Shown here piece after piece: positions 1-64,000 of a DNA stretch of 64,000 nt. The stretch is from Prochlorococcus sp. AG-670-N10 (GTDB lineage Bacteria > Cyanobacteriota > Cyanobacteriia > PCC-6307 > Cyanobiaceae). A model generated the notes under the pieces. That model worked only from the letters and a program-made list of their open reading frames with translations. It was not told the origin of the DNA and made no database searches. The position numbers and the translations under genes were made by a program. The stretch covers positions 1-64,000 of the forward strand of contig QCSX01000006.1 in NCBI GenBank assembly GCA_003209065.1. The letters run 5' to 3'. Numbering within the stretch: position 1 is the stretch's first letter; every line of letters starts with the position of its first letter.

Positions 1-68
1 TAACCATAATCGTTTCGATTATTCACTATAGTTTCTAAATATCCTTAATTGCTTGCTTACTAAAAAAT

Positions 69-1130
69 ATGCTTAATTTAATAAAGAAGAATTTAAATAT
101 AAAAAGTGGAATTGCATTAATTGTTTTAGCAGCTTTTTTTGTCTTTTTAAGTAATTCTTTTAAGAAAAACAAATCAAAAGACATATCCAACTTTGTAGTT
201 TCCGTTGAAAAGGGAATTCTTTCTGAATCAATTAACACTAGTGGAGAAGTAAAGGCTACTAGAACAAGCAATATTGGGCCAAGAAAACAAGGAATACTAG
301 AAGAAATTAAAGTAGAAGAAGGTGATCTCGTAGAAAAGGGCCAAATTTTGGCTACTCTCGATGATGAAGATTTCATCTATAAGCTTGAAGAACTTGAATT
401 AAATTTAAAAAAACAAAAATCTGAATATTTAAGAAGAGAATTTTTATTCAAAGAAGGAGCAGTTAGTAAAGAGGATTATGAAAGCTATAAAAACAAGTAC
501 AACACAAGCGAAGCGAAATTTAGTGATGCAAAAGCTGAAAAAGATTTTTATTCTATAAAAGCTCCATACCCAGGGAAAATAACAGCTAAATATGCAGAGA
601 TAGGTTCGTACGTTACACCTAGTTCAAATTTAAGTTCGGAATCTAAAGCTAAAAACTTTATTTTTGAATTATCAGAAGGTCTTGAAATTATTGCCAAAGT
701 TCCAGAGAGTGATATAGGAAGGATAAAAACAGGTCAAGAAGCCTCTGTAAGGATAGAAGCTTATCCCTCAAATAAATACAGAGCAATAGTTAAAAAAATA
801 GCCGAAAGGGCAGTAAAAGATAATAATGTAACTTCATTCGAAGTAACCTTGAAATTCAAAGAAATCTCTGAGGAAATAAAAATTGGTATGACCGCTGACC
901 TTGAATTTAAAGTTAAAAGTAGTGAAGAAAAAATCTTAGTTCCGACAGTTTCGATTGTCACCGAAAAAGGTGAAAAAGGTGTCTTAAAAGTAGATAAAAA
1001 TAATGCTCCTAAATTTGAAAAGATAGAAATAGGTATTAGTAGCGGCAATAAAACTTCAATAATTGATGGTTTAAAACCAGGAGAACAAATCTTTATTGAT
1101 ATTCCACCTTGGGCGAATAAAAGAAAATGA
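69..1130 (+). CDS. HlyD-family periplasmic adaptor protein
   Basis: This is a 353-residue membrane-fusion (adaptor) protein of a transport system that exports substrates across the envelope. An N-terminal membrane anchor (about residues 12-31, hydrophobic after a lysine-rich start) is followed by a biotinyl-lipoyl-like strand region (GILEEIKVEEGDLVEKGQ). A short coiled-coil hairpin (about 110-150) comes next, then a second lipoyl half (IKAPYPGKI) and a beta-barrel region. It lacks a partner ABC or RND gene in the window; its left neighbour is not visible. Its stop overlaps the polA start (ATGA), so the two are probably cotranscribed. The family is clear; the substrate is unknown. Confidence 0.85.
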   Translation: MLNLIKKNLNIKSGIALIVLAAFFVFLSNSFKKNKSKDISNFVVSVEKGILSESINTSGEVKATRTSNIGPRKQGILEEIKVEEGDLVEKGQILATLDDEDFIYKLEELELNLKKQKSEYLRREFLFKEGAVSKEDYESYKNKYNTSEAKFSDAKAEKDFYSIKAPYPGKITAKYAEIGSYVTPSSNLSSESKAKNFIFELSEGLEIIAKVPESDIGRIKTGQEASVRIEAYPSNKYRAIVKKIAERAVKDNNVTSFEVTLKFKEISEEIKIGMTADLEFKVKSSEEKILVPTVSIVTEKGEKGVLKVDKNNAPKFEKIEIGISSGNKTSIIDGLKPGEQIFIDIPPWANKRK

Positions 1131-4057
1131 GTTTGAAATCTAAAGACTCAAAAAAACCAATTTTACTTTTAGTTGATGGCCATTCTTTAGCCTTTAGAAG
1201 CTTTTATGCATTTAGCAAAGGGGTTGATGGGGGATTAACAACTAAAGAAGGTTTTCCAACTAGTGTCACCTATGGATTTTTAAAGAGTCTTCTAGATAAT
1301 TGCAAAAATATTAATGCTGAAGGCGTTTGTATTACCTTTGATACAGAAAAACCAACTTTTAGACATGAGTTAGATCCAAATTATAAAGCTAATAGAGATG
1401 TGGCTCCAGATGTTTTTTTTCAAGATATTGAACAACTAGAAATCATCTTGAAAGAAAGTCTTAATTTACCTATTTTCAAATCACCAGGATTCGAAGCTGA
1501 TGATCTATTAGGAACAATTGCTAATGATGCATCCTCAAAAGGTTGGTGTGTAAATATTCTTTCTGGGGATCGAGATTTATTTCAACTAGTTGATGATCAA
1601 AAAGATATTTATGTTCTCTATATGGGGGGAGGTCCTTATGCTAAAAGTGGTAATCCGACTTTAATGAATAAAAATGGAGTCAAAGAAAAACTGGGAGTTT
1701 ATCCAGAAAGAGTTGTAGATCTGAAGGCCTTAACTGGTGATAGTTCTGATAATATCCCAGGAATTAAAGGTGTAGGACCAAAAACAGCTATTAATTTATT
1801 AAAAGAGAATGATACCTTAGACGGGATTTATAAAGCCTTGGAAATTATTCAAAAAGATGAAGATAAAAAATATCAGGGTTTTATAAAAGGAGCCGTTAAG
1901 GAAAAGTTAAAAAATGATAAATTCAATGCTTATCTTTCAAGAGATTTAGCAAAGATAGATGTTGAAGTGCCTCTGGTATTAAGCAATGGATATGAACTAA
2001 ATCAAATAAACAAAGCTGCTCTATCCGAATCTTTACAAAAACTTGAATTATCAACTTTACTGAGGCAAGTTGATATTTTTAATTCAGCATTTAGTAAAGG
2101 TGGTTTTAATAAAAATAATGCGGAAAAACAAAAGGGAAAAGAGTCAAAAGTTTCAGCTTCAAAAGATTTAGAAGAAACAGAACATGAAATCCCAAAAATC
2201 AAGGTAACTATAGTTAATGATTTTAAATTACTAGATCAACTAGTTAAAAAATTAGAGATTACCAAGGAGATAGTTGCGTTAGATACTGAGACAAATAGTT
2301 TAAATCCCCTAGAGGCAGAACTTGTAGGTATAGGTTTTTGTCTTGGTGAAGATCTTAATGATTTATTTTATATACCCATTGCTCATCAATCACAAAAAAA
2401 TGAGTTAAATCAATTATCAATTGAAGACATATTTTCTAATTTAAGATCATGGATAGAAAATCCAGAAAAAGAAAAAACACTTCAAAATTGTAAGTTTGAT
2501 AGACAAATATTTTATAACCATGGGCTAAATCTTAGAGGAGTTATTTTTGATACCCTGTTAGCAGATTACATTCTCAATAATCAGGAAAAACATGGATTAA
2601 GTGAAATTAGTTTTAGAGAATTTGGATTTAAGCCCCCAACTTTTAAAGAAACAGTTGGGAAATATAAAGATTTTTCATTTGTCGACATTAATGATGCAAG
2701 TATTTATTGTGGTTACGATGTATTTCTGACTTACAAGATCGCGAAAATTTTTAAAGAACGATTTAATAATGAAAATAAGGGTTTAACAAAATTATTTAAA
2801 GAAATCGAATTACCTTTAGAGCCAGTCTTATCAGAAATGGAGATGAATGGAATCAGAATAGATACCACTTATTTAAATGAACTTTCTGAAGAATTAAAAA
2901 GTACATTAGAAAATATTGAGGAAAATGTTTTTGAAATAGCAAAGCAAGAATTTAATTTATCCTCTCCTAAACAACTTGGTGAAATATTGTTTGAGAAGTT
3001 AAATCTTGATAAAAAAAAATCAAGGAAAACAAAAACAGGTTGGAGTACTGATGCAGTTGTTCTTGAAAGATTAATAGAAGAACATGAGATAATTCCCTTC
3101 CTAATAAAACATAGAACTCTTAGTAAACTTTTAAGTACATATATTGATGCTCTTCCCAATCTTATTAGTGAAAAAACTGGAAGAGTTCATACTAATTTTA
3201 ATCAAGCAGCTACCGCCACTGGGAGATTAAGCAGTAGTAATCCTAATCTTCAGAATATCCCTGTCAGAACAGAATTCAGTAGAAGAATAAGAAAAGCCTT
3301 CTTGCCAGAAAAAGGTTGGAAATTACTATCGGCAGATTATTCTCAAATTGAATTAAGAATACTTGCTCACTTAGCTAATGAAGAAATTCTTATAAATGCA
3401 TTCCACAAAAATGATGATATTCACTCTTTAACAGCACGATTGATTTTTGAAAAGGAAGATATAAATTCTGACGAACGAAGAGTTGGTAAAACCATTAATT
3501 TTGGAGTTATTTATGGAATGGGTATAAAAAAGTTTGCACGCTCTACAGGGGTAAGTACGACTGAAGCAAAAGAATTTTTGATTAAATATAAAGAGAGGTA
3601 TGCCAAAATTTTTAAATTTCTAGAACTTCAAGAAAGGCTTGCACTCTCAAAAGGTTATGTGGAGACAATTTTTGGAAGAAAGAGAGAATTTAAATTTGAT
3701 AAAAATGGACTTGGTAGATTAATAGGAAAAGATCCGTATGAAATAGATTTGCAAACTGCCAGGAAAGCTGGAATGGAGGCTCAGTCATTAAGAGCCGCCG
3801 CAAATGCTCCTATTCAGGGTTCTAGTGCTGACATTATTAAAATAGCTATGGTTCAATTGAACAAAAAATTATTAGAGATGAATATTCCAGTTAAAATGCT
3901 TTTACAAGTTCATGATGAATTATTGTTCGAGGTCCAACCAGATTTCTTAGAAATCACAAAGCAACTAGTGAAAGAAACTATGGAAGATTGTGTGAAATTA
4001 AAGGTACCGCTTCTAGTCGATATCGGAGTTGGGAATAACTGGATGGAAACCAAATAA
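1127..4057 (+). CDS. polA: DNA polymerase I
   Basis: Repair and Okazaki-fragment polymerase with all three domains, 976 residues. The 5'-nuclease domain starts at DGHSLAFRSFYAF. The 3'-5' exonuclease domain looks intact: D386 and E388 in DTETNS, a KFDRQ exo II element and YCGYD exo III. The polymerase domain has motif A DYSQIE (D737), an O-helix region (RRVGKTINFGVIYG) and motif C VHDE (D930). Many bacterial family members have a degenerate proofreading domain; here the key acids are present. The start overlaps the upstream adaptor gene by four bases. Recognition is certain. Confidence 0.98.
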   Translation: MSLKSKDSKKPILLLVDGHSLAFRSFYAFSKGVDGGLTTKEGFPTSVTYGFLKSLLDNCKNINAEGVCITFDTEKPTFRHELDPNYKANRDVAPDVFFQDIEQLEIILKESLNLPIFKSPGFEADDLLGTIANDASSKGWCVNILSGDRDLFQLVDDQKDIYVLYMGGGPYAKSGNPTLMNKNGVKEKLGVYPERVVDLKALTGDSSDNIPGIKGVGPKTAINLLKENDTLDGIYKALEIIQKDEDKKYQGFIKGAVKEKLKNDKFNAYLSRDLAKIDVEVPLVLSNGYELNQINKAALSESLQKLELSTLLRQVDIFNSAFSKGGFNKNNAEKQKGKESKVSASKDLEETEHEIPKIKVTIVNDFKLLDQLVKKLEITKEIVALDTETNSLNPLEAELVGIGFCLGEDLNDLFYIPIAHQSQKNELNQLSIEDIFSNLRSWIENPEKEKTLQNCKFDRQIFYNHGLNLRGVIFDTLLADYILNNQEKHGLSEISFREFGFKPPTFKETVGKYKDFSFVDINDASIYCGYDVFLTYKIAKIFKERFNNENKGLTKLFKEIELPLEPVLSEMEMNGIRIDTTYLNELSEELKSTLENIEENVFEIAKQEFNLSSPKQLGEILFEKLNLDKKKSRKTKTGWSTDAVVLERLIEEHEIIPFLIKHRTLSKLLSTYIDALPNLISEKTGRVHTNFNQAATATGRLSSSNPNLQNIPVRTEFSRRIRKAFLPEKGWKLLSADYSQIELRILAHLANEEILINAFHKNDDIHSLTARLIFEKEDINSDERRVGKTINFGVIYGMGIKKFARSTGVSTTEAKEFLIKYKERYAKIFKFLELQERLALSKGYVETIFGRKREFKFDKNGLGRLIGKDPYEIDLQTARKAGMEAQSLRAAANAPIQGSSADIIKIAMVQLNKKLLEMNIPVKMLLQVHDELLFEVQPDFLEITKQLVKETMEDCVKLKVPLLVDIGVGNNWMETK

Positions 4058-4081
4058 TCTTCCAATAAAAACTTTTTTAAT

Positions 4082-5560
4082 ATGCTCAAATTATTTAATA
4101 CTTTAAATAAAAACGTTGAAGTCTTTAAACCAATTGATGAAGTAGTAAAAATATATTGCTGTGGCGTAACTGTATATGATTTATGTCATCTTGGGCATGC
4201 AAGAAGTTACATAGCTTGGGATGTTCTTAGAAGGTTTTTAATTTACAGAAATTATAAAGTTAAGTTTGTCCAGAATTTTACTGATATCGACGATAAGATT
4301 TTAAAAAGAGCAAGAGAAGAAAATTGTTCAATGCAGGAAGTTTCTCAAAAAAACATCATTGAATTTCATAAAGATATGGATTCATTGGGGATTATGAGAC
4401 CAGACAGCATGCCTACAGCGACCAACTCTATTCTAAGTATTGTTGAGTTAATTAAAATTTTAGAGAGTAAAGGATATGCATATTCTGTTGACGGAGATGT
4501 TTATTATTCAGTACTAAAAAATAAAAATTATGGGCAACTAAGCAATCAAAATATACAAGAACAAAATGTTAATCAACAGGGAAGAATTTCTGTGACTGAA
4601 AAGAGCAAAAAAGAGGCTCCTCAAGATTTTGCTCTATGGAAAAATGCAAAAGCGAATGAACCATCTTTTAATTCTCCATGGGGTGAAGGCAGACCTGGAT
4701 GGCATATTGAATGTTCAGCAATGGTAAAAGATGAATTAGGAGAAACAATTGATATCCATTTAGGTGGATCTGATCTGATCTTTCCTCACCATGAAAATGA
4801 GATTGCACAATCTGAATCGGCAAATAATAAAAAACTGGCAAATTATTGGCTACATAACGGAATGGTCAATGTAAACGGACAAAAGATGAGTAAATCATTG
4901 AAAAACTTCACCACGATAAGAGACTTATTAGAATCAGGAACAAGTCCAATGGCTCTAAGATATTTTGTTTTAACTGTAAACTACAGAAAACCACTTGACT
5001 TTACAGATGAGGCTTTGAAAAGTGCCTCCGAAGCATGGAAAAATATTAATGTTGCTCTTTCTTTTTTTGATATTACTAAAAATGAAAATCTATCTATTGA
5101 GGTAAATGAAACTAATGAATTTGTTGAAGAAACATATAAAGATATGATCAATTATGAAATATCTCAAAAAAAGATAAAGTTTACTAATGCTTTAAATAAC
5201 GACCTTAATACAGCAGGAGCAATTGCAATTGTTTATGAATTAGCCAAACCACTTAAAAACTTTTTAAATAAATTCCAAAGAATTAAAAACCTTAAAATAA
5301 ATACTAATGAAAAATTTCATCTTAGAGAAACTTTAAAAACACTAGAAGAACTGACTGATGTGCTTGGATTAAAAAAAGAAGAAATAAAAATCGAAAACAG
5401 AATCAATGAAGATCAAATACTATCCCTCATTAATAAAAGATTGGTAGCAAAAAAGGAAAAAGATTATGCAGAAGCCGATAAAATAAGAAATTCATTAAAG
5501 GAAAAAGGCGTAGAACTCATAGATCAATCCCCTGAACTTACAACATGGGTTAGGATCTAA
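4082..5560 (+). CDS. cysS: Cysteinyl-tRNA synthetase
   Basis: Class I aminoacyl-tRNA synthetase charging tRNA-Cys. The protein has 492 residues, the normal size. Visible signatures are the zinc-site cysteines near residues 26-27 (YCCGVTVYD), the HIGH-type motif HLGH (36-39), the zinc-site segment GWHIECSAM, HHENEIAQSE, and the KMSKS loop at 268-272. The C-terminal part holds the DALR-like helical domain, and the protein ends near the conserved NSLKEKGVELID stretch. It lies 24 bases after polA on the same strand, probably one transcription unit. No oddities were seen. Confidence 0.97.
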   Translation: MLKLFNTLNKNVEVFKPIDEVVKIYCCGVTVYDLCHLGHARSYIAWDVLRRFLIYRNYKVKFVQNFTDIDDKILKRAREENCSMQEVSQKNIIEFHKDMDSLGIMRPDSMPTATNSILSIVELIKILESKGYAYSVDGDVYYSVLKNKNYGQLSNQNIQEQNVNQQGRISVTEKSKKEAPQDFALWKNAKANEPSFNSPWGEGRPGWHIECSAMVKDELGETIDIHLGGSDLIFPHHENEIAQSESANNKKLANYWLHNGMVNVNGQKMSKSLKNFTTIRDLLESGTSPMALRYFVLTVNYRKPLDFTDEALKSASEAWKNINVALSFFDITKNENLSIEVNETNEFVEETYKDMINYEISQKKIKFTNALNNDLNTAGAIAIVYELAKPLKNFLNKFQRIKNLKINTNEKFHLRETLKTLEELTDVLGLKKEEIKIENRINEDQILSLINKRLVAKKEKDYAEADKIRNSLKEKGVELIDQSPELTTWVRI

Positions 5561-5642
5561 ATTTTAAGAAAAAACCCAATTTAAATTTTTTATTTTTTAA
5601 ATTCACCTTTAAGTGGGAAAATATTATAAATATTAGAGAAAT

Positions 5643-6872
5643 TTGAAATACATCACTGTGCTGGGTTCAACAGGTTCAATTGGAACTCAAACTCTCGAAA
5701 TAGTTAGTGAACTGCCTGATAAATTCAAAGTAGTGGCTCTTTCCGCAGGGAGAAATATAGACTTATTAACAGAACAAGTTAGTCAACATAAACCAGAAGT
5801 TATTGCTATAGAGGATGAAAATCTTTTAACAGATTTAAAAAATAATATTAACAATTTAGGAATAAGTAATCCTCCTATAGTTTTAGGTGGCCGAGAGGCC
5901 ATTAATTCAGTGGCAGCATGGGAGTCTGCCGATGCTGTAATTACTGGGATAGTAGGATGTGCTGGACTTATCCCGACGATGTCAGCAATAAAGGCTGGTA
6001 AAAATATTGCTCTTGCCAATAAAGAAACATTAATTGCTGCGGGGTCGGTTGTAATACCTGCTTTAAAGGAAAACAAAAGTAGACTTTTACCTGCAGACTC
6101 TGAGCATTCAGCTATCTTTCAATGCCTACAAGGATTACCTAATTATGAAAATGCCGATTTTTCAACAGGTCAAATCCCAAATGGTTTAAAAGCTATCCAT
6201 TTAACTGCCTCAGGAGGTGCTTTTAGAGATTGGGCAGTAGGGGATTTAAAAAATGTCACAGTAGAAGATGCGACTTCCCATCCCAATTGGAGTATGGGGA
6301 GAAAAATAACTGTAGATTCTGCCACTCTTATGAACAAAGGATTAGAGGTTATTGAAGCACATTATCTATTTGGGACGTCCTACGAAAATATTGAAATTGT
6401 TATTCATCCTCAAAGTATTATTCATTCAATGATTGAGATGGAAGATTCTTCTGTCTTAGCTCAATTAGGATGGCCAGATATGAAGCTCCCAATTTTATAT
6501 GCAATGAGTTGGCCAGAAAGATTCAAAACTAATTGGAAAAGATTTAATTTAACCGAGATTGGTCAACTTACATTTAAAAAACCGGACGAAGTAAAATATC
6601 CATGTATGGGACTTGCATACTCAGCAGGAAAATGTTCAGGGACAATGCCTGCAGTACTAAATGCCGCAAATGAAATGGCAGTAGATCAATTTCTAAAAGA
6701 AAAAATTTCTTTTCAAGAAATTCCTATCTTTATAAATAAAACTTGTGAATCACATTTGAATAAACTCAACTTAAGTCCAACATTAGAAGATATTCTAGAA
6801 GTCGATAATTGGGCCAGAATTTTTGTTCAAGAAGAGATAAAAAAAGGGAAAAAATATATCAACGTAGTTTAA
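5643..6872 (+). CDS. dxr: 1-deoxy-D-xylulose 5-phosphate reductoisomerase
   Basis: Second enzyme of the methylerythritol phosphate (MEP) isoprenoid pathway, converting DXP to MEP with NADPH. It has 409 residues and starts at TTG: the protein from there begins directly with the nucleotide-binding strand [13 protein letters not shown], as in the family. Other signatures are NKETLIAAG, the substrate and metal region [47 protein letters not shown] and NAANEMAV. In this pigment-rich phototroph it supplies precursors for carotenoids, phytol and quinones. The stop is five bases before the next GTG start, so coupling is likely. Confidence 0.97.
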
Positions 6873-6877
6873 AAAAA

Positions 6878-7207
6878 GTGAACGTTCACAAGCACTTATT
6901 ACTTTGTGCAACTCCTACAAAACAAAAATGTTTTAAAGGAGATGAAGGCAATAAGACTTGGGAATGTCTTAAAAAGACTTTGAAAAATTATGAGAAGGAT
7001 CCTTCTTCAAAAAATATTCAAATATTAAGATCTAAAGTTGATTGTTTAAGAATATGTAAAAACGGACCAATTCTTCTTATTTGGCCTGATGGTATTTGGT
7101 ATGAAAAAGTTTCTCCAGAAAAAGTATCAGAAATTTTCACCTCTCATATTATTAATGGCTACCCAATCGAAAAGTGGATTTTCAAAAAAACTCCTTTTGA
7201 AAAATAA
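6878..7207 (+). CDS. (2Fe-2S) ferredoxin-like domain protein
   Basis: Small protein (109 residues from GTG at 6878) of the thioredoxin-like [2Fe-2S] ferredoxin type. It begins HKHLLLCATPTKQKC and later has VDCLRICKNGPILLIWPDGIWY, giving a Cys-x7-Cys pair and a Cys-x3-Cys pair that could hold the cluster. A longer reading from 6809 would overlap dxr by 64 bases with no family-like sequence, so I chose the GTG five bases after the dxr stop. The partner of this electron carrier is not evident from the neighbourhood. Confidence 0.85.
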   Translation: MNVHKHLLLCATPTKQKCFKGDEGNKTWECLKKTLKNYEKDPSSKNIQILRSKVDCLRICKNGPILLIWPDGIWYEKVSPEKVSEIFTSHIINGYPIEKWIFKKTPFEK

Positions 7208-7226
7208 TTTTAAAAATATATATTAT

Positions 7227-8324
7227 TTAAAGACTTAAAAGCCAATTCTTAACTGCTTCATCAGACCAACAACCATTATTTGAATGAAAACCATTATGCC
7301 CCCCTTTATTAGTTATTAGAATAGTTAATTTATCAAATGATTCATTTAAAGAATTTTTCAAATTTAAAGTACATTGATATGGAACCCAAGGATCATCCTT
7401 AGCGTGGATTAAAAGAGTAGGGGGAAGATTCTTAATTAAATTTTGAATCCTAAATATAGGTGAAGATTGATAATAATAATCCTCTAAAGATTTGAACCCC
7501 CAACTAGGTGCAGTGAAATTTGCATCAAATTCTCCTATCGTTTTTAAACCTTTAATTTTTTTACTCAAGCTACTTTTAGGAAATAAAATCCCTTCGTTTT
7601 TACATCCATCCCATAATTGCCTTTTCAAACGTTGCATTAACCATTTTTGATATAAAAAATTTCGAGGTCTTTCTATACAATTGCTACAAGCTAATAAATC
7701 TAAAGGGCTACTAACACAAGCCAACCCATCTAATAGTTTTCTTCTATTTCTTGAGCTGTAGTCTAAGCAGGCATTAAGAAGAATAGTTCCTCCTAAAGAT
7801 AATCCAACTCCAAATATAGGTAAATCTTCTTTATTTTTTAGAGAATCTTTAAATTCAGAATTAAGAAGTTGTCTAAAATTTTTAAGACCCAAAATAATAT
7901 CATTCGAACATCTTGCAGAATAATTCCCTTTCGCCAAATATCTAGCTGAACCAGCCCCTCTAAGATTTAATTTAAGAACTCCAAATCCATTATTAACTAA
8001 CTTTCTAGCAATTCGTTTTAAACCAAAACGCCTAGTAGATCCTCCTAATCCATGAGTAATAAGAACAATTCCTTTTAAAAAATCTAAGTTTTCTGGTAAC
8101 TCTAATAACCCTAAAAGATAATCACCCTCAAATTTTTCTGAGAGAATATTATTTATTGGTAAAAGTATTTTTTTATTTGTTTTATCTTGGAGAAGATCAA
8201 AAATAAATGTATCTCTTAAAGTTTGAAGGTCACCTCCAATCCAAGGGAAAGCCTGTCTAAAAGGTCTTTTGTTTATATAATCTGAGAACTTAAATGAGAG
8301 ATTACTATTTATCGCCAACTCCAA
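7227..8324 (-). CDS. Alpha/beta hydrolase, YheT-like
   Basis: Hydrolase of 365 residues resembling the YheT/EMB8 group. It shows an oxyanion-side segment HGLGGSTRRFG, a nucleophile elbow GVGLSLGG, an acid region HAKDDPWVP and a catalytic histidine in KGGHNGFH. The start is TTG, inside the last codons of pntB, giving a 20-base same-strand overlap; a second TTG two codons later is equally possible. The overlap implies translational coupling to the transhydrogenase operon. The substrate of this family in cyanobacteria is not known to me; esterase or lipase activity is only an inference. Confidence 0.85.
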   Translation of the reverse strand: MELAINSNLSFKFSDYINKRPFRQAFPWIGGDLQTLRDTFIFDLLQDKTNKKILLPINNILSEKFEGDYLLGLLELPENLDFLKGIVLITHGLGGSTRRFGLKRIARKLVNNGFGVLKLNLRGAGSARYLAKGNYSARCSNDIILGLKNFRQLLNSEFKDSLKNKEDLPIFGVGLSLGGTILLNACLDYSSRNRRKLLDGLACVSSPLDLLACSNCIERPRNFLYQKWLMQRLKRQLWDGCKNEGILFPKSSLSKKIKGLKTIGEFDANFTAPSWGFKSLEDYYYQSSPIFRIQNLIKNLPPTLLIHAKDDPWVPYQCTLNLKNSLNESFDKLTILITNKGGHNGFHSNNGCWSDEAVKNWLLSL

Positions 8325-9741
8325 GATCCTTTAATTCTCCAATTAACTCACTTAAAACTTTCTTGGCATCACCAAAAACCATAGAGGTATTTGGCAAGTC
8401 AAACAAATCATTTTTTATACCCGAATAACCAGCGCTCATACCTCTTTTTATTACAAAGACTGTTCTTGCTTCTTGGACATCAAGAACAGGCATTCCGTAT
8501 AAAGGAGAACTCTTGTCATTTTTTGCTTGAGGATTAACAACATCATTTGCCCCTAAGACCAAAACAACATCTGTTGCTGGGAATTCAGGATTAACAACAT
8601 CCATTTCTTTGAGTTGTTCATAAGGAACATCTGCTTCTGCCAAAAGAACATTCATATGTCCTGGCATTCTGCCTGCTACAGGATGAATCGCATATACAAC
8701 TTCAATACCATTTTGTTCTAGTTTTTTTGTTACTTCTCTCAAAGTATGTTGTGCTTGAGCCACAGCAAGACCATATCCGGGAACAACGATTACTCTATTT
8801 GCTGCCTCTAATGTTAATGCACATTCTTCAACACTACAGGAAGTTATATTTGTATATTCCCCTGATCCAGAAGATGTAGTAGTTTGTGCAGATAAAGAGC
8901 CTCCAAAAAGGACAGAAATCAGAGATCTGTTCATTCCTTTGCACATTACCTGAGTTAATATCAAGCCTGCTGCTCCCACCATTGCTCCAGCCACAATTAA
9001 AAGCTGACTGTCTACTACAAAACCTGCAGCTGCAGCTGCGATACCTGAATAGCTATTTAAAAGAGATATAACAACCGGCATATCAGCACCACCAATTGGC
9101 AAAGTTACCCCAATTCCTAAAAGAGTAGAGGCTATAACCAAAAGCCAAATCGAACTAACATTACCGCTTATTAGGTATATGAAAGATATCAATGAAGTTA
9201 CTCCAAAAACAATGTTTACAAAATGTCTAGCTTTAACCTGAGTCCATCCAGGGGTAGACAGCCAACCTTGTAATTTAGCCATTGCCACGATTGAACCTGA
9301 AAAAGTAATCGCACCAACAAATATTGAAACTGAAATTGAAGCATCATTAATAAAAGGTTCTAAAGATCCTGCTTTCGCTACTTCATTAAAAGGGAATAAA
9401 AATGCACCAATAGCTACCAATAGAGAAGACATTCCACCAAAACCATTGAACAAAGCTACAGTCTCTGGCATTGATGTCATTGGAACCTTCTTAGCAAGTA
9501 AAGTTCCTAACAAACTTCCCACTAAGGATCCAACAATGATCCATGCCCATGATTGAGCTGGGATTCCAGAAGTACCTAGATAGTAGGAGAGTAAACCTAT
9601 AACAGAAAGCAACATAGCAAATGCTGCTAATATATTTGCTTCTCTAGCTGACCTAACTTTTGATAACCCTTTTATACCAAGTGCTAATAAAAGAACTGCT
9701 AGAAGATCTATAACGAATTTAATAATATCAGGAAGATTCAT
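8305..9741 (-). CDS. pntB: NAD(P) transhydrogenase beta subunit
   Basis: Membrane and NADP(H)-binding subunit of the proton-translocating transhydrogenase (478 residues). About nine hydrophobic segments fill residues 1-270. They are followed by the soluble dIII domain with VIVVPGYGLAVAQAQH, the HPVAGRMPGHMNVLLAEA stretch and VLVLGANDVVNP, all typical of NADP binding. With PntA-1 and PntA-2 it couples hydride transfer from NADH to NADP+ to proton inflow across the membrane. It is last of the three pnt genes, separated from pntA-2 by 13 bases. Confidence 0.97.
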   Translation of the reverse strand: MNLPDIIKFVIDLLAVLLLALGIKGLSKVRSAREANILAAFAMLLSVIGLLSYYLGTSGIPAQSWAWIIVGSLVGSLLGTLLAKKVPMTSMPETVALFNGFGGMSSLLVAIGAFLFPFNEVAKAGSLEPFINDASISVSIFVGAITFSGSIVAMAKLQGWLSTPGWTQVKARHFVNIVFGVTSLISFIYLISGNVSSIWLLVIASTLLGIGVTLPIGGADMPVVISLLNSYSGIAAAAAGFVVDSQLLIVAGAMVGAAGLILTQVMCKGMNRSLISVLFGGSLSAQTTTSSGSGEYTNITSCSVEECALTLEAANRVIVVPGYGLAVAQAQHTLREVTKKLEQNGIEVVYAIHPVAGRMPGHMNVLLAEADVPYEQLKEMDVVNPEFPATDVVLVLGANDVVNPQAKNDKSSPLYGMPVLDVQEARTVFVIKRGMSAGYSGIKNDLFDLPNTSMVFGDAKKVLSELIGELKDLGVGDK

Positions 9742-9754
9742 TTTATGTAATTAA

Positions 9755-10051
9755 TTATTTATTTTTTTTTGTAGGTTTACGACTAAACATGGCAAGCATT
9801 CTGTCAGTTACAAAAAAACCACCTACAACGTTAAAAAGAGCAAATCCAAGAGATATTGATCCGATTATTAATAATGGACTATTTGGCTCTGCTTTTATGA
9901 TTGCAGTTAATGCTGCCAACATTGTTATACCTGAGATGGCATTTGCCCCACTCATTAAAGGTGTATGAAGTGTTGGAGGTACTTTTCCTATTAACTCCAG
10001 ACCTAATAAACTTCCAAGCAACAAGACCCAGAGCAAGCTATCAAAATTCAT
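9755..10051 (-). CDS. pntA-2: NAD(P) transhydrogenase alpha subunit, membrane part
   Basis: This 98-residue membrane protein corresponds to the C-terminal hydrophobic part of PntA, which in cyanobacteria and some other bacteria is a separate gene. Three hydrophobic segments are visible, with the family stretch KVPPTLHTPLMSGANAISG. The protein ends with a basic tail (FSRKPTKKNK). It lies between the other two subunit genes with 13- and 15-base gaps, so the operon order pntA-1, pntA-2, pntB is intact. Confidence 0.95.
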   Translation of the reverse strand: MNFDSLLWVLLLGSLLGLELIGKVPPTLHTPLMSGANAISGITMLAALTAIIKAEPNSPLLIIGSISLGFALFNVVGGFFVTDRMLAMFSRKPTKKNK

Positions 10052-10066
10052 AATTTAATTAAGACC

Positions 10067-11197
10067 TCAATTTTCAAAAACTTTATTTTGAAGGATAACT
10101 CCTTCATTACTTAATAAACAGCCAGAGATTAATTCATCCTCTTTATCTAGATTAATTACACCATCTTTTATGAAAGGTGTAATCAAAGATGTAAGGTTCT
10201 TAGCATAAAGTGTACTTGCATCATAAGGAACAGATGATGGTAACTCGCCAGCTCCTATTAGCTTTACGCCATTTTTAATAATAGTTTCATTAGAAGTTGT
10301 TCCTTCGCAATTACCTCCTTGAGATACGGCCAAATCAATAACTACTGCTCCAGGTCGCATCTTTTCAATCATATGAGCATCGATTAAAACAGGAGCTTTT
10401 TTACCTAAGACTTGTGCAGTACAAACAGCAACATCAGCTTCGGATAAATATTTAGTTAACGTAGCCTTTTGTTTAGAAAGGAATTCAGGCGTAACTGCTT
10501 TTGCATAACCACCTGATTCGGCTGGTTTTTCGTCAATTTCAGGAAGTTCTATAAATCTTGCTCCAAGAGATTCAACTTGCTCTTTTACAGCTGGCCTAAT
10601 ATCTGAAACGAAAACAATAGCTCCAAGTCTTTTTGCAGTAGCAACTGCCTGCAATCCTGCAACCCCTCCACCAAGAACAACAACTTTCGCAGGCTGTACA
10701 GTTCCTGCTGCAGTCATAAGCATCGGAAAATATCTATCAAGTTCACTTGCTGCTAAAAGAACTGCTTTATATCCTGCGATATTGGCTTGAGAAGAAAGTA
10801 CATCCGATGATTGAGCTCTACTAATCCTTGGAAGTAATTCCATTGATAAAGCTGAGATCTTTTGACTAGTTATAGTTTTTTGAAGTTTTTCATTAGCATA
10901 TGGATTTAAAAGGCCTAGTAGAATAGCACCTTTTTTTAACTTGCTTAAATTAGATTCAGAAGGAGGTTGAACACAAAAAACAACATCGGCATCCTCCCAA
11001 ATATTTATATTAGATTTACTAACAATTTCACCTCCAGATTCTTTGTATAAAGTGTCGTTAAACCCTGATAGTTCTCCAGCTGAACTTTCTACAAAAACTT
11101 CGCATCCAAGACCCTTTAATTTTTTTACAGCTGAGGGAGTAGCTGAAACTCTTCTCTCTCCAGAGGCTGTTTCAATAGGAATGAGTATCTTTGTCAA
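10067..11197 (-). CDS. pntA-1: NAD(P) transhydrogenase alpha subunit, NAD-binding part
   Basis: Soluble NAD(H)-binding (dI) subunit of the transhydrogenase, 376 residues, related to alanine dehydrogenase. Visible are the N-terminal ERRVSATPSAVKKL, the Rossmann glycine motif VVVLGGGVAGLQA, DIRPAVKEQVESLGA, the mobile-loop region GGYAKA and MRPGAVVIDLAVSQGGNCE. It is the first gene of the operon, with its promoter presumably in the short 11198-11287 spacer shared with a divergent gene. Length and motifs match the split cyanobacterial form. Confidence 0.97.
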   Translation of the reverse strand: MTKILIPIETASGERRVSATPSAVKKLKGLGCEVFVESSAGELSGFNDTLYKESGGEIVSKSNINIWEDADVVFCVQPPSESNLSKLKKGAILLGLLNPYANEKLQKTITSQKISALSMELLPRISRAQSSDVLSSQANIAGYKAVLLAASELDRYFPMLMTAAGTVQPAKVVVLGGGVAGLQAVATAKRLGAIVFVSDIRPAVKEQVESLGARFIELPEIDEKPAESGGYAKAVTPEFLSKQKATLTKYLSEADVAVCTAQVLGKKAPVLIDAHMIEKMRPGAVVIDLAVSQGGNCEGTTSNETIIKNGVKLIGAGELPSSVPYDASTLYAKNLTSLITPFIKDGVINLDKEDELISGCLLSNEGVILQNKVFEN

Positions 11198-11329
11198 TTT
11201 ATAGTTGTTTTAAACATACTAAAGATAAATTGAATAAAGTCAAAAGTCTTGGAGTTTGAGTTTTGTTAAAAATATATTTTCTTTTCTTTGAATCATGGCT
11301 ATGAAAAATATATAAGTATTAAAAATCTA

Positions 11330-11908
11330 ATGAGCATAAAAGCTATCGAATGCCCAGATGGAGTTTGTCATAGTCATCATGGCGGCCATGCTGTTCCAAG
11401 ACAAACCATGCAGAGAAACTTAGAAAAACATGGTAAAGACTGGTGTGAAAAACTAGCTGAAAGAATTTATGAAATGTCAGTTGATACCTATTCTCAAACA
11501 GTAATGCCTAGCCTTCATTCATCAGGATGGCAAAGAAGACATCTAGATTGGGAATTTAAATTAGCAGAAAATGATTCTGAACCTGATGAAGCTCTTGTTG
11601 AAGGAATCATCAATGCAACTGAAAGTTTCCTTAGAAGCAGTGAAGTGCATAGACTATTCATACAAGAACTTGTACAAGGTACATTTGAAGAGGCAAATGA
11701 TAAAAAAATAATTTCTAAAGCTATAAAATCTATTATCGAAGAGGAAATAGTTATTTCATTAAGAGAAAAAAAGGACACTCTTTTAAGAAAAATATCTTCA
11801 AAATTAGTTACAGAAGAAAAAGTTAGCGAGGAGCTTGCAATAAATTCAGCAAAAGAAGGCTTTGACGAAGTTGAAAGATTACTTGTTAATCATACAGAGG
11901 CAGTTTAG
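11330..11908 (+). CDS. Conserved hypothetical protein (cyanobacterial)
   Basis: I do not recognise a named family. From the ATG at 11330 the protein has 192 residues; a TTG at 11288 would add 14 residues, but the ATG gives a tidy start (MSIKAIECPDGVCHSHHGGHAV). The N-terminus has two cysteines and a histidine cluster (CPDGVCHSHHGGH), which could bind a metal. The rest is mainly helical and acidic, with WCEKLAERIYEMS and SSGWQRRHLDWEF segments. It is divergent from pntA-1. The function is unknown and metal binding is only inferred. Confidence 0.7.
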   Translation: MSIKAIECPDGVCHSHHGGHAVPRQTMQRNLEKHGKDWCEKLAERIYEMSVDTYSQTVMPSLHSSGWQRRHLDWEFKLAENDSEPDEALVEGIINATESFLRSSEVHRLFIQELVQGTFEEANDKKIISKAIKSIIEEEIVISLREKKDTLLRKISSKLVTEEKVSEELAINSAKEGFDEVERLLVNHTEAV

Positions 11909-12013
11909 ACTCATTTCTTTATATTTTTTTTATATTCTTGTTAATTAAAGGGTCAAATATTAACTAATTATTAAATTATTGTTTGAAAGTACAAAGTTGT
12001 AACTTTTCAGACA

Positions 12014-12301
12014 ATGTTCAACGCAATCAATATGCTTATCTATAGTCAATTCCAATCAGAGGAAATGTCTAAATTTATAAGAAAAAGAATTGATATAGCG
12101 ACTTGTTGGGCGACCAATAGAATTTCTGTAATGGATACTCTTGAAAAATATGAGGATAGTTACGCAATCGCAGAGGAGTTCAGAGAATGGATATTGCATA
12201 TCGGAGAAGGAAATGAAAACCTAAAAAATTCTGTATTAAATTTCCCTAGTGAATTAAATGAATTATTAAATCGAAAGATAAATGAGAAAATAATCGAGTG
12301 A
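12014..12301 (+). CDS. Hypothetical protein, 95 residues
   Basis: Small, mostly helical, acidic protein with no signal peptide or membrane segment and no motif I recognise. It begins MFNAINMLIYSQ and contains CWATNRISVMDTLEKYEDSY and FREWILHIGE. It lies between another unknown and the thioredoxin reductase fusion, with spacers of 105 and 58 bases. The open frame is uninterrupted and its codon use resembles that of its neighbours, so it is likely a real conserved cyanobacterial gene. Confidence 0.6.
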   Translation: MFNAINMLIYSQFQSEEMSKFIRKRIDIATCWATNRISVMDTLEKYEDSYAIAEEFREWILHIGEGNENLKNSVLNFPSELNELLNRKINEKIIE

Positions 12302-12359
12302 AATCCGACCTTCATAAGTAGAGCTTATTGATTAATATTAGAGATAAATAAATATCTAA

Positions 12360-13736
12360 ATGGAAACAAAAGAAAAAGAAGAAAACATTGAAAATTTAGT
12401 AATAATAGGTTCTGGTCCAGCAGGTTATACAGCTGCAATTTATGCGGCCCGTGCAAACCTTCAACCTCTTTTAGTAACTGGATTTAATTCTGGTGGAATT
12501 CCAGGGGGCCAATTAATGACAACTACTTTCGTTGAAAACTATCCAGGATTTCCTGATGGGGTTTTAGGACCTGAATTAATGGATTTAATGAAAGCGCAAG
12601 CGGAAAGATGGGGAACAAATTTATATGAAAGTGATGTAATTTCAATTAATACCAGCAAAAGTCCTTTTGAGATAAAAACCTTAGAAGGGAGCATTAGATC
12701 AAGATCAATTATTATCGCAACTGGCGCAAGTGCTAATAGACTAGGTGTTATAAATGAAGATAAATTTTGGAGCAAAGGTATAAGTGCTTGCGCAATTTGT
12801 GATGGAGCAACTCCACAGTTTAGAGATGAAGAATTAGCAGTTATTGGAGGTGGTGATTCTGCATGTGAAGAAGCGGCATATCTCACAAAATATGGCAGCA
12901 AGGTTCATTTACTCGTTAGATCGGAAAAATTAAGAGCTAGTGCCGCAATGATAGATAGAGTAAAAGCCAACTCAAAAATTGAAATACACTGGAATACAAA
13001 AGTAGAGAAGGCTAATGGTAATGATTGGCTTGAAAATATTGAAACCATTAATTCACAAAAAGGTAACGTCGAAATTAAAGTTAAAGGACTTTTTTATGCT
13101 ATTGGACACACTCCTAATACAAAGTTTTTAAATAATAAAATCAAATTAGATAAAAAAGGATATATTGCTTGTAATTCAGGAAGACCGGAAACTTCAATTG
13201 AGGGTATATTTGCTGCTGGCGATGTTGTAGATTCAGAGTGGAGGCAAGGTGTTACGGCTGCTGGGACAGGATGTATGGCAGCATTAGCTGCTGAGAGATG
13301 GTTGGCTAAAAAGAATTTATCAAAAATAATTGTTAGAGAAACAGCTGAACCAGAGAAAACATTGTCTTCATCAAGTTTTAAGGAAGAGGAGACAAATGAA
13401 GATACTTTTGATTTAAACTCTCAATGGCAAAAAGGTAGTTATGCACTGAGAAAGCTTTATCATGAGAGCAATAAACCAATTTTAGTTATTTTTAGCTCTC
13501 CAAGTTGTGGACCATGCCATGTACTAAAACCCCAACTAAAAAGAGTTATAAAGGAATTTGAAGGAGCTGTACAAGGTATCGAAATTGATATTGATAAAGA
13601 TCAAGAAATCGCTAAACAAGCCGGAATAAATGGAACTCCAACAATACAACTATTTAAAGAGAAATTACTAAAAAAACAGTGGCAAGGTGTTAAACAACGG
13701 AGTGAATTTAAAGAAGCGATACAAAATATTATCTAG
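12360..13736 (+). CDS. NADPH thioredoxin reductase-thioredoxin fusion (NTRC type)
   Basis: Bifunctional redox protein, 458 residues. The N-terminal thioredoxin reductase carries the FAD site GSGPAG (17-22), the redox pair CAIC (144-147), an NADPH site ([10 protein letters not shown]) and the FAD-closing GIFAAGDV. After a linker at about 325-360 comes a thioredoxin domain with CGPC (383-386) and the conserved GTPT cis-proline segment. This architecture matches chloroplast and cyanobacterial NTRC, which uses NADPH to reduce 2-Cys peroxiredoxins and chlorophyll-synthesis enzymes. It would keep thiol redox poise in the dark or under oxidative stress. Confidence 0.95.
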
Positions 13737-13753
13737 GTAAATTTTTTTATTAT

Positions 13754-14020
13754 TTATTTTCTTCTTACATTATTTTTAGAATTTCCAGATCTCGGGCCAC
13801 CACCGCCTGCATTTCTCTCACGATAAGTAATCCTTCCTCTTGTTAGATCATAAGGGCTTATTTCTACCAGTACTTTATCTCCAGCTAACAATTTAATTCT
13901 AAATTTGGTTAACTTACCTGCTGCTCTGCATAAACATTGGTGACCTTCAGGTTGCTCTAAAGTAACCAAATAAAAACCATTTCCTTGTTCTTTTTCTATT
14001 ACACCAGATGTTTCGATCAT
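13754..14020 (-). CDS. infA: Translation initiation factor IF-1
   Basis: S1/OB-fold initiation factor of 88 residues, slightly long because of a basic Gly/Arg/Asn tail. The core shows the typical order: an N-terminal MIETSGVIEKE, a beta-barrel with LTKFRIKLLAGDKVLVEISPYD, and LTRGRITYRER. It binds the ribosomal A site with IF-2 and IF-3. It lies convergent to the NTRC gene with an 18-base gap. Unlike in many bacteria it is not inside a ribosomal-protein operon here. Confidence 0.93.
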   Translation of the reverse strand: MIETSGVIEKEQGNGFYLVTLEQPEGHQCLCRAAGKLTKFRIKLLAGDKVLVEISPYDLTRGRITYRERNAGGGGPRSGNSKNNVRRK

Positions 14021-14124
14021 TAAATAATTTATTTTCTAGATTCATATTATCAGAAAAGAATAAACAAAATTTATCTCAAGATAATTACATCAAATGAATT
14101 AAATTAATTACAAAGATTTTTAAT

Positions 14125-14337
14125 TTATATAAAAAATTTGATTTCATTAATTATTTGAAGTTGACCATAATAGAAATTTGCCTTTGCAATTTTATCGGAA
14201 TCCTCTAGTTGATCAAAAAACGTGAATCCTAAACTTTCCCATAAAGATGATCCGCAAACATTGTTTAATTCATTAGTTGCCTCTTGAGCAATATTATTTA
14301 ACTTGCGTTCCAGATTTTTAGATTTAGAAATTGACAT
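14125..14337 (-). CDS. Hypothetical protein, about 70 residues
   Basis: Small helical protein with no recognised domain. I placed the start at the ATG at 14337 (MSISKSKNLERKL); an ATG eight codons further upstream (14361) is also open. It is soluble, has one cysteine, and ends in a hydrophobic IINEIKFFI stretch. It follows the Ycf39-like gene on the same strand with a gap of about 50 bases. Moderately likely to be real. Confidence 0.5.
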   Translation of the reverse strand: MSISKSKNLERKLNNIAQEATNELNNVCGSSLWESLGFTFFDQLEDSDKIAKANFYYGQLQIINEIKFFI

Positions 14338-14390
14338 AGGATTAATTCTTTTATAGTACAAATATACTATAGAATTTACCTAACGCAACC

Positions 14391-15353
14391 TTAGAAGGGA
14401 AGTCTCTTTTTTTCTTCGATGTTTAGATCAGCTTCCATTTCTTTAAGTCTTTTTAAAATCTGCTGATAATATTCTTTAATATAATTCTCTAGAGAAGTAA
14501 TATCTTCTTTCTTAAGATCTAACACCTCATAAGTATTGCTCATATCTGAGTCTAATGCCATTCCACTACTGGTTACTTCAGCGAAGGCCAATCTCTCAGA
14601 AACATTTAATGCATCTTGAAAAAATGAAACTACGCTCTGAGTTACTTTTATCAAAAAGGGTGAAACTCTAAAAATCTTTGCCTTCTTGTTACTATATTTC
14701 TCGCATAAAGAAATTACTTCATCAGAATCCCAAGCCTTAGGACCAACTAAAGGAAGTGAGAGCTTGTAAGATTTAGGATTATTTACTGAAGTAACAATAA
14801 TTCTAGCCATATCTTGGGTGTTCATGTAAGCAATTTTAGTTGGGGTTCCGCTCATCCAGACGGCTTGACTGTCTAACACAGGTATAGCGAATTGACTAAT
14901 GACACCTTGCATAAAAGCAGCGCATTTAAAAATTGTATAGTCAAAATTAGATTTCTCTAGAAGTTTTTCAGTACAATATTTAACATCCATTAAAGGTATA
15001 TTTCTAAACTTTTCTGTTAATAAAATTGAAAGAAAAATAACCCTTTTTATTTTTTTTGATTCACAAGCATTAAAAAGGTTTAGTTTTCCATCCCAGTCAG
15101 TCTCATATATACTTTTGGAATCTTCAGGTCTACCAGTTGCGCTGTCAATAACCACTTCAATATCTTGCAGAGCATAATCTATATCTCCAGAATTAAGCAA
15201 ATTTCCCTTTGTAAGTTCACAACCCCATTCTTGTAGGAAAGAGGCTTTCCTTGGATTCCTAACAAAACATCTTACTTCATGACCCTGCTCAATAGCCTGC
15301 TTTGCTATCTGCCTTCCAAGAGTTCCAGTTGCACCTACTAAGAGAATCTTCAT
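14391..15353 (-). CDS. ycf39: Ycf39-like NAD-binding protein
   Basis: Atypical short-chain dehydrogenase/NmrA-type protein, 320 residues. It starts with a Rossmann motif MKILLVGATGTLGRQIAKQA and continues EVRCFVRNPRKASFL and VIDSATGRPED. The catalytic Tyr-x3-Lys is replaced by YCTEKLL. In cyanobacteria Ycf39 acts with high-light-inducible proteins in delivering chlorophyll to photosystem II D1 during assembly. That fits the neighbouring petM, ycf4 and psbD/psbC genes. The family assignment is firm; orthology to Ycf39 is likely rather than proven. Confidence 0.85.
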   Translation of the reverse strand: MKILLVGATGTLGRQIAKQAIEQGHEVRCFVRNPRKASFLQEWGCELTKGNLLNSGDIDYALQDIEVVIDSATGRPEDSKSIYETDWDGKLNLFNACESKKIKRVIFLSILLTEKFRNIPLMDVKYCTEKLLEKSNFDYTIFKCAAFMQGVISQFAIPVLDSQAVWMSGTPTKIAYMNTQDMARIIVTSVNNPKSYKLSLPLVGPKAWDSDEVISLCEKYSNKKAKIFRVSPFLIKVTQSVVSFFQDALNVSERLAFAEVTSSGMALDSDMSNTYEVLDLKKEDITSLENYIKEYYQQILKRLKEMEADLNIEEKKRLPF

Positions 15354-15411
15354 ACTTAAGGATGTACTTAACGTTTCGAGATTAACTCACTTTCTATGGT
15401 ATTCGTGAGAA

Positions 15412-15510
15412 TCAATCTCCTTGAAATTTTAATAGTAATGCACCACCAACCAAACCAATTGGTATCAATATCCAAAAAACAGCAGCAATACTAAAAATTT
15501 CTTTAGCCAT
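15412..15510 (-). CDS. petM: Cytochrome b6f complex subunit PetM
   Basis: A 32-residue single-span membrane peptide read by hand on the minus strand. It starts [13 protein letters not shown], runs through a hydrophobic helix with [12 protein letters not shown], and ends KFQGD. This matches PetM (subunit VII), a small stabilising subunit of the cytochrome b6f complex in the thylakoid membrane. It sits upstream of the Ycf39-like gene on the same strand with a 58-base gap. Its shortness explains why automatic annotation easily misses it. Confidence 0.9.
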
Positions 15511-15622
15511 AGTAAACTTAATCAATTATTATAATTTAACCTTAAAGTGCATTTTTTTGTAAAAAAAATAACTAATGCAAATATCTTTAAATTTTTTAAG
15601 AAAGGTATAAAGGGTTATTCAC

Positions 15623-16564
15623 ATGAACTCTATCGATAAAAAAGAAGGAGACGAATCTAATTACTGGAATTGGAATGGATTCAAAGTTTTTTGGAGTGTT
15701 ATAGGAGAAGAAAATGCACATCCAATGATTTTGCTTCACGGGTTCGGAGCAAGCAGTAAACATTGGAGAAATAATTCTTACTACTTTGCACAAAAAGGAT
15801 ATTCTGTTTACACAATAGATTTAATTGGATTTGGCAATTCAGCTCAGCCAGGAATTAGAGACATCGGGAAATTAGATAATGGAATTTGGTGTAATCAAGT
15901 AAGTGATTTTATTAAACAAGTAATCAGGCCAAAGACTTCTAAAAAGATTATTTTAATAGGAAATTCTTTAGGTTCTTTAGTAGCTTTAACATGCGCAGTC
16001 TATCTAGAGAATGAAATATTATCTGTAATTGCAGCGCCTCTTCCGGATCCTCTAGTAATTAGAAAAAAGGAATCAAAACTTAATTCAATTTTTGAAAAAT
16101 TTAAAACTAAACTTATAAAAATAATTTTTAGAGTATTTCCTTTAGAAATAGTTCTATTTTTAGTAAATAAATTAGGAATAATAGAAGTAGGACTTAATTC
16201 TGCATATTTCAAAAAAGATAACGTTAATCAAGAATTAATTAATATTATAAAAAAACCAGTTTTAAGAAAGACCGCAGCAAGATCATTAAGAGCCATGTGT
16301 ATTGGCATGTCAACAAGAGGAAACAAGTTGAAAGCCTCTTATCTTTTGGAACAGCTTAGTCATTCAAAAAAAGTACCTTTTTTATTGTTGTGGGGTGAAA
16401 AAGATAATTTCATCCCTTTATTCCTTGGGAAAAAGATTGCAAATTTCCATAGATGGGTAGAATTAAAAATAATACCTAATTCAGGCCATTGTGTTCATGA
16501 TGAAGACCCTTCATTATTTAATAAAATTTCTCATGAATGGATTAGAGATTTAAAAACCATCTAA
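15623..16564 (+). CDS. Alpha/beta-fold hydrolase
   Basis: Hydrolase of 313 residues with a complete catalytic set. It shows HGFGASSKHWRNN (oxyanion side), a nucleophile elbow GNSLGS, an acid in WGEKDNFIP and a histidine in SGHCVHDEDP. The layout resembles plant and cyanobacterial proteins of the pheophytinase/haloperoxidase-like group, but the substrate cannot be read from sequence. The stop is 3 bases before ilvH, so the two are probably cotranscribed although no functional link is evident. Confidence 0.85.
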   Translation: MNSIDKKEGDESNYWNWNGFKVFWSVIGEENAHPMILLHGFGASSKHWRNNSYYFAQKGYSVYTIDLIGFGNSAQPGIRDIGKLDNGIWCNQVSDFIKQVIRPKTSKKIILIGNSLGSLVALTCAVYLENEILSVIAAPLPDPLVIRKKESKLNSIFEKFKTKLIKIIFRVFPLEIVLFLVNKLGIIEVGLNSAYFKKDNVNQELINIIKKPVLRKTAARSLRAMCIGMSTRGNKLKASYLLEQLSHSKKVPFLLLWGEKDNFIPLFLGKKIANFHRWVELKIIPNSGHCVHDEDPSLFNKISHEWIRDLKTI

Positions 16565-16567
16565 AAT

Positions 16568-17092
16568 ATGAAACACACATTATCCGTTCTTGTTGAAGAC
16601 GAATCAGGCGCATTAAGTAGAATATCAGGCCTTTTTGCCAGAAGAGGTTTTAATATCGATAGTCTTGCTGTTGGGCCTGCAGAATCCAAAGGAATTTCTA
16701 GACTAACCATGGTAGTAGAAGGAGATAATGAAACGCTTCAACAAATGACAAAACAACTCAATAAATTATTTAATGTTCTTGGAGTCGTAGATTTTACTAA
16801 TCTTGCTGCAGTTGAAAGGGAATTAATGCTTCTTAAAGTATCGTCAAAAGAAGATACAAGAAGTAATATTTTGGATATCGTTCAAATATTCAGAGCAAAA
16901 GTAGTAGATGTTTCAGATATTGCTTTAACTCTTGAAGTTGTAGGAGATCCAGGGAAATTAGTTGCTTTAGAAAAGCTTCTTGAACCATATGGAATACTTG
17001 AGATCGCGAGAACAGGTAAAGTTGCCCTTAAGCGATCATCGGGAGTCAATACCGAAATGTTAAAAATAAATAAATACTCTTTAGAAATTTAA
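16568..17092 (+). CDS. ilvH: Acetolactate synthase small (regulatory) subunit
   Basis: Regulatory subunit of acetohydroxyacid synthase, the first common enzyme of branched-chain amino acid synthesis; 174 residues. It opens with the ACT-domain sequence [34 protein letters not shown], which binds valine for feedback inhibition. A C-terminal domain follows, with [16 protein letters not shown] and [20 protein letters not shown]. It is convergent with the cyclophilin gene, overlapping its end by four bases. Confidence 0.96.
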
Positions 17093-17571
17093 TTAGAAAT
17101 TTCAATTTCATAAATCAAATCTTCTTTATCTATTTTTTTTAATATTTCTATTCCTTTTACAACTTTTCCAAATATTGAATACCTTCCATCTAATTCAGGA
17201 AATTTATTGGTTACGAAGAAAAACTCAGTAGAAGAAGAAATCCTTTCTCCACTTTTTACCATAGCTAATGATCCCTTTTCAAAAATATTAGTAAGATTTA
17301 AAATTTCTGAAGGGTTTAAAATTTGGTAACCATATTTTGGTTCGATTTCTTTTTTTAATTTTATTTCCAAGGGAATATTTCTTCTAAGTTTGATTAAGCT
17401 TTTATTTTCTTTATTGTAATAATTGTTTTCTGGATAAGTTCCCGAATGAATTAACTGAACTTGAGGAAAATTAATTATTTTATAAAACCTTTTATTTTTA
17501 TAAATATTTTTTTTTACATTTTGAATAAAATTACTTACGGTAACTGGCTTGTTTTTTCCATATAATTGCAC
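17089..17571 (-). CDS. Cyclophilin-type peptidyl-prolyl isomerase, probable lipoprotein (start defective)
   Basis: The interval given is the part with a standard start (GTG, 160 residues). Cyclophilin features include [31 protein letters not shown] and SLAMVKSG, but they are divergent. The homologous reading clearly continues upstream in frame to about 17733 and gives [12 protein letters not shown] before the GTG. Before that comes a lipoprotein-like signal ending LLLITSC. No ATG, GTG or TTG occurs in that extension. An AAGGAG lies 7 bases before an in-frame TTA at 17733. The gene follows ycf4, whose stop overlaps this Shine-Dalgarno site. It is either a recent start-codon loss or a case of rare initiation. 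Confidence 0.75.
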
Positions 17572-17744
17572 ATCAATATTACCTTTTGAAGTCTTGAAAA
17601 CTACTCTTTGGTTCTTTTTTATGCAATTAAGATCAAGCTTTTTACAATAATAATTAGAATCAAAAGTACTTTTATAACTGCAACTTGTAATTAATAATAA
17701 AAATATTTTAAAAAATATAATTGGTTTTAATAAATAAAATCTCC

Positions 17745-18302
17745 TTATTTTAAACCCTCCAAATTTACATTTAAAAATTTGGCCAATCTTGCTCCTTCCT
17801 CTTCAACTTGAAGCAAAGGTTTAAGTTCTCCTGCTCCGCTTAAAGGAAGTGCTTTTTTTCTGCCTTTAAGAACTAATGCAATTCTTCTTCTTGGATTAAA
17901 TCCCTCACTTATATCAAGTTTTACCGACTTAATTTCATCAAAATTTAATTTAACTTCAATATCCTTAAATAATCCTTTTCTTTTAATTTCAACAGATTGA
18001 GAATCTTTATCAAAAAAATTATAACCTGAGCCGAAATTTATAAAAACCAAATACCATAAATATATATTAAGCAAATTCGCTATTATTCCATAAGCGCCCA
18101 TTATTATTCCCTGAGGGATGAAAAGTAAGGTTGAAGGATTACCCAAAGGGAGCAAATCTCTTCCTGTATAGCTTGAGATAGCAGCCAAGATAAAACCTAT
18201 ACCACCAATAGTTAACATTCCTCCAATAAGGTAGTTCGATATTTTTCTTGAACCATTGATTTTTTGTTCAATTTTGTTGAAGGAAGAAAGATCTGATTGC
18301 AT
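17745..18302 (-). CDS. ycf4: Photosystem I assembly protein Ycf4
   Basis: A 185-residue thylakoid membrane protein needed for efficient photosystem I assembly. There are two transmembrane helices (about 23-45 and 65-90) near the N-terminus, with the family stretch GRDLLPLGNPSTLLFIPQGIIMGAYG. A soluble domain follows, with EGFNPRRRIALVLKGRKKALPL and ending EEGARLAKFLNVNLEGLK. It is divergent from psbD across a 184-base spacer. Confidence 0.95.
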   Translation of the reverse strand: MQSDLSSFNKIEQKINGSRKISNYLIGGMLTIGGIGFILAAISSYTGRDLLPLGNPSTLLFIPQGIIMGAYGIIANLLNIYLWYLVFINFGSGYNFFDKDSQSVEIKRKGLFKDIEVKLNFDEIKSVKLDISEGFNPRRRIALVLKGRKKALPLSGAGELKPLLQVEEEGARLAKFLNVNLEGLK

Positions 18303-18486
18303 AATCTATTTATTTTAGATGCCCATTCCCATTAATTTAACTATTAATATAGAGTATTAATACCTAATTTTTAATATAAAAGTTAGGAAAGCTTTACAAG
18401 GCGTTTCATATATACAAATATTTCCCCACTTTACTCTCAATCTTTGTTACAGTCTCAGCGTATCCCGATGCTAAAAACGATTTCTC
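18303..18486. promoter_or_regulatory. Divergent ycf4/psbD upstream region
   Basis: This 184-base AT-rich spacer must hold the promoters of psbD (plus) and ycf4 (minus). A TTTACA at 18393 and TATACA at 18411 lie too close together (12 bases) to be a textbook pair, so I do not assign the boxes. No good Shine-Dalgarno sequence precedes the psbD ATG, suggesting leader-dependent or SD-independent initiation. Confidence 0.4.
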
Positions 18487-19563
18487 ATGACGATCGCCGT
18501 TGGAAGCGCCCCACAGAGAGGATGGTTTGATATCCTTGATGATTGGTTAAAGCGCGACCGGTTTGTATTTATTGGTTGGTCCGGACTACTTCTTTTACCT
18601 TGTGCATATCTTGCAATAGGTGGATGGTTCGTCGGAACAACTTTTGTTACCTCTTGGTACACACATGGAGTTGCAAGCTCCTACCTTGAAGGTTGTAACT
18701 TTTTAACAGCAGCTGTAAGTACCCCTGGTGATGCCATGGGACACAGTCTTCTATTTTTATGGGGCCCTGAAGCCCAAGGAAGTTTCGTAAGATGGCTACA
18801 ACTTGGTGGCCTTTGGAACTTTGTTGCATTACATGGAGTATTTGGCCTAATTGGTTTTATGCTTCGTCAGTTTGAAATTGCAGGTCTTGTAGGGATTAGA
18901 CCTTACAACGCTCTCGCATTTTCAGCAGTAATAGCAGTTTTCACTAGTATTTTCTTAATTTATCCTTTAGGACAACATAGTTGGTTCTTCGCACCTTCAT
19001 TTGGTGTTGCAGCAATCTTCCGTTATATCCTATTTATTCAAGGTTTTCACAATATCACTTTAAATCCTTTCCATATGATGGGTGTTGCTGGAATTCTTGG
19101 TGGTGCTCTTCTTTGCGCTATACATGGAGCTACAGTTCAAAACACATTGTATGAAGATACAAGTGTTTATACAGATGGGAAAGTTCAAAGTTCAACATTT
19201 AGAGCTTTCGACCCTACTCAAGAAGAAGAAACCTATTCAATGATTACAGCGAATAGATTTTGGAGCCAAATTTTTGGTATAGCTTTTTCTAACAAGCGTT
19301 TCCTACACTTCTTGATGTTATTTGTACCTGTTATGGGTATGTGGACATCTTCAATTGGTATTGTTGGTTTAGCACTTAACTTAAGAGCTTACGATTTTGT
19401 TAGCCAAGAGATTCGTGCAGCAGAAGATCCAGAATTTGAAACTTTCTACACAAAGAATATACTTTTGAACGAAGGTATGCGAGCATGGATGTCTTCTGTG
19501 GATCAACCACACGAAAATTTTGTATTCCCTGAGGAGGTTCTTCCACGTGGAAACGCCCTTTAA
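18487..19563 (+). CDS. psbD: Photosystem II D2 protein
   Basis: Reaction-centre core protein D2, 358 residues with five transmembrane helices. It binds P680 chlorophyll, pheophytin, plastoquinone QA and non-heme iron together with D1. Signatures include [30 protein letters not shown], the helix-D histidine region [20 protein letters not shown] and the iron-ligand region [11 protein letters not shown]. It ends [15 protein letters not shown]. The last 17 bases overlap psbC, whose Shine-Dalgarno sequence lies inside this gene, so translation of the two is coupled. Confidence 0.99.
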
Positions 19564-20929
19564 TAATTTATTAAGAGCTCCAAACCAAAGTATTGAAGAA
19601 ACTGGTTATGCCTGGTATGTAGGCAATGCTAGATTAATCAATTTATCTGGACGTTTATTAGGAGCTCACATTGCTCACTCTGGACTTATTGTCTTTTGGG
19701 CGGGAGCAATGATGCTCTTTGAGGTTAATCATTTTACTTTTGATAAACCTATGTGGGAGCAAGGTTTAATCTGTATGCCACACGTTGCAATGTTTGGTTA
19801 TGGTATTGGACCAGGTGGTGAAGTTACAGACATCATGCCTTTCTTTCAAGCAGGTGTGGTACATCTAATAGCTTCAGCGGTTCTTGGTTTTGGTGGGATT
19901 TACCACTCATTAGCTGGTCCTGAAAAACTTGAAGAAGATTTTCCTTTTTTCTCCACTGATTGGAGAGATAAAAATCAAATGACCAATATTCTTGGCTATC
20001 ATTTGATTGTTTTAGGTGTAGGTGCATTAGCATGGTCAGTAAACTGGTGTTTTATTGGTGGTGCTTATGACACTTGGGCTCCAGGAGGAGGAGAAGTAAG
20101 ATTAGTTAATCCAACACTTGATCCAAGAGTTATTCTTGGTTACCTATTCAGATCTCCTTGGGGTGGCGCTGGTTCAATAATCGGAGTTAACTCAATTGAA
20201 GATATAGTTGGTGGTCATGTCTATGTGGGAGTAACTGCAATAATTGGAGGTATATTCCACATCTTTACCAAACCTTTTGGATGGGCTAGACGCGCATTTA
20301 TTTGGAACGGAGAAGGTCTTCTAAGTTATGCACTAGGGGGAATATGTGTTGCTAGTTTTATTGCTTCTACTTTCATCTGGTTCAATAACACAGCATATCC
20401 TTCAGAATTCTATGGACCAACCAATGCTGAAGCTTCACAAGCACAAAGCTTTACTTTCCTAGTGAGAGATCAAAGAATTGGTGCTAATGTCGGTTCAACA
20501 ATGGGACCAACAGGATTAGGAAAGTATCTCATGAGATCTCCTACTGGTGAAATTATATTTGGTGGTGAAACAATGAGATTTTGGGACTTTAGAGGTCCAT
20601 GGTTAGAGCCTTTAAGAGGACCTAACGGTTTGAGCCTTGAGAAAATCCAAAATGATATTCAGCCTTGGCAAGTAAGAAGAGCAGCTGAATATATGACTCA
20701 TGCTCCTAATGCTTCTATCAACTCTGTTGGAGGTATTATTACTGAGCCTAACGCTGTTAACTTTGTTAACTTAAGACAATGGTTAGCTGCAGCTCAATTC
20801 TTCCTAGGATGGTTTACATTCATCGGTCACCTTTGGCATGCAGGACGTGCTAGAGCAGCCGCTGCCGGTTTCGAAAAAGGAATCGACAGAAAGAGTGAAC
20901 CAGCACTTGAATTGCCTGATATTGATTAA
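19547..20929 (+). CDS. psbC: Photosystem II CP43 chlorophyll protein
   Basis: Inner antenna protein CP43, 460 residues from the GTG at 19547. I chose this start because GAGGAGG lies 10 bases upstream inside psbD and the protein then begins METPFNN; the ATG at 19520 would add residues foreign to the family. Six helices with chlorophyll-ligand histidines are visible ([56 protein letters not shown]). The large lumenal loop carries [20 protein letters not shown] near the Mn cluster. It is followed by a strong terminator. Confidence 0.98.
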
Positions 20930-20943
20930 CTTAATCAATTTTC

Positions 20944-20972
20944 AAAAGACCCTTTATAGGGTCTTTTTTTTT
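20944..20972 (+). terminator. Rho-independent terminator after psbC
   Basis: A perfect 10-bp stem, AAAAGACCCT paired with AGGGTCTTTT around a TTAT loop, is followed by a run of T. It lies 15 bases after the psbC stop and ends the psbDC transcript before the convergent maf gene. Confidence 0.92.
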
Positions 20973-20983
20973 GTAAAAATTGA

Positions 20984-21595
20984 TTACTTTATTAGATTTT
21001 TTCTAAGCCATGGCAAACTCAAACCCATCACATTACTAAAACAACCTTCTATCTTCTCGATATATTTACCTCCTCTTCCTTCCAAGGCAAACCCTCCAGC
21101 GCAATATAATGGTTCAAGAGAATCTACATAACTTTTTATCTCCTTATTCTGTAATTTAGAGAAATAAACTTTAGAACTTACTGTATTTTTTATTTTTTTA
21201 GTCACTCTGATTACTTTTGAAATTGAATCAAAATTCGCAAAAAGTAGTGTATGCCCCGTATGTAAATAACCAAACTCCCCTGACATTTTTTCCCATCTAG
21301 TAAATGCCTCTTTTTTATCTGCTGGTTTTCCAAAAGCTTTTCCTTGAAATTCAAAGATTGAATCACAACCTAAGATTTCGAAGGAGCTAAAATTTAATTT
21401 TCCTGGCAATTCTCTTTCTTTTATATTAAGAACTAAACTGTTGGCTTTTTGAAAAGACAATTCAAGGGCCAAATTAGATATATCGTTCTCTGTTACTAAA
21501 GCTTCATTAAAATTACTTGGTATTTGAATAAAGTCTATTTGAGAATTTTCTAGTAATTTCTTTCTAGATTGAGAAGCAGAGGCTAGAATTAACAC
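20984..21595 (-). CDS. maf: Maf-like nucleoside triphosphate pyrophosphatase
   Basis: House-cleaning NTP pyrophosphatase of the Maf/HAM1 fold, 203 residues. It shows [13 protein letters not shown] at the N-terminus, [25 protein letters not shown] in the middle and a late [16 protein letters not shown] segment. The family hydrolyses modified or non-canonical nucleotides and was named after septum inhibition in Bacillus. It is convergent with psbC across the terminator and divergent from cobQ. Confidence 0.93.
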
Positions 21596-21661
21596 AAAAT
21601 TTTTATTGAATTATAGTTTAATTTACAGATTAATAAATTAAAATTCAAATATAAATAACGA

Positions 21662-23191
21662 ATGGAATTCACAGAAAATTATAATCCGAATAAAAAACCA
21701 ATTATGGTTTTAGGAACTTCTAGTGGAGCAGGAAAATCATTAACAGTTACTGCAATTTGTAGACTACTTAAAAATAAAGGAGAAGAGCCAATACCATTTA
21801 AGGGGCAAAACATGAGTAACAATGCTTGGGTTGACTCGAATGGTGGAGAGATGGCATATTCACAAGCCTTACAAGCATTCGCCTGCGGAATTATTCCTTC
21901 TTCAGAGATGAATCCAATTTTATTAAAGCCACAAGGTAATTCAATGAGTGAGGTCATTCATTTAGGAAAAAGTAAAGGTATTTCAACAGCAAAAGATTAT
22001 TACAAGGATTGGTTTTCCCCAGGATGGGAAGTTATAAAAAAAAGTATAAATATCATTTATAGAAGCAACAAAAATTGTAGATTAATTATTGAGGGAGCAG
22101 GAAGTCCTGTAGAGATGAATTTAATTCACAGGGATCTTACTAACTTAAAAGTTGCAAAGTATTTAAACGCGAATTGCATTTTAGTAACTGATATCGAAAG
22201 AGGAGGTGTGTTTGCACAAATAATAGGAACTCTTGAGTTAATGAAACCAGAGGAAAGAAAGCTTATTAAAGGCATATTAATAAATAGATTTAGAGGAGAC
22301 CTTTCATTATTTGAAGAAGGGCAAAAATGGATAGAAAATAAAACTCAAATTCCTGTTTTAGGAATAATTCCTTGGTTGGATGATAAATTCCCTCCAGAAG
22401 ACTCGTTAGATTTATTAGAGAGGAAATCATCTCCAATCAACCCTGAAATTAAGGTTGGAATAATAAAATTGCCATCTATAAGTAACTTTTCAGATTTTGA
22501 TCCATTAGAAAATGAAGATTCCATATTAATTGAGTGGGTAATGGAATCTCAAGACTTAAATCAATTTGATTTTATTATCCTTCCTGGAAGTAAACAGACT
22601 ATTAAAGATCAACTATTTCTTATAGAGTCTGGTTTAAACCAAGATATAAAAAACTATTCAAATAATAATGGGAATATTTTTGGAATTTGTGGAGGTCTAC
22701 AAATGCTAGGAACAATTCTTGAAGACCCATTTTATAAAGAAGGTTCAGTATTGAATTTAGAACAATCAATAAAGGGGATTGGTTTACTACCTTTAAAAAC
22801 AACTTTTCTTGAAAATAAGATTACAAAACAAATTAATTCTGAATCAATTTGGCCAGACTCAACTGAAATTAATGGTTTTGAGATACATAATGGAGTAACT
22901 GAATTAGATAGGAGAGAGGATAACTTAAATATAAAGCCTATTTTTAAGGATCTAAATCTTGGGTGGGTTAAAGAAAATCGTCAAGGAGGAACTATTGCAG
23001 GTACATACATTCATGGGATATTTGAAAATGATGCCTGGAGAGATCACTATATAAATTTAATTAGAAAGAATAAAAAGTTACCTTTATTAGACAAAAAAAC
23101 AAGATCTTATAAAATGAAACGAGAATCGATTATTGATAATCTCGCAAATGAATTTAATAAACACTTTAATATTTCATCTCTTTTAATTTGA
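21662..23191 (+). CDS. cobQ: Cobyric acid synthase
   Basis: Amidates side chains of adenosyl-cobyrinic acid diamide in (pseudo)cobalamin biosynthesis; 509 residues. The N-terminal synthetase domain has the P-loop-like GTSSGAGKSLT, KGQNMSNNAWV and IEGAGSPVEMNL. The C-terminal glutamine amidotransferase domain has the FIILPGSKQT region, the nucleophile cysteine in GICGGLQMLG, and the late histidine in AGTYIHGIFEN. It overlaps the next gene by TTGA. Confidence 0.97.
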   Translation: MEFTENYNPNKKPIMVLGTSSGAGKSLTVTAICRLLKNKGEEPIPFKGQNMSNNAWVDSNGGEMAYSQALQAFACGIIPSSEMNPILLKPQGNSMSEVIHLGKSKGISTAKDYYKDWFSPGWEVIKKSINIIYRSNKNCRLIIEGAGSPVEMNLIHRDLTNLKVAKYLNANCILVTDIERGGVFAQIIGTLELMKPEERKLIKGILINRFRGDLSLFEEGQKWIENKTQIPVLGIIPWLDDKFPPEDSLDLLERKSSPINPEIKVGIIKLPSISNFSDFDPLENEDSILIEWVMESQDLNQFDFIILPGSKQTIKDQLFLIESGLNQDIKNYSNNNGNIFGICGGLQMLGTILEDPFYKEGSVLNLEQSIKGIGLLPLKTTFLENKITKQINSESIWPDSTEINGFEIHNGVTELDRREDNLNIKPIFKDLNLGWVKENRQGGTIAGTYIHGIFENDAWRDHYINLIRKNKKLPLLDKKTRSYKMKRESIIDNLANEFNKHFNISSLLI

Positions 23192-23448
23192 AACAATCAA
23201 GAATTAAAATAAAATGGCCAAATAACCTTGAGATATTCGCCTACGAAGGGGATGATTGGTTCCTAATTGCTGAAAAGGTAGGGCTAGAAATTCCTGCTGG
23301 ATGTCTTACAGGAAGTTGCGGAGCATGTGAAATAGATGTCAATGGTGAAACAGTAAGAGCTTGTATAACCAATATTAAAAAGGGAAAAGAATGCTCATTA
23401 AAAGTTTCTTTTACTACAGATCCTTTTTGGGGTAACAAAATTATTTAA
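23188..23448 (+). CDS. [2Fe-2S] ferredoxin-like protein
   Basis: Short plant-type ferredoxin, 86 residues. The cysteine pattern GCLTGSCGACEIDV plus TVRACIT fits four ligands for a [2Fe-2S] cluster (Cys-x4-Cys-x2-Cys, then Cys). The TTG start shares four bases with the cobQ stop, so it is translationally coupled to cobalamin synthesis. A role in supplying electrons to a corrinoid step, such as cobalt reduction, is an attractive inference but is not shown by the sequence. It is distinct from PetF, being shorter with an altered N-terminus. Confidence 0.88.
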   Translation: MKQSRIKIKWPNNLEIFAYEGDDWFLIAEKVGLEIPAGCLTGSCGACEIDVNGETVRACITNIKKGKECSLKVSFTTDPFWGNKII

Positions 23449-23452
23449 TTAC

Positions 23453-24403
23453 TTAGTATAAAAAATTCAACCTAATACCAACTCGATATTTTTTATCTTC
23501 AAGAAGTTGCCCAATATCCTGAACCCCTGCTGAATTGGAATAATATAAATCAATTGATTTCCCTGGTTGAAAAGAATATCTTAATCCTAATGAGGAGGCG
23601 AAATCTGAATCACTGTTAAGTGAAATATTCATTTCAGGGATAAGCTGCAGATTATCTAATAAATTTATATAACTTGAAACTCCAAGCCCACCAAAACTTT
23701 TTATCTCACTATAAAAGTATTTTGGACTAAAGTTAAAAGCAAATTTATCATTAAGTTTAAAAGTATTTATCAATTCGGTGATGAGGTAACCTTTATTAAG
23801 TTGATCATTACTTCCTAAAGATGTTCTCAATGCCATCCAGAAAAGGTCATTATTTTGTGGATTAGTAATTAAAAATTTACCTCCTATTTTATAGTTCAAC
23901 TTATTTTTACTCAAATATGTACTTTGAAAACTTGAATATTTATTATCGACTAAATTCACATCATTAAAAGATCCAGTGCTTAGTTCTAATTGAAATAAAT
24001 TTGAGAAGGAATAACCATAGAATCCAAACATATTCCCCTTAGAATCATAATCTAAATTTATTTGTGTAGTCCCAGCCTCAGGTATCAAAGCATTGCTTAC
24101 AGTTATACCTCCATAATCGGGCAATATATTTCTTTCATTTAGAGTTTTCTGGAATATATCATTATTTTTATTTCTATAATCATTAAGTGTTTTTATCTCA
24201 GGTAATACGTCAATTTCACGTTGAAAATAACTTTTATCGTCCTTATAAGATTTCCAGATAATTTTTTCTTGCTTATGCGATTTTTGAACTTTCTCCCATC
24301 TAATTGTATTTAATTCTTGAGAACCTTTTTGAACTTTCTCTGCAAAAAGAACAAGAGAATTTAACAATTGACTAAATATAAATATATAAAAAAATAACCT
24401 CAT
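23453..24403 (-). CDS. Predicted outer-membrane beta-barrel protein
   Basis: Not a family I can name. The 316-residue protein starts with a signal-like hydrophobic stretch (residues 3-21, ending VLFAE). A charged Trp/Lys-rich region follows, then many alternating short strands from about residue 95 on (GTTQINLDYDSKGNMFGFYGYSF, FQLELSTGSFNDV, YRVGIRLNFLY). The final residue is aromatic, as expected of a barrel inserted by BamA. I infer an outer-membrane protein of unknown cargo. It is convergent with the ferredoxin gene, 4 bases away. Confidence 0.6.
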   Translation of the reverse strand: MRLFFYIFIFSQLLNSLVLFAEKVQKGSQELNTIRWEKVQKSHKQEKIIWKSYKDDKSYFQREIDVLPEIKTLNDYRNKNNDIFQKTLNERNILPDYGGITVSNALIPEAGTTQINLDYDSKGNMFGFYGYSFSNLFQLELSTGSFNDVNLVDNKYSSFQSTYLSKNKLNYKIGGKFLITNPQNNDLFWMALRTSLGSNDQLNKGYLITELINTFKLNDKFAFNFSPKYFYSEIKSFGGLGVSSYINLLDNLQLIPEMNISLNSDSDFASSLGLRYSFQPGKSIDLYYSNSAGVQDIGQLLEDKKYRVGIRLNFLY

Positions 24404-24465
24404 TTAAAAAATCTAAGATTCGCCAAATTAACCCTTTAATAATACTCCACAAAAAACTATATCTA

Positions 24466-26328
24466 TCAATTTAACTTAGAAATCAAATAGCCATAGGCAC
24501 TCGAACCACTCCAGCCAACAAATTCGTCCATTTCAAGGTGAATATCTCTTTTAAATTCATATGAATCAACTATTTCCAACACATCTGATACTTTAATACA
24601 ACCATCAGAAAAAAGTTCTAATTCTTTTCGTTGTTCTTCATTGTTTAGTTTTAGTGGTTCTCTATTGCCATAAATAAAAGCCAGATTTGACGACGAAAGC
24701 TGATTATTTAAACTGCATTCTTTCCCGACGACTGAACTCCATTCTTTATCCCCATGAGTCCAATAAAGAGACCATAAATCATGCTGACCTATTGTAGAGG
24801 GAAAGATATTACTTTTTTCAGCCATTTGATATAATCTTTCTTGCTGAGAATTGGTATAGTTTATTGCATTTATAGAAAGATAAAGTCCACTAGTAAAAAA
24901 TAAAGATAAAGAAATAGGAAGCAAAAATTTACCAAAAAAGTGATATTTGTAGAAAGCCTGATCACTAAGGTAAACAAAATATGTAATTATGGGTATCCAA
25001 AAACATGGGAATAAATAAATATTATGCCTAGATGGAGAAAGGGCATAATTTCCTTTAAAGGAAAAAGTTATAGTAATTAATAAAATACATAAAGTAATTA
25101 GGGAAACTAGTTTTGTCAGCTTGTTAGCTCTATATAGAAAAACAAATGAAGGTATTAAAAAAAGAAATAAAACAAAAGACGAAATGTCTTGTCCATATCT
25201 AAATGGATAAATTGATAAAGAAGCTAATCTAGATATTGCATGAACTAAATGTTCAAAATTTGTACTCAATGAATAATTCTGTAAATTCAATTTATACAAC
25301 AGTCCATCACCATATGCCCATTGAGCTGTACCTGCATCTCTAATGACAATAAATAATAATTTAATATAGTGATATTTCGAAAAACCTAACAACAGCGAAA
25401 TGAGAATGCTTATGACAAATATTGAATATATTTCTGATTTTTTATTAGTAAAAATTTGGGATTTCACTCGAAATATTTTTTGAATATTCTTCAGGCCTTG
25501 CTTTTCAGTAAATACAAAGTAAACACATGCTATCAATAAGCCAAGATATATAAATATAGTTTGAAATCCCAGCAAAGAAGAAATCCATATAATTAATATC
25601 GTGTAAAGAAGCGAAATATTAAATGTTTTACTATTAATGGTCTCATTATTACCATTGATCTTAATTTGGTAAGTATACAAAGATGTAAATAAAGAAATAC
25701 AAGTCAAAGTACTAATTGCAGGCAGCTGATATGGCATATATGAGCTCGCATGTAACATTAACTCAGGATTAAAACATACAATTAAAATTGAAAAAAAATC
25801 AATTAAGAATCTAATTGCATGAAAATTTTTTGTTTTAAGTTTATTTTTAAACGAATAAAAAATAGTTGTTATGATATTACTCAAAAGATATGCCATTAAG
25901 ATTGCGCTTATAAATCCAACAACTTGGGTTGCAAATCTAGTCCAATCTAATCCCAACTTTAATAATGGAATGGTTAAAGGAAGATAGATGAAGCCCCATG
26001 AATGTGGATAAGTTCCCCAACCTTCTCTACATGTTTTTAGAGTAGCTTGAATTAGCTCTATAAAATTGATATTCTGTATGTCTATTGGATAAGCAATTTT
26101 AGACGAAAGGTGGAAATTATTAATAGATTCAAATGAATTTATTTTGTTAATAACTTCAAAAAAAGTCCCATAATCATCAACATTTCTCCAACTTAATGGA
26201 CTAATTATTATCCAAAGCACAAAAGAAAAAGCAGCAAGCAGATAAAAAATTAAAGATGGTTTCCAATAACTAAATCTAAAAGAATTAAGATCTTTAATTA
26301 AGATTACTTTTTTGTATTTACCTATCAT
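24466..26328 (-). CDS. Large polytopic membrane protein (GT-C-like, unassigned)
   Basis: A 620-residue protein with about ten to twelve hydrophobic helices and a soluble C-terminal tail (about 505-620). Near the N-terminus, after the first helix, it has NVDDYGTFFEV, an acidic-pair loop in the position where GT-C glycosyltransferases keep their catalytic acids. Further on are HSWGFIYLPLTIP and GLDWTRFATQVVG. I infer a possible lipid-linked sugar transferase of the envelope, but no family signature is decisive. It lies at the edge of the accessory region, upstream of the barrel protein on the same strand. Confidence 0.65.
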   Translation of the reverse strand: MIGKYKKVILIKDLNSFRFSYWKPSLIFYLLAAFSFVLWIIISPLSWRNVDDYGTFFEVINKINSFESINNFHLSSKIAYPIDIQNINFIELIQATLKTCREGWGTYPHSWGFIYLPLTIPLLKLGLDWTRFATQVVGFISAILMAYLLSNIITTIFYSFKNKLKTKNFHAIRFLIDFFSILIVCFNPELMLHASSYMPYQLPAISTLTCISLFTSLYTYQIKINGNNETINSKTFNISLLYTILIIWISSLLGFQTIFIYLGLLIACVYFVFTEKQGLKNIQKIFRVKSQIFTNKKSEIYSIFVISILISLLLGFSKYHYIKLLFIVIRDAGTAQWAYGDGLLYKLNLQNYSLSTNFEHLVHAISRLASLSIYPFRYGQDISSFVLFLFLIPSFVFLYRANKLTKLVSLITLCILLITITFSFKGNYALSPSRHNIYLFPCFWIPIITYFVYLSDQAFYKYHFFGKFLLPISLSLFFTSGLYLSINAINYTNSQQERLYQMAEKSNIFPSTIGQHDLWSLYWTHGDKEWSSVVGKECSLNNQLSSSNLAFIYGNREPLKLNNEEQRKELELFSDGCIKVSDVLEIVDSYEFKRDIHLEMDEFVGWSGSSAYGYLISKLN

Positions 26329-26435
26329 CTTTTGATAAAAATATCACTTATATTAAAAGACATAAATAATGACTTATTTTCTAAAAAAAGAAAATAGATA
26401 TAATCTGAAAAATTTTCTTAAGCTATTATCATTTG

Positions 26436-26576
26436 ATGATTATCATCACAAAGAGAATAGAAGACCAAAGTTTGTTTCCCAAAAGAACATCTAAGAAGTT
26501 AATTTTTATTGCTTCGACTTTTTTATTTTGTTTTTTTCCAAAACCCTTCATAGAACAATCTAATGATATTTCATAA
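26436..26576 (+). CDS. Possible small membrane or secreted peptide
   Basis: A 46-residue open frame from ATG at 26436. A basic N-terminus (KRTSKK) precedes a hydrophobic stretch (LIFIASTFLFCFF), then a short polar tail. It could be a small membrane peptide or the remnant of a larger exported protein. No Shine-Dalgarno sequence of note was seen. Included with low confidence because it is the only reasonable frame in this spacer. Confidence 0.3.
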   Translation: MIIITKRIEDQSLFPKRTSKKLIFIASTFLFCFFPKPFIEQSNDIS

Positions 26577-26610
26577 TACGGAGAGTGTGAAATTCCATCT
26601 CAAGCAACTT

Positions 26611-26714
26611 AGGCAGACACTGGAATATATCGGACTTATTTTTGAGTGATTATGTGAATATCCCCCAACACATTATTGTTATGTAGAGGGACCACTTTGG
26701 ACGATATAGGAAAG
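26611..26714 (+). repeat. Dispersed intergenic repeat, left copy
   Basis: A non-coding block with two parts: AGGCAGACACTGGAATAT with a following CGGACTT, then AATATCCCCCAACACATT with TTGGACGATATAGGAAAG about 28 bases later. Both parts recur in altered order at 29473-29558, on the other side of the small-gene cassette. Confidence 0.7.
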
Positions 26715-26742
26715 TAAAAAAAATTAGTAAGTTTGTATAAAT

Positions 26743-26769
26743 AAAAGACCCTGAAAGGGGTCTTTTTCT
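26743..26769 (-). terminator. Rho-independent terminator (bidirectional)
   Basis: AAAAGACC pairs with GGTCTTTT around a short loop, with T-rich tracts on both sides. It lies about 30 bases past the end of the small minus-strand gene at 26800 and probably ends it. The stem resembles the psbC terminator. Confidence 0.85.
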
Positions 26770-26799
26770 TTGTCTTAAGTTCTTATTGTTCTAGTAAAC

Positions 26800-26946
26800 T
26801 TAAGCAAATTGATGCTTTTTGCACATTTTCCTGAGATCATCATGCAATCTTTCTGTTGCTAATCTTCTGTTCTTCATTGCATCTCTAATCAAATCCATTT
26901 CATGGAATTTTTGATTTAGGATAGTGAATGGAGTAATGAGTTTCAT
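26800..26946 (-). CDS. Small orphan protein, MKLITPFT type
   Basis: A 48-residue basic helical peptide, too short for ordinary gene finding. A clear AAGGAGG lies just upstream of its ATG (26946). It begins MKLITPFTIL and continues with many charged residues (RDAMKNRRLATERLHDDLRKMCKKH). The next upstream gene encodes a protein starting MKLNTPFTSL, so the two are probably anciently duplicated, with only the first ten residues conserved. No transmembrane segment is present. Function unknown. Confidence 0.65.
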   Translation of the reverse strand: MKLITPFTILNQKFHEMDLIRDAMKNRRLATERLHDDLRKMCKKHQFA

Positions 26947-26969
26947 AAAACCTCCTTGTTAATTGTTAA

Positions 26970-27128
26970 TTAGTAAATTTTGCAATGAGAACTAGTTGGA
27001 TGATCTATACATTCTTTTTCCCAGTAATCTTGCTTTGCTTCTTTCGGTAATTTGTAATTAAAATCATGCATTCTCCAAATGTCTGAAGTTGCATTTCTGA
27101 GAGAGGTGAACGGAGTATTGAGTTTCAT
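26970..27128 (-). CDS. Small orphan protein, MKLNTPFT type
   Basis: A 52-residue peptide from the ATG at 27128, chosen because AGGAG lies 6 bases upstream; a longer reading from 27164 lacks this. It begins MKLNTPFTSLRNATSDIWRM, is rich in Trp/Tyr, and has two cysteines near the end (KECIDHPTSSHCKIY). It shares its N-terminal pattern with the 48-residue protein just downstream. The 23-base gap suggests one transcript ending at the 26743 terminator. Function unknown. Confidence 0.65.
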   Translation of the reverse strand: MKLNTPFTSLRNATSDIWRMHDFNYKLPKEAKQDYWEKECIDHPTSSHCKIY

Positions 27129-27194
27129 AAGATCTCCTAAATCTATACCTATATTGTCCTCCAATTGATCTGAAATTCATAGAGTATTTTTACC

Positions 27195-27345
27195 CGAGTA
27201 GAAGTGCTTTGTGGTTGTCAGCACTATATTTCTCTAATCGGTGGGAGTATAAAGAATACAGGAGTCAAAAGCACTCACCGACTTTTTAGATAATGAGTGG
27301 ATGAGACTCGAAAGGGGCAATTACATGTCCCTTTATTTTTGTTTA
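27195..27345 (+). ncRNA. Candidate structured RNA with terminator
   Basis: No convincing frame covers this stretch, but it folds well. GTGCT/AGCAC forms a hairpin at 27205-27224. TCGGTG..AGT pairs with ACTCACCGA at 27238-27281, followed by CTTTTTAG. AAAGGGGCA pairs with TGTCCCTTT at 27311-27334, followed by ATTTTTG, a terminator. This could be a small RNA or the leader and trailer of a lost gene. Strand and ends are inferred from the terminator only. Confidence 0.4.
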
Positions 27346-27376
27346 AAGTTGAGTATCTATTGGCAAAAAATTAGAC

Positions 27377-27409
27377 AAAAAAAAGACCCCTATTTCTAGG
27401 GGTCTTTTT
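27377..27409 (-). terminator. Strong 12-bp terminator hairpin
   Basis: AAAAGACCCCTA pairs perfectly with TAGGGGTCTTTT around a four-base loop, flanked by A-rich sequence left and T right, so it can end transcripts from either side. On the minus strand it directly follows the Yfr2-like element. Confidence 0.9.
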
Positions 27410-27512
27410 CTGGTTTTACCGAATCAAGTGTTTCCTTGTTTCCACTGTTTCAGTAAAGCCTCTCCTACACACACATACAAGTTATCACACATATTTCCTT
27501 TTCGTGGAAGGG
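27377..27512 (-). ncRNA. Candidate small RNA, Yfr2-like loop
   Basis: Read on the minus strand, AGTG and CACT (27446-27427) enclose a loop containing GAAACAAGGAAA, that is, two GGAAACA-type repeats. A perfect 12-bp terminator with a long U-tract follows about 20 bases later. I recall GGAAACA as the conserved loop element of the cyanobacterial Yfr2 RNA family; this recall is not checked. A 16-bp palindrome that could hold the promoter lies just upstream (27515-27530). No protein frame explains the region. Confidence 0.5.
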
Positions 27513-27514
27513 CG

Positions 27515-27530
27515 TAAGTAATATTACTTA
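27515..27530. promoter_or_regulatory. Perfect 16-bp palindrome TAAGTAATATTACTTA
   Basis: A perfect inverted repeat of 16 bases in the spacer upstream of the Yfr2-like candidate. It includes TATTAC/TAATAT stretches that could serve as a -10 element on the minus strand. It could be an operator or simply a promoter with chance symmetry. Confidence 0.45.
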
Positions 27531-27570
27531 AATGTCACATATGCAAGTTATGCATTTCTGGATATATGGC

Positions 27571-27660
27571 AATAAAAAACACCCTAATTTAGAGAAAAGG
27601 GTGTTTGATTATCAGAAATTAGTGTGTGAGGAGTTTCTGATTTATATAATTTACTGGAAT
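27571..27660 (-). ncRNA. Candidate small RNA with Yfr1 motif
   Basis: On the minus strand ATCAGAAA (27641-27634) and TTTCTGAT (27618-27611) form a stem. The sequence between them includes the 11-mer ACTCCTCACAC (27634-27624), the conserved unpaired core of cyanobacterial Yfr1. A terminator follows: AAACACCCT/AGGGTGTTT (27606-27577) with a U-run. Classical Yfr1 sits next to guaB/trxA and has the motif between two hairpins rather than in a loop, so this would be a variant or second copy. It could also be the 3' end of the upstream gene's mRNA. Confidence 0.55.
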
Positions 27661-27689
27661 AAGGGAACAAATATCTACAGTATTAATTC

Positions 27690-27884
27690 CTATTTCTTTT
27701 CCCAAAATAGGTAAAGATTTGAAAACTGGTTTTTAGTGTCTACGATTGCGGTGCTCGTTGAAATCAATTTCCATCCAGAAGCATTCCTTTTTTTGATTAT
27801 TGCTGCAATTTCATTCTCTTGTCTTTGAGTATTAGCATTGCCTACTGCGTAATAGATATCAAGATCATTTTCTACATGTAACAT
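27690..27884 (-). CDS. Small DUF4177-like protein
   Basis: A 64-residue protein with the pattern NEIAAIIKKRNASGWKLISTS followed by NLYLFWEKK. This resembles the DUF4177 fold (helix, GW-x-L strand, final aromatic strand), a widespread small family of unknown function. It lies upstream of the Yfr1-like element on the same strand, about 30-50 bases before its stem. No good Shine-Dalgarno sequence was seen. Moderate confidence. Confidence 0.5.
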   Translation of the reverse strand: MLHVENDLDIYYAVGNANTQRQENEIAAIIKKRNASGWKLISTSTAIVDTKNQFSNLYLFWEKK

Positions 27885-27980
27885 ATTTTTTAAATGTGCT
27901 GATTTATTCAGAGTTAATATTACTCAATCTTTCATCGATACTGGAGTGGATTCGATAGGGTTATTGGAAATAAGTTTTAT

Positions 27981-28085
27981 ATGGTTTTACCTTCACCTCA
28001 AATTGCGATTGGATTACTGCTGATAAGCATTGGAATAGTTGTTACTTTTGATATCAAAGTTGATTTATTTAAAGGTAAAGAGTAA
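27981..28085 (+). CDS. Small single-span membrane peptide
   Basis: A 34-residue frame from ATG at 27981. It has a short polar start (MVLPSPQ), one hydrophobic helix (IAIGLLLISIGIVVTF) and a charged tail (DIKVDLFKGKE). The size and composition resemble the many tiny membrane peptides of picocyanobacteria, often photosystem- or stress-related. I cannot name it. It stands alone in the cassette with no close same-strand partner upstream. Confidence 0.5.
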   Translation: MVLPSPQIAIGLLLISIGIVVTFDIKVDLFKGKE

Positions 28086-28142
28086 AAGACAAAAGTTGGA
28101 TATCTGGCAAAATGATTATATTAATTTGATCAAAGAATAATC

Positions 28143-28274
28143 TTGTCAATTAAAGAACGCAATTACGATAATGATGGAACAGATCCATCAGAAGAATATT
28201 TTATAGAGAAGAAAAAAGATAATGATGATGATACCTATGACCCAGCAGAAGAATCACAACCACCACATTATTAA
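28143..28274 (+). CDS. Small acidic peptide
   Basis: A 43-residue frame from a TTG at 28143, starting MSIKERNYDNDGTDPSEEYF and ending PAEESQPPHY. It is highly charged and probably disordered. The last 48 bases recur with a one-base deletion at 29412-29458, showing that this sequence was duplicated in the cassette. No recognised function, and a non-standard start; modest confidence that it is translated. Confidence 0.4.
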   Translation: MSIKERNYDNDGTDPSEEYFIEKKKDNDDDTYDPAEESQPPHY

Positions 28275-28334
28275 GAACAGTAGAAAATTTATTGACAGGT
28301 TCTTTAAAATTAAAAAAAATTAAAAAATTTAAAT

Positions 28335-28739
28335 ATGACTGAACAAAGGAAAATAGAGAAATTTGGAGTCGGTAATTTATACCCTGACATTCATCCACCA
28401 GAATTTTCATTCTTTAAAGAAAAGTGTATAGATGTCGCACTTGGATACGATGATGGTTTTACTTTCACTCCTAAATTTGGAAATTTTAAAGAAACAGAAG
28501 ATATTTTTGATTACCTAAAAAAATATCTTGAAGACAAAGAATTAGAAAAATTAGATATTCGTTTTGATACTTTAAAAACTTGTATATACCAAATAAATCC
28601 TGAGACATTAGAACTTGGAGAATTATTGGAATGTGAAGGAAGTGATGTTGAATATTTTGAATGGAATAAACAAACTAAAAGTTTTGATGAGGTTGATTCA
28701 AATTCACTAAGTGATGAAGAAGAAGAATATTTTCACTAA
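28335..28739 (+). CDS. Acidic orphan protein, 134 residues
   Basis: A soluble acidic protein of 134 residues beginning MTEQRKIEKFGVGNLYP. The middle has YDDGFTFTPKFGNFKETEDIFDYLKKYLED and the end is EEEEYFH. No known domain. A 14-base word, TCACTAAGTGATGA, occurs at 28704 and again at 28733, across the stop codon, with a 29-base period. In the shifted frame the text after the stop continues as SDDNSYFPSEEIEQVEALMK, so the original protein may have been about twenty residues longer. It belongs to the run of small plus-strand genes in the cassette. Confidence 0.55.
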   Translation: MTEQRKIEKFGVGNLYPDIHPPEFSFFKEKCIDVALGYDDGFTFTPKFGNFKETEDIFDYLKKYLEDKELEKLDIRFDTLKTCIYQINPETLELGELLECEGSDVEYFEWNKQTKSFDEVDSNSLSDEEEEYFH

Positions 28740-28797
28740 GTGATGATAATTCATATTTTCCTTCAGAAGAAATAGAGCAAGTTGAGGCATTAATGAA

Positions 28798-29001
28798 ATG
28801 AATAAAGAACATAATTATCAAGGGGGGTTATTTAATTACATTGTTTTGAAGGAAGAGAAGGAAGTGATCTTTTATTTATATAATCACTATCCAGATTGCT
28901 TAAAAATCCCAGATATAATGAAACAAAGGTTTCCTAGTGATTACAAGAGCACAGTTGTAAATTCTTTGGATGATTTCAAAAAGTACGGAGCGAAAGTATG
29001 A
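28798..29001 (+). CDS. Orphan protein, 67 residues
   Basis: Small soluble protein starting MNKEHNYQGGLFNYIVLKEEKEVIFYLYNHYPDC and ending FKKYGAKV. It is the first of three genes joined by four-base ATGA overlaps (28998 and 29180), a strong sign of translational coupling and hence of real expression. No recognised domain. A helical region, PDIMKQRFPSDYKSTVVNSLDDF, follows the first strand-rich part. Confidence 0.55.
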   Translation: MNKEHNYQGGLFNYIVLKEEKEVIFYLYNHYPDCLKIPDIMKQRFPSDYKSTVVNSLDDFKKYGAKV

Positions 29002-29183
29002 GAACTAAATGGGATAACATTTCATGGCAGAAAGATTTCTTAAACATGAAGTCTCATTCTCCTTTAGAGGCAAAACTCCTAATGGGAGGTGTAAAAGGGT
29101 TGAAAGGTGCTTGGCGGTTAGGTGTTCTGCATGTGGAATACGAAAAATTGAAGAAAAGACAAGAGGAGCAACAACAACAATGA
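28998..29183 (+). CDS. Orphan protein, 61 residues (WQK pair, member 1)
   Basis: Second of the coupled trio: the start overlaps the previous stop as ATGA, and its own stop overlaps the next start. It starts MRTKWDNISWQKDFLNMKS and ends in a glutamine-rich tail (RQEEQQQQ). The pattern WQK-D/E-F/L ... LL-x-G-x-K ... G-x2-LG-x-Y is shared with the following gene, so the two are likely tandem duplicates. Small, amphipathic, no clear transmembrane helix. Function unknown. Confidence 0.55.
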   Translation: MRTKWDNISWQKDFLNMKSHSPLEAKLLMGGVKGLKGAWRLGVLHVEYEKLKKRQEEQQQQ

Positions 29184-29410
29184 AAGAAAAAATAAACTGG
29201 CAAAAAGAATTAATAGAAAGCAGAAAATTCAATGATAAATTTTCAAAAAATTTATTAGAAAATGGAGCAAAGAATTTCATGCAAGGAATATATCTTGGAT
29301 ATATGTATTCAAGGTGGAGAAAAATTAGAGGATTGGATAAAGATGACCCTATAGAAAATAAAGGTCAAATGCAATCATCTTTTAAAGATTTTGAGAAGAA
29401 AATCAAATAA
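29180..29410 (+). CDS. Orphan protein, 76 residues (WQK pair, member 2)
   Basis: Third of the coupled trio, from the ATG at 29180; the same frame is open back to 29024, but that part overlaps the previous gene and lacks the shared pattern. It begins MKEKINWQKELIESRKF and has LLENGAKNFMQGIYLGYMYSRWRKIRG, paralleling member 1. The C-terminal extension is polar (DDPIENKGQMQSSFKDFEKKIK). Function unknown; paralogy to the previous gene is inferred by eye. Confidence 0.55.
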   Translation: MKEKINWQKELIESRKFNDKFSKNLLENGAKNFMQGIYLGYMYSRWRKIRGLDKDDPIENKGQMQSSFKDFEKKIK

Positions 29411-29411
29411 A

Positions 29412-29458
29412 GATGATACCTATTCACTTCAGAAGAATCAGAACCACCTCATTATTAA
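29412..29458 (+). pseudogene. Decayed copy of the acidic-peptide 3' end
   Basis: 47 bases matching the last 48 bases of the peptide gene at 28143-28274. Both begin GATGATACCTAT and end CATTATTAA. The copy differs by a few substitutions and one deleted base, which breaks the frame. It has no start of its own. Confidence 0.6.
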
Positions 29459-29472
29459 CAAGCGATATTGAG

Positions 29473-29558
29473 GAATCCACCAACACATACTGCATGCATC
29501 AAATATCCACCAACACGTTCAGGCATACACTGGTAAATATTGGACTATATAGGAAAAG
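29473..29558 (+). repeat. Dispersed intergenic repeat, right copy
   Basis: Contains TCCACCAACACAT (29475) and then AATATCCACCAACACGTT, AGGCATACACTGGTAAATAT and TTGGACTATATAGGAAAAG. The last three elements are all related to the block at 26611-26714. The two copies bracket the small-gene cassette. Confidence 0.7.
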
Positions 29559-29626
29559 CAACTTCTTTAAAAACCGATTTTGACTACATTATTGCCTAAA
29601 TAGCACTTTACAGGAAGATAATTAAA

Positions 29627-29711
29627 CGGAGAGGGTGGGATTCGAACCCACGAACAGTCTCCTATTAAACGATTTCGAGTCGTTCGCTTTCAACCACTCA
29701 GCCAACTCTCC
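29627..29711 (-). tRNA. tRNA-Ser (CGA anticodon)
   Basis: On the minus strand GGAGAGT begins the acceptor stem and CTCTCC closes it, with a G discriminator. The D arm (GGCTGAGTGG), the anticodon stem-loop AACGA-CTCGAAA-TCGTT (anticodon CGA), a long variable arm typical of serine, and GTGGG-TTCGAAT-CCCAC are all present. It lies at the right edge of the small-gene cassette, a classic integration landmark. Confidence 0.95.
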
Positions 29712-29760
29712 GCAATTAAATGCTATATGAAAAAATCTATAAATATTAATATCTAACTGT

Positions 29761-30783
29761 TTAGTCCCAACCAGCTTCCTTCATAATTCTTATAGCCATT
29801 GAATTATTATTTCCAAGGTCCTCTACACTAACCTTATCTGGAGTAAACTCTCCGAAGTTTTTAACAATCTGATTTTGATTAACCTCTTTTAAGGGATGTT
29901 CGAATGTAGGGGCTGCTAATCCCTTACTTCCTTCAGGAGAAGCAAGAAACTCAAGAAGTTTAATAGCTTCATCTTTATTTTTGGCATATTTAGCAACTCC
30001 ACCCGCACTAATGTTTACATGTGCAGGATTAGGTGTAATGACAGATGTTTTTCTAGCATATAAAGTATCTCTTCTTCCATTAACACCTGCAAGCATTCTT
30101 GCAACATAATAATGGTTAACTATGCCAACACCACATTTTTTTTTGGAAACTGCTCTAACTATTGAAATATCGCCAGGGAAAAAAGGTTGAGAAACATTAG
30201 CAATCATTCCTTTTAACCATGTTTTGGTAGCTTCTTGACCCTTATTAACAATTTGATTTGCAACTAAAGATTGATTATATGGACTCTTTCTATTCCTTAA
30301 ACAGACTTTACCTTTTAAGGCTGGATCAGCGAGATCTTTATAATCTTTAATTTTACTTACGTCTACAACTTTTGGATTAGCAACCATAACTCTTACCCTT
30401 CTTGTCAATGCATACCATTCTTTCCCAGGATCTTTTAATCCAGAAGGAACATCATTTTCTAGATTAGATGAATCAATTTTTTGCAACAAATCTGCTTTGG
30501 CCGCATTGGTTATTCTTGCTGCATCTACAAGTAAAATTAAATCTGCCTGAGAATTTTTCCCTTCCCTTCTTAATCTCTCTATAAGAGATATTCCTGCTGC
30601 TTCAATAAGCCTAACTTTAATACCAGTTTCATCCGCAAATTTTTTATAAACACTTCTATCAGTATTGTAATGCCTTCCTGAATAAACCTTAACTTCTCTA
30701 TCCGAGGAATTAGCAGGAGAACTCAGATTAAAAAGAAATGTACATGTTAATGCTGAGTAGAGAAATTTCTTAAACTTTTGCAC
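29761..30783 (-). CDS. futA: Iron(III) ABC transporter substrate-binding protein (FutA/IdiA)
   Basis: Periplasmic ferric-iron binding protein, 340 residues, with an N-terminal signal peptide (about residues 1-26, ending NLSSPANSS). Family hallmarks include VKVYSGRHYNTD (31-42), LIEAAGISLIERLRREG, ALTRRVRVMVANP and the tyrosine pair in NHYYVARM that ligates iron. The permease and ATPase genes are not adjacent, as is usual in picocyanobacteria. It is divergent from a PiuC-like gene; with the nearby flavodoxin and Pcb genes it forms an iron-responsive neighbourhood (inference). Confidence 0.95.
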   Translation of the reverse strand: MQKFKKFLYSALTCTFLFNLSSPANSSDREVKVYSGRHYNTDRSVYKKFADETGIKVRLIEAAGISLIERLRREGKNSQADLILLVDAARITNAAKADLLQKIDSSNLENDVPSGLKDPGKEWYALTRRVRVMVANPKVVDVSKIKDYKDLADPALKGKVCLRNRKSPYNQSLVANQIVNKGQEATKTWLKGMIANVSQPFFPGDISIVRAVSKKKCGVGIVNHYYVARMLAGVNGRRDTLYARKTSVITPNPAHVNISAGGVAKYAKNKDEAIKLLEFLASPEGSKGLAAPTFEHPLKEVNQNQIVKNFGEFTPDKVSVEDLGNNNSMAIRIMKEAGWD

Positions 30784-30885
30784 TTTTTCTAAATAGTATC
30801 TATGGTTACTTTATATATATTTAAAGCACAAGAATTCTGAAAGATATTTTCTTTACATCGTCTTGTATCATTTTTTATAATCAAA

Positions 30886-31551
30886 ATGAATTATCTAACT
30901 AGCAAGCTACTAAATGAAGATGAATTAGAGATATTAAATATTGATTTAAATAAGCAAAATTCGCTTTGGGAAGATGGTAAAAAGACAGCTGGCAGTCATG
31001 CTTCAACATTCAAAGAAAATTTACAATTGAATAGAAATTCTGAAGTATCAAAGAAATATTCTCAATATATCAAAAAAAAGATCCTCTCTAACCCCTTAAT
31101 TAAAAGCTTTGCATTACCAAAAATAATCCATGGAATAATATTTACAAAATCATTAAAAAATATGCATTATGGAAGACATATTGACAATCCATTTATGTCT
31201 TCAGGTAGGTCGGATTTATCCTTTACTATTTCATTAACTAACAAAGAAAATTATCAGGGAGGTGAATTAGGAATTGAAACAATAACTTCAGAGAAAAATT
31301 TTAAGCTGGATTCTGGAGAGATACTAATCTATCCAAGTACATATTTGCATTCAGTAAAAAAAGTTAACTATGGGGAAAGATTAGTATGCATAGGCTGGAT
31401 TGAAAGTTATGTTAAGTCGATAGAAGAAAGAGAATATTTGTTTGATCTTGATGCAGGAGCTAAAGGTTTATTAGCTCGACATGGGAGATCAGATGAACTT
31501 GACCTCATTTTTAAATCTTATTCAAATTTACTTAGATTATTAGGTAACTAA
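30886..31551 (+). CDS. PKHD-type Fe(II)/2-oxoglutarate dioxygenase (PiuC-like)
   Basis: A 221-residue dioxygenase of the PiuC/YbiX group. The metal triad is readable as H98-x-D100 (YGRHID) and H155 (STYLHSVK), with the 2-oxoglutarate arginine at R165 (ERLVCIGW). The segment YQGGELGIE is typical. Relatives are often linked to iron-uptake genes, as here beside futA, and are induced on iron loss in several bacteria. The substrate is unknown; modification of siderophore-like compounds or of protein proline is only speculation. Confidence 0.9.
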   Translation: MNYLTSKLLNEDELEILNIDLNKQNSLWEDGKKTAGSHASTFKENLQLNRNSEVSKKYSQYIKKKILSNPLIKSFALPKIIHGIIFTKSLKNMHYGRHIDNPFMSSGRSDLSFTISLTNKENYQGGELGIETITSEKNFKLDSGEILIYPSTYLHSVKKVNYGERLVCIGWIESYVKSIEEREYLFDLDAGAKGLLARHGRSDELDLIFKSYSNLLRLLGN

Positions 31552-31625
31552 AGAATCATTTTATACACATCGTAGAAAAACGTATTCCAAATAATTAGTA
31601 TATAGTTATGTATTATTAAAAAAAA

Positions 31626-31865
31626 ATGCCAAGAAAAGGTTCAATAGCTTTATTTATAGCGGCAACAAGTTTATTAGCTATTACCACTGCAGATTCTACT
31701 CCTATAAAAGCAGGAGAAAATGATTTAGGAGGATTAAAAGAATGGAACACCGATATGAGCGTAGATGCTAATTTTATTCTAGATGAAGAAGCTCAAAAGT
31801 TAGCAGATGAAGCTGCAAAATCTAGCATGTGTATCCCCATTGGAGAAGGAGAAAATTGTTGGTAA
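31626..31865 (+). CDS. Small exported protein, 79 residues
   Basis: It begins with a basic MPRKGS and a hydrophobic helix (IALFIAATSLLAITTADS), a likely signal peptide. The mature part is short and acidic, ending SSMCIPIGEGENCW with two cysteines that could form a disulfide. No known family. It lies 74 bases after the PiuC-like gene on the same strand and is followed by a terminator, so it may be the end of that iron-linked unit. Confidence 0.6.
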   Translation: MPRKGSIALFIAATSLLAITTADSTPIKAGENDLGGLKEWNTDMSVDANFILDEEAQKLADEAAKSSMCIPIGEGENCW

Positions 31866-31891
31866 ATATAAAAAACCTTAAACAAAAAAAA

Positions 31892-31916
31892 AAACCGCTA
31901 ATTAAAGCGGTTTCAT
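31892..31916. terminator. Terminator hairpin between convergent genes
   Basis: AAACCGCT pairs with AGCGGTTT around a short AT-rich loop, with a run of A on the left (T on the minus strand). It lies between the 79-residue gene and the porin gene and can end the porin transcript and probably both. Confidence 0.85.
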
Positions 31917-31957
31917 AAAATTAGAAAACATCGTGAAAGGTGTTTTTTAATTTAAAG

Positions 31958-33223
31958 TTAGAACTTAAAGGTTGTTTCAAGAACAGCGCCTGCATGATCT
32001 GCGCCAGGAACACCGTTTCTATTAGATCCTCCAAATATTGCAGGAGTAACAGTAACAGAATCATTAACTTGATAAGTATAGTAAGCTTCCCAAGCTAATG
32101 GATCAACTGTTTCATCTTCTCTTTTTTGTGGCTGACCAAAAGCGATCCCGATTCTATCATCTGGATTGAAAGCATCTTCCCAGGTTAAACCAACAAAGTA
32201 AGCAGTAGTATTTGAAGCAGTAGTATTATCAGTTTCAGAAGTATCAAAACCTAAAGAAATTGAAGGAGTTGCAGTACCAGAATCTTCAGGTCTCCACCAA
32301 CCTCTCAAACCAACGTTTGTACTATCACCTTCATTAGGTCTTAATTTTCCTAATGGAGTTGTGTAATAAGAATCTGTCCAACCGTTGTACTTCATGTTAA
32401 ATATTAATGAAGCCGAGTAATTAGGCTTTGTAAAACCAATCTGAGTAGCCCAACTAGTATCAGTTTCAGAAGTTAACATTCCATGAGCGGTGTCACCTGT
32501 TTTACTTGTAAAGTTTGAACTGATTGCAAAACCATTATCAGCCTTGTAAGCCCAGCCTGCTCCCGGACTAGTACTTGCGCCATAGGCAGCTCCATTGCCA
32601 CCTAAAGTAAATTGCTTAGTAACAGGTTTGTATATGGACGGAGTAGTTCCATGCATATAGTAGTTTTCAATTGCTGGACCAATCCACACTGTGTTTCTTT
32701 CCCCAACAGGGAATGAATACCAAATCTTATCAACTTTTAACATATCTGAATTACCTTTAGATGAAGACAGATAAGTTCCAAATGTATAAGCTTTTTGCCA
32801 GCCAGTTGCATTACCAGTTTTTAATCTAACGTAAAGATTATCATCACCAGTAAAACTTGTATTAAGGTTACCCTGCCACATATATGTTGCTCTTGTACTT
32901 TCACTTAGATCGTCATTTCCATTAAGAGCCCCAAGGGTGAAAATAACCTTACCATCTAAAGTTGTTGTATCTGAAAAAGAACCAGCCTCAAAATTGTTTT
33001 GAGTAGTTTCTAAACTATTCTTGTTAACATTAGATTTTGCAAGACCTTCATTAACTTCGTTAACAAATGATTTACTGTTGAATTGACTTTTAGAAGATGA
33101 TTTTTTACTACGATTGTAGTTATTCATCCCTTCAAGATTTAATACGTCGGAAGCTTGAGCAGCCATAGGAGTTACAAATCCTATAGAAGCGACAGCAACC
33201 AACATTTGTTGGAAGAGTTTCAT
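31958..33223 (-). CDS. Outer-membrane porin
   Basis: A 421-residue porin with a signal peptide ending PMAAQAS. A serine/lysine-rich segment (NRSKKSSSKSQFNSKSF) follows, then about sixteen strand-like repeats (NLYVRLKTGNA, WIGPAIENYYMHG, ISLGFDTSE), ending AVLETTFKF with a terminal phenylalanine. It matches the cyanobacterial Som/iron-uptake-porin-like group but seems to lack an obvious full SLH domain. Its location beside the iron genes is suggestive, but substrate selectivity is not readable. Confidence 0.88.
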   Translation of the reverse strand: MKLFQQMLVAVASIGFVTPMAAQASDVLNLEGMNNYNRSKKSSSKSQFNSKSFVNEVNEGLAKSNVNKNSLETTQNNFEAGSFSDTTTLDGKVIFTLGALNGNDDLSESTRATYMWQGNLNTSFTGDDNLYVRLKTGNATGWQKAYTFGTYLSSSKGNSDMLKVDKIWYSFPVGERNTVWIGPAIENYYMHGTTPSIYKPVTKQFTLGGNGAAYGASTSPGAGWAYKADNGFAISSNFTSKTGDTAHGMLTSETDTSWATQIGFTKPNYSASLIFNMKYNGWTDSYYTTPLGKLRPNEGDSTNVGLRGWWRPEDSGTATPSISLGFDTSETDNTTASNTTAYFVGLTWEDAFNPDDRIGIAFGQPQKREDETVDPLAWEAYYTYQVNDSVTVTPAIFGGSNRNGVPGADHAGAVLETTFKF

Positions 33224-33330
33224 TTTACCTCACACGAAAATGCCCATACGATGGGTACTCATACTGTATCGAGTTTAACTGTTTTGGTTAGAGACAATAG
33301 ATTCATCTTTGTGTATCAAATGATACCTCG

Positions 33331-34227
33331 TTAATTTTTAATTGTTTTGTTTAGGCTGTTATCTTTCAGCAAAGGAAATTTCAAAGATTCTCTTTCTTGT
33401 ATCCATGAAGATGCGACTTCTTTTGCTAGTTTTCGAATATTTTCTATATATTGAGCACGATCAGTTACTGATATTACGCCTCTAGCATCAAGTAAATTAA
33501 AACAATGACTACATTTCAGGACAAAATCTAGAGCAGGAAAAGTAAGTTTTTTATCAATAAGTGATATAGCTTCCTCTTGGTATATATCAAATAGTTTTCT
33601 CATGTTTTCAGGATTAGATTCTCTAAAGTTAAATTCACATTGGTTTTTTTCAAATTGAAGCCAGATATCGCTGTACTTATAATCTTTATTCCAATCTAAA
33701 TCCCAAATACTTTCTTTATCTTGCAAAAACGTCGCTATTCTCTCTATGCCGTAAGTTATTTCAATAGGAATTGGATTACAGTCAACTCCTCCACATTGTT
33801 GAAAATAAGTAAATTGTGTTACCTCCATCCCATCTAACCAGACTTCCCAGCCCACTCCCCATGCTCCAAGAGTAGGCGACTCCCAATTATCTTCTACAAA
33901 TCTTATATCATGATTTATAGGATTAATTCCTAAAAACTCTAAAGAAGACAAATATTTCTCTTGAATTCCGTCGGGAGATGGTTTAATAATTACCTGATAT
34001 TGAAAATAATGTTGAGCCCTATTTGGGTTGTCTCCATATCTACCATCAGAAGGTCTTCTACATGGTTCAGAATAAGCAACACTCCAAGGTTCTGGTCCAA
34101 TTGCCCTAAGAAAAGTATGAGGATTCATAGTTCCTGCCCCTTTTTCAGTGTCATAAGGTTGCATAATTAAACAACCTTCTTCAGACCAAAATTTATTTAA
34201 GTTTTGAATTATATCCTGAAAAAACAT
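33331..34227 (-). CDS. glyQ: Glycyl-tRNA synthetase alpha subunit
   Basis: Alpha subunit of the tetrameric class II glycyl-tRNA synthetase, 298 residues. It starts [48 protein letters not shown] and shows [21 protein letters not shown] and [15 protein letters not shown], all strong family marks. The beta subunit (glyS) is not adjacent, as is common in cyanobacteria. No oddities. Confidence 0.98.
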
Positions 34228-34325
34228 TAAATTAAAATTCTGTATAATTTAGCGATTCCATCAAACATAATAACAAAGCTTCTTTAAATAAAAATACTTT
34301 TTTGAAAAAACTTTTTTAAAAATTC

Positions 34326-34481
34326 TTATTTCTGTTTCTGAAAATAATTTTTATTTTCAGCTGTCATAAGTAAGTAAAAAATAATCCCATATAAACTTAC
34401 AAAAATACTGATCAACTCTAGAGTCTGAACAAATTCTCCTGTTGAGAAAGTCTCAAATTGCAAAATTGTTGATAAAAACAT
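34326..34481 (-). CDS. Small membrane protein, 51 residues
   Basis: Hand-read frame on the minus strand from ATG at 34481. A polar start (MFLSTILQFETFSTGEF) precedes one hydrophobic helix (LISIFVSLYGIIFYLLM) and a basic tail (NKNYFQKQK). It resembles the small one-helix proteins of photosynthetic complexes in shape but not in a recognised sequence. It lies between the DUF1824 gene and glyQ on the same strand. Confidence 0.5.
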   Translation of the reverse strand: MFLSTILQFETFSTGEFVQTLELISIFVSLYGIIFYLLMTAENKNYFQKQK

Positions 34482-34495
34482 AAATCAAAGATTAA

Positions 34496-34882
34496 TTAGA
34501 TAAAAAAATCTAATGGTAATGGTCCAAAAGTAAAAGACTCTTTAGAATCTTCGTTATATTGACATGTTAATAAAATTCCCTCTCCCAGACCATTTTCAGA
34601 TCTAATGTAAACATTTCCAGTTTTTTGATTACCTTTTAAAAAAACACTTCCATCAGCATGAATGGAATCTAAATCCCTAAAGATTATTGAAGAATATTTC
34701 TTAGAAATTGATTGCAATGCTGCAATAGCATCATAATCACAAGGAGCCATTATTCCTATTGTTATCCAATCGGCATTCTGAATATTTAGTTCTAGCTCTT
34801 TTAATAATTTTTTTATTTGACTTTTTCTTAATTGAGGTGCTGACCTAAGTCTGTTTAAATCATGTAGAGAATTTATATCCAT
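34496..34882 (-). CDS. DUF1824 family protein
   Basis: A 128-residue soluble protein conserved in cyanobacteria. It has LLKELELNIQNADWITIGIMAPCDYDAIAALQSI, then FRDLDSIHADGSVFLKGNQKTGNVYIRSENGLGEGILLTCQ, and ends GPLPLDFF. I recognise it as DUF1824; no biochemical role is known to me. It is followed closely by the small membrane protein on the same strand, with a 14-base gap. Confidence 0.85.
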   Translation of the reverse strand: MDINSLHDLNRLRSAPQLRKSQIKKLLKELELNIQNADWITIGIMAPCDYDAIAALQSISKKYSSIIFRDLDSIHADGSVFLKGNQKTGNVYIRSENGLGEGILLTCQYNEDSKESFTFGPLPLDFFI

Positions 34883-35564
34883 TTATTTATTTTTTAAAGC
34901 TATTAAAGTTATTAAATGTTCTACCTTTACATCACCACATTTTTGGAGAAACATCTTCAAAACAAATATAATTTTAATATATAAGAATACCAATCTTTTA
35001 AAACAAAACTATATAAAAGTCTTGCCATTTCTGACAGATTAAGAAAACTTATTGATCTTATTTCTAAAAATTGATAGTGGGCTTTTATTATCGACAATAA
35101 TTTGGAATCACATTATGTGTTTTCCATGCAAATACTTTTTAATTTCTTTGTTAAAAATGAAATTAAAATTGAGATTTTATAGTAATTTATTTTTATCCTC
35201 TCATTTAACTGAAGTCGAAATATTAATGAAAGAAAAATTTATGAGGCCAAATACTCTTTTTTATATCTACTTTGTAAATTAATGGTTTTATTTTTAAAAA
35301 CTCTTTTTGAAGATAAGTAGGCTAGATCGTATGAACTTATTCCATTTTCATATGGATTGAAAAGTGCATTTTTTGTCCTTGTTTTTTTGCCCCTTTTAAA
35401 TTCATTCATATCTATTAACTAGTTAATAGATAATTTAACTTTTTTTATTTGTTTGTCTAGTTTTTTCTTTTTTAAATTCACTAAAAAACTTTAAAAAGTT
35501 ACTCTCCTAGCACAAAAAAGGAATTCTCCGTTTAAATTTAGTTAAATTAAATTAAATTAAGATT
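34883..35564. other. Long AT-rich spacer without a convincing gene
   Basis: About 680 bases between divergent genes. A 76-codon frame at 35052-35282 is low-complexity (Leu/Phe/Ile-rich) and lacks a Shine-Dalgarno sequence, so I do not call it. The T-rich stretches near 35380-35470 look like decayed sequence or untranslated regions. No tRNA or hairpin terminator stands out. Confidence 0.5.
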
Positions 35565-36203
35565 TTGGAAGTTTTAAGTAATTATCAAAGAAAAAAAATT
35601 GATGAGAGTAATGACGAAGATTTTTATTCTAATCCTAAATTTGTTTATCATTTGGATTTAAATTTCAGAAACTATTTATCTACTGTTTATAAAAATGAGA
35701 TTAAGGATTGTTCTACTGTCCTTGATTTAATGTCTAGTTGGGATAGCTATCTTCCTTCGGAAAAGACGTACAAAAAAGTAATTGGACATGGCCTAAATAA
35801 AGATGAACTCGAAAGTAACAAAGCTCTAAATTCTTTTTGGATTCAAAATTTTAATGTTAACCAAGATATCCCACTTGAGAGCGGAAGTGTCGATTTCTGT
35901 TTGATGGTTGCGGCATGGCAATATTTACAGTTCCCAGAAAAACTAACAAAAGAAATTGTAAGAATTTTGAGTAATGGGGGCAAAATTATAGTTTCTTTTT
36001 CAAATAGAGCCTTCTGGCATAAAGCTCCAAAAATTTGGACTTCTTCAACAGAAGAGGAAAGACTTAAATACGTTAGAAAAGTACTAATTTCAAACGGATT
36101 TAAAGAACCTAGAATAATTAAAAAATTTAATAGTCAAACTTTTAATCTCTTCTCTTTATTTAAAAATGACCCTTTTTATTGTTTAATTGCAATTAAAGAG
36201 TAA
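35565..36203 (+). CDS. Class I SAM-dependent methyltransferase
   Basis: A 212-residue protein from a TTG start. The cofactor region reads TVLDLMSSWDSYLP (motif I is divergent, with DLMSSW instead of a Gly-rich loop), then VIGHGLNKDELE and a motif IV-like SVDFCLMVAAWQYLQFPEKL. EIVRILSNGGKIIVSFSNR gives the post-motif strand. The substrate is unknown; similar cyanobacterial genes are annotated only as methyltransferases. Confidence 0.85.
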   Translation: MEVLSNYQRKKIDESNDEDFYSNPKFVYHLDLNFRNYLSTVYKNEIKDCSTVLDLMSSWDSYLPSEKTYKKVIGHGLNKDELESNKALNSFWIQNFNVNQDIPLESGSVDFCLMVAAWQYLQFPEKLTKEIVRILSNGGKIIVSFSNRAFWHKAPKIWTSSTEEERLKYVRKVLISNGFKEPRIIKKFNSQTFNLFSLFKNDPFYCLIAIKE

Positions 36204-36300
36204 CTATAAGTTTATTCCTTAACGATCAATTATTGACAATAATTGAATTTATAGCCTAACTTTTAAATAATGTTTATTATTGGATAGTTAAAAAAATTTA

Positions 36301-36546
36301 ATGGGATCTAAAAGAGAAAAATATCCTGAAAAATGTCCATGGGATCTTGGCCCTAACCAACAGTTAGCAAAAGAAGCTAACTGGACCTTAAGATTAGGAG
36401 AGGCAAATGTATGTTTTAGCAAAAATAAACTAGACAATAATTACTTTCACGTAATTAGCAATGAAAATGAAGAGCAAATTCTCGCATTTAGAGCAAGGCT
36501 TCTTTATCAGAAATTACTTGATAAAGGATTTAGGTTAGTAGAGTAG
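36301..36546 (+). CDS. Conserved hypothetical protein, 81 residues
   Basis: Small soluble protein, MGSKREKYPEKCPWDLGPNQQLAKEANWTLRLGE at the start and RARLLYQKLLDKGFRLVE at the end. The aromatic, charged N-terminus and compact length suggest a conserved picocyanobacterial protein. I cannot name a domain. It ends 9 bases before the convergent DUF3386 gene. Confidence 0.6.
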   Translation: MGSKREKYPEKCPWDLGPNQQLAKEANWTLRLGEANVCFSKNKLDNNYFHVISNENEEQILAFRARLLYQKLLDKGFRLVE

Positions 36547-36555
36547 AAAGTATAA

Positions 36556-37206
36556 TTAACCTAGTAAGCTAAGATCCTCGAAAATAAACTTTTGTATTTC
36601 TACTTCTTGATTTTTATTTAAGTATCTTATAAATCTTGAGTTAAGGAGCCAAATATCCTTAGAACCAACATTAATAAATTGATCTTCATATTCTAATTTT
36701 GTACTATTTGCTTCAAGAGTAATTGGATCAATTTGTTGACTAGTATACTTTTTACTTAGAAATCCACTACCTGTATCGAAGAATTCTTGTACGAAAATTT
36801 CTATTATAATTCCGTGAATTTTTCTATAAACCATATTTATACAATTATTTTTGACTCTATATTTATCTCCTTTACTTTTACCAGAAACTATCATTTCTAC
36901 ACCACTTTCTGAATCTTTAACAAAATTAAAGTTATTTTTTATGTGATTTTCTTCAAATTCTCTTTTTACTCTATGGATAGATACTTCGAATAATTGTGAG
37001 GAGATACTTTTGACTATATTTTGATCATCAATATTCTTAATTTCCGCTTTAAAATCTTTCCCTAGAACAAACTTACCCTCACAAGTATTACCTTTTAATG
37101 AAAAAAAGCATTTACCTTGATAACCACTAAAATCATTATTCCAGGTATATCTTTTTTCATAAGCTTTTTTAAAAAGTTCTTTGCAGTTTATTTCTTTTAA
37201 ATTCAT
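36556..37206 (-). CDS. DUF3386-like protein
   Basis: A 216-residue protein starting with CKELFKKAYEKRYTWNNDFSGYQGKCFFSL, the pattern I associate with DUF3386. This is a cyanobacterial beta-rich family of unknown role. Later it has RKIHGIIIEIFVQEFFDTGSGFLSKKYTSQQIDP and ends KFIFEDLSLLG. No signal peptide. It lies upstream of the Pcb terminator region on the same strand, convergent with the 81-residue gene. Confidence 0.7.
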   Translation of the reverse strand: MNLKEINCKELFKKAYEKRYTWNNDFSGYQGKCFFSLKGNTCEGKFVLGKDFKAEIKNIDDQNIVKSISSQLFEVSIHRVKREFEENHIKNNFNFVKDSESGVEMIVSGKSKGDKYRVKNNCINMVYRKIHGIIIEIFVQEFFDTGSGFLSKKYTSQQIDPITLEANSTKLEYEDQFINVGSKDIWLLNSRFIRYLNKNQEVEIQKFIFEDLSLLG

Positions 37207-37242
37207 TATTTAAGGGTAAATAATCAATCATTTTACAAAAAA

Positions 37243-37272
37243 ACCTCTCTAGTTTTTAAATAGAGAGGCTTA
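37243..37272 (-). terminator. Terminator of the pcb gene
   Basis: CCTCTCTA pairs with TAGAGAGG. On the minus strand the stem is followed by a run of T. It lies 17 bases past the pcb stop. Confidence 0.85.
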
Positions 37273-37288
37273 TTCTTAGTAAATTTAA

Positions 37289-38347
37289 CTAATTTTGTGT
37301 AATTTTTGTATTTTCAATATTATCAAATGCTTGGCCAATTTTCTTAAAGTCGAATCCCATAGCTCTTAATGCATGCCATAAATGACCTTGTAAGAAAAAG
37401 AAACCCAAATAGAAGTGAGTATTGGCAAGCCATGCTCTCGAACTATATGCTCCCGAACCTAAATCAACAGTATCAGTAAAATAAGGAGCAAATTCGAATT
37501 GAAGCTTTAATGGTTCCCCATAAAGATCAACTGGATAAATAGTAGTATTTGAAGCACACCAGAATGCAGCAACAAAAGCCATATAAGAAACACCAACTAC
37601 TGAATAAGAAAGAATTGCCTCGGCACCAAGTAACCCTTTACCTTTGAATTCTGTATATTCTCCAAATTGTTTTGTACAAATATGGAAAACCCCTCCAATG
37701 ATAGTTAAGAATGCCACAAATGCATGCCCACCCATAATATCTTCTAAACTATCAATTTTAAGAAAATCGAATTGATGATTCCAAATAGCAGCAATATCTA
37801 AATTATAAATTACTTGTCTTGTTGAACCTATCGCTGGATCATAAATACCATGAATACGAGCCCATTCAACAAACATAATTGCTCCAAGACCTAAAAAGAT
37901 TAGATGATGACCAAGTATAAATGTCAATTTATCTGGATCATCCCACTCGAAATCAAATTTTTGTGGCTTACTATTTTCTGGATAGTCTCCAAGATCACCT
38001 GAAAATTTATTGGAATGCAATAGCCCCCCAGCTCCTAACACTGCTGAGAAAATAAGATGTAATGTGCAAATTACAACAATTCCATATGGTTCTGTAATGA
38101 CCCCGTTTTCAATTCCCCCAATTCCAATACCCGCCAGGTGAGGTAAAACAATTGCTTTCTGAGCGCCCATAGGAATACTGGTGTCGTAACGAGCTAACTC
38201 AAATAATCCAAAAGCCCCTGCCCAGAACATCATTAATCCTGCATGAGCAGCATGAGCAGCTATGAATTTACCTGAACGGCCAACAACACCAGAATTTCCT
38301 GCGTACCAGTCATAGGTAACATCAGATTTTCCGTAGTTTTGTAACAC
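37289..38347 (-). CDS. pcb: Divinyl chlorophyll a/b-binding antenna protein Pcb
   Basis: Six-helix antenna protein of the CP43/IsiA superfamily, 352 residues, without the large lumenal loop of CP43. Visible are GKFIAAHAAHAGLMMFWAGAFGLFE, TFILGHHLIFLGLGAIMFVEWARIHGIYD, MGGHAFVAFLTIIGGVFHICTKQFG and FFFLQGHLWHALRAMGFDFKK, with the chlorophyll-ligand histidines. It serves as the main or an accessory light-harvesting antenna around the photosystems. It follows flavodoxin on the same strand with a gap of about 140 bases, the arrangement I associate with iron-stress-induced antennae. Confidence 0.96.
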   Translation of the reverse strand: MLQNYGKSDVTYDWYAGNSGVVGRSGKFIAAHAAHAGLMMFWAGAFGLFELARYDTSIPMGAQKAIVLPHLAGIGIGGIENGVITEPYGIVVICTLHLIFSAVLGAGGLLHSNKFSGDLGDYPENSKPQKFDFEWDDPDKLTFILGHHLIFLGLGAIMFVEWARIHGIYDPAIGSTRQVIYNLDIAAIWNHQFDFLKIDSLEDIMGGHAFVAFLTIIGGVFHICTKQFGEYTEFKGKGLLGAEAILSYSVVGVSYMAFVAAFWCASNTTIYPVDLYGEPLKLQFEFAPYFTDTVDLGSGAYSSRAWLANTHFYLGFFFLQGHLWHALRAMGFDFKKIGQAFDNIENTKITQN

Positions 38348-38489
38348 TTGATTTAAATAAAAAGCAAATTGAGCTTATTGCTAATTCGACTAATTTTTAC
38401 AAGAACTTTACAAGTTTTATTTCAAATGTACAAAAACTATCTTAAGAAATAACAAATGTTACAAAGAGAGTTAAAACGTCTTTGAGACT

Positions 38490-39014
38490 TTAGCCCAAGG
38501 AAGGAATTTCACCTTTTAATTGAGAAGCCCATGTTTCAAGACGAGAGTCTGTTAAATCAGACTCACTATCTTCATCAAGTGGTAACCCACAAAAGCTTTC
38601 ACCTATTACACTCTTTGACTCATCAAATGTATAGGCAGTTTTGTCAACATAGCCAACCATATCGGCTCCTGCTTTCGTGAAATAGCTATGTAATTCTTCC
38701 ATTGCATCGCAATAGTTTTCTGTATAGGTAGATGAATCACCTAAACCAAAAATGGCTACCTTTTTTCCTGACAAACTTAGCTCGCCGATATCTTCTAATA
38801 TTGAATCCCAAGCAGTTCCGGATCTTTCCTCATCTGCACCAGTATTCCATGTAGGAATACCACAAATAATTCCATCTAGACCTTCAAATTCTGAAAGATC
38901 ATCAACATCGGAGACATCCTTAGGTGATTCGGCTGAAGAAATAAAGTTGTGAAGACGATCAGCTACGTCTTCAGTTTTTCCAGTTGTAGTTGCGTAATAA
39001 ATTCCTACGGTCAT
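38490..39014 (-). CDS. isiB: Flavodoxin
   Basis: Long-chain flavodoxin, 174 residues, an FMN electron carrier that replaces ferredoxin under iron limitation. The phosphate-binding loop is YYATTTGKTEDVADRL. The second FMN loop is CGIPTWNTGADEERSGTAWDS with its stacking tryptophan, and FGLGDSSTYTENYCDAMEEL holds the other aromatic region. It sits just upstream of pcb in the same direction, consistent with co-regulation by iron. The spacer to the next (divergent) gene has an inverted repeat at 39139-39155. Confidence 0.97.
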   Translation of the reverse strand: MTVGIYYATTTGKTEDVADRLHNFISSAESPKDVSDVDDLSEFEGLDGIICGIPTWNTGADEERSGTAWDSILEDIGELSLSGKKVAIFGLGDSSTYTENYCDAMEELHSYFTKAGADMVGYVDKTAYTFDESKSVIGESFCGLPLDEDSESDLTDSRLETWASQLKGEIPSLG

Positions 39015-39138
39015 AACTTCAAGTTGTTTACATTAAAATAATAAAATCTAAATACGATAAATAAATTTTTATAAAAACTTTTTAACGTATAGTTTTATAC
39101 AAATTTACGTAAGAAAAAGTCCATGCAACAATTTTATT

Positions 39139-39155
39139 TGATGAGAATCTAATCA
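39139..39155. promoter_or_regulatory. 8-1-8 inverted repeat near a start codon
   Basis: TGATGAGA-A-TCTAATCA is an inverted repeat with one mismatch, directly before the ATG of the 244-residue gene and about 125 bases upstream of isiB. It is only loosely like a Fur box. It may be an operator; the evidence is weak. Confidence 0.25.
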
Positions 39156-39889
39156 TGCTTAGTAATAATCAGAAAACTAATCTTAATAAGCTGATTAAAG
39201 ATTTTAATTTTTCAGGTTCAAAAAAATATAAATTAATTGTTTTAATGGGACTGCTGGGTGATTTCGATAGCTTTGAATACGCTATAAATTTGAAAAATTT
39301 TATTAAGAATAATCAAAATAATAATATAGATATTTTTGCGTTAGCTATTGGCAAAAAAATTGGTAAAGAAAAGTTTTGCGAATTTACAGGATTTCCGAAT
39401 AAGAATTTAGAAGTAATCCATGATAATAAAATCCACCAAGACCTTATGATTTCAAAAGGGGTTGATACAGGACTAGGAGGTTGGATTAATATGTTGATAA
39501 TGCTATCAGGAATAAACTCATTAAAAACAATTAAAGAGGTTATTAGAGGCTATACAGGTGATAGAAATTCAACCCAAATTTTTTCTGACCAAGATAAAAT
39601 AAACCTTTTTAATTTAATTAAATTTTCTGGAGTTTCTTTCAAATATGCTTTTGGAGATGGTTATTTGAGACCTTTTGAATTAGCCACCTATAGATTAAAT
39701 AATATGTTAGAAATTCTTCAAAACTGGAATGACTATATTCTTGATAATAAGTACCTGCCTCAAAGGGGGGCTTCCTTCCTTTTAGATAATAAAGACCAAA
39801 TTATTTATGAATACTTTTCCAATGAGGTGCTCGGCTATTCATCTAAAATGGAGAATCCCATAGCTTTTTTAGACGAGAAATGTAGATAA
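39155..39889 (+). CDS. Peroxiredoxin-like (AhpC/TSA-type) protein, uncertain
   Basis: A 244-residue soluble protein. The first half has a thioredoxin-fold feel (YKLIVLMGLLGDFDSFEYAINLKNF, then IDIFALAIGKKIGKEKFCEFTGFPNKNLEVIHDN) and resembles proteins labelled AhpC/TSA in picocyanobacteria. A peroxidatic Cys in the usual place is missing, so peroxidase activity is doubtful. The second half contains FGDGYLRPFELATYRLNNMLEILQNW and LPQRGASFLLDNKDQIIYEYF. Its stop overlaps the next start (TAATG), so it is coupled with the transporter. Confidence 0.6.
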   Translation: MLSNNQKTNLNKLIKDFNFSGSKKYKLIVLMGLLGDFDSFEYAINLKNFIKNNQNNNIDIFALAIGKKIGKEKFCEFTGFPNKNLEVIHDNKIHQDLMISKGVDTGLGGWINMLIMLSGINSLKTIKEVIRGYTGDRNSTQIFSDQDKINLFNLIKFSGVSFKYAFGDGYLRPFELATYRLNNMLEILQNWNDYILDNKYLPQRGASFLLDNKDQIIYEYFSNEVLGYSSKMENPIAFLDEKCR

Positions 39890-40164
39890 TGGAACCTATA
39901 AATATTGAGTTTTTCGGATATTTTGCAGCAGTCTTAACTACAGCTGCATTTCTTCCTCAATTAGTTAAAACTTTAAAGACGAAAAAAGCGGAAGATGTCT
40001 CTTTAGTAACCTTAATAATGTTTATTTGCGGTGTAAGCTCTTGGATTATCTATGGCTACAAAATTTCCTCAGCACCAATTCTCTTAGCAAATATAATTAC
40101 TTTTATATTGAATTTATTTATTTTAATTTCAAAAGTTTATTATTCTAATAATATTAGATCGTGA
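39889..40164 (+). CDS. SemiSWEET sugar transporter
   Basis: A 91-residue membrane protein with three helices and a PQ-loop motif (FLPQLVKTLKTKKAEDVSL), the standard bacterial SemiSWEET half-transporter that dimerises to move sugars. Its start overlaps the previous gene by one base. In this setting it might export or import small sugars such as sucrose or glucose, but the substrate is not readable. Confidence 0.9.
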   Translation: MEPINIEFFGYFAAVLTTAAFLPQLVKTLKTKKAEDVSLVTLIMFICGVSSWIIYGYKISSAPILLANIITFILNLFILISKVYYSNNIRS

Positions 40165-40244
40165 TTTTAAATTAATCTAAAAATATTAATTTAATCAAGG
40201 AATGCTTAAATAAAGCTTAATATATATCAAATATGTTTTAAGTC

Positions 40245-40469
40245 TTGAAATCTTCGAAATGCTGGGTTTGGTTTAAGGGAAGTCTCAACGAAGCCGGATA
40301 TTGGAAAGAAGGTTTTAGTTGCACTTTTGATGAAAAGCCAGGAATATTAATAGAAAGTCCTTCCTATGTAACCTGTAGAGTACCAAATTGGCGTGTCCTT
40401 ACAAAAGAACCTGAAGATTTAACAAAAACTCCCTTGATTCCAGAAAACGCAGTTTGGAAAATAATTTAA
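40245..40469 (+). CDS. Conserved hypothetical protein, 74 residues
   Basis: Small protein from a TTG start, rich in tryptophan and aromatics (CWVWFKGSLNEAGYWKEGFSCTFDEKPGILIESP, VTCRVPNWRVL). It is soluble, with three cysteines. No recognised family. It is likely real because of its composition and uninterrupted frame, but its function is unknown. Confidence 0.55.
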   Translation: MKSSKCWVWFKGSLNEAGYWKEGFSCTFDEKPGILIESPSYVTCRVPNWRVLTKEPEDLTKTPLIPENAVWKII

Positions 40470-40679
40470 ATTAAATTCAAACAAAAATAATATTAGGTTC
40501 ATCAGATAACTCCTAAAAAGGTAGGATTATTTTATTAAAAATAAATTAATACTATTCACGCTCTTTTTATAAATATTATTCCTTTCTTAATTTTTGGTTT
40601 TTTTATTGGAAAAAGAAAACCAAAACTTTCAGAAACTATTGCTTTACCTCTTATTAAATACGGTATTCCTCTGAGCGTA

Positions 40680-41465
40680 ATGGGTCTCTTATTAAAAGAA
40701 GGAATTGATCTGGATTTAATTAAAACTGCCTTAATTGCTTTTTTCTCAATTGGATTTTTAATAGTTCTAATTAATTACTTATCAATTTTAAAAAAAAGAC
40801 TACCTAATTACTCCTTACAGTTAGCTGGTTTAATAGGTAATACTTCATTTCTTGGTATCCCAATTGCATTAGCCCTTCTTCCAACAAGCACTATTAATTT
40901 TACAATAGGTTTTGATTTAGGAACAACTTTATTTGCTTGGATCTTTGGGCCTTTCTTTCTACAAGAAAAGACAGACTCTAATATCAATTTAAATTTTAAG
41001 GAACTTTTAAAAGCGATACTAAATAGCCCTGCCTCAAGAGGAATAGTAGGTGTTTTGATTGCATATCTTTTTGGGCTAGAAAGTGTCTTAGGAAAATATC
41101 TGTGGATCCCAGCAAGACTAGTAATATTTCTAGCAATAGTTGTTGTTGGGACTAGATTAGGAATAATCACAAATAGCAAAACAAAATTTTTTAATTTAGA
41201 TAAAGGTATTAAATATTCAATTATTTTGAAATTATTTATTTTTCCTTTAATTATATTTTTTATAAGCAAGATCTTAGGCTTCAACACAATTGAGACTTCA
41301 TCAGTGGTTCTGCAGGCAGGAACACCCTCTGCTGTATCAACAATCTTGATGGCTGAAGCATATAAAACGAATCAAAAGATTGCAGCCACAATTCTTTTTA
41401 CGACAACATTAATTTCAATTATTACAATACCGATTTTGTCGAATTTGATAAAATTTTCTCAATAA
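40680..41465 (+). CDS. AEC-family (auxin efflux carrier-like) transporter, 5' end uncertain
   Basis: Membrane transporter of the AEC family; 261 residues from the ATG given. The reading frame is plainly coding upstream to about 40545, giving INIIPFLIFGFFIGKRKPKLSETIALPLIKYGIPLS, the expected first helix and loop. No ATG, GTG or TTG lies between that and the stop at 40542. The body shows about nine more helices with GNTSFLGIPIALALLP and LQAGTPSAVSTILMAEAY near the crossover. Either a start codon or frame was lost, or a rare start such as ATT is used. The substrate is unknown. Confidence 0.8.
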   Translation: MGLLLKEGIDLDLIKTALIAFFSIGFLIVLINYLSILKKRLPNYSLQLAGLIGNTSFLGIPIALALLPTSTINFTIGFDLGTTLFAWIFGPFFLQEKTDSNINLNFKELLKAILNSPASRGIVGVLIAYLFGLESVLGKYLWIPARLVIFLAIVVVGTRLGIITNSKTKFFNLDKGIKYSIILKLFIFPLIIFFISKILGFNTIETSSVVLQAGTPSAVSTILMAEAYKTNQKIAATILFTTTLISIITIPILSNLIKFSQ

Positions 41466-41577
41466 CATCAGAGAAAAGACCTTAAAAAAAAGAGCTATAT
41501 ACATTGCCCAGAACATAATTAAGGATTATTGTAAATAATATATCCGGATAACTACATAATGTCTTAAGATTTATATC

Positions 41578-41829
41578 ATGAAGTCATTAAATCCTAAAAA
41601 TGAATATATCCCTCTAGATCTTAAAATCTCTGTAAGAAGAGACACCTTGAGGCTTATTTCAGAAATGGCTAGAGATATGGGGATAAGTATTAATGAAGTT
41701 TTCAGTTTCCTGGCAGAGGACTCTGTTATTGATCTAGAGTTGCTAGAGAATCTAGATAATATTGAAATTCCCTCTAAATGCAGTTTGGATGATCTTAAGA
41801 ATGAAATGCTTAAAAAAAAGCTTTGTTAA
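41578..41829 (+). CDS. Small protein with possible ribbon-helix-helix fold
   Basis: An 83-residue soluble protein. The segment LDLKISVRRDTLRLISEMARDMGISINEVFSFLAEDS has the strand-helix-helix layout of MetJ/Arc-type DNA-binding proteins, but this is inference by eye. The remainder is acidic and Leu-rich. No antitoxin-toxin partner follows; the next sequence is a convergent pseudogene that overlaps its last four bases. Confidence 0.5.
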   Translation: MKSLNPKNEYIPLDLKISVRRDTLRLISEMARDMGISINEVFSFLAEDSVIDLELLENLDNIEIPSKCSLDDLKNEMLKKKLC

Positions 41830-42600
41830 AATTTTTCGACTTCTTTATTTTTCCAGTTAGCTTCAAAACCATTATTTATTAAATTAGTTGCTTGAGCATT
41901 TAAATCATTTATTTTGACCCTCCATAGATTGTAAATGCCAAAGATACCTAAATTCTGATGGTTAATATTTGACCAATAATCCTTTCTAGATAAATATTTA
42001 TCAATAACGACCAAAAAATATTCATTATCTTAGTTTGGTTTATCTTGAAAATTACTCCTTTTTATCGAATTTAAATCTTTCGAATAAATTAACTACACCT
42101 TCTTCTGAACTAGATTCATAGAAAACAATCTGTTTTGTATAAGAGTGCATCACTTAAAGTAACTCTGCTCCACACAATTATCAATGGAGATAAGCCAAAA
42201 CTCAAGGATGCAACTAAAGAAGTGAATTTATTTTTATCACCCTTTTGAGGCCAACAATGAATTGTATCTCCAATCATCAACATCAGAAATAATGAAGCCA
42301 ATGATGAAGGAAGTCTTGCTGAAATTGTCCCAAAGCTATCCCATACTTCGTTATTGGGAATTTAATATAATAATCCCATCAACCAATAGATAAGTGGTGG
42401 TTTATCAAATCTAAAAATTCCATTAACTTTTGGAGTTAACCAATCACCTGATTCACTCCTTGATCTCCCAGCAGCCGCAAATAATGGAGGAGTTTCATCT
42501 ACTAATCCAGTAGAACCTATACCTATAAAAAAAAATTAATATTCCAGAGATCAAAATTACTAAAAACAATCAACCTATTTTTAGTTTTTAAAAGTATCAT
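41826..42600 (-). pseudogene. Decayed ArnT/PMT-type glycosyltransferase
   Basis: On the minus strand, broken frames carry the N-terminal landmarks of the PMT_2 family. GLVDETPPLFAAAGRSRSESGDWLTP and FRFDKPPLIYWLMGLLY end in a stop, then ISARLPSSLASLFLM continues in another register. A separate 62-codon frame at 41826-42014 looks like the C-terminal end (VVIDKYLSRKDYWSN, ending KEVEKF). The large middle part is missing. Frameshifts occur in homopolymer runs near 42525 and stops at about 42365 and 42116. Such enzymes transfer sugars from polyprenyl phosphate to envelope glycans. Confidence 0.8.
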
Positions 42601-42612
42601 TTAAGGTAAATT

Positions 42613-43692
42613 TTAAGATTGATTTTCCTTGATAACAGTATTAAGCCAGTTCACAACTTTACTGGCAAATATATTTGAAGAAGCATTATTCTCTACCCAT
42701 TCTCGACAACATTTTCGATCAATCTGATTGATAATTTTCAAGTACCCTAGAAGGCTTTCTTTATCATCTGGTTTAGCAAGATAACCTGTTTTGCCATGTT
42801 CAATGATTTCACTGGGTCCTCCCCTTCTGTATGCTACAACAGGTACCCCACATGCCAAGGCTTCTACTACTACATTCCCATAAGCCTCGTTCCACTTAGG
42901 TGTATTTATTAAAGCTCTACAAGTTCCAAGTTCCTTTTGTAACTTATCCGTTTCTAGAAACCCCTTCCACTCTAATATCCCTGGAGAGAATAATTTTTCT
43001 ATTTTCAAGGCATATGACTCATCTTGAACAATACCCCAAACATTAAGTTTTTCGCCTAATGCATTAGCCACATATGCTGCATCCTCTAAACCCTTTTCAG
43101 GTGCTACTCTACCTACCCAACCCAGCGGGCCATTCTTAGAACTTTGAAAAATATAATTACTTAATTTAAATCCATTTCCAACAATAATTGGATTTTCAAT
43201 AAAAGGATAATCTGAAGCTTGTATTTTTGAATGAAAAGCAAAATTATAAGGATATTTAGAGTAAACATTTGAAATTAAATTACGTATCACAAAACTTTCA
43301 GAGCCCATACTAATAAGATGTGCAATTGGAATATTTATGTTTAAAGTCATCCAGATAGGTAGCCAATCATAAGAAAAATTCAAAATTATATCTGCTTTTT
43401 CGCCTAAGGAAATTGCCTTTTCGACCATTCCAGATAAGAGTGAATTATCAGGAATACTTACCAAAGAATAATAATCTTGATGTTGCCAACTTTTTTGCTC
43501 TTTACCTGCTACAAAATGTAATTTTATTTTTTTACTAGACTCCAACAATTTAGAATTTTTTGGAGCCACTATATCAACTTTATGACCTTTAGCTAGCAAA
43601 CCAATTACTAAAGATTTTAGTGTAAGCTCAACGCCTCCACCTTTACCACTACCTAGGAAACCAATAGGAGTACTGATTAATACTATATGCAT
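42613..43692 (-). CDS. Glycosyltransferase family 4
   Basis: GT-B fold glycosyltransferase, 359 residues. It starts MHIVLISTPIGFLGSGKGGGVELTLKSLVIGLLAKGHKVDIVAP, the donor-domain segment is GPLGWVGRVAPEKGLEDAAYVA, and the retaining-enzyme EX7E motif is in NEAYGNVVVEALACGVPVVAYRRGG. It transfers an activated sugar, probably to a surface glycan or glycolipid. It lies just upstream of the decayed glycosyltransferase on the same strand, so it may have shared a pathway with it. Confidence 0.93.
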   Translation of the reverse strand: MHIVLISTPIGFLGSGKGGGVELTLKSLVIGLLAKGHKVDIVAPKNSKLLESSKKIKLHFVAGKEQKSWQHQDYYSLVSIPDNSLLSGMVEKAISLGEKADIILNFSYDWLPIWMTLNINIPIAHLISMGSESFVIRNLISNVYSKYPYNFAFHSKIQASDYPFIENPIIVGNGFKLSNYIFQSSKNGPLGWVGRVAPEKGLEDAAYVANALGEKLNVWGIVQDESYALKIEKLFSPGILEWKGFLETDKLQKELGTCRALINTPKWNEAYGNVVVEALACGVPVVAYRRGGPSEIIEHGKTGYLAKPDDKESLLGYLKIINQIDRKCCREWVENNASSNIFASKVVNWLNTVIKENQS

Positions 43693-43718
43693 TCTTAAAA
43701 CTATTTTCCAATACTACA

Positions 43719-44660
43719 CTAAATGTTAGTATTGGTATTTGAAATTTCCCATAAAGACTTTCTCTGGCTGACAAAGAAAACTGACATTAATACAAAAACT
43801 ACTCCTATCCATTGAATAATTGTTAATCTTTCATTTAGATAAACCCCCCCTGAAAGGAGAGCAAATATTGGAGTTAAAAAGGCAAGAGTACTAAACCCTG
43901 TTATTTCCTTATTATTTGCAAAATAAAAAAACAATCCGTATGCTAAAGCACCTCCAAAGATACTTGCAAATGACATCAGTCCCCAATCAAATATTGACCA
44001 ATTTGGTACCAATTGAAAATTTGTTTGCAAGCAATGTTTGATAATAAGAGGAAAGCTGCCTAAAACCATATGCCATCCAGTTACTGCAACTGGATCACTT
44101 TTAGTACATGTGAATCTTATCAAAATTGTTCCTAATGCCATCGCGAGAGATGCTCCAAGCATCCAAAGTTCTCCCGTATTAAATGTAATATCACCAATAT
44201 TCTTATCAGACATTAACCACCAATTTTGCAAGAGTTCTTTTGGAACTCCTAAAAAAATTATTCCACCCAATCCAAAAAGCAATCCAAGCCATCCAATTGG
44301 ATTGATTAAATTACCGAAAATTGCTCTTGCCAAGAGTGCTACCAATAAAGGTTGTGAATCAATTAAAACAGAGCCCAGCCCAGCCCCTGTTTTAGATATC
44401 CCATATGTTAAAAACAATTGAAAAAATGTTGCGTCTATGATGGTAAATACTAAGAACCATTTCAAATCGCACCTGTAAATTTTTAAATCTCTTTTAGATA
44501 AATATGTTGTAATAAGAACAAGAATTCCCGCAGGCAACAATCTTAAAGAAGCGACTAAATCAGGGCCAGCACTTGAGACGAGAGGGGTCATAGCTGCCAT
44601 TGAAGTCCCCCAGAGTGCAAAAGGGAGTATCATTAAAAACCAATTTAAGATTGAATTCAT
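43719..44660 (-). CDS. DMT-superfamily (EamA) transporter
   Basis: A 313-residue membrane protein with ten predicted helices in two EamA repeats. The first starts ILPFALWGTSMAAMTPLVSSAGPDLVASLRLLPAG; the second has GASLAMALGTILIRF and ends LAFLTPIFALLSGGVYLNERLTIIQWIGVVFVLMSVFF. These exporters move metabolites such as amino acids; the substrate is not readable. It is upstream of the GT4 gene on the same strand and divergent from sppA. Confidence 0.93.
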   Translation of the reverse strand: MNSILNWFLMILPFALWGTSMAAMTPLVSSAGPDLVASLRLLPAGILVLITTYLSKRDLKIYRCDLKWFLVFTIIDATFFQLFLTYGISKTGAGLGSVLIDSQPLLVALLARAIFGNLINPIGWLGLLFGLGGIIFLGVPKELLQNWWLMSDKNIGDITFNTGELWMLGASLAMALGTILIRFTCTKSDPVAVTGWHMVLGSFPLIIKHCLQTNFQLVPNWSIFDWGLMSFASIFGGALAYGLFFYFANNKEITGFSTLAFLTPIFALLSGGVYLNERLTIIQWIGVVFVLMSVFFVSQRKSLWEISNTNTNI

Positions 44661-44693
44661 TAAGTCTGCTGATAGTCTTTTTAGAGTAGATTT

Positions 44694-45524
44694 ATGATTA
44701 GTATCTTAAAAAAAATGATTTGGCCTTTTAGACGAAAGTCAAAAAAAAGAATGGCTCGTATAGTTATTGATGAGCCAATCACAAGTTCAACAAGAGTTTC
44801 TGTCCTCAAAGCTTTAAAACAAATTGAAGATAGAGAATTTCCAGCATTAATTCTAAGAATTGACTCTCCCGGAGGTACCGTCGGTGATAGCCAAGAAATA
44901 TACTCTGCTATTAAACGACTAAAAGATAAGGGATGTAAAGTAGTTGCTAGTTTTGGAAACATATCTGCTTCTGGTGGAGTTTACATCGGAGTAGCTTCAG
45001 ATAAAATTGTAGCTAACCCAGGAACAATTACGGGTTCAATTGGTGTAATAATAAGAGGAAATAACTTATCTGAACTTTTGAATAAAATCGGTATCAAGTT
45101 TGAGACGGTAAAAAGTGGGATTTATAAAGATATTCTTTCACCCGATAAACCTTTAAGTAATGAAGGAAGAGAACTCTTGCAAGGATTAATAGATGAAAGT
45201 TACAAACAATTTACTGAGGCTGTAGCAGAAGGCAGGAATTTACCACTAGAAGATGTAAAGAAGTTTGCTGATGGAAGAATCTTCACTGGAACACAAGCTA
45301 AAGAACTTGGTTTGGTTGATGAAATCGGTGATGAATTTGTCGCAAGAGAGCTTGCAGCAGAAATGGTGAAAATCGATCCCAAAATACTACCTTTAACTTT
45401 TGGTAAGAAAAAAAAGAAAATACTAGGACTTATCCCTGGAAGTAAGATTATTGAGAAAATTATTCAGAATATATTTTTTGAAGTAAATTCAACTAACAAA
45501 GTTCTTTGGTTGTATAAACCTTAA
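44694..45524 (+). CDS. sppA: Signal peptide peptidase SppA (short form)
   Basis: Membrane-linked serine protease, 276 residues, of the short SppA form. It starts MISILKKMIWPFRRKSKKRM, has ILRIDSPGGTVGDSQEI, the nucleophile in GNISASGGVYIG (S93) and the general base in SGIYKDILSPD (K145). It degrades leftover signal peptides, and in cyanobacteria it has been linked to antenna acclimation. No strong N-terminal transmembrane helix is visible. It lies 10 bases before aroH on the same strand. Confidence 0.95.
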   Translation: MISILKKMIWPFRRKSKKRMARIVIDEPITSSTRVSVLKALKQIEDREFPALILRIDSPGGTVGDSQEIYSAIKRLKDKGCKVVASFGNISASGGVYIGVASDKIVANPGTITGSIGVIIRGNNLSELLNKIGIKFETVKSGIYKDILSPDKPLSNEGRELLQGLIDESYKQFTEAVAEGRNLPLEDVKKFADGRIFTGTQAKELGLVDEIGDEFVARELAAEMVKIDPKILPLTFGKKKKKILGLIPGSKIIEKIIQNIFFEVNSTNKVLWLYKP

Positions 45525-45534
45525 ATTAAAAAAT

Positions 45535-45918
45535 ATGAGTAAGGATTGTCTTGATAGTGAAACTGTAACTGCTATAAGAGGAGCTACAACTTCAAATAAA
45601 AATACTTTAAAAGAGATTGAGAATTCAGTGGTTGAACTCATTGATGAATTAATTTCACGAAATAGTTTGGATCCAAAAAAGATTCTATCCATAACTTTTA
45701 CTGTAACTAAAGACTTAGACGCATGTTTTCCAGCTTCTATTGTAAGGAAACGTTTTGGATTTGACTCAGTTGCATTTTTAGATTGCCAACAAATGTATCT
45801 TCCCAGTGATGTTGATTTTTGTATTAGATTAATGGCGTTAGTAATTTTACCAACAGGATCTTCAATTAATCATCCTTACTTGAGAGGAGCCTCAAATTTG
45901 AGGACCGACAGATGTTAA
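45535..45918 (+). CDS. aroH: Chorismate mutase, AroH type
   Basis: Converts chorismate to prephenate for phenylalanine and tyrosine synthesis. The protein has 127 residues with the trimeric AroH fold: TVTAIRGATTSNKNT at the start, ELIDELISRNSLDPKKILSITFTVTKDLDACFPA in the middle, and PYLRGASNLRTD near the end. Length and motifs are standard. Probably cotranscribed with sppA. Confidence 0.95.
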   Translation: MSKDCLDSETVTAIRGATTSNKNTLKEIENSVVELIDELISRNSLDPKKILSITFTVTKDLDACFPASIVRKRFGFDSVAFLDCQQMYLPSDVDFCIRLMALVILPTGSSINHPYLRGASNLRTDRC

Positions 45919-45936
45919 CCTTTTAAAAACTTTTTA

Positions 45937-46551
45937 ATGAAAAGTATAAGCTTAAGAAAAACCAACCAATTGCCTAAAAATACAATGAAGAATAAATACG
46001 AAAAAATCCTCAATTTCAAAATCTTTAAATTCTTATTACTTTCACCATTCTTAATTTCAATTCCATTTTTGCATAACAGTAATGTAAACGCAGGAATAGA
46101 GTTTCAATGGGATCAAGGGTCAGGTTATAAAAGATTAAAATGGTTTCAAAGAGATAGTGAAAGTAGATCTAGGAATACAATTTTTTTCTTTTTAAGACCT
46201 TCCACGAGAAAAGCAAGTCTTCTAAAAATAACTATGAAAATACCTAAAACTTTCAAAGTAACACTTAAGGAAGAAAAAATAAGTCTTTGCAAAGTAAAAA
46301 TTGGCGGATTTGAATCTCGTACCAAATGTATTACAGAGGTACCTGCAGATATTGAACTCAACGAAGACAATACTTCCCTAAATATCTTCCCTTATAGTCC
46401 AATTCCTAGTAATAAGGATAGTTATGCAATAGTATTCAAAGTATTTAATCCTAAAAGGACTGGTCTATATCAATTTCATTCTTATGGGCAGTACGTTGGA
46501 AATGATACCGTGTCAAGTTATTTAGGAAGCTCAACTATTTTGATCGATTAA
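45937..46551 (+). CDS. DUF2808 exported protein
   Basis: A 204-residue protein with a signal peptide (hydrophobic FKFLLLSPFLISIPFL, cleavage near NVNA-G). A second ATG at 45985 would give a more usual signal length and may be the true start. The mature part is beta-rich with KITMKIPKTFKVTLKEEKISLCKV, two or three cysteines, and ends YVGNDTVSSYLGSSTILID. I recognise the cyanobacterial DUF2808 family, an envelope protein of unknown role. Confidence 0.8.
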   Translation: MKSISLRKTNQLPKNTMKNKYEKILNFKIFKFLLLSPFLISIPFLHNSNVNAGIEFQWDQGSGYKRLKWFQRDSESRSRNTIFFFLRPSTRKASLLKITMKIPKTFKVTLKEEKISLCKVKIGGFESRTKCITEVPADIELNEDNTSLNIFPYSPIPSNKDSYAIVFKVFNPKRTGLYQFHSYGQYVGNDTVSSYLGSSTILID

Positions 46552-46581
46552 ATGATAAATTGTTAAAGAGGGTAAAAAACA

Positions 46582-46719
46582 ATGACTAAAAGAACATTCG
46601 GCGGAACATCAAGGAAAAGGAAACGTGTATCTGGTTTTAGAGTAAGAATGCGTTCTCATACCGGAAGAAGAGTTATTAAAAGCAGAAGAAAAAGAGGTAG
46701 AGAAAGAATAGCTGTTTAA
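46582..46719 (+). CDS. rpmH: Ribosomal protein L34
   Basis: A 45-residue, very basic protein of the large ribosomal subunit, [23 protein letters not shown] then [12 protein letters not shown]. It is too short for most frame lists, so it was read by hand. It starts the classic rpmH-rnpA-(PH protein)-yidC order, 15 bases before rnpA. Confidence 0.97.
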
Positions 46720-46734
46720 CATCATGAAATTTTA

Positions 46735-47121
46735 GTGGCCTTGCCAAAAGCTATGCGTTTAAAAGGTCATAGGACTTTTGATTATATTCATAAAAATTCT
46801 GTAAAATATTATGGAAAATTAATGACTTTAAAAGTAGCTAGATCAAATCCTAAGATTCTTATCTCTCATAATAATAATGATAGTTTAAATAATTTTAAAA
46901 TTGCAATTGCAATAAGTAAGAAAGTTTCAAAAAAAGCTGTTGTAAGAAATAAAATAAGGCGAATACTACAGGATTGTTTTTTAAAGAATTTTAGCCATGA
47001 AGATAACCACAAACCTTACTGGTTACTTGTTAACCTTAAGTCTAGTAATTTCTGCAACGATAAAATTAAACTCTTGGAGGAATTTCAACAACTAATTTTT
47101 AAGACTGGTTTATTTAAATGA
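46735..47121 (+). CDS. rnpA: Ribonuclease P protein component
   Basis: Protein subunit of RNase P, which trims tRNA 5' ends; 128 residues from GTG. It shows LPKAMRLKGHRTFDYI at the start and the RNA-binding helix KKAVVRNKIRRILQDCF. A low-complexity insertion (SNPKILISHNNNDSLNNF) lies between them. Its stop overlaps the next ATG by four bases. Confidence 0.95.
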   Translation: MALPKAMRLKGHRTFDYIHKNSVKYYGKLMTLKVARSNPKILISHNNNDSLNNFKIAIAISKKVSKKAVVRNKIRRILQDCFLKNFSHEDNHKPYWLLVNLKSSNFCNDKIKLLEEFQQLIFKTGLFK

Positions 47122-47531
47122 TTAACATTAACGAAGAATCCTTTTATGAAGGTGGTCCTGCAAAAAGTGATTTAATAATTAATTTATTTGCCGGTTTAAC
47201 TCTTCTAGGTCTTCCATTTACTTTTGCAGCAGTTGTAAGAGCACTATGGTTAAGATATAAAATTACTAATAAAAGAATAACTATTGAAGGAGGTTGGTTT
47301 GGCAAAAACAAAACTCAAGTTTCTTTAAGCAATATTGAAGAGATAAGATCTATTCCAAGAGGATTCGGTTCATATGGCGATATGGTGCTAATCCTTAATG
47401 ATGGATCTAAAGTAGAGATGAAGTCCCTACCTTTATTTAGAGAAAAACAGAAATTTATTGAGGAAAATATGGTTAAAAGATCACAAACATTAAATCTTAA
47501 TGAGGTTGAGGGATTTGCTACTAAATCTTGA
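47118..47531 (+). CDS. PH-domain membrane protein
   Basis: A 137-residue protein with two hydrophobic segments at about 20-50 (LIINLFAGLTLLGLPFTFAAVVRALW). A PH-like beta domain follows (YKITNKRITIEGGWFGKNKTQVSLSNIEEIRSIPRGFGSYGDMVLIL). Cyanobacteria typically have this gene between rnpA and yidC, so it may help membrane protein insertion, but its role is not known. It is coupled to rnpA by ATGA. Confidence 0.88.
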   Translation: MININEESFYEGGPAKSDLIINLFAGLTLLGLPFTFAAVVRALWLRYKITNKRITIEGGWFGKNKTQVSLSNIEEIRSIPRGFGSYGDMVLILNDGSKVEMKSLPLFREKQKFIEENMVKRSQTLNLNEVEGFATKS

Positions 47532-47603
47532 GTAAGTTAATTACAAAAGTGTTTTTATCCTGTAAAATAAAGTGTCAAATAAAATTAAAATTCTTTTAAT
47601 AAC

Positions 47604-48743
47604 GTGATCGGGTTCATTTCAGAAAAACTATTAATCCCGATTCTAGATTTTTTCTACGGGCTAGTTCCAAGTTATGGTTTAGCTATTGTTGCTCTTACTG
47701 TAGTAATTAGAATTGCACTCTTCCCTTTAAGCGCAGGATCAATAAGAAGCGCTAGAAGAATGAAAATTGCTCAGCCTGTAATGCAGAAAAGGCAAGCAGA
47801 AATAAAATCTAAATTTTCAAGTGATCCAAAAAAACAGCAGGAAGAATTAGGGAAATTAATGAATGAATTTGGTAGCCCTCTAGCAGGATGTTTACCCTTG
47901 ATTGTTCAAATGCCTGTTTTATTTGCATTATTCGCAACATTAAGAGGATCACCTTTTGCAGATGTACCTTACAATATCAATTTAAAAGTTCTGCCCCAAG
48001 ATCAAATTGCTGCAATTGATCCAAAGCCTTACAAGTCTCCAAGACATTCAATCTTTATAACAGAAAAATCTCACTTCCCTGTAGTAGCTGCATTACCTAA
48101 CGGTACAAAATTAGGATCAGAAGAATCAGTAAAGATAAATTTGCAGACTACTAATGGTAACAACTATTCAGATGTACTTTCAAAGTATGATAACGGTTCA
48201 AGATTCCTTCCAACTTGGTCAGTTTCAAAAGGTTCAGAAAATATTAAAGTTTCACAAGACGGTTTAGTTACAGCAATCAAACCAGGGGATGCAACAATTG
48301 AAGCAAAGATACCTGGATTAGCTGCAAAAAGCGGATTTTTGTTTATTAAAGCCCTTGGACAGGTTGGATTTTACGTAGATGGTTCAATCAATTGGGATAT
48401 AGCAACATTAGTTGGAGCTTTCGGCTTAACCTTACTTCTTTCACAGGTTTTATCCAGTCAAGGGATGCCTTCAAACGCCCAACAATCTACTGCGAATAAA
48501 ATTACTCCAGTAATGATTACTGGTATGTTCTTATTTTTTCCTTTACCAGCTGGAGTATTACTTTATATGGTTGTAGCGAACATATTCCAAGCGTTTCAGA
48601 CTTTTCTTCTTAACAAAGAAGCTCTTCCCGCAAACTTACAAAAAATACTTGATGAACAATTATCAGGCAAAAATAAAGTGATACCCTCTTCTTCCAATAT
48701 CTCTGATAAAAGATTACCATTTGAACCTAATAACAAAAAATAA
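47604..48743 (+). CDS. yidC: Membrane insertase YidC/Oxa1/Alb3
   Basis: Insertase for thylakoid and plasma membrane proteins, 379 residues from GTG. Helix segments include [51 protein letters not shown] and, later, [31 protein letters not shown] periplasmic or lumenal insert of roughly 130 residues between helices contains an Ig-like stretch ([27 protein letters not shown]). This bacterial Big-2-like insert seems characteristic of picocyanobacterial YidC and is unusual for the family. Confidence 0.95.
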
Positions 48744-48761
48744 GGTTTTTTTTAATAGATA

Positions 48762-50228
48762 ATGGATTCTTGGAGTAGAAATTTCGAATTACTTATAAAA
48801 TCGAAGACTCCTTTAATTTGGATAAGAACCAAAGAGGAAGAGAGATTAAGTAGAATTATAGATAAATCATGTAAGAATTTAAACATTAAAAGATTCATAT
48901 CATGGGATTGTGTTACTGGAATCAAAGGATCAGTTAATGAAAATGGTAAATTTTCTAACAATCCTCTGGGAGTTCTTAATTGGATAAAGGAACAAAAGTA
49001 TGAATTAGCAACAATTTTATTGGTAAGAGACTTTCATAAGTTTTATGATGATTCCTCCATCAGTAGAACAATAAAAGAATTATCAACTTCACTTAGAGAA
49101 ACTAACAATAACATAATTCTTAGTTCTCATATATTGCCATCATCTGAAGAACTTGACGATTTAATTACGATAATAAACTTACCTTTACCTGATCAAGGTG
49201 AATTGAAAGCTCTTATAAAAAAAATTGCTTTTAATACTGATTCTGATTTAAGCGAACAAGACTTAAATGAGCTTGCCATAGCTTCCAGTGGATTAAGCGA
49301 AACAAAAGTTAAGCAAGTTACAGCAAAAGCTCTCACTCAGAGAGGGAAAATAAGTAAATATGACATCAAAGATATTCTTGAAGAGAAAAAACAAGTTATT
49401 GCTAGAAGTGAAATATTAGAATTTTTTGAAAGTAAGTCAAGTCAAAATGATATTGGAGGATTGAAAGTATTAAAAACTTGGCTTAATCAAAGATATAGAG
49501 CTTTTTCAAAAGAAGCCAAAGAATACGGATTACCAATTCCTAAAGGTGTCTTACTCGTAGGACCACAAGGAACGGGGAAATCATTAACTGCTAAATCTAT
49601 TTCTCAAAGTTGGTCAATGCCTCTTCTTAGGCTAGATGTAGGAAGATTATTTTCAAGTCTTGTAGGCTCAAGCGAGGCAAGAACAAGAGAGACTATTTCA
49701 AGAGCAGAAGCAATGTCACCTTGCATTTTATGGATTGATGAAATTGACAAGGGGTTTGGGGGTGATGCGAGAAGTGATGGCGGAACTAGTCAAAGAGTTT
49801 TAGCCAGTTTGTTAACATGGATGGCCGAAAAAGAATCGGCCGTATTTGTAATTGCCACAGCTAATGCAATCGATAAACTCCCGGCTGAGTTATTAAGGAA
49901 AGGTAGATTTGATGAAATATTTTTTCTTGATTTACCTAATTCTGAAGAAAGATTAAGTATTCTTGACCTACACCTAAAGAAAAAAAGACCTAGTTATAAT
50001 TTTCCTCTTTCAACAATAATTGATCGGACAGATGGATATTCAGGAGCAGAACTTGAACAAGCAGTTATAGAAGGGATGCACTTTTCATTTTCTGAAAGTA
50101 GAGAATTAATGGAAAAAGATTTAATTAAGGCTGTTTCCGAATTAGTTCCATTATCTCGAACAGCAAAAGAGCAAATTGATTTCTTAAAAAAATGGTCTTC
50201 AACAGGCAGAGCGCGTTCTGCCTCATAA
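48762..50228 (+). CDS. ycf46: AAA+ ATPase, Ycf46-like
   Basis: A 488-residue AAA+ protein. An N-terminal non-catalytic domain (LIKSKTPLIWIRTKEEERLSRII) is followed by the ATPase domain. It has Walker A GPQGTGKS (K273), Walker B CILWIDEIDKGF, the second-region SSLVGSSEARTRETISRAE and a C-terminal lid with GRFDEIFFLDLPNSEERLSIL. This matches Ycf46, which in cyanobacteria is implicated in CO2 uptake or photosynthesis regulation. It lies 18 bases after yidC. Confidence 0.9.
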   Translation: MDSWSRNFELLIKSKTPLIWIRTKEEERLSRIIDKSCKNLNIKRFISWDCVTGIKGSVNENGKFSNNPLGVLNWIKEQKYELATILLVRDFHKFYDDSSISRTIKELSTSLRETNNNIILSSHILPSSEELDDLITIINLPLPDQGELKALIKKIAFNTDSDLSEQDLNELAIASSGLSETKVKQVTAKALTQRGKISKYDIKDILEEKKQVIARSEILEFFESKSSQNDIGGLKVLKTWLNQRYRAFSKEAKEYGLPIPKGVLLVGPQGTGKSLTAKSISQSWSMPLLRLDVGRLFSSLVGSSEARTRETISRAEAMSPCILWIDEIDKGFGGDARSDGGTSQRVLASLLTWMAEKESAVFVIATANAIDKLPAELLRKGRFDEIFFLDLPNSEERLSILDLHLKKKRPSYNFPLSTIIDRTDGYSGAELEQAVIEGMHFSFSESRELMEKDLIKAVSELVPLSRTAKEQIDFLKKWSSTGRARSAS

Positions 50229-50353
50229 TTTTTTTTTAATTTGAAAAATATAATTAAAGTTATTAATCCCTTATTTAATTAATTTTTCATCAAAAAGCTC
50301 TAATAATGATTTGAGATAAACTATCTTATTAGGATATAAAAAACAAAAAAAGA

Positions 50354-51631
50354 GTGTTAGACCAAAAATTGATAAGAGAAAATCCAACATTTGTGGGCGA
50401 TCAATTGTCCTTACGAGGAAAAGTTTATGACATACCTTTCATACATAAATTAAGTGTAGAGAGAAAAGAAATTGACATCGAGATATCAAGTCTGCAATCA
50501 GAAAGTAAAAAATTAAGCCAATTAATTGGTCAAGAAATAAGAAATTCTAGTAATCCTAATTCTCAAGAACTTAATAATTTAAAAGATAAAGGAAATAAAT
50601 ATAGAACAAAAGTTTATGAATTTGAAGAAAAGAAAAGAATCCTAGACAAACAACTTCTAGATGAAATATCAAAATTACCCAATTTCCCAAGTAAAGATGC
50701 GCCTCTTGGAGAAAATGAAAATAATAATATTCAAATTAAAGAATGGGGAGATCCTCTAAAACAAGATAATCTCAAAGCTCACTGGGAAATAGGTGAAAAT
50801 TTAAATCTATTTGATTCCACAAAATCAACCAAAATTTCAAAAAGTCGTTTTATTACTCTTACAGGAAATGGAGCAAGGTTGGAGAGGGCTCTAGTTAATT
50901 TCATGCTAGATGTGCATTCAAATTACGGGTACTTAGAATTAATGCCTCCAGCATTAGTAAACTCAGAAAGTCTTCGAGGATCTGGCCAGCTTCCAAAGTT
51001 TTCAAATGAAAGTTTTAAGTGTGCTAATGATGATTTATGGCTTTCTCCAACAGCAGAAGTCCCTCTGACTGCTTTTCATAAAAATGAGATTATTGATTCA
51101 AATATTTTGCCTTTAAAATATGTTGCTTACAGTCCTTGTTTTAGAAGAGAAGCCGGTAGTTATGGGAGGGATACAAAAGGTTTGATAAGACTTCATCAAT
51201 TTAATAAAGTTGAATTATATTGGTTTTGTCATCCAAATAAATCAGTAGAGGCTCATAAAGAGATAACTTCAGATGCAGAAAGAATTTTAAAAAAGCTAAA
51301 CTTACCATACAGATTAGTAGATATTTGCACTGGAGATTTAGGCTTTTCTTCTAGCAGAACTTTTGATCTTGAAGTTTGGCTTCCTAGCAGCAAATGTTAT
51401 AGAGAAATATCTAGTTGCAGTAATTGCTCAGACTTTCAGGCACGTAGATCATCAATAAGAACAAAAATTGATAAAAAAACTTCATATATCCACACTTTAA
51501 ATGGAAGTGGTTTAGCTATTGGAAGAACAATGGCAGCAATTCTTGAAAACGGCCAACAGCCTAATGGGAGCGTAAAAATTCCTGATGCTCTAGTTCCATA
51601 CTTTGGATCAACTTTCATAAAAACTGCCTAA
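50354..51631 (+). CDS. serS: Seryl-tRNA synthetase
   Basis: Class II synthetase for tRNA-Ser, 425 residues from GTG. The N-terminal coiled-coil arm spans residues 30-110 ([15 protein letters not shown]...). The core has motif 2 [24 protein letters not shown] and motif 3 [21 protein letters not shown]. The tRNA-Ser(CGA) gene in this window is one of its substrates. It starts a unit with rseP, 9 bases downstream. Confidence 0.98.
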
Positions 51632-51640
51632 TATTAAATA

Positions 51641-52720
51641 ATGAATGTTTTAACCTCAATAACAGTTTTAGGATTTCTTATTTTCTTTCATGAAATGGGT
51701 CATTTTCTAGCGGCAATATTCCAAGGAATATACGTTGATGGGTTCTCTATCGGCTTTGGCCCTTCAATAATACAAAAGAAATATAAGGGCATCACTTACT
51801 CATTTAGAGCTTTTCCCTTAGGAGGTTTTGTTTCCTTCCCTGATGAAGAAATCAACAACATTGACCCAGAAGACCCAAACCTTCTAAAGAATAGGCCAAT
51901 AATCCAAAGAGTAATTGTTATATCTGCGGGAGTATTTGCTAACTTATTACTTGCTTACACAATTTTAATATTGAACGTAACTACTATTGGAATCCCTTAT
52001 GATCCAGAACCAGGAATATTAGTTTTAGCAACTCAACCAGAAAAAGCTGCTTTTAAAGCCGGTTTAGAAGCAGGGGATAAAATATTAAAAATAGATGAGA
52101 ATTTATTAGGTGTTGGGGATCAAGCCGTTTCGACACTGGTAAAAAGGATACAAAGTTCCTCAGAAGAATCAATATCAATTGAAATTGAGAGAGAGAACTC
52201 TTATAAAAAATTAACTTTAATTCCTCAAAACATCGATGGGAAAGGGACAATTGGTGCGCAGTTACAACCAAATATTAAAAAAGAAACAAAAAAAACAAAC
52301 AATATTAATGAGCTTTTTCAATATACTAACAAGGAGTTTTCCTCACTATTAATAAAAACAATCCAAGGTTATAAGGGGTTAGTTACAAATTTCTCATCAA
52401 CAGCTCAACAATTAAGTGGTCCTGTCAAAATAGTGGAAATTGGAGCGCAGTTATCTGAGCAAGGTGGTACTGGAATATTATTGTTTGCTGCTTTGATCTC
52501 TATAAATTTAGCTGTACTTAATTCTCTTCCGTTACCACTTCTTGATGGAGGTCAGCTAGTTTTTACTCTTCTAGAAGGATTAAGAGGCAAACCAGTACCA
52601 GTTAAAATCCAAATCGCTGTAACTCAATCAAGTTTTTTTCTTTTGGTTGGGTTAAGCGTTTTATTAATTATTAGGGATACTAGCCAATTACTTATAGTAC
52701 AAAGACTCCTAAATCAATAA
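51641..52720 (+). CDS. rseP: Site-2 protease RseP
   Basis: Intramembrane zinc metalloprotease, 359 residues. HEMGH (17-21) is the zinc-binding HExxH in the first helix. A PDZ domain lies in the middle (AAFKAGLEAGDKILKIDENLLGVGD). The last catalytic segment is LPLPLLDGGQLVF with the metal-binding LDGG (301-304). It cleaves anti-sigma factors and leftover signal peptides in related bacteria. Coupled to serS, followed by rpsN. Confidence 0.95.
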   Translation: MNVLTSITVLGFLIFFHEMGHFLAAIFQGIYVDGFSIGFGPSIIQKKYKGITYSFRAFPLGGFVSFPDEEINNIDPEDPNLLKNRPIIQRVIVISAGVFANLLLAYTILILNVTTIGIPYDPEPGILVLATQPEKAAFKAGLEAGDKILKIDENLLGVGDQAVSTLVKRIQSSSEESISIEIERENSYKKLTLIPQNIDGKGTIGAQLQPNIKKETKKTNNINELFQYTNKEFSSLLIKTIQGYKGLVTNFSSTAQQLSGPVKIVEIGAQLSEQGGTGILLFAALISINLAVLNSLPLPLLDGGQLVFTLLEGLRGKPVPVKIQIAVTQSSFFLLVGLSVLLIIRDTSQLLIVQRLLNQ

Positions 52721-52784
52721 TTAATTTTTTAATTTTGTGGGTTTAGCTGTTAAAATAAATGAATAAAATTAAAATAAAATTTTA

Positions 52785-53087
52785 ATGGCAAAAAAATCAA
52801 TGATTGCTAGAGAGGTAAAACGTAAAAAACTAGTAAAAAAATATGCTGCCAAGAGGAAATCATTATTAGATAAATTTAATGCTGCGAAAGATCCTATGGA
52901 AAGATTAGAAATACATCGAAAGATTCAAGGGCTTCCAAGAAATTCAGCTCCAACAAGAATTAGGAATAGATGTTGGGCTACAGGTAAACCAAGGGGTGTT
53001 TATAGAGATTTTGGGTTATGCAGAAACCAACTAAGACTTAGAGCTCATAACGGAGAACTTCCAGGTGTTGTAAAATCTAGCTGGTAA
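52785..53087 (+). CDS. rpsN: Ribosomal protein S14
   Basis: Small-subunit ribosomal protein of 100 residues, the long zinc-free form: [27 protein letters not shown] at the start and [47 protein letters not shown] in the C-terminal half. It stands alone rather than in the main ribosomal operon, as is typical in cyanobacteria. Confidence 0.98.
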
Positions 53088-53276
53088 TTAAATAAACTTT
53101 ATAATTTTTGAAAAAGTTTTTAATTTTATTTTAGCTAAAAAACAAGTCTTACCAAGTGATTAAGATTATTGTCAAGACTTTTCTAAGAATTACTTTAAAA
53201 CCTTATTTAAATATTTTCCTCAATATGTCCCTACGAGATGTAAGAATAAATTATGTATAGATTTATAATTTAAAAA

Positions 53277-55442
53277 GTGGAAGGAAAAAATACGTCGATC
53301 ACGTTTGACGGACGAGAGATACGACTAACTACAGGACTATATGCTCCTCAAGCAAACGGAGCCGTAATGATCGAATGTGGTGACACATCTTTATTAGTTA
53401 CTGCAACAAAAACAAGTAAGAAAGAAGCTGCAGACTTTCTACCTCTAATATGTGATTACGAGGAGAAATTATATGCTGCAGGAAGAATCCCTGGAGGTTT
53501 CATGAGAAGAGAAGGCAGGCCTCCTGAAAGAGCTACATTAATAGCGAGATTAATAGATAGGCCAATGAGGCCCCTCTTCCCAACATGGATGAGAGATGAG
53601 ATACAAATAGTCGCTTCTTGCCTTTCACTCGATGAAAGAGTACCTGCCGATGTACTAGCTGTAACTGGAGCCTCTGTAGCAACATTATTAGGAGATATCC
53701 CATTTTACGGACCAATGGCTGCTGTGAGAGTCGGATTATTAGGAGATGATTTCATCCTAAATCCAAGTTACAGAGAAATAGAAAAAGGCGATCTGGATAT
53801 TGTTGTTGCGGGTTCCCATGAAGGAATTGTTATGATTGAAGCTGGTGCAAACCAACTTTCAGAACAGGATACGATCGAAGCAATAGATTTCGGATACGAG
53901 GCAGTAAATGAACTTATTAAAGCTCAAGAAAATCTACTTAAGGACTTAGGAATTAAACAGGTTAAACCTTCTGAACCAGAAGTTGATAAAACTTTAGCTG
54001 CGTATTTAGAGAAAAACTGCACAAAACCGATTGATTTAGTTTTAAAGAAATTTGATCAATCTAAGGAAGAAAGAGATTCTGAATTAGATAAAATCAAAAT
54101 TGAAGTACAAAACAAAATCGATTCTCTAAAAGATGAAAATGAATTAAAGATTCTGACTTCAGAAAATGAAAAATTAATTCACTCTGACTTTAAAAAACTA
54201 ACCAAAAAGTTAATGAGGTCTCAAATCATTAATGATGGGAAAAGAGTTGATGGAAGAGATCTTGACGAAGTTAGAAAGATATCTGCATCAGCAGGAATAC
54301 TCCCTAAAAGAGTTCATGGCTCTGCCTTATTTCAAAGAGGTCTAACTCAAGTCTTATCAACTACTACACTTGGGACTCCAAGTGATGCTCAGGAGATGGA
54401 TGATTTAAACCCAAGTACTGAGAAAACCTATCTACATCACTATAATTTCCCACCTTATTCAGTTGGAGAAACTAGGCCCATGAGAACTCCAGGAAGAAGA
54501 GAGATTGGTCATGGAGCTTTAGCAGAAAGAGCAATAATTCCGGTACTCCCTGGGAAGGAAACATTCCCTTACGTTTTAAGAGTAGTTAGCGAAGTTTTAA
54601 GCTCTAATGGCTCCACCTCAATGGGTTCTGTTTGCGGAAGTACACTTTCGTTGTTAGATGCCGGGGTTCCATTGAAAGCTCCCGTAAGTGGGACTGCCAT
54701 GGGTTTAATTAAAGAAGGTAAAGAAGTCAGAATACTTACTGATATACAGGGAATTGAGGATTTTCTAGGAGATATGGATTTTAAGGTTGCTGGAACTGAA
54801 AAAGGTATAACTGCATTACAAATGGATATGAAAATTACAGGCTTACCAGTTTCTATTATTTCCGATGCAATAAAAAAAGCTCGCCCAGCTAGATTGCATA
54901 TTTTAGAAAAAATGCAAGAAGCAATTGATAAACCTCAAGAATCATTATCACCTCATGCTCCAAGACTTTTAAGCTTCAGGATTGATCCTGAGCTTATCGG
55001 AACAGTTATTGGCCCCGGGGGGAGAACTATCAAGGGTATTACGGAAAGAACTAATACCAAAATTGATATAGAAGATGGAGGAATTGTAACTATTGCCTCT
55101 CATGATGGAGCTGCTGCTGAAGAAGCTCAAAAAATAATAGAGGGCTTAACTCGAAAAGTTCATGAAGGTGAGATCTTCTCAGGAGTGGTAACTAGAATTA
55201 TTCCTATCGGAGCATTTGTAGAAATTCTTCCCGGGAAAGAAGGCATGGTTCACATTTCTCAGTTATCTGAGGCTAGAGTTGAAAGAGTTGAAGATGTAGT
55301 AAGGCAAGGAGATGAAATAACTGTCAGAGTTAGAGAAATTGATAGCAGAGGAAGAATTAATCTAACTTTGAGAGGGGTTGCTCAAAACGGAGGGATGTCT
55401 TACCCAGAACCAACCCCAACTCCAGTCGCTCCTCTTAATTAA
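53277..55442 (+). CDS. pnp: Polynucleotide phosphorylase
   Basis: Phosphorolytic 3'-5' exoribonuclease, 721 residues from GTG. Two RNase PH-like domains are visible: [29 protein letters not shown] in the first, and [31 protein letters not shown] with [17 protein letters not shown] in the second. A KH domain ([15 protein letters not shown]) and an S1 domain ([30 protein letters not shown]) follow. It acts in mRNA decay and tRNA quality control. The 190-base leader may be subject to autoregulation, as in other bacteria (inference). Confidence 0.98.
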
Positions 55443-56347
55443 GAGATGAAAGGATAAATATCATGTTTTTTAATTATTTCTTTTATCTGAAAACATAATT
55501 TTCCATGCATTATTTTATTATTTGAGGCAATAATTATTCCTGGCTGATCAAAATTTGTTTTTTCATAACAGAGTTCCTCATTTTCTAAATTGGTAACAGC
55601 TCCGCCAGCTGTTCTTAAAATAACTTCTGGAGCGGCAAAATCCCAATCTTTTGGTGAACTTTTATCAGGCAAGCTTAAACAGATATAAATATCACTTTCA
55701 CCTCTAACTATTGAAGCGATTTTACAGCCAATGCTTCCCATAATCACAACATTCTTAAAACAAATCTTATCAATTAAATTCTTTAAGGTTGGATTACTAT
55801 GATTTTTACTTGTCACCAAAGTCATTTCATTTAGATTTTTGTTGGCAAATGAATTTAACTTTCTATTTACATGCTCTCGCCTTTCGCACCTTACATTCTC
55901 ACCATTTGATATCCATAATTCGTCTCTTTCTGGAATAAGGACAACTCCAAGAAAAGGTTTATTTTTATAATTAAGGGCAAAATGCATCGCATAATTACCT
56001 GTTCCTTGGATAAAGTCTTTTGTCCCATCAAGGGGATCAAGTATCCAAACCCACTCTGAGTCAATATCGCAATTATTGTGATCAACCTTTGCATTTTCTT
56101 CACTTAAATATTTCCAAGAGATATTGGGATATTTACTTTGCATTCTTTTAAGAATTAAATCATTTACCTCTAAATCCGCTATTGTTATTGGATCTTTCTC
56201 ATCATCATTTTTAATAATATTAGTTTTATAGTCTGATTTCTTAAGAATTTGCGAATATTTAATCAAAATATCTGCAGCCTCCCAGCTGAAAATTCTCAGA
56301 TCATCGATAAGATTATTAATATCAACCCCTTCTGGTAAGTTAACCAC
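55439..56347 (-). CDS. cysQ: 3'(2'),5'-bisphosphate nucleotidase CysQ
   Basis: Lithium-sensitive phosphatase of the inositol monophosphatase fold that removes PAP or PAPS from sulfate assimilation; 302 residues. The metal sites are the EEN of [20 protein letters not shown], and [15 protein letters not shown] near the end. I chose the GTG at 56347 (protein begins [12 protein letters not shown]), which leaves three bases to the divergent rsmI; a GTG at 56365 would overlap rsmI by 15 bases. It overlaps the pnp stop region by four bases (convergent). Confidence 0.93.
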
Positions 56348-56350
56348 GTA

Positions 56351-57214
56351 ATGAATAATAAACACTCATTATCGCATAGAAATCAAGAACCAGAAAATGG
56401 TGTTTTGTATTTAGTGGGAACACCCATTGGTAATTTAAACGATCTCTCCTCACGAGCTATAAATATTCTAAAAAATGTTTTTTTAATTGCCTGTGAAGAT
56501 ACAAGGCAAACAAAAAAGATCATGAATAAATTTGAAATCAAAAATAATCTTATTAGCTTCAATAAGAATAATTCTTTTAAAAAAATTCCTTCTTTAATAA
56601 ATGATCTGATTGCAGGAAAATCTATTGCTTTAGTCAGTGATGCTGGGATGCCAAGTATTTGTGACCCTGGAGAAGATTTAGTTTGTAAAGCAAGATCCTT
56701 AGGGGTAGATATTATATGCATTCCGGGTCCTTGCGCAGCAATAGCTGCCCTTGTTTCGAGTGGAATGCCATCATCAAAATTCATCTTTGAAGGTTTTCTT
56801 CCCAAAAAACAAAGTGATAGAAAAAGAATTCTTTTAGAAATTAGTAATAACGAAAAGACAACAATATTATTCGAATCGCCTCAAAGACTTAATAAACTTT
56901 TGAGAGAATTAAAAGAGTTTTGCGGAGGGGAAAGAGAGATTCAAGTTTCAAGAGAATTAACGAAGAAATTTGAAGAGCATATAGGAAAAAATATAAATAT
57001 GGTATTAGAGTTTTTTGAAGGGAAAACAATTATCGGAGAAATAACTATTGTTATAAAAGGCATTAATAAAACAAAAAATCTAGACTTTGATGAATCACTA
57101 TTAAAAAAAGAACTTCATGCATTAATTGAAGCAGGCCTAAGTTTACCAGCAGCGTCAAAATACCTAGCAAAAAAAGAAAATCTTGCCCGAAGAATAATCT
57201 ATAATTTATATTAA
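56351..57214 (+). CDS. rsmI: 16S rRNA (cytidine-2'-O)-methyltransferase RsmI
   Basis: Methylates the 2'-hydroxyl of C1402 (E. coli numbering) in the ribosomal decoding centre; 287 residues of the tetrapyrrole methyltransferase fold. It shows LYLVGTPIGNLNDLSSRAINIL, LIACEDTRQTKKIM, ALVSDAGMPSICDPGEDLV, IPGPCAAIAALVSSG and FEGFLPKKQSDRK. Divergent from cysQ. Length and motifs are standard. Confidence 0.96.
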   Translation: MNNKHSLSHRNQEPENGVLYLVGTPIGNLNDLSSRAINILKNVFLIACEDTRQTKKIMNKFEIKNNLISFNKNNSFKKIPSLINDLIAGKSIALVSDAGMPSICDPGEDLVCKARSLGVDIICIPGPCAAIAALVSSGMPSSKFIFEGFLPKKQSDRKRILLEISNNEKTTILFESPQRLNKLLRELKEFCGGEREIQVSRELTKKFEEHIGKNINMVLEFFEGKTIIGEITIVIKGINKTKNLDFDESLLKKELHALIEAGLSLPAASKYLAKKENLARRIIYNLY

Positions 57215-57241
57215 ATTATAAGAATAAAGAATTATGATCAC

Positions 57242-57466
57242 ATGCCTTATTTAGTAAAAAAAGTATTTTTTGTAATTACTTTCAATTCTTGCCTTTTTAT
57301 TATCTTAATAACAGGAATTCAGAATAGTAGCAATAGAAGCAAGGTTGATTTATTAATAGATAAAACAGTATCCTTGCCTATTGGATTCATAACTGGGACA
57401 AGTTTTATAAGTGGATCCCTTTTTGGAAATCTGATTACACTTAATTTTCATAAGAAAAAGGAGTAA
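57242..57466 (+). CDS. Small membrane protein, 74 residues
   Basis: A basic start, then two hydrophobic segments (VFFVITFNSCLFIILITGI and LPIGFITGTSFISGSLFGNLITL) and a KKKE tail. This two-helix layout is like short LapA-type proteins, but the resemblance is loose. It lies 27 bases after rsmI on the same strand and is convergent with the HTH gene. Confidence 0.55.
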   Translation: MPYLVKKVFFVITFNSCLFIILITGIQNSSNRSKVDLLIDKTVSLPIGFITGTSFISGSLFGNLITLNFHKKKE

Positions 57467-57474
57467 GAATTTAT

Positions 57475-58161
57475 TTATAAAGCTATTAATTTATCAGAAG
57501 TAACTATTCTTGAAATACCTCTAGATATCAAAAGTGGGGCAACAATTCTGAAAACATCAGTATTCGGGACTTTAATGACTTTTTGTTCTTTTGTACAAAA
57601 GCGTTTTGCAATTCTCAAATCGTAAAATATTTCTATTGTATTTCTAACCAATTCCTCTTTGGAAAGGAATTGCCATGCGGGATAATCGTTAAGAAGTTTA
57701 GTTTGCAATTCAATTTTATTATCGACAATCATGAAAACAACTTTTGGGAAATCTGCATCTAAAATAGAAATTGATGATAAGTCCTTTTGGGTAATATTAT
57801 CAATTTCATAATCTAGAGGAGCAACCTCCACAAAGTCATTTAGAACAAACTCAGAATCTTCTTCTATAACGTTTGAGTTATCAACTTCTTTATAAGTAAT
57901 ATTTGTTTTTACGAATTTATTATCCAGTAGATTTTCATTCTCGATTGAAGATGATTTTTCTTGATTAACAGATAATACTTTGGAGGTTTTACTTTTCTCT
58001 ATCAAACTTTGATAGGTTTCCCCTCCTAGATTTTTTTTTAAATATCTAGATATTGTTAATTTAGTAGAATTAAATTCTTCTACTAAATCATTGATATTCT
58101 TTCCATTAATAAAGGCTTCTGTTAATTGTTCCTTTTGTTTATCTGAAAGCCTTTTAGCCAA
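57475..58161 (-). CDS. Helix-turn-helix domain protein
   Basis: A 228-residue protein. The N-terminus (SDKQKEQLTEAFINGKNINDLVEEFNSTKLTISRYLKKNLG) has the form of a resolvase/transposase-like helix-turn-helix. A linker rich in Ser/Glu/Asn (about 60-120) follows, then a conserved C-terminal domain (FPKVVFMIVDNKIELQTKLLNDYPAWQFLSKEELVRNTIEIFYDLRIAKRFC). I recognise it as a conserved picocyanobacterial protein of unknown function, perhaps a DNA-binding regulator. It stands next to the tRNA-Arg island boundary. Confidence 0.7.
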   Translation of the reverse strand: MAKRLSDKQKEQLTEAFINGKNINDLVEEFNSTKLTISRYLKKNLGGETYQSLIEKSKTSKVLSVNQEKSSSIENENLLDNKFVKTNITYKEVDNSNVIEEDSEFVLNDFVEVAPLDYEIDNITQKDLSSISILDADFPKVVFMIVDNKIELQTKLLNDYPAWQFLSKEELVRNTIEIFYDLRIAKRFCTKEQKVIKVPNTDVFRIVAPLLISRGISRIVTSDKLIAL

Positions 58162-58630
58162 AATGAATAAATTATTTTTTAACTCTATACATTAATTTAA
58201 TAGATATTTATTTTTTCAAAAAATTCTTGTCATAATAATTGATATGTATCAAATTTTTTCTTTTATGATAGTGAGTGGAATTCAGATGCATTATTCACAC
58301 AGAATATTCTCTTTTCGTATGCTAAAGATAAATTTATTAAATTGATAATTAAAAAATATTTTAAAAGGCTTGACATCTTTATTTTATTTTATCTACTCAA
58401 AAAATAATTTAGAACAACTTTTGAAATCGTGACTAAATAAATCATTTAATTAGAATTTAATATTATTAAAAAAATTTTTGTCTTTAGTATTTAAATTTGA
58501 ATAATTACTGGTTGCAGGTGCAAGGCTGTATTAAGATAATAGGGTTATAAATTAAGTTAATTTGTTTCTGTTTTTCAAGATTTTGTTAACTGAGTGAAGA
58601 GCTGAGTAACCAAAAAAATGAGAAATATTT
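58162..58630. other. AT-rich spacer before tRNA-Arg
   Basis: About 470 bases with no convincing frame. The stretch 58505-58560 (GGTTGCAGGTGCAAGG) is locally GC-richer and may belong to a promoter or untranslated region. No hairpin terminator or repeat was recognised. Confidence 0.5.
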
Positions 58631-58704
<74 letters not shown>

Positions 58705-59255
58705 TATTAAATCAAGAAAATATGCCTTATTTAAAACTTTTCATATTGATAAGAAAAAACTTAATAAGAATAATTTTTGAATCAATATCCGAAAGGATTA
58801 CTCGTTGATAGAAGTAGAAATTTATATGCCAAAATAAAGTTAATTTGGTCAAAAGCTATGTTCTTTTCTGGATTTATCAGAAAAGGATAAATTAAGTCTA
58901 AAAATTTTTCAAAGTATATTTGTATTCTTTTTTTTTTAGTTTAAAAAATAATTAATACTGAAAAAAGTGCAGCCTTAAACGTATTATTTTTTTCCAAATG
59001 ACTTGTATTGCCTCTTCTTTAATATTTATCCTTTAACTTTTAGTAAATATCAAATATTTTGATGAGAGAATAATTTTTTTAATACTACTAGCAGGATTAA
59101 AAACATTTATGGAAAATAAAGAAAAAAAGATTGAATCAGAAATTAACTTTTTATTTAGATGAATAGAAATCACTTTTACGAAGATATATAATTAAATTTA
59201 TATTTAAATTCACAATGAAATATGCATTTTAAAAAAGTATTAATAAAAAAATATC
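58705..59255. other. Spacer between tRNA-Arg and gmd
   Basis: About 550 very AT-rich bases. Short frames only; one around 59065-59160 (reading IILFFLILLAGLKT-like hydrophobic text followed by MENKEKKIESEINFLFR) could be the tail of a lost small membrane gene, but it has no intact start. No tRNA fragment or integrase remnant was recognised. Confidence 0.4.
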
Positions 59256-60365
59256 ATGACGAATAAAAAAGCTTTAATAACTGGAGTAACGGGACAAGAT
59301 GGAAGTTATCTAGTTGAATTTCTTTTAAATAAAAACTATGAAGTACATGGAATCAAGAGGAGAAGTAGTAGCTTAAATACACAAAGGGTAGACCATCTAT
59401 ATCAAGATCCACATGAAAATAATCCGAGATTTTTTATGCATTATGGTGACCTTACTGATAGTACGAACTTAATAAGACTTATACAAGATATATCACCTGA
59501 TGAAATTTATAATTTAGGAGCTCAAAGTCATGTGGCAGTTAGTTTTGAAACTCCAGAATATACTGCTAACTGCGATGCTTTAGGCACCTTAAGAATATTA
59601 GAGGCAGTTAGAATATTAGGTCTCTCAAAAAAAACAAAAATATATCAAGCAAGCACTAGTGAATTATATGGTTTAGTTCAGGAAACACCTCAAAACGAAA
59701 AAACACCTTTCTATCCACGTAGTCCCTATGGTGTTGCAAAACTATATGCTTATTGGATTACAATTAATTATAGAGAAGCATATAAAATGTTCGCATGTAA
59801 TGGGATTCTTTTTAACCATGAAAGCCCAAGGCGAGGAGAAACTTTTATTACAAGAAAAATCACAAGGGGTCTTGCGAGAATAAATGCAGGTCTAGAAAAA
59901 CATCTTTTCTTGGGAAATTTAAATTCAAAAAGGGATTGGGGACATGCAAGAGACTATGTAGAAATGCAATGGTTAATGCTTCAACAAGAGGAACCAAAAG
60001 ATTATGTCATCTCAACTGGAAGAGCAGAAAGTATTAGAAAATTTGCTGAGATAAGTGCGTTTTATCTAGGATGGAGTGATAAAGGGAAGTCTGGAATAAT
60101 TTGGGAAGGTGATGGCTTAAATGAAGTGGGAAGAAGAGCTGACACTATGGAAATAGTAATTAAAGTTGATCCCAGATACTTTAGACCTACTGAAGTTGAA
60201 TTTCTTCTTGGTGAATCAAAAAAGGCAAATCTAGAGTTAGGTTGGACTTCAAAAACTTCGCTAGAAGAATTAATAAAAGAAATGATAGAATTTGATAAAG
60301 AAGAAGCAAGGAAAGATTCAATATTAAAAAAATCAGGTTTTCAAATAAATTTTTCTCAAGAATAA
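59256..60365 (+). CDS. gmd: GDP-mannose 4,6-dehydratase
   Basis: Converts GDP-D-mannose to GDP-4-keto-6-deoxymannose, the first step towards GDP-L-fucose and related deoxyhexoses; 369 residues. It shows the Rossmann motif [42 protein letters not shown] and the catalytic Y158-x3-K162 ([11 protein letters not shown]). Substrate-binding [19 protein letters not shown] follows. It begins the polysaccharide cluster and is followed 16 bases later by fcl. Confidence 0.97.
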
Positions 60366-60381
60366 AAATTATTTTTTTTAC

Positions 60382-61380
60382 ATGACACTTATTAATAAAG
60401 AAGAGAAAATATTTATTGCTGGTGGGAGTGGCATGGTTGGAAGCGCCATAATTAGAAAATTAAATAATTTAGGATTTAAAAATTTAATTTCCCCTAATAG
60501 GTCTGAACTTGATCTGAAAGATTCAGATTTAGTATTTCATTGGTTTAAGACAAATAAACCTGATATAGTAATTTTCGCAGCCGCTAAGGTAGGTGGAATA
60601 TTTGCCAATAACACATACCCAGTTGACTTTTTATTAGATAATTTAAAGATTCAAAATAATGTTATAGAAGGAGCATGGAAAAATAAAGTAAGAAGATTAC
60701 TTTTTCTTGGTAGTAGTTGCGTTTATCCAAAGAATTCAAGTCAACCAATAAAAGAAGATGAATTGCTAACAAGTTCTCTTGAGAAAACTAATGAATGTTA
60801 TGCATTAGCTAAAATTACAGGAATTAAATTATGTCAGGCATTAAGAAAACAATATGGATTTGATGCAATATCGCTTATGCCAACGAACCTCTATGGTAAA
60901 GGTGACAACTATCATTCATCAAATAGTCATGTTCTTCCAGCATTACTTGATAGATTCCATTCACACAAAATGGAGGAAAAGGACTATATAGAATGTTGGG
61001 GATCAGGAAATCCAAGAAGAGAATTTATGCATGTTGATGATCTGGCGGATGCATCAATTTTCGCTTTAGAAAATTGGAATCCAAATAAAAACAATGCTCC
61101 CTTAGATCAATCAGGAGAGCCCTTAAATTGGCTTAATGTTGGAACAGGAATTGATTTAAGTATAAAAGAGCTTGCCGAGATGATTTCTAAAATTACCTCA
61201 TTCAAAGGTGAAATCATTTGGAACGATGATAAACCCGATGGGACATTCAGAAAACTATTGAACGTTTCAAAATTAGAAAAATTAGGTTGGAAATCAAAAA
61301 TTTCATTGGAGGAAGGACTCATAACTACCTATAAAGACTACAAAAAAGAGCTAAAAGATAATAAACTTAGAACTAAATAA
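60382..61380 (+). CDS. fcl: GDP-L-fucose synthase
   Basis: Epimerase-reductase that completes GDP-L-fucose synthesis; 332 residues. N-terminal IAGGSGMVGSAIIRKL binds NADPH. AAAKVGGIFANNTYPVDF is typical of the family. Catalytic residues appear as GSSCVYPK and Y140-x3-K144 (CYALAKITG), with NLYGKGDNYHSSNSHVLPALL as the substrate region. It works directly after Gmd, so the pair makes GDP-fucose for a surface glycan. Confidence 0.97.
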   Translation: MTLINKEEKIFIAGGSGMVGSAIIRKLNNLGFKNLISPNRSELDLKDSDLVFHWFKTNKPDIVIFAAAKVGGIFANNTYPVDFLLDNLKIQNNVIEGAWKNKVRRLLFLGSSCVYPKNSSQPIKEDELLTSSLEKTNECYALAKITGIKLCQALRKQYGFDAISLMPTNLYGKGDNYHSSNSHVLPALLDRFHSHKMEEKDYIECWGSGNPRREFMHVDDLADASIFALENWNPNKNNAPLDQSGEPLNWLNVGTGIDLSIKELAEMISKITSFKGEIIWNDDKPDGTFRKLLNVSKLEKLGWKSKISLEEGLITTYKDYKKELKDNKLRTK

Positions 61381-61909
61381 ACCTAATTTTAATTTAAAAT
61401 AATTGGTAATGAGTTAGGAGAACTATCTATAAGACTTTTTATAATCTTATTCTCTAGATAGTAAATATTCATTTTGTTATTGATAAAAAAGTAAACCTAA
61501 AACCAGACTAGATCCATTACAAATTTTTAAAAAGCATAATAAATATTACTCAAAAAATACTCGAAAAAATTAGATTTACTATTTTTTTGTATCTTGAATT
61601 AATGCATTTTAAATATTATCCTTTCATGAATAAATACTAAATTTATCAATCTAAGTAATATTAAAATTTCTACATTTTTATTAGAATTTTTCTAATGACT
61701 TTGATAATAATTTCATACAAATTTGATCATTTTTTTATAGAACTATTTAGAAAGATTGATCCCTATAAATCGATTATTCACAACTATTGATATTGATTTC
61801 ATTAAAGAAATAAGTAACTTTGATTTAAACATTAAAAAAGATTAGTTTTTTATTAATTGAGTTAATAAAATTCTTTGTAGTAATATTTTAATAATGCAGT
61901 TTAATATTA
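61381..61909. other. Spacer between fcl and manC
   Basis: About 530 bases without an intact gene. A reading at roughly 61740-61845 (LERLIPINRLFTTIDIDFIKEISNFDLNIKKD) looks like a short coding remnant but has no start. An imperfect hairpin with ACTATCTA and TAGATAGT ends at 61423-61462, a possible weak terminator for fcl. Confidence 0.35.
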
Positions 61910-63352
61910 ATGGAACAAAAAATAATTCCTATAATCTTATGCGGAGGAAAAGGTACCAGACTATGGCCACTTTCAAGACAAAGTTATCCCAAACAATTTT
62001 TAGCTCTTTACGGAGAAAATAATAAGTCACTTTTACAACAAACTCAAGAGCGAATATCTTTTTTAAGTGGAATTACTGAACCAATAATTATTTGCAATGA
62101 GGAGCATAGATTCTTAGTAGCAGAACAAATGAGAGATATAAATGTAAAACCAAAAGCAATAATACTTGAAAACGAAGGTAAAAATACTGCCCCAGCAATT
62201 GCTCTAGGTGCTATCAAAGCTTTAGAAGAAGATCAAGAAGATCCATTGTTATTAATATTATCTGCTGATCATATAATTAGAGATCTAAATATTTTTTCAA
62301 AAGTTTTACAACAAGGATGTAAGTCGGCATTAGAAAATAATTTAGTTACATTTGGAATAATTCCTAATCACCCTGAGACAGGTTATGGATATATAGAAAG
62401 TGAATTCGTTCTTGATAAAGAAAATATTAAAGGTAGTCGAATTAAAAGATTTATAGAGAAGCCAAATAAAGAATTAGCTCAAAAACTTATTAAGTCAAAG
62501 AAATTCACTTGGAATAGTGGAATGTTCGTTTTCAGAAATAGCTTAATAATTAAAGAACTTAAGAAACATGCACCCCTAGTTTTACAATATTGCGAAGAAG
62601 CAATCAATAGGAGTATTAGAGATCTTGATTTCATAAGAATTGAAGGAGATTCTTTCTCTAAATCTCCAAGTATCCCAATAGATATTGCCGTTATGGAAAA
62701 AACTAATTTAGGTTTAGTTCTCCCTTTAGATGCAGGATGGAGTGATATTGGCAATTGGGAATCCTTATGGGATAACGAAAAGAAAGATTCTTTAGGTAAC
62801 GTAATTAAAGGTAAAGTTTTTAATGAGGGGTCAAGTAATTGCTATATAAAGAGTGAAAATAGTCTTTTAGTTACTCTTGGTTTAAAAGATTTAATAATTG
62901 TTGAGACTTCTGATGCAATACTTGCTGCTAACAAAAACGAGTTAAATAAAATAAAAAACGTATTAAATAAACTTGATAAAAAAGGATATAAAGAGGTTAA
63001 TACCCACAGAAAGATATATAGACCATGGGGTTCATATACTTCTTTGATAGAGAATAAAAAGTGGCTTGTTAAAAGTATTGAAGTAAATCCAGGATCAAAA
63101 CTCTCCCTTCAACTGCATCATCATAGAACTGAGCATTGGATAGTAGTTAAAGGTACAGCAAAAGTTGAACTGGACAATAAGACTTTCGTTTTAAGCGAAA
63201 ATCAAAGTACTTTTATTCCTTTAGGTTCAAAGCATAGATTAAGTAATCCAGGTAAGATTCAGTTAACTCTAATTGAAATTCAGAGTGGGGACTATATTGG
63301 AGAGGATGATATCGTAAGGTTTAAAGATGATTACGGTAGGATAGATAATTGA
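61910..63352 (+). CDS. manC: Mannose-1-phosphate guanylyltransferase / mannose-6-phosphate isomerase
   Basis: Bifunctional type II enzyme, 480 residues, that supplies GDP-mannose to Gmd. The nucleotidyltransferase domain has PIILCGGKGTRLWPLSRQSYPKQFL (G12-P20 and the PKQ lysine), SADHII and FIEKPNKELA. The C-terminal cupin isomerase domain has RPWGSYTSL, GSKLSLQLHHHRTEHWIVVKGTAKV and FIPLGSKHRLSNPG. Its presence after gmd-fcl completes a route from mannose-6-phosphate to GDP-fucose. Confidence 0.97.
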   Translation: MEQKIIPIILCGGKGTRLWPLSRQSYPKQFLALYGENNKSLLQQTQERISFLSGITEPIIICNEEHRFLVAEQMRDINVKPKAIILENEGKNTAPAIALGAIKALEEDQEDPLLLILSADHIIRDLNIFSKVLQQGCKSALENNLVTFGIIPNHPETGYGYIESEFVLDKENIKGSRIKRFIEKPNKELAQKLIKSKKFTWNSGMFVFRNSLIIKELKKHAPLVLQYCEEAINRSIRDLDFIRIEGDSFSKSPSIPIDIAVMEKTNLGLVLPLDAGWSDIGNWESLWDNEKKDSLGNVIKGKVFNEGSSNCYIKSENSLLVTLGLKDLIIVETSDAILAANKNELNKIKNVLNKLDKKGYKEVNTHRKIYRPWGSYTSLIENKKWLVKSIEVNPGSKLSLQLHHHRTEHWIVVKGTAKVELDNKTFVLSENQSTFIPLGSKHRLSNPGKIQLTLIEIQSGDYIGEDDIVRFKDDYGRIDN

Positions 63353-63364
63353 GTTAAGACTTTC

Positions 63365-64000
63365 ATGGAAGAAAAAATATTGGTGACTGGTTGTACAGGT
63401 TTTATAAGATTTCATGTGTGTAAAAAATTACTTAACAACGGATTGTTTGTTATCGGATTAGACAATTTTAAATGATTACTACGATGAGCACTTAAAGAAA
63501 GCAAGATTAAAAGAATTAGATAAATTTTCAGAAAATAATATTAAGGGCGAATTCTTATTCGTAAAAGCAGATTTGAAAGATTACGATGCTTTAAAAAATC
63601 TTTCTAAAATATATTTACAAAAAAATTTATTCACCTAGCAGCCCAAGCAGGCGTTAGGCATTCTATAAAAAATCCTAGTATATATATTAATTCTAATTTA
63701 GTTGGTTTTGGTAATATTCTGGAATTCTGCAAGGATAATAAAGTTGAGCACTTGATTTATGCAAGTAGCAGTTGGATTTATGGAGGGAATAAAAAAATTC
63801 CCTTCTCTGAAAAGGATTTTGTTGAATATCTATTAAGTATGTATGGTGCAACAAAGAAATCGAATGAGCTCACGGCTCAATCCTATAGTCATCTTTTTAA
63901 ACCCCCCTCTAATTGAATAAGACTTTTTACAGTTTATGGTCCTTGGGGCAGACCAGACATGGCTCAATGATCTTCACAAAATCAATTTATTCTGCGAAAC
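63365..64000 (+). pseudogene. Frameshifted nucleotide-sugar epimerase (UDP-glucuronate 4-epimerase-like), partial
   Basis: Starts MEEKILVTGCTGFIRFHVCKKLL, where the Rossmann GFIG is changed to GFIR. A one-base insertion near 63472 breaks DNF-NDYYDEHLKKARL. Another shift near 63630 precedes FIHLAAQAGVRHSIKNPS. The reading then continues ILEFCKDNKVEHLIYASSSWIYGG and SMYGATKKSNELTAQSYSHLF. An in-frame TGA near 63913 precedes RLFTVYGPWGRPDMA, with a second TGA after it. The family is clear and several independent lesions are seen. It continues beyond the window. Confidence 0.85.

Follow-up and report, generated by a model that had tools for sequence, protein, structure and literature searches.

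The closest described systems come from strain MED4, in which Yfr10 was reported as a 78-nt RNA with an 11-mer motif and a 270-nt precursor; the same 11-mer also occurs in Yfr1 and Yfr18 and, in altered form, in Yfr12, and a possible pairing with Yfr2-type RNAs was pointed out (PMC2518516). The motif forms the loop of a hairpin in Yfr10 and lies between two hairpins in Yfr1, high-light strains have Yfr10 homologs upstream of their Yfr2 homologs, and the level of Yfr10 rises in darkness (PMC6778093). In MED4, Yfr2 binds both Yfr10 and Yfr1 and thereby blocks their binding to ppa mRNA, and the binding of Yfr10 to Yfr2 bears on RNase E, against which bound Yfr2 is protected (PMC6778093).

We show here that the motif-bearing RNA of the window, meaning the whole 64,000-nt stretch of Prochlorococcus sp. 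AG-670-N10 DNA that was analysed, is Yfr10; the motif is real, and the RNA is one already known from descriptions in 2008 and 2019. Using cmscan with Rfam release 15, RF02362 (Yfr10; gathering cut-off 43 bits) is matched at all 78 of its 78 positions with 101.5 bits and an E value of 2.2e-15. A motif scan allowing up to one mismatch finds ACTCCTCACAC as the sole match in the window, where 0.34 such matches are expected from shuffled windows. The sequence-only reading had described an exact 11-mer on the minus strand, set in a loop closed by an 8-bp stem, with a U-run terminator after it, and this description holds throughout: the stem arms are ATCAGAAA (27641-27634) and TTTCTGAT (27618-27611), and the terminator hairpin proper spans 27606-27577, its U-run ending near 27573. 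The interval given in that reading, 27571-27660, covers most of the RNA but is shifted, so that the 3' tail is slightly missed. Four marks of a Yfr10 member are found together, namely the RF02362 score, the motif in a 5' stem loop, the Rho-independent terminator and a Yfr2-type gene downstream. Upstream lies a small ORF with no Pfam family above cut-off, and nucleotide alignment finds DNA resembling this region 5' of yfr10 in several relatives. The coordinates are collected in the table.

Table. Features of the Yfr10 locus (window coordinates) and phage RNA loci (coordinates within the viral stretches named)
Feature	Position	Strand	Basis
Yfr10 small RNA, 78 nt (RF02362)	27564..27641	-	cmscan; MED4 ortholog at published coordinates
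Yfr1/Yfr10 core motif ACTCCTCACAC	27624..27634	-	Prochlorococcus form ACTCCTCACACAC reaches 27622
8-bp stem-loop displaying the motif	27611..27641	-	Rfam structure line; MFE fold
Yfr10 intrinsic terminator hairpin and U-run	27573..27606	-	sequence; Rfam structure line; MFE fold
-10 element TAAATT (-12..-7)	27648..27653	-	TANNNT at that position in 109/130 loci
Conserved upstream box TAGGAATTAATACTGTAG (-51..-34)	27675..27692	-	candidate activator site; AGTA-N5-TACT dyad in most relatives
Small ORF, 64 aa, 5' of yfr10	27690..27884	-	same strand as yfr10; nucleotide alignment with relatives
Cyano-1/Yfr2-type small RNA (RF01701), Yfr10 partner	27407..27476	-	63.8 bits, cut-off 41
Anti-motif GTGTGTGTAGGAG at Yfr2-type 5' end	27462..27474	-	RNAduplex, 12 bp with Yfr10 loop
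Terminator GACCCC/GGGGTC and U-run of Yfr2-type RNA	27377..27404	-	sequence
Phage RNA, L159	85-212	+	
Phage RNA, L167	8190-8345	-	
Phage RNA, L314	2535-2667	-	
Phage RNA, L334	3495-3625	-	
Phage RNA, L331	1785-1920	-	
Phage RNA, L327	from 10 upstream	-	

Two other readings of the motif can be weighed against this assignment. The motif is single and short, as would be expected if the 11-mer had arisen by chance in an intergenic hairpin of AT-rich DNA; this reading has practically no probability left, being refuted by the full-length covariance match and by conservation, since covariance search of 266 genomes of the genus finds a Yfr10 match above cut-off in 215. The judgement from sequence alone that a chance match was unlikely is thus borne out. 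A second copy of Yfr1 proper would likewise carry the exact 11-mer, and indeed the 13-nt motif ACTCCTCACACAC is identical in Yfr1 (RF01116) and the window Yfr10. In Yfr1, however, two hairpins flank a single-stranded motif and the gene lies by guaB/trxA, whereas in the window it sits in a hairpin loop at a locus adjoining the 64-aa ORF and the Yfr2-type RNA. The genome contains two exact copies of the 11-mer, one in the window Yfr10 and the other on contig 17, where RF01116 is matched with 58 bits between guaB and trxA (both names assigned by reading the translated sequences), in line with the neighbourhood given for Yfr1 in the sequence-only reading. Running the Rfam Yfr1 model, as that reading had suggested, gives no cmscan match to RF01116 anywhere in the window, the match being the one on contig 17 instead. 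The structure of the window RNA and the position of the true Yfr1 therefore refute a second Yfr1 copy, which we regard as very improbable. The sequence-only reading was right in proposing a further RNA that carries the Yfr1 core motif, in another architecture and away from guaB-trxA; the RNA it offered as a possible Yfr1 analogue is not an unrecognised one, being already named and curated as Yfr10 (RF02362).

Above cut-off, this draft genome has one Yfr1, one Yfr10 and one Yfr2-type RNA, while MED4 has several, and it may thus represent a minimal version of the Yfr1/Yfr10/Yfr2 network, bearing in mind that further copies could be missing because the genome is about 92% complete. Elsewhere in the window, Rfam IsrR matches occur at 19961-20144 (minus strand) and 37774-37945 (plus strand), antisense to two photosystem II (PF00421) genes; these matches probably stem from the homology of the two genes to isiA and not from IsrR RNAs.

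The orthology of the window RNA with MED4 Yfr10 can be established by position. In one genome (G033), RF02362 is matched at 346661-346738, exactly the position published for Yfr10 of MED4 (PMC2518516), which identifies this genome as MED4 and the window RNA as the ortholog of its Yfr10. The two RNAs have in common the 78-nt length, the stem, the loop motif and the type of terminator (RF02362; PMC2518516, PMC6778093), and in both a Yfr2-type RNA follows in the same order and on the same strand. They differ by a few substitutions in the linker, the terminator loop and the 3' tail, and the window copy has the 64-aa ORF directly upstream whereas MED4 has another neighbour. Among near-complete genomes of the genus, 84 of 87 have a Yfr10 match at E <= 0.001. 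In the 130 best-scoring Yfr10 loci from relatives, which are not a random sample, the 13-mer is identical in 97. The stem shows few two-sided changes, a C-G to T-A replacement at the third pair being seen in 2 of 45 distinct 31-mers, although this ungapped count includes some sequences out of register and is not a strong test.

What the sequence-only reading called an orphan cassette is a conserved pair of small RNAs, the neighbour of Yfr10 being an RNA of the Yfr2 type that can bind the motif. This partner lies about 90 nt downstream, starts with ATGTGTGTGTAGGAG, contains the GUGGAAACAAGGAAACAC core of the Cyano-1/Yfr2 family (RF01701) and is the sole match to that family above cut-off in the genome. 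It is an RNA distinct from Yfr10, with a 5' end complementary to the Yfr10 loop. RNAduplex predicts 12 bp at -19.6 kcal/mol for the segments taken in isolation, with no penalty for opening their structures; CUCCU pairs with AGGAG and CACACAC with GUGUGUG, and a single U of the partner is bulged out. Measured from the Yfr10 start through the partner's U-run, the pair spans about 265 nt, near the size of the 270-nt MED4 precursor (PMC2518516). In 129 of the 130 Yfr10 loci the partner follows directly downstream, on the same strand and with little variation in spacing, which widens the published statement on high-light strains to many more genomes; the only solo Yfr10 (L067:412-488, minus strand) runs into a protein-coding gene, with no Cyano-1 match at that locus even at E up to 1. 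For the window locus itself, these results add little more than confirmation that it holds a known RNA pair. A conserved near-palindrome at 27530-27552 (minus strand), which lies upstream of the Yfr2-type RNA and reads AACTGGCACATGTGACAGTT in relatives, is possibly CGRE1, the GntR site defined upstream of yfr2.

One may ask whether Yfr10 serves chiefly to sequester Yfr2-type RNA, as a decoy that shields Yfr1, and has few direct mRNA targets of its own. The strong computed pairing with the adjacent RNA and the near-universal linkage speak for this idea, which the sequence-only reading had also entertained. Against it, 253 mRNAs are enriched with Yfr10 in MED4 and two thirds of its targets are not common to Yfr1, its binding to ppa has been footprinted, and Yfr2 blocks Yfr1 and Yfr10 alike (PMC6778093). 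Nor do the neighbours coevolve: binding between Yfr10 loop and anti-motif is no stronger for cognate than for shuffled partners (p 0.27). We therefore consider the decoy role unlikely. In 28 loci having a partner the 11-mer is altered, and yet the anti-motif is still recognisable in 27 of the 28 partners. Together with the lack of coevolution, this indicates that the neighbouring Yfr10 alone does not hold the Yfr2 end; the anti-motif is probably kept by Yfr1 or other targets, and Yfr1 may be its main constraint.

Taking the first base of the 78-nt Yfr10 as +1, yfr10 would be transcribed from its own promoter, consisting of the conserved -10 element and an upstream box. The consensus of this box is TAGTAATTAATACTgTAG, and among the 92 upstream sequences scoring at least 13 of 17, it starts at -51 in 85. 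A score of at least 14 is reached by 87 of 122 distinct upstream sequences and by 4 of 2440 shuffles, none of which goes higher, and at least 15 by 82 of the 122 versus none of the 2440 shuffles, the counts being inflated by kinship among the genomes. Conservation is lower in the sequence flanking the box, and an extended 24-mer of it (up to three mismatches) is unique to yfr10 both in this genome and in MED4. According to PMC6778093 the regulator of yfr10 is unknown; the dyad, conserved across the genus, is a candidate site at which such a protein could bind, and the box offers a concrete starting point for finding it. Upstream of MED4 Yfr12 (L040:270-300), a dyad AGTG..CACT replaces AGTA..TACT, a symmetric change.

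Based on sequence, structure match, orthology, linkage and complementarity, we are all but certain that the locus encodes Yfr10, a 78-nt trans-acting sRNA, together with its Yfr2-type partner; it would be served by its own promoter and act much as in MED4. What is said of its expression and targets, and of titration and RNase E protection, is carried over from that strain. By this analogy, the Yfr10 stem loop would display CUCCUCACAC for base-pairing with mRNAs bearing the complement, as shown in MED4, and the 5' end of the Yfr2-type RNA, with its complement GUGUGUGUAGGAG, would bind and titrate Yfr10 and Yfr1 so that their targets are freed. The Yfr2-type RNA bound by Yfr10 or Yfr1 would presumably be protected from RNase E, as in MED4, and readthrough from yfr10 into the Yfr2-type gene is probable, as the 270-nt MED4 precursor suggests.

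An RNA with the same motif, apparently undescribed, is found in phages. Scanning viral contigs for AAACTCCTCACACAC gave 47 stretches, in two of which, both from one lineage, a convincing terminator follows the motif, and wider searches brought the total to six contigs; in most other viral contigs with this 15-mer, nothing terminator-like follows or the context is different. The complete layout is present in five of the six, consisting of TATACT, which could be a -10 element, a 5' hairpin, some 30-40 nt that are mostly unpaired, the motif, a further hairpin and a U-run, such that a hairpin stands on each side of the motif as in Yfr1; the sixth contig (3300020428) ends just after the motif. The 5' hairpin is GTAGGT..ACCTAC in three contigs, with variants in two others. 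The 11-mer is exact in 3300025132, 3300030450, 3300006749 and 3300030098; 3300020457 and 3300020428 have TCTCCTCACAC, which differs from it at one position. Both hairpins of 3300030098 are changed, and their arms are still complementary (GTAGGG/CCCTAC and GGGATTC/GAATCCC) around the unchanged 11-mer; these hairpins were read directly from the sequences, the alignment row being misplaced. When two of the contigs are compared, identity is 91-99% over a block of about 300 bases that includes the RNA, compared with 78-94% in the adjacent ardC and about 70% in the remaining intergenic stretch. The name Yfr1 is not warranted for the phage RNA, since RF01116, the Yfr1 covariance model, finds no match in L159 or L167 even at E up to 1. 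Sequenced phages gave only unrelated weak matches to a Yfr10-Yfr2 tandem, and the literature on cyanophage and Yfr1, judged by title and abstract, yielded no report of the phage RNA.

The phages form a cyanopodovirus clade that has an anti-restriction gene and a tRNA-Leu and whose terminase shares 81% identity with that of Synechococcus phage S-SRP02. A 335-aa protein occupies the place of the annotated site-specific integrase of S-SRP02. In the examined stretch of S-SRP02 itself, the RNA is absent. In a genome of the window's family, a tRNA-Leu matches the phage copy with 98% identity across 93 bases and is flanked by a 40-aa integrase-like remnant, which supports, without proving, marine picocyanobacterial hosts. 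We tentatively suggest, at somewhat less than even chances, that during infection or lysogeny the cyanopodovirus RNA enters the Yfr1/Yfr10-Yfr2 network by binding Yfr2-type RNAs of the host or targets of Yfr1. If it works as its sequence suggests, phages would manipulate a post-transcriptional network that is central to the most abundant photosynthetic cells. In another phage, S37-C6 (L310:19136-19146, plus strand), CCTCCTCACAC followed by a terminator lies between capsid and tail genes, an occurrence that may be due to chance.
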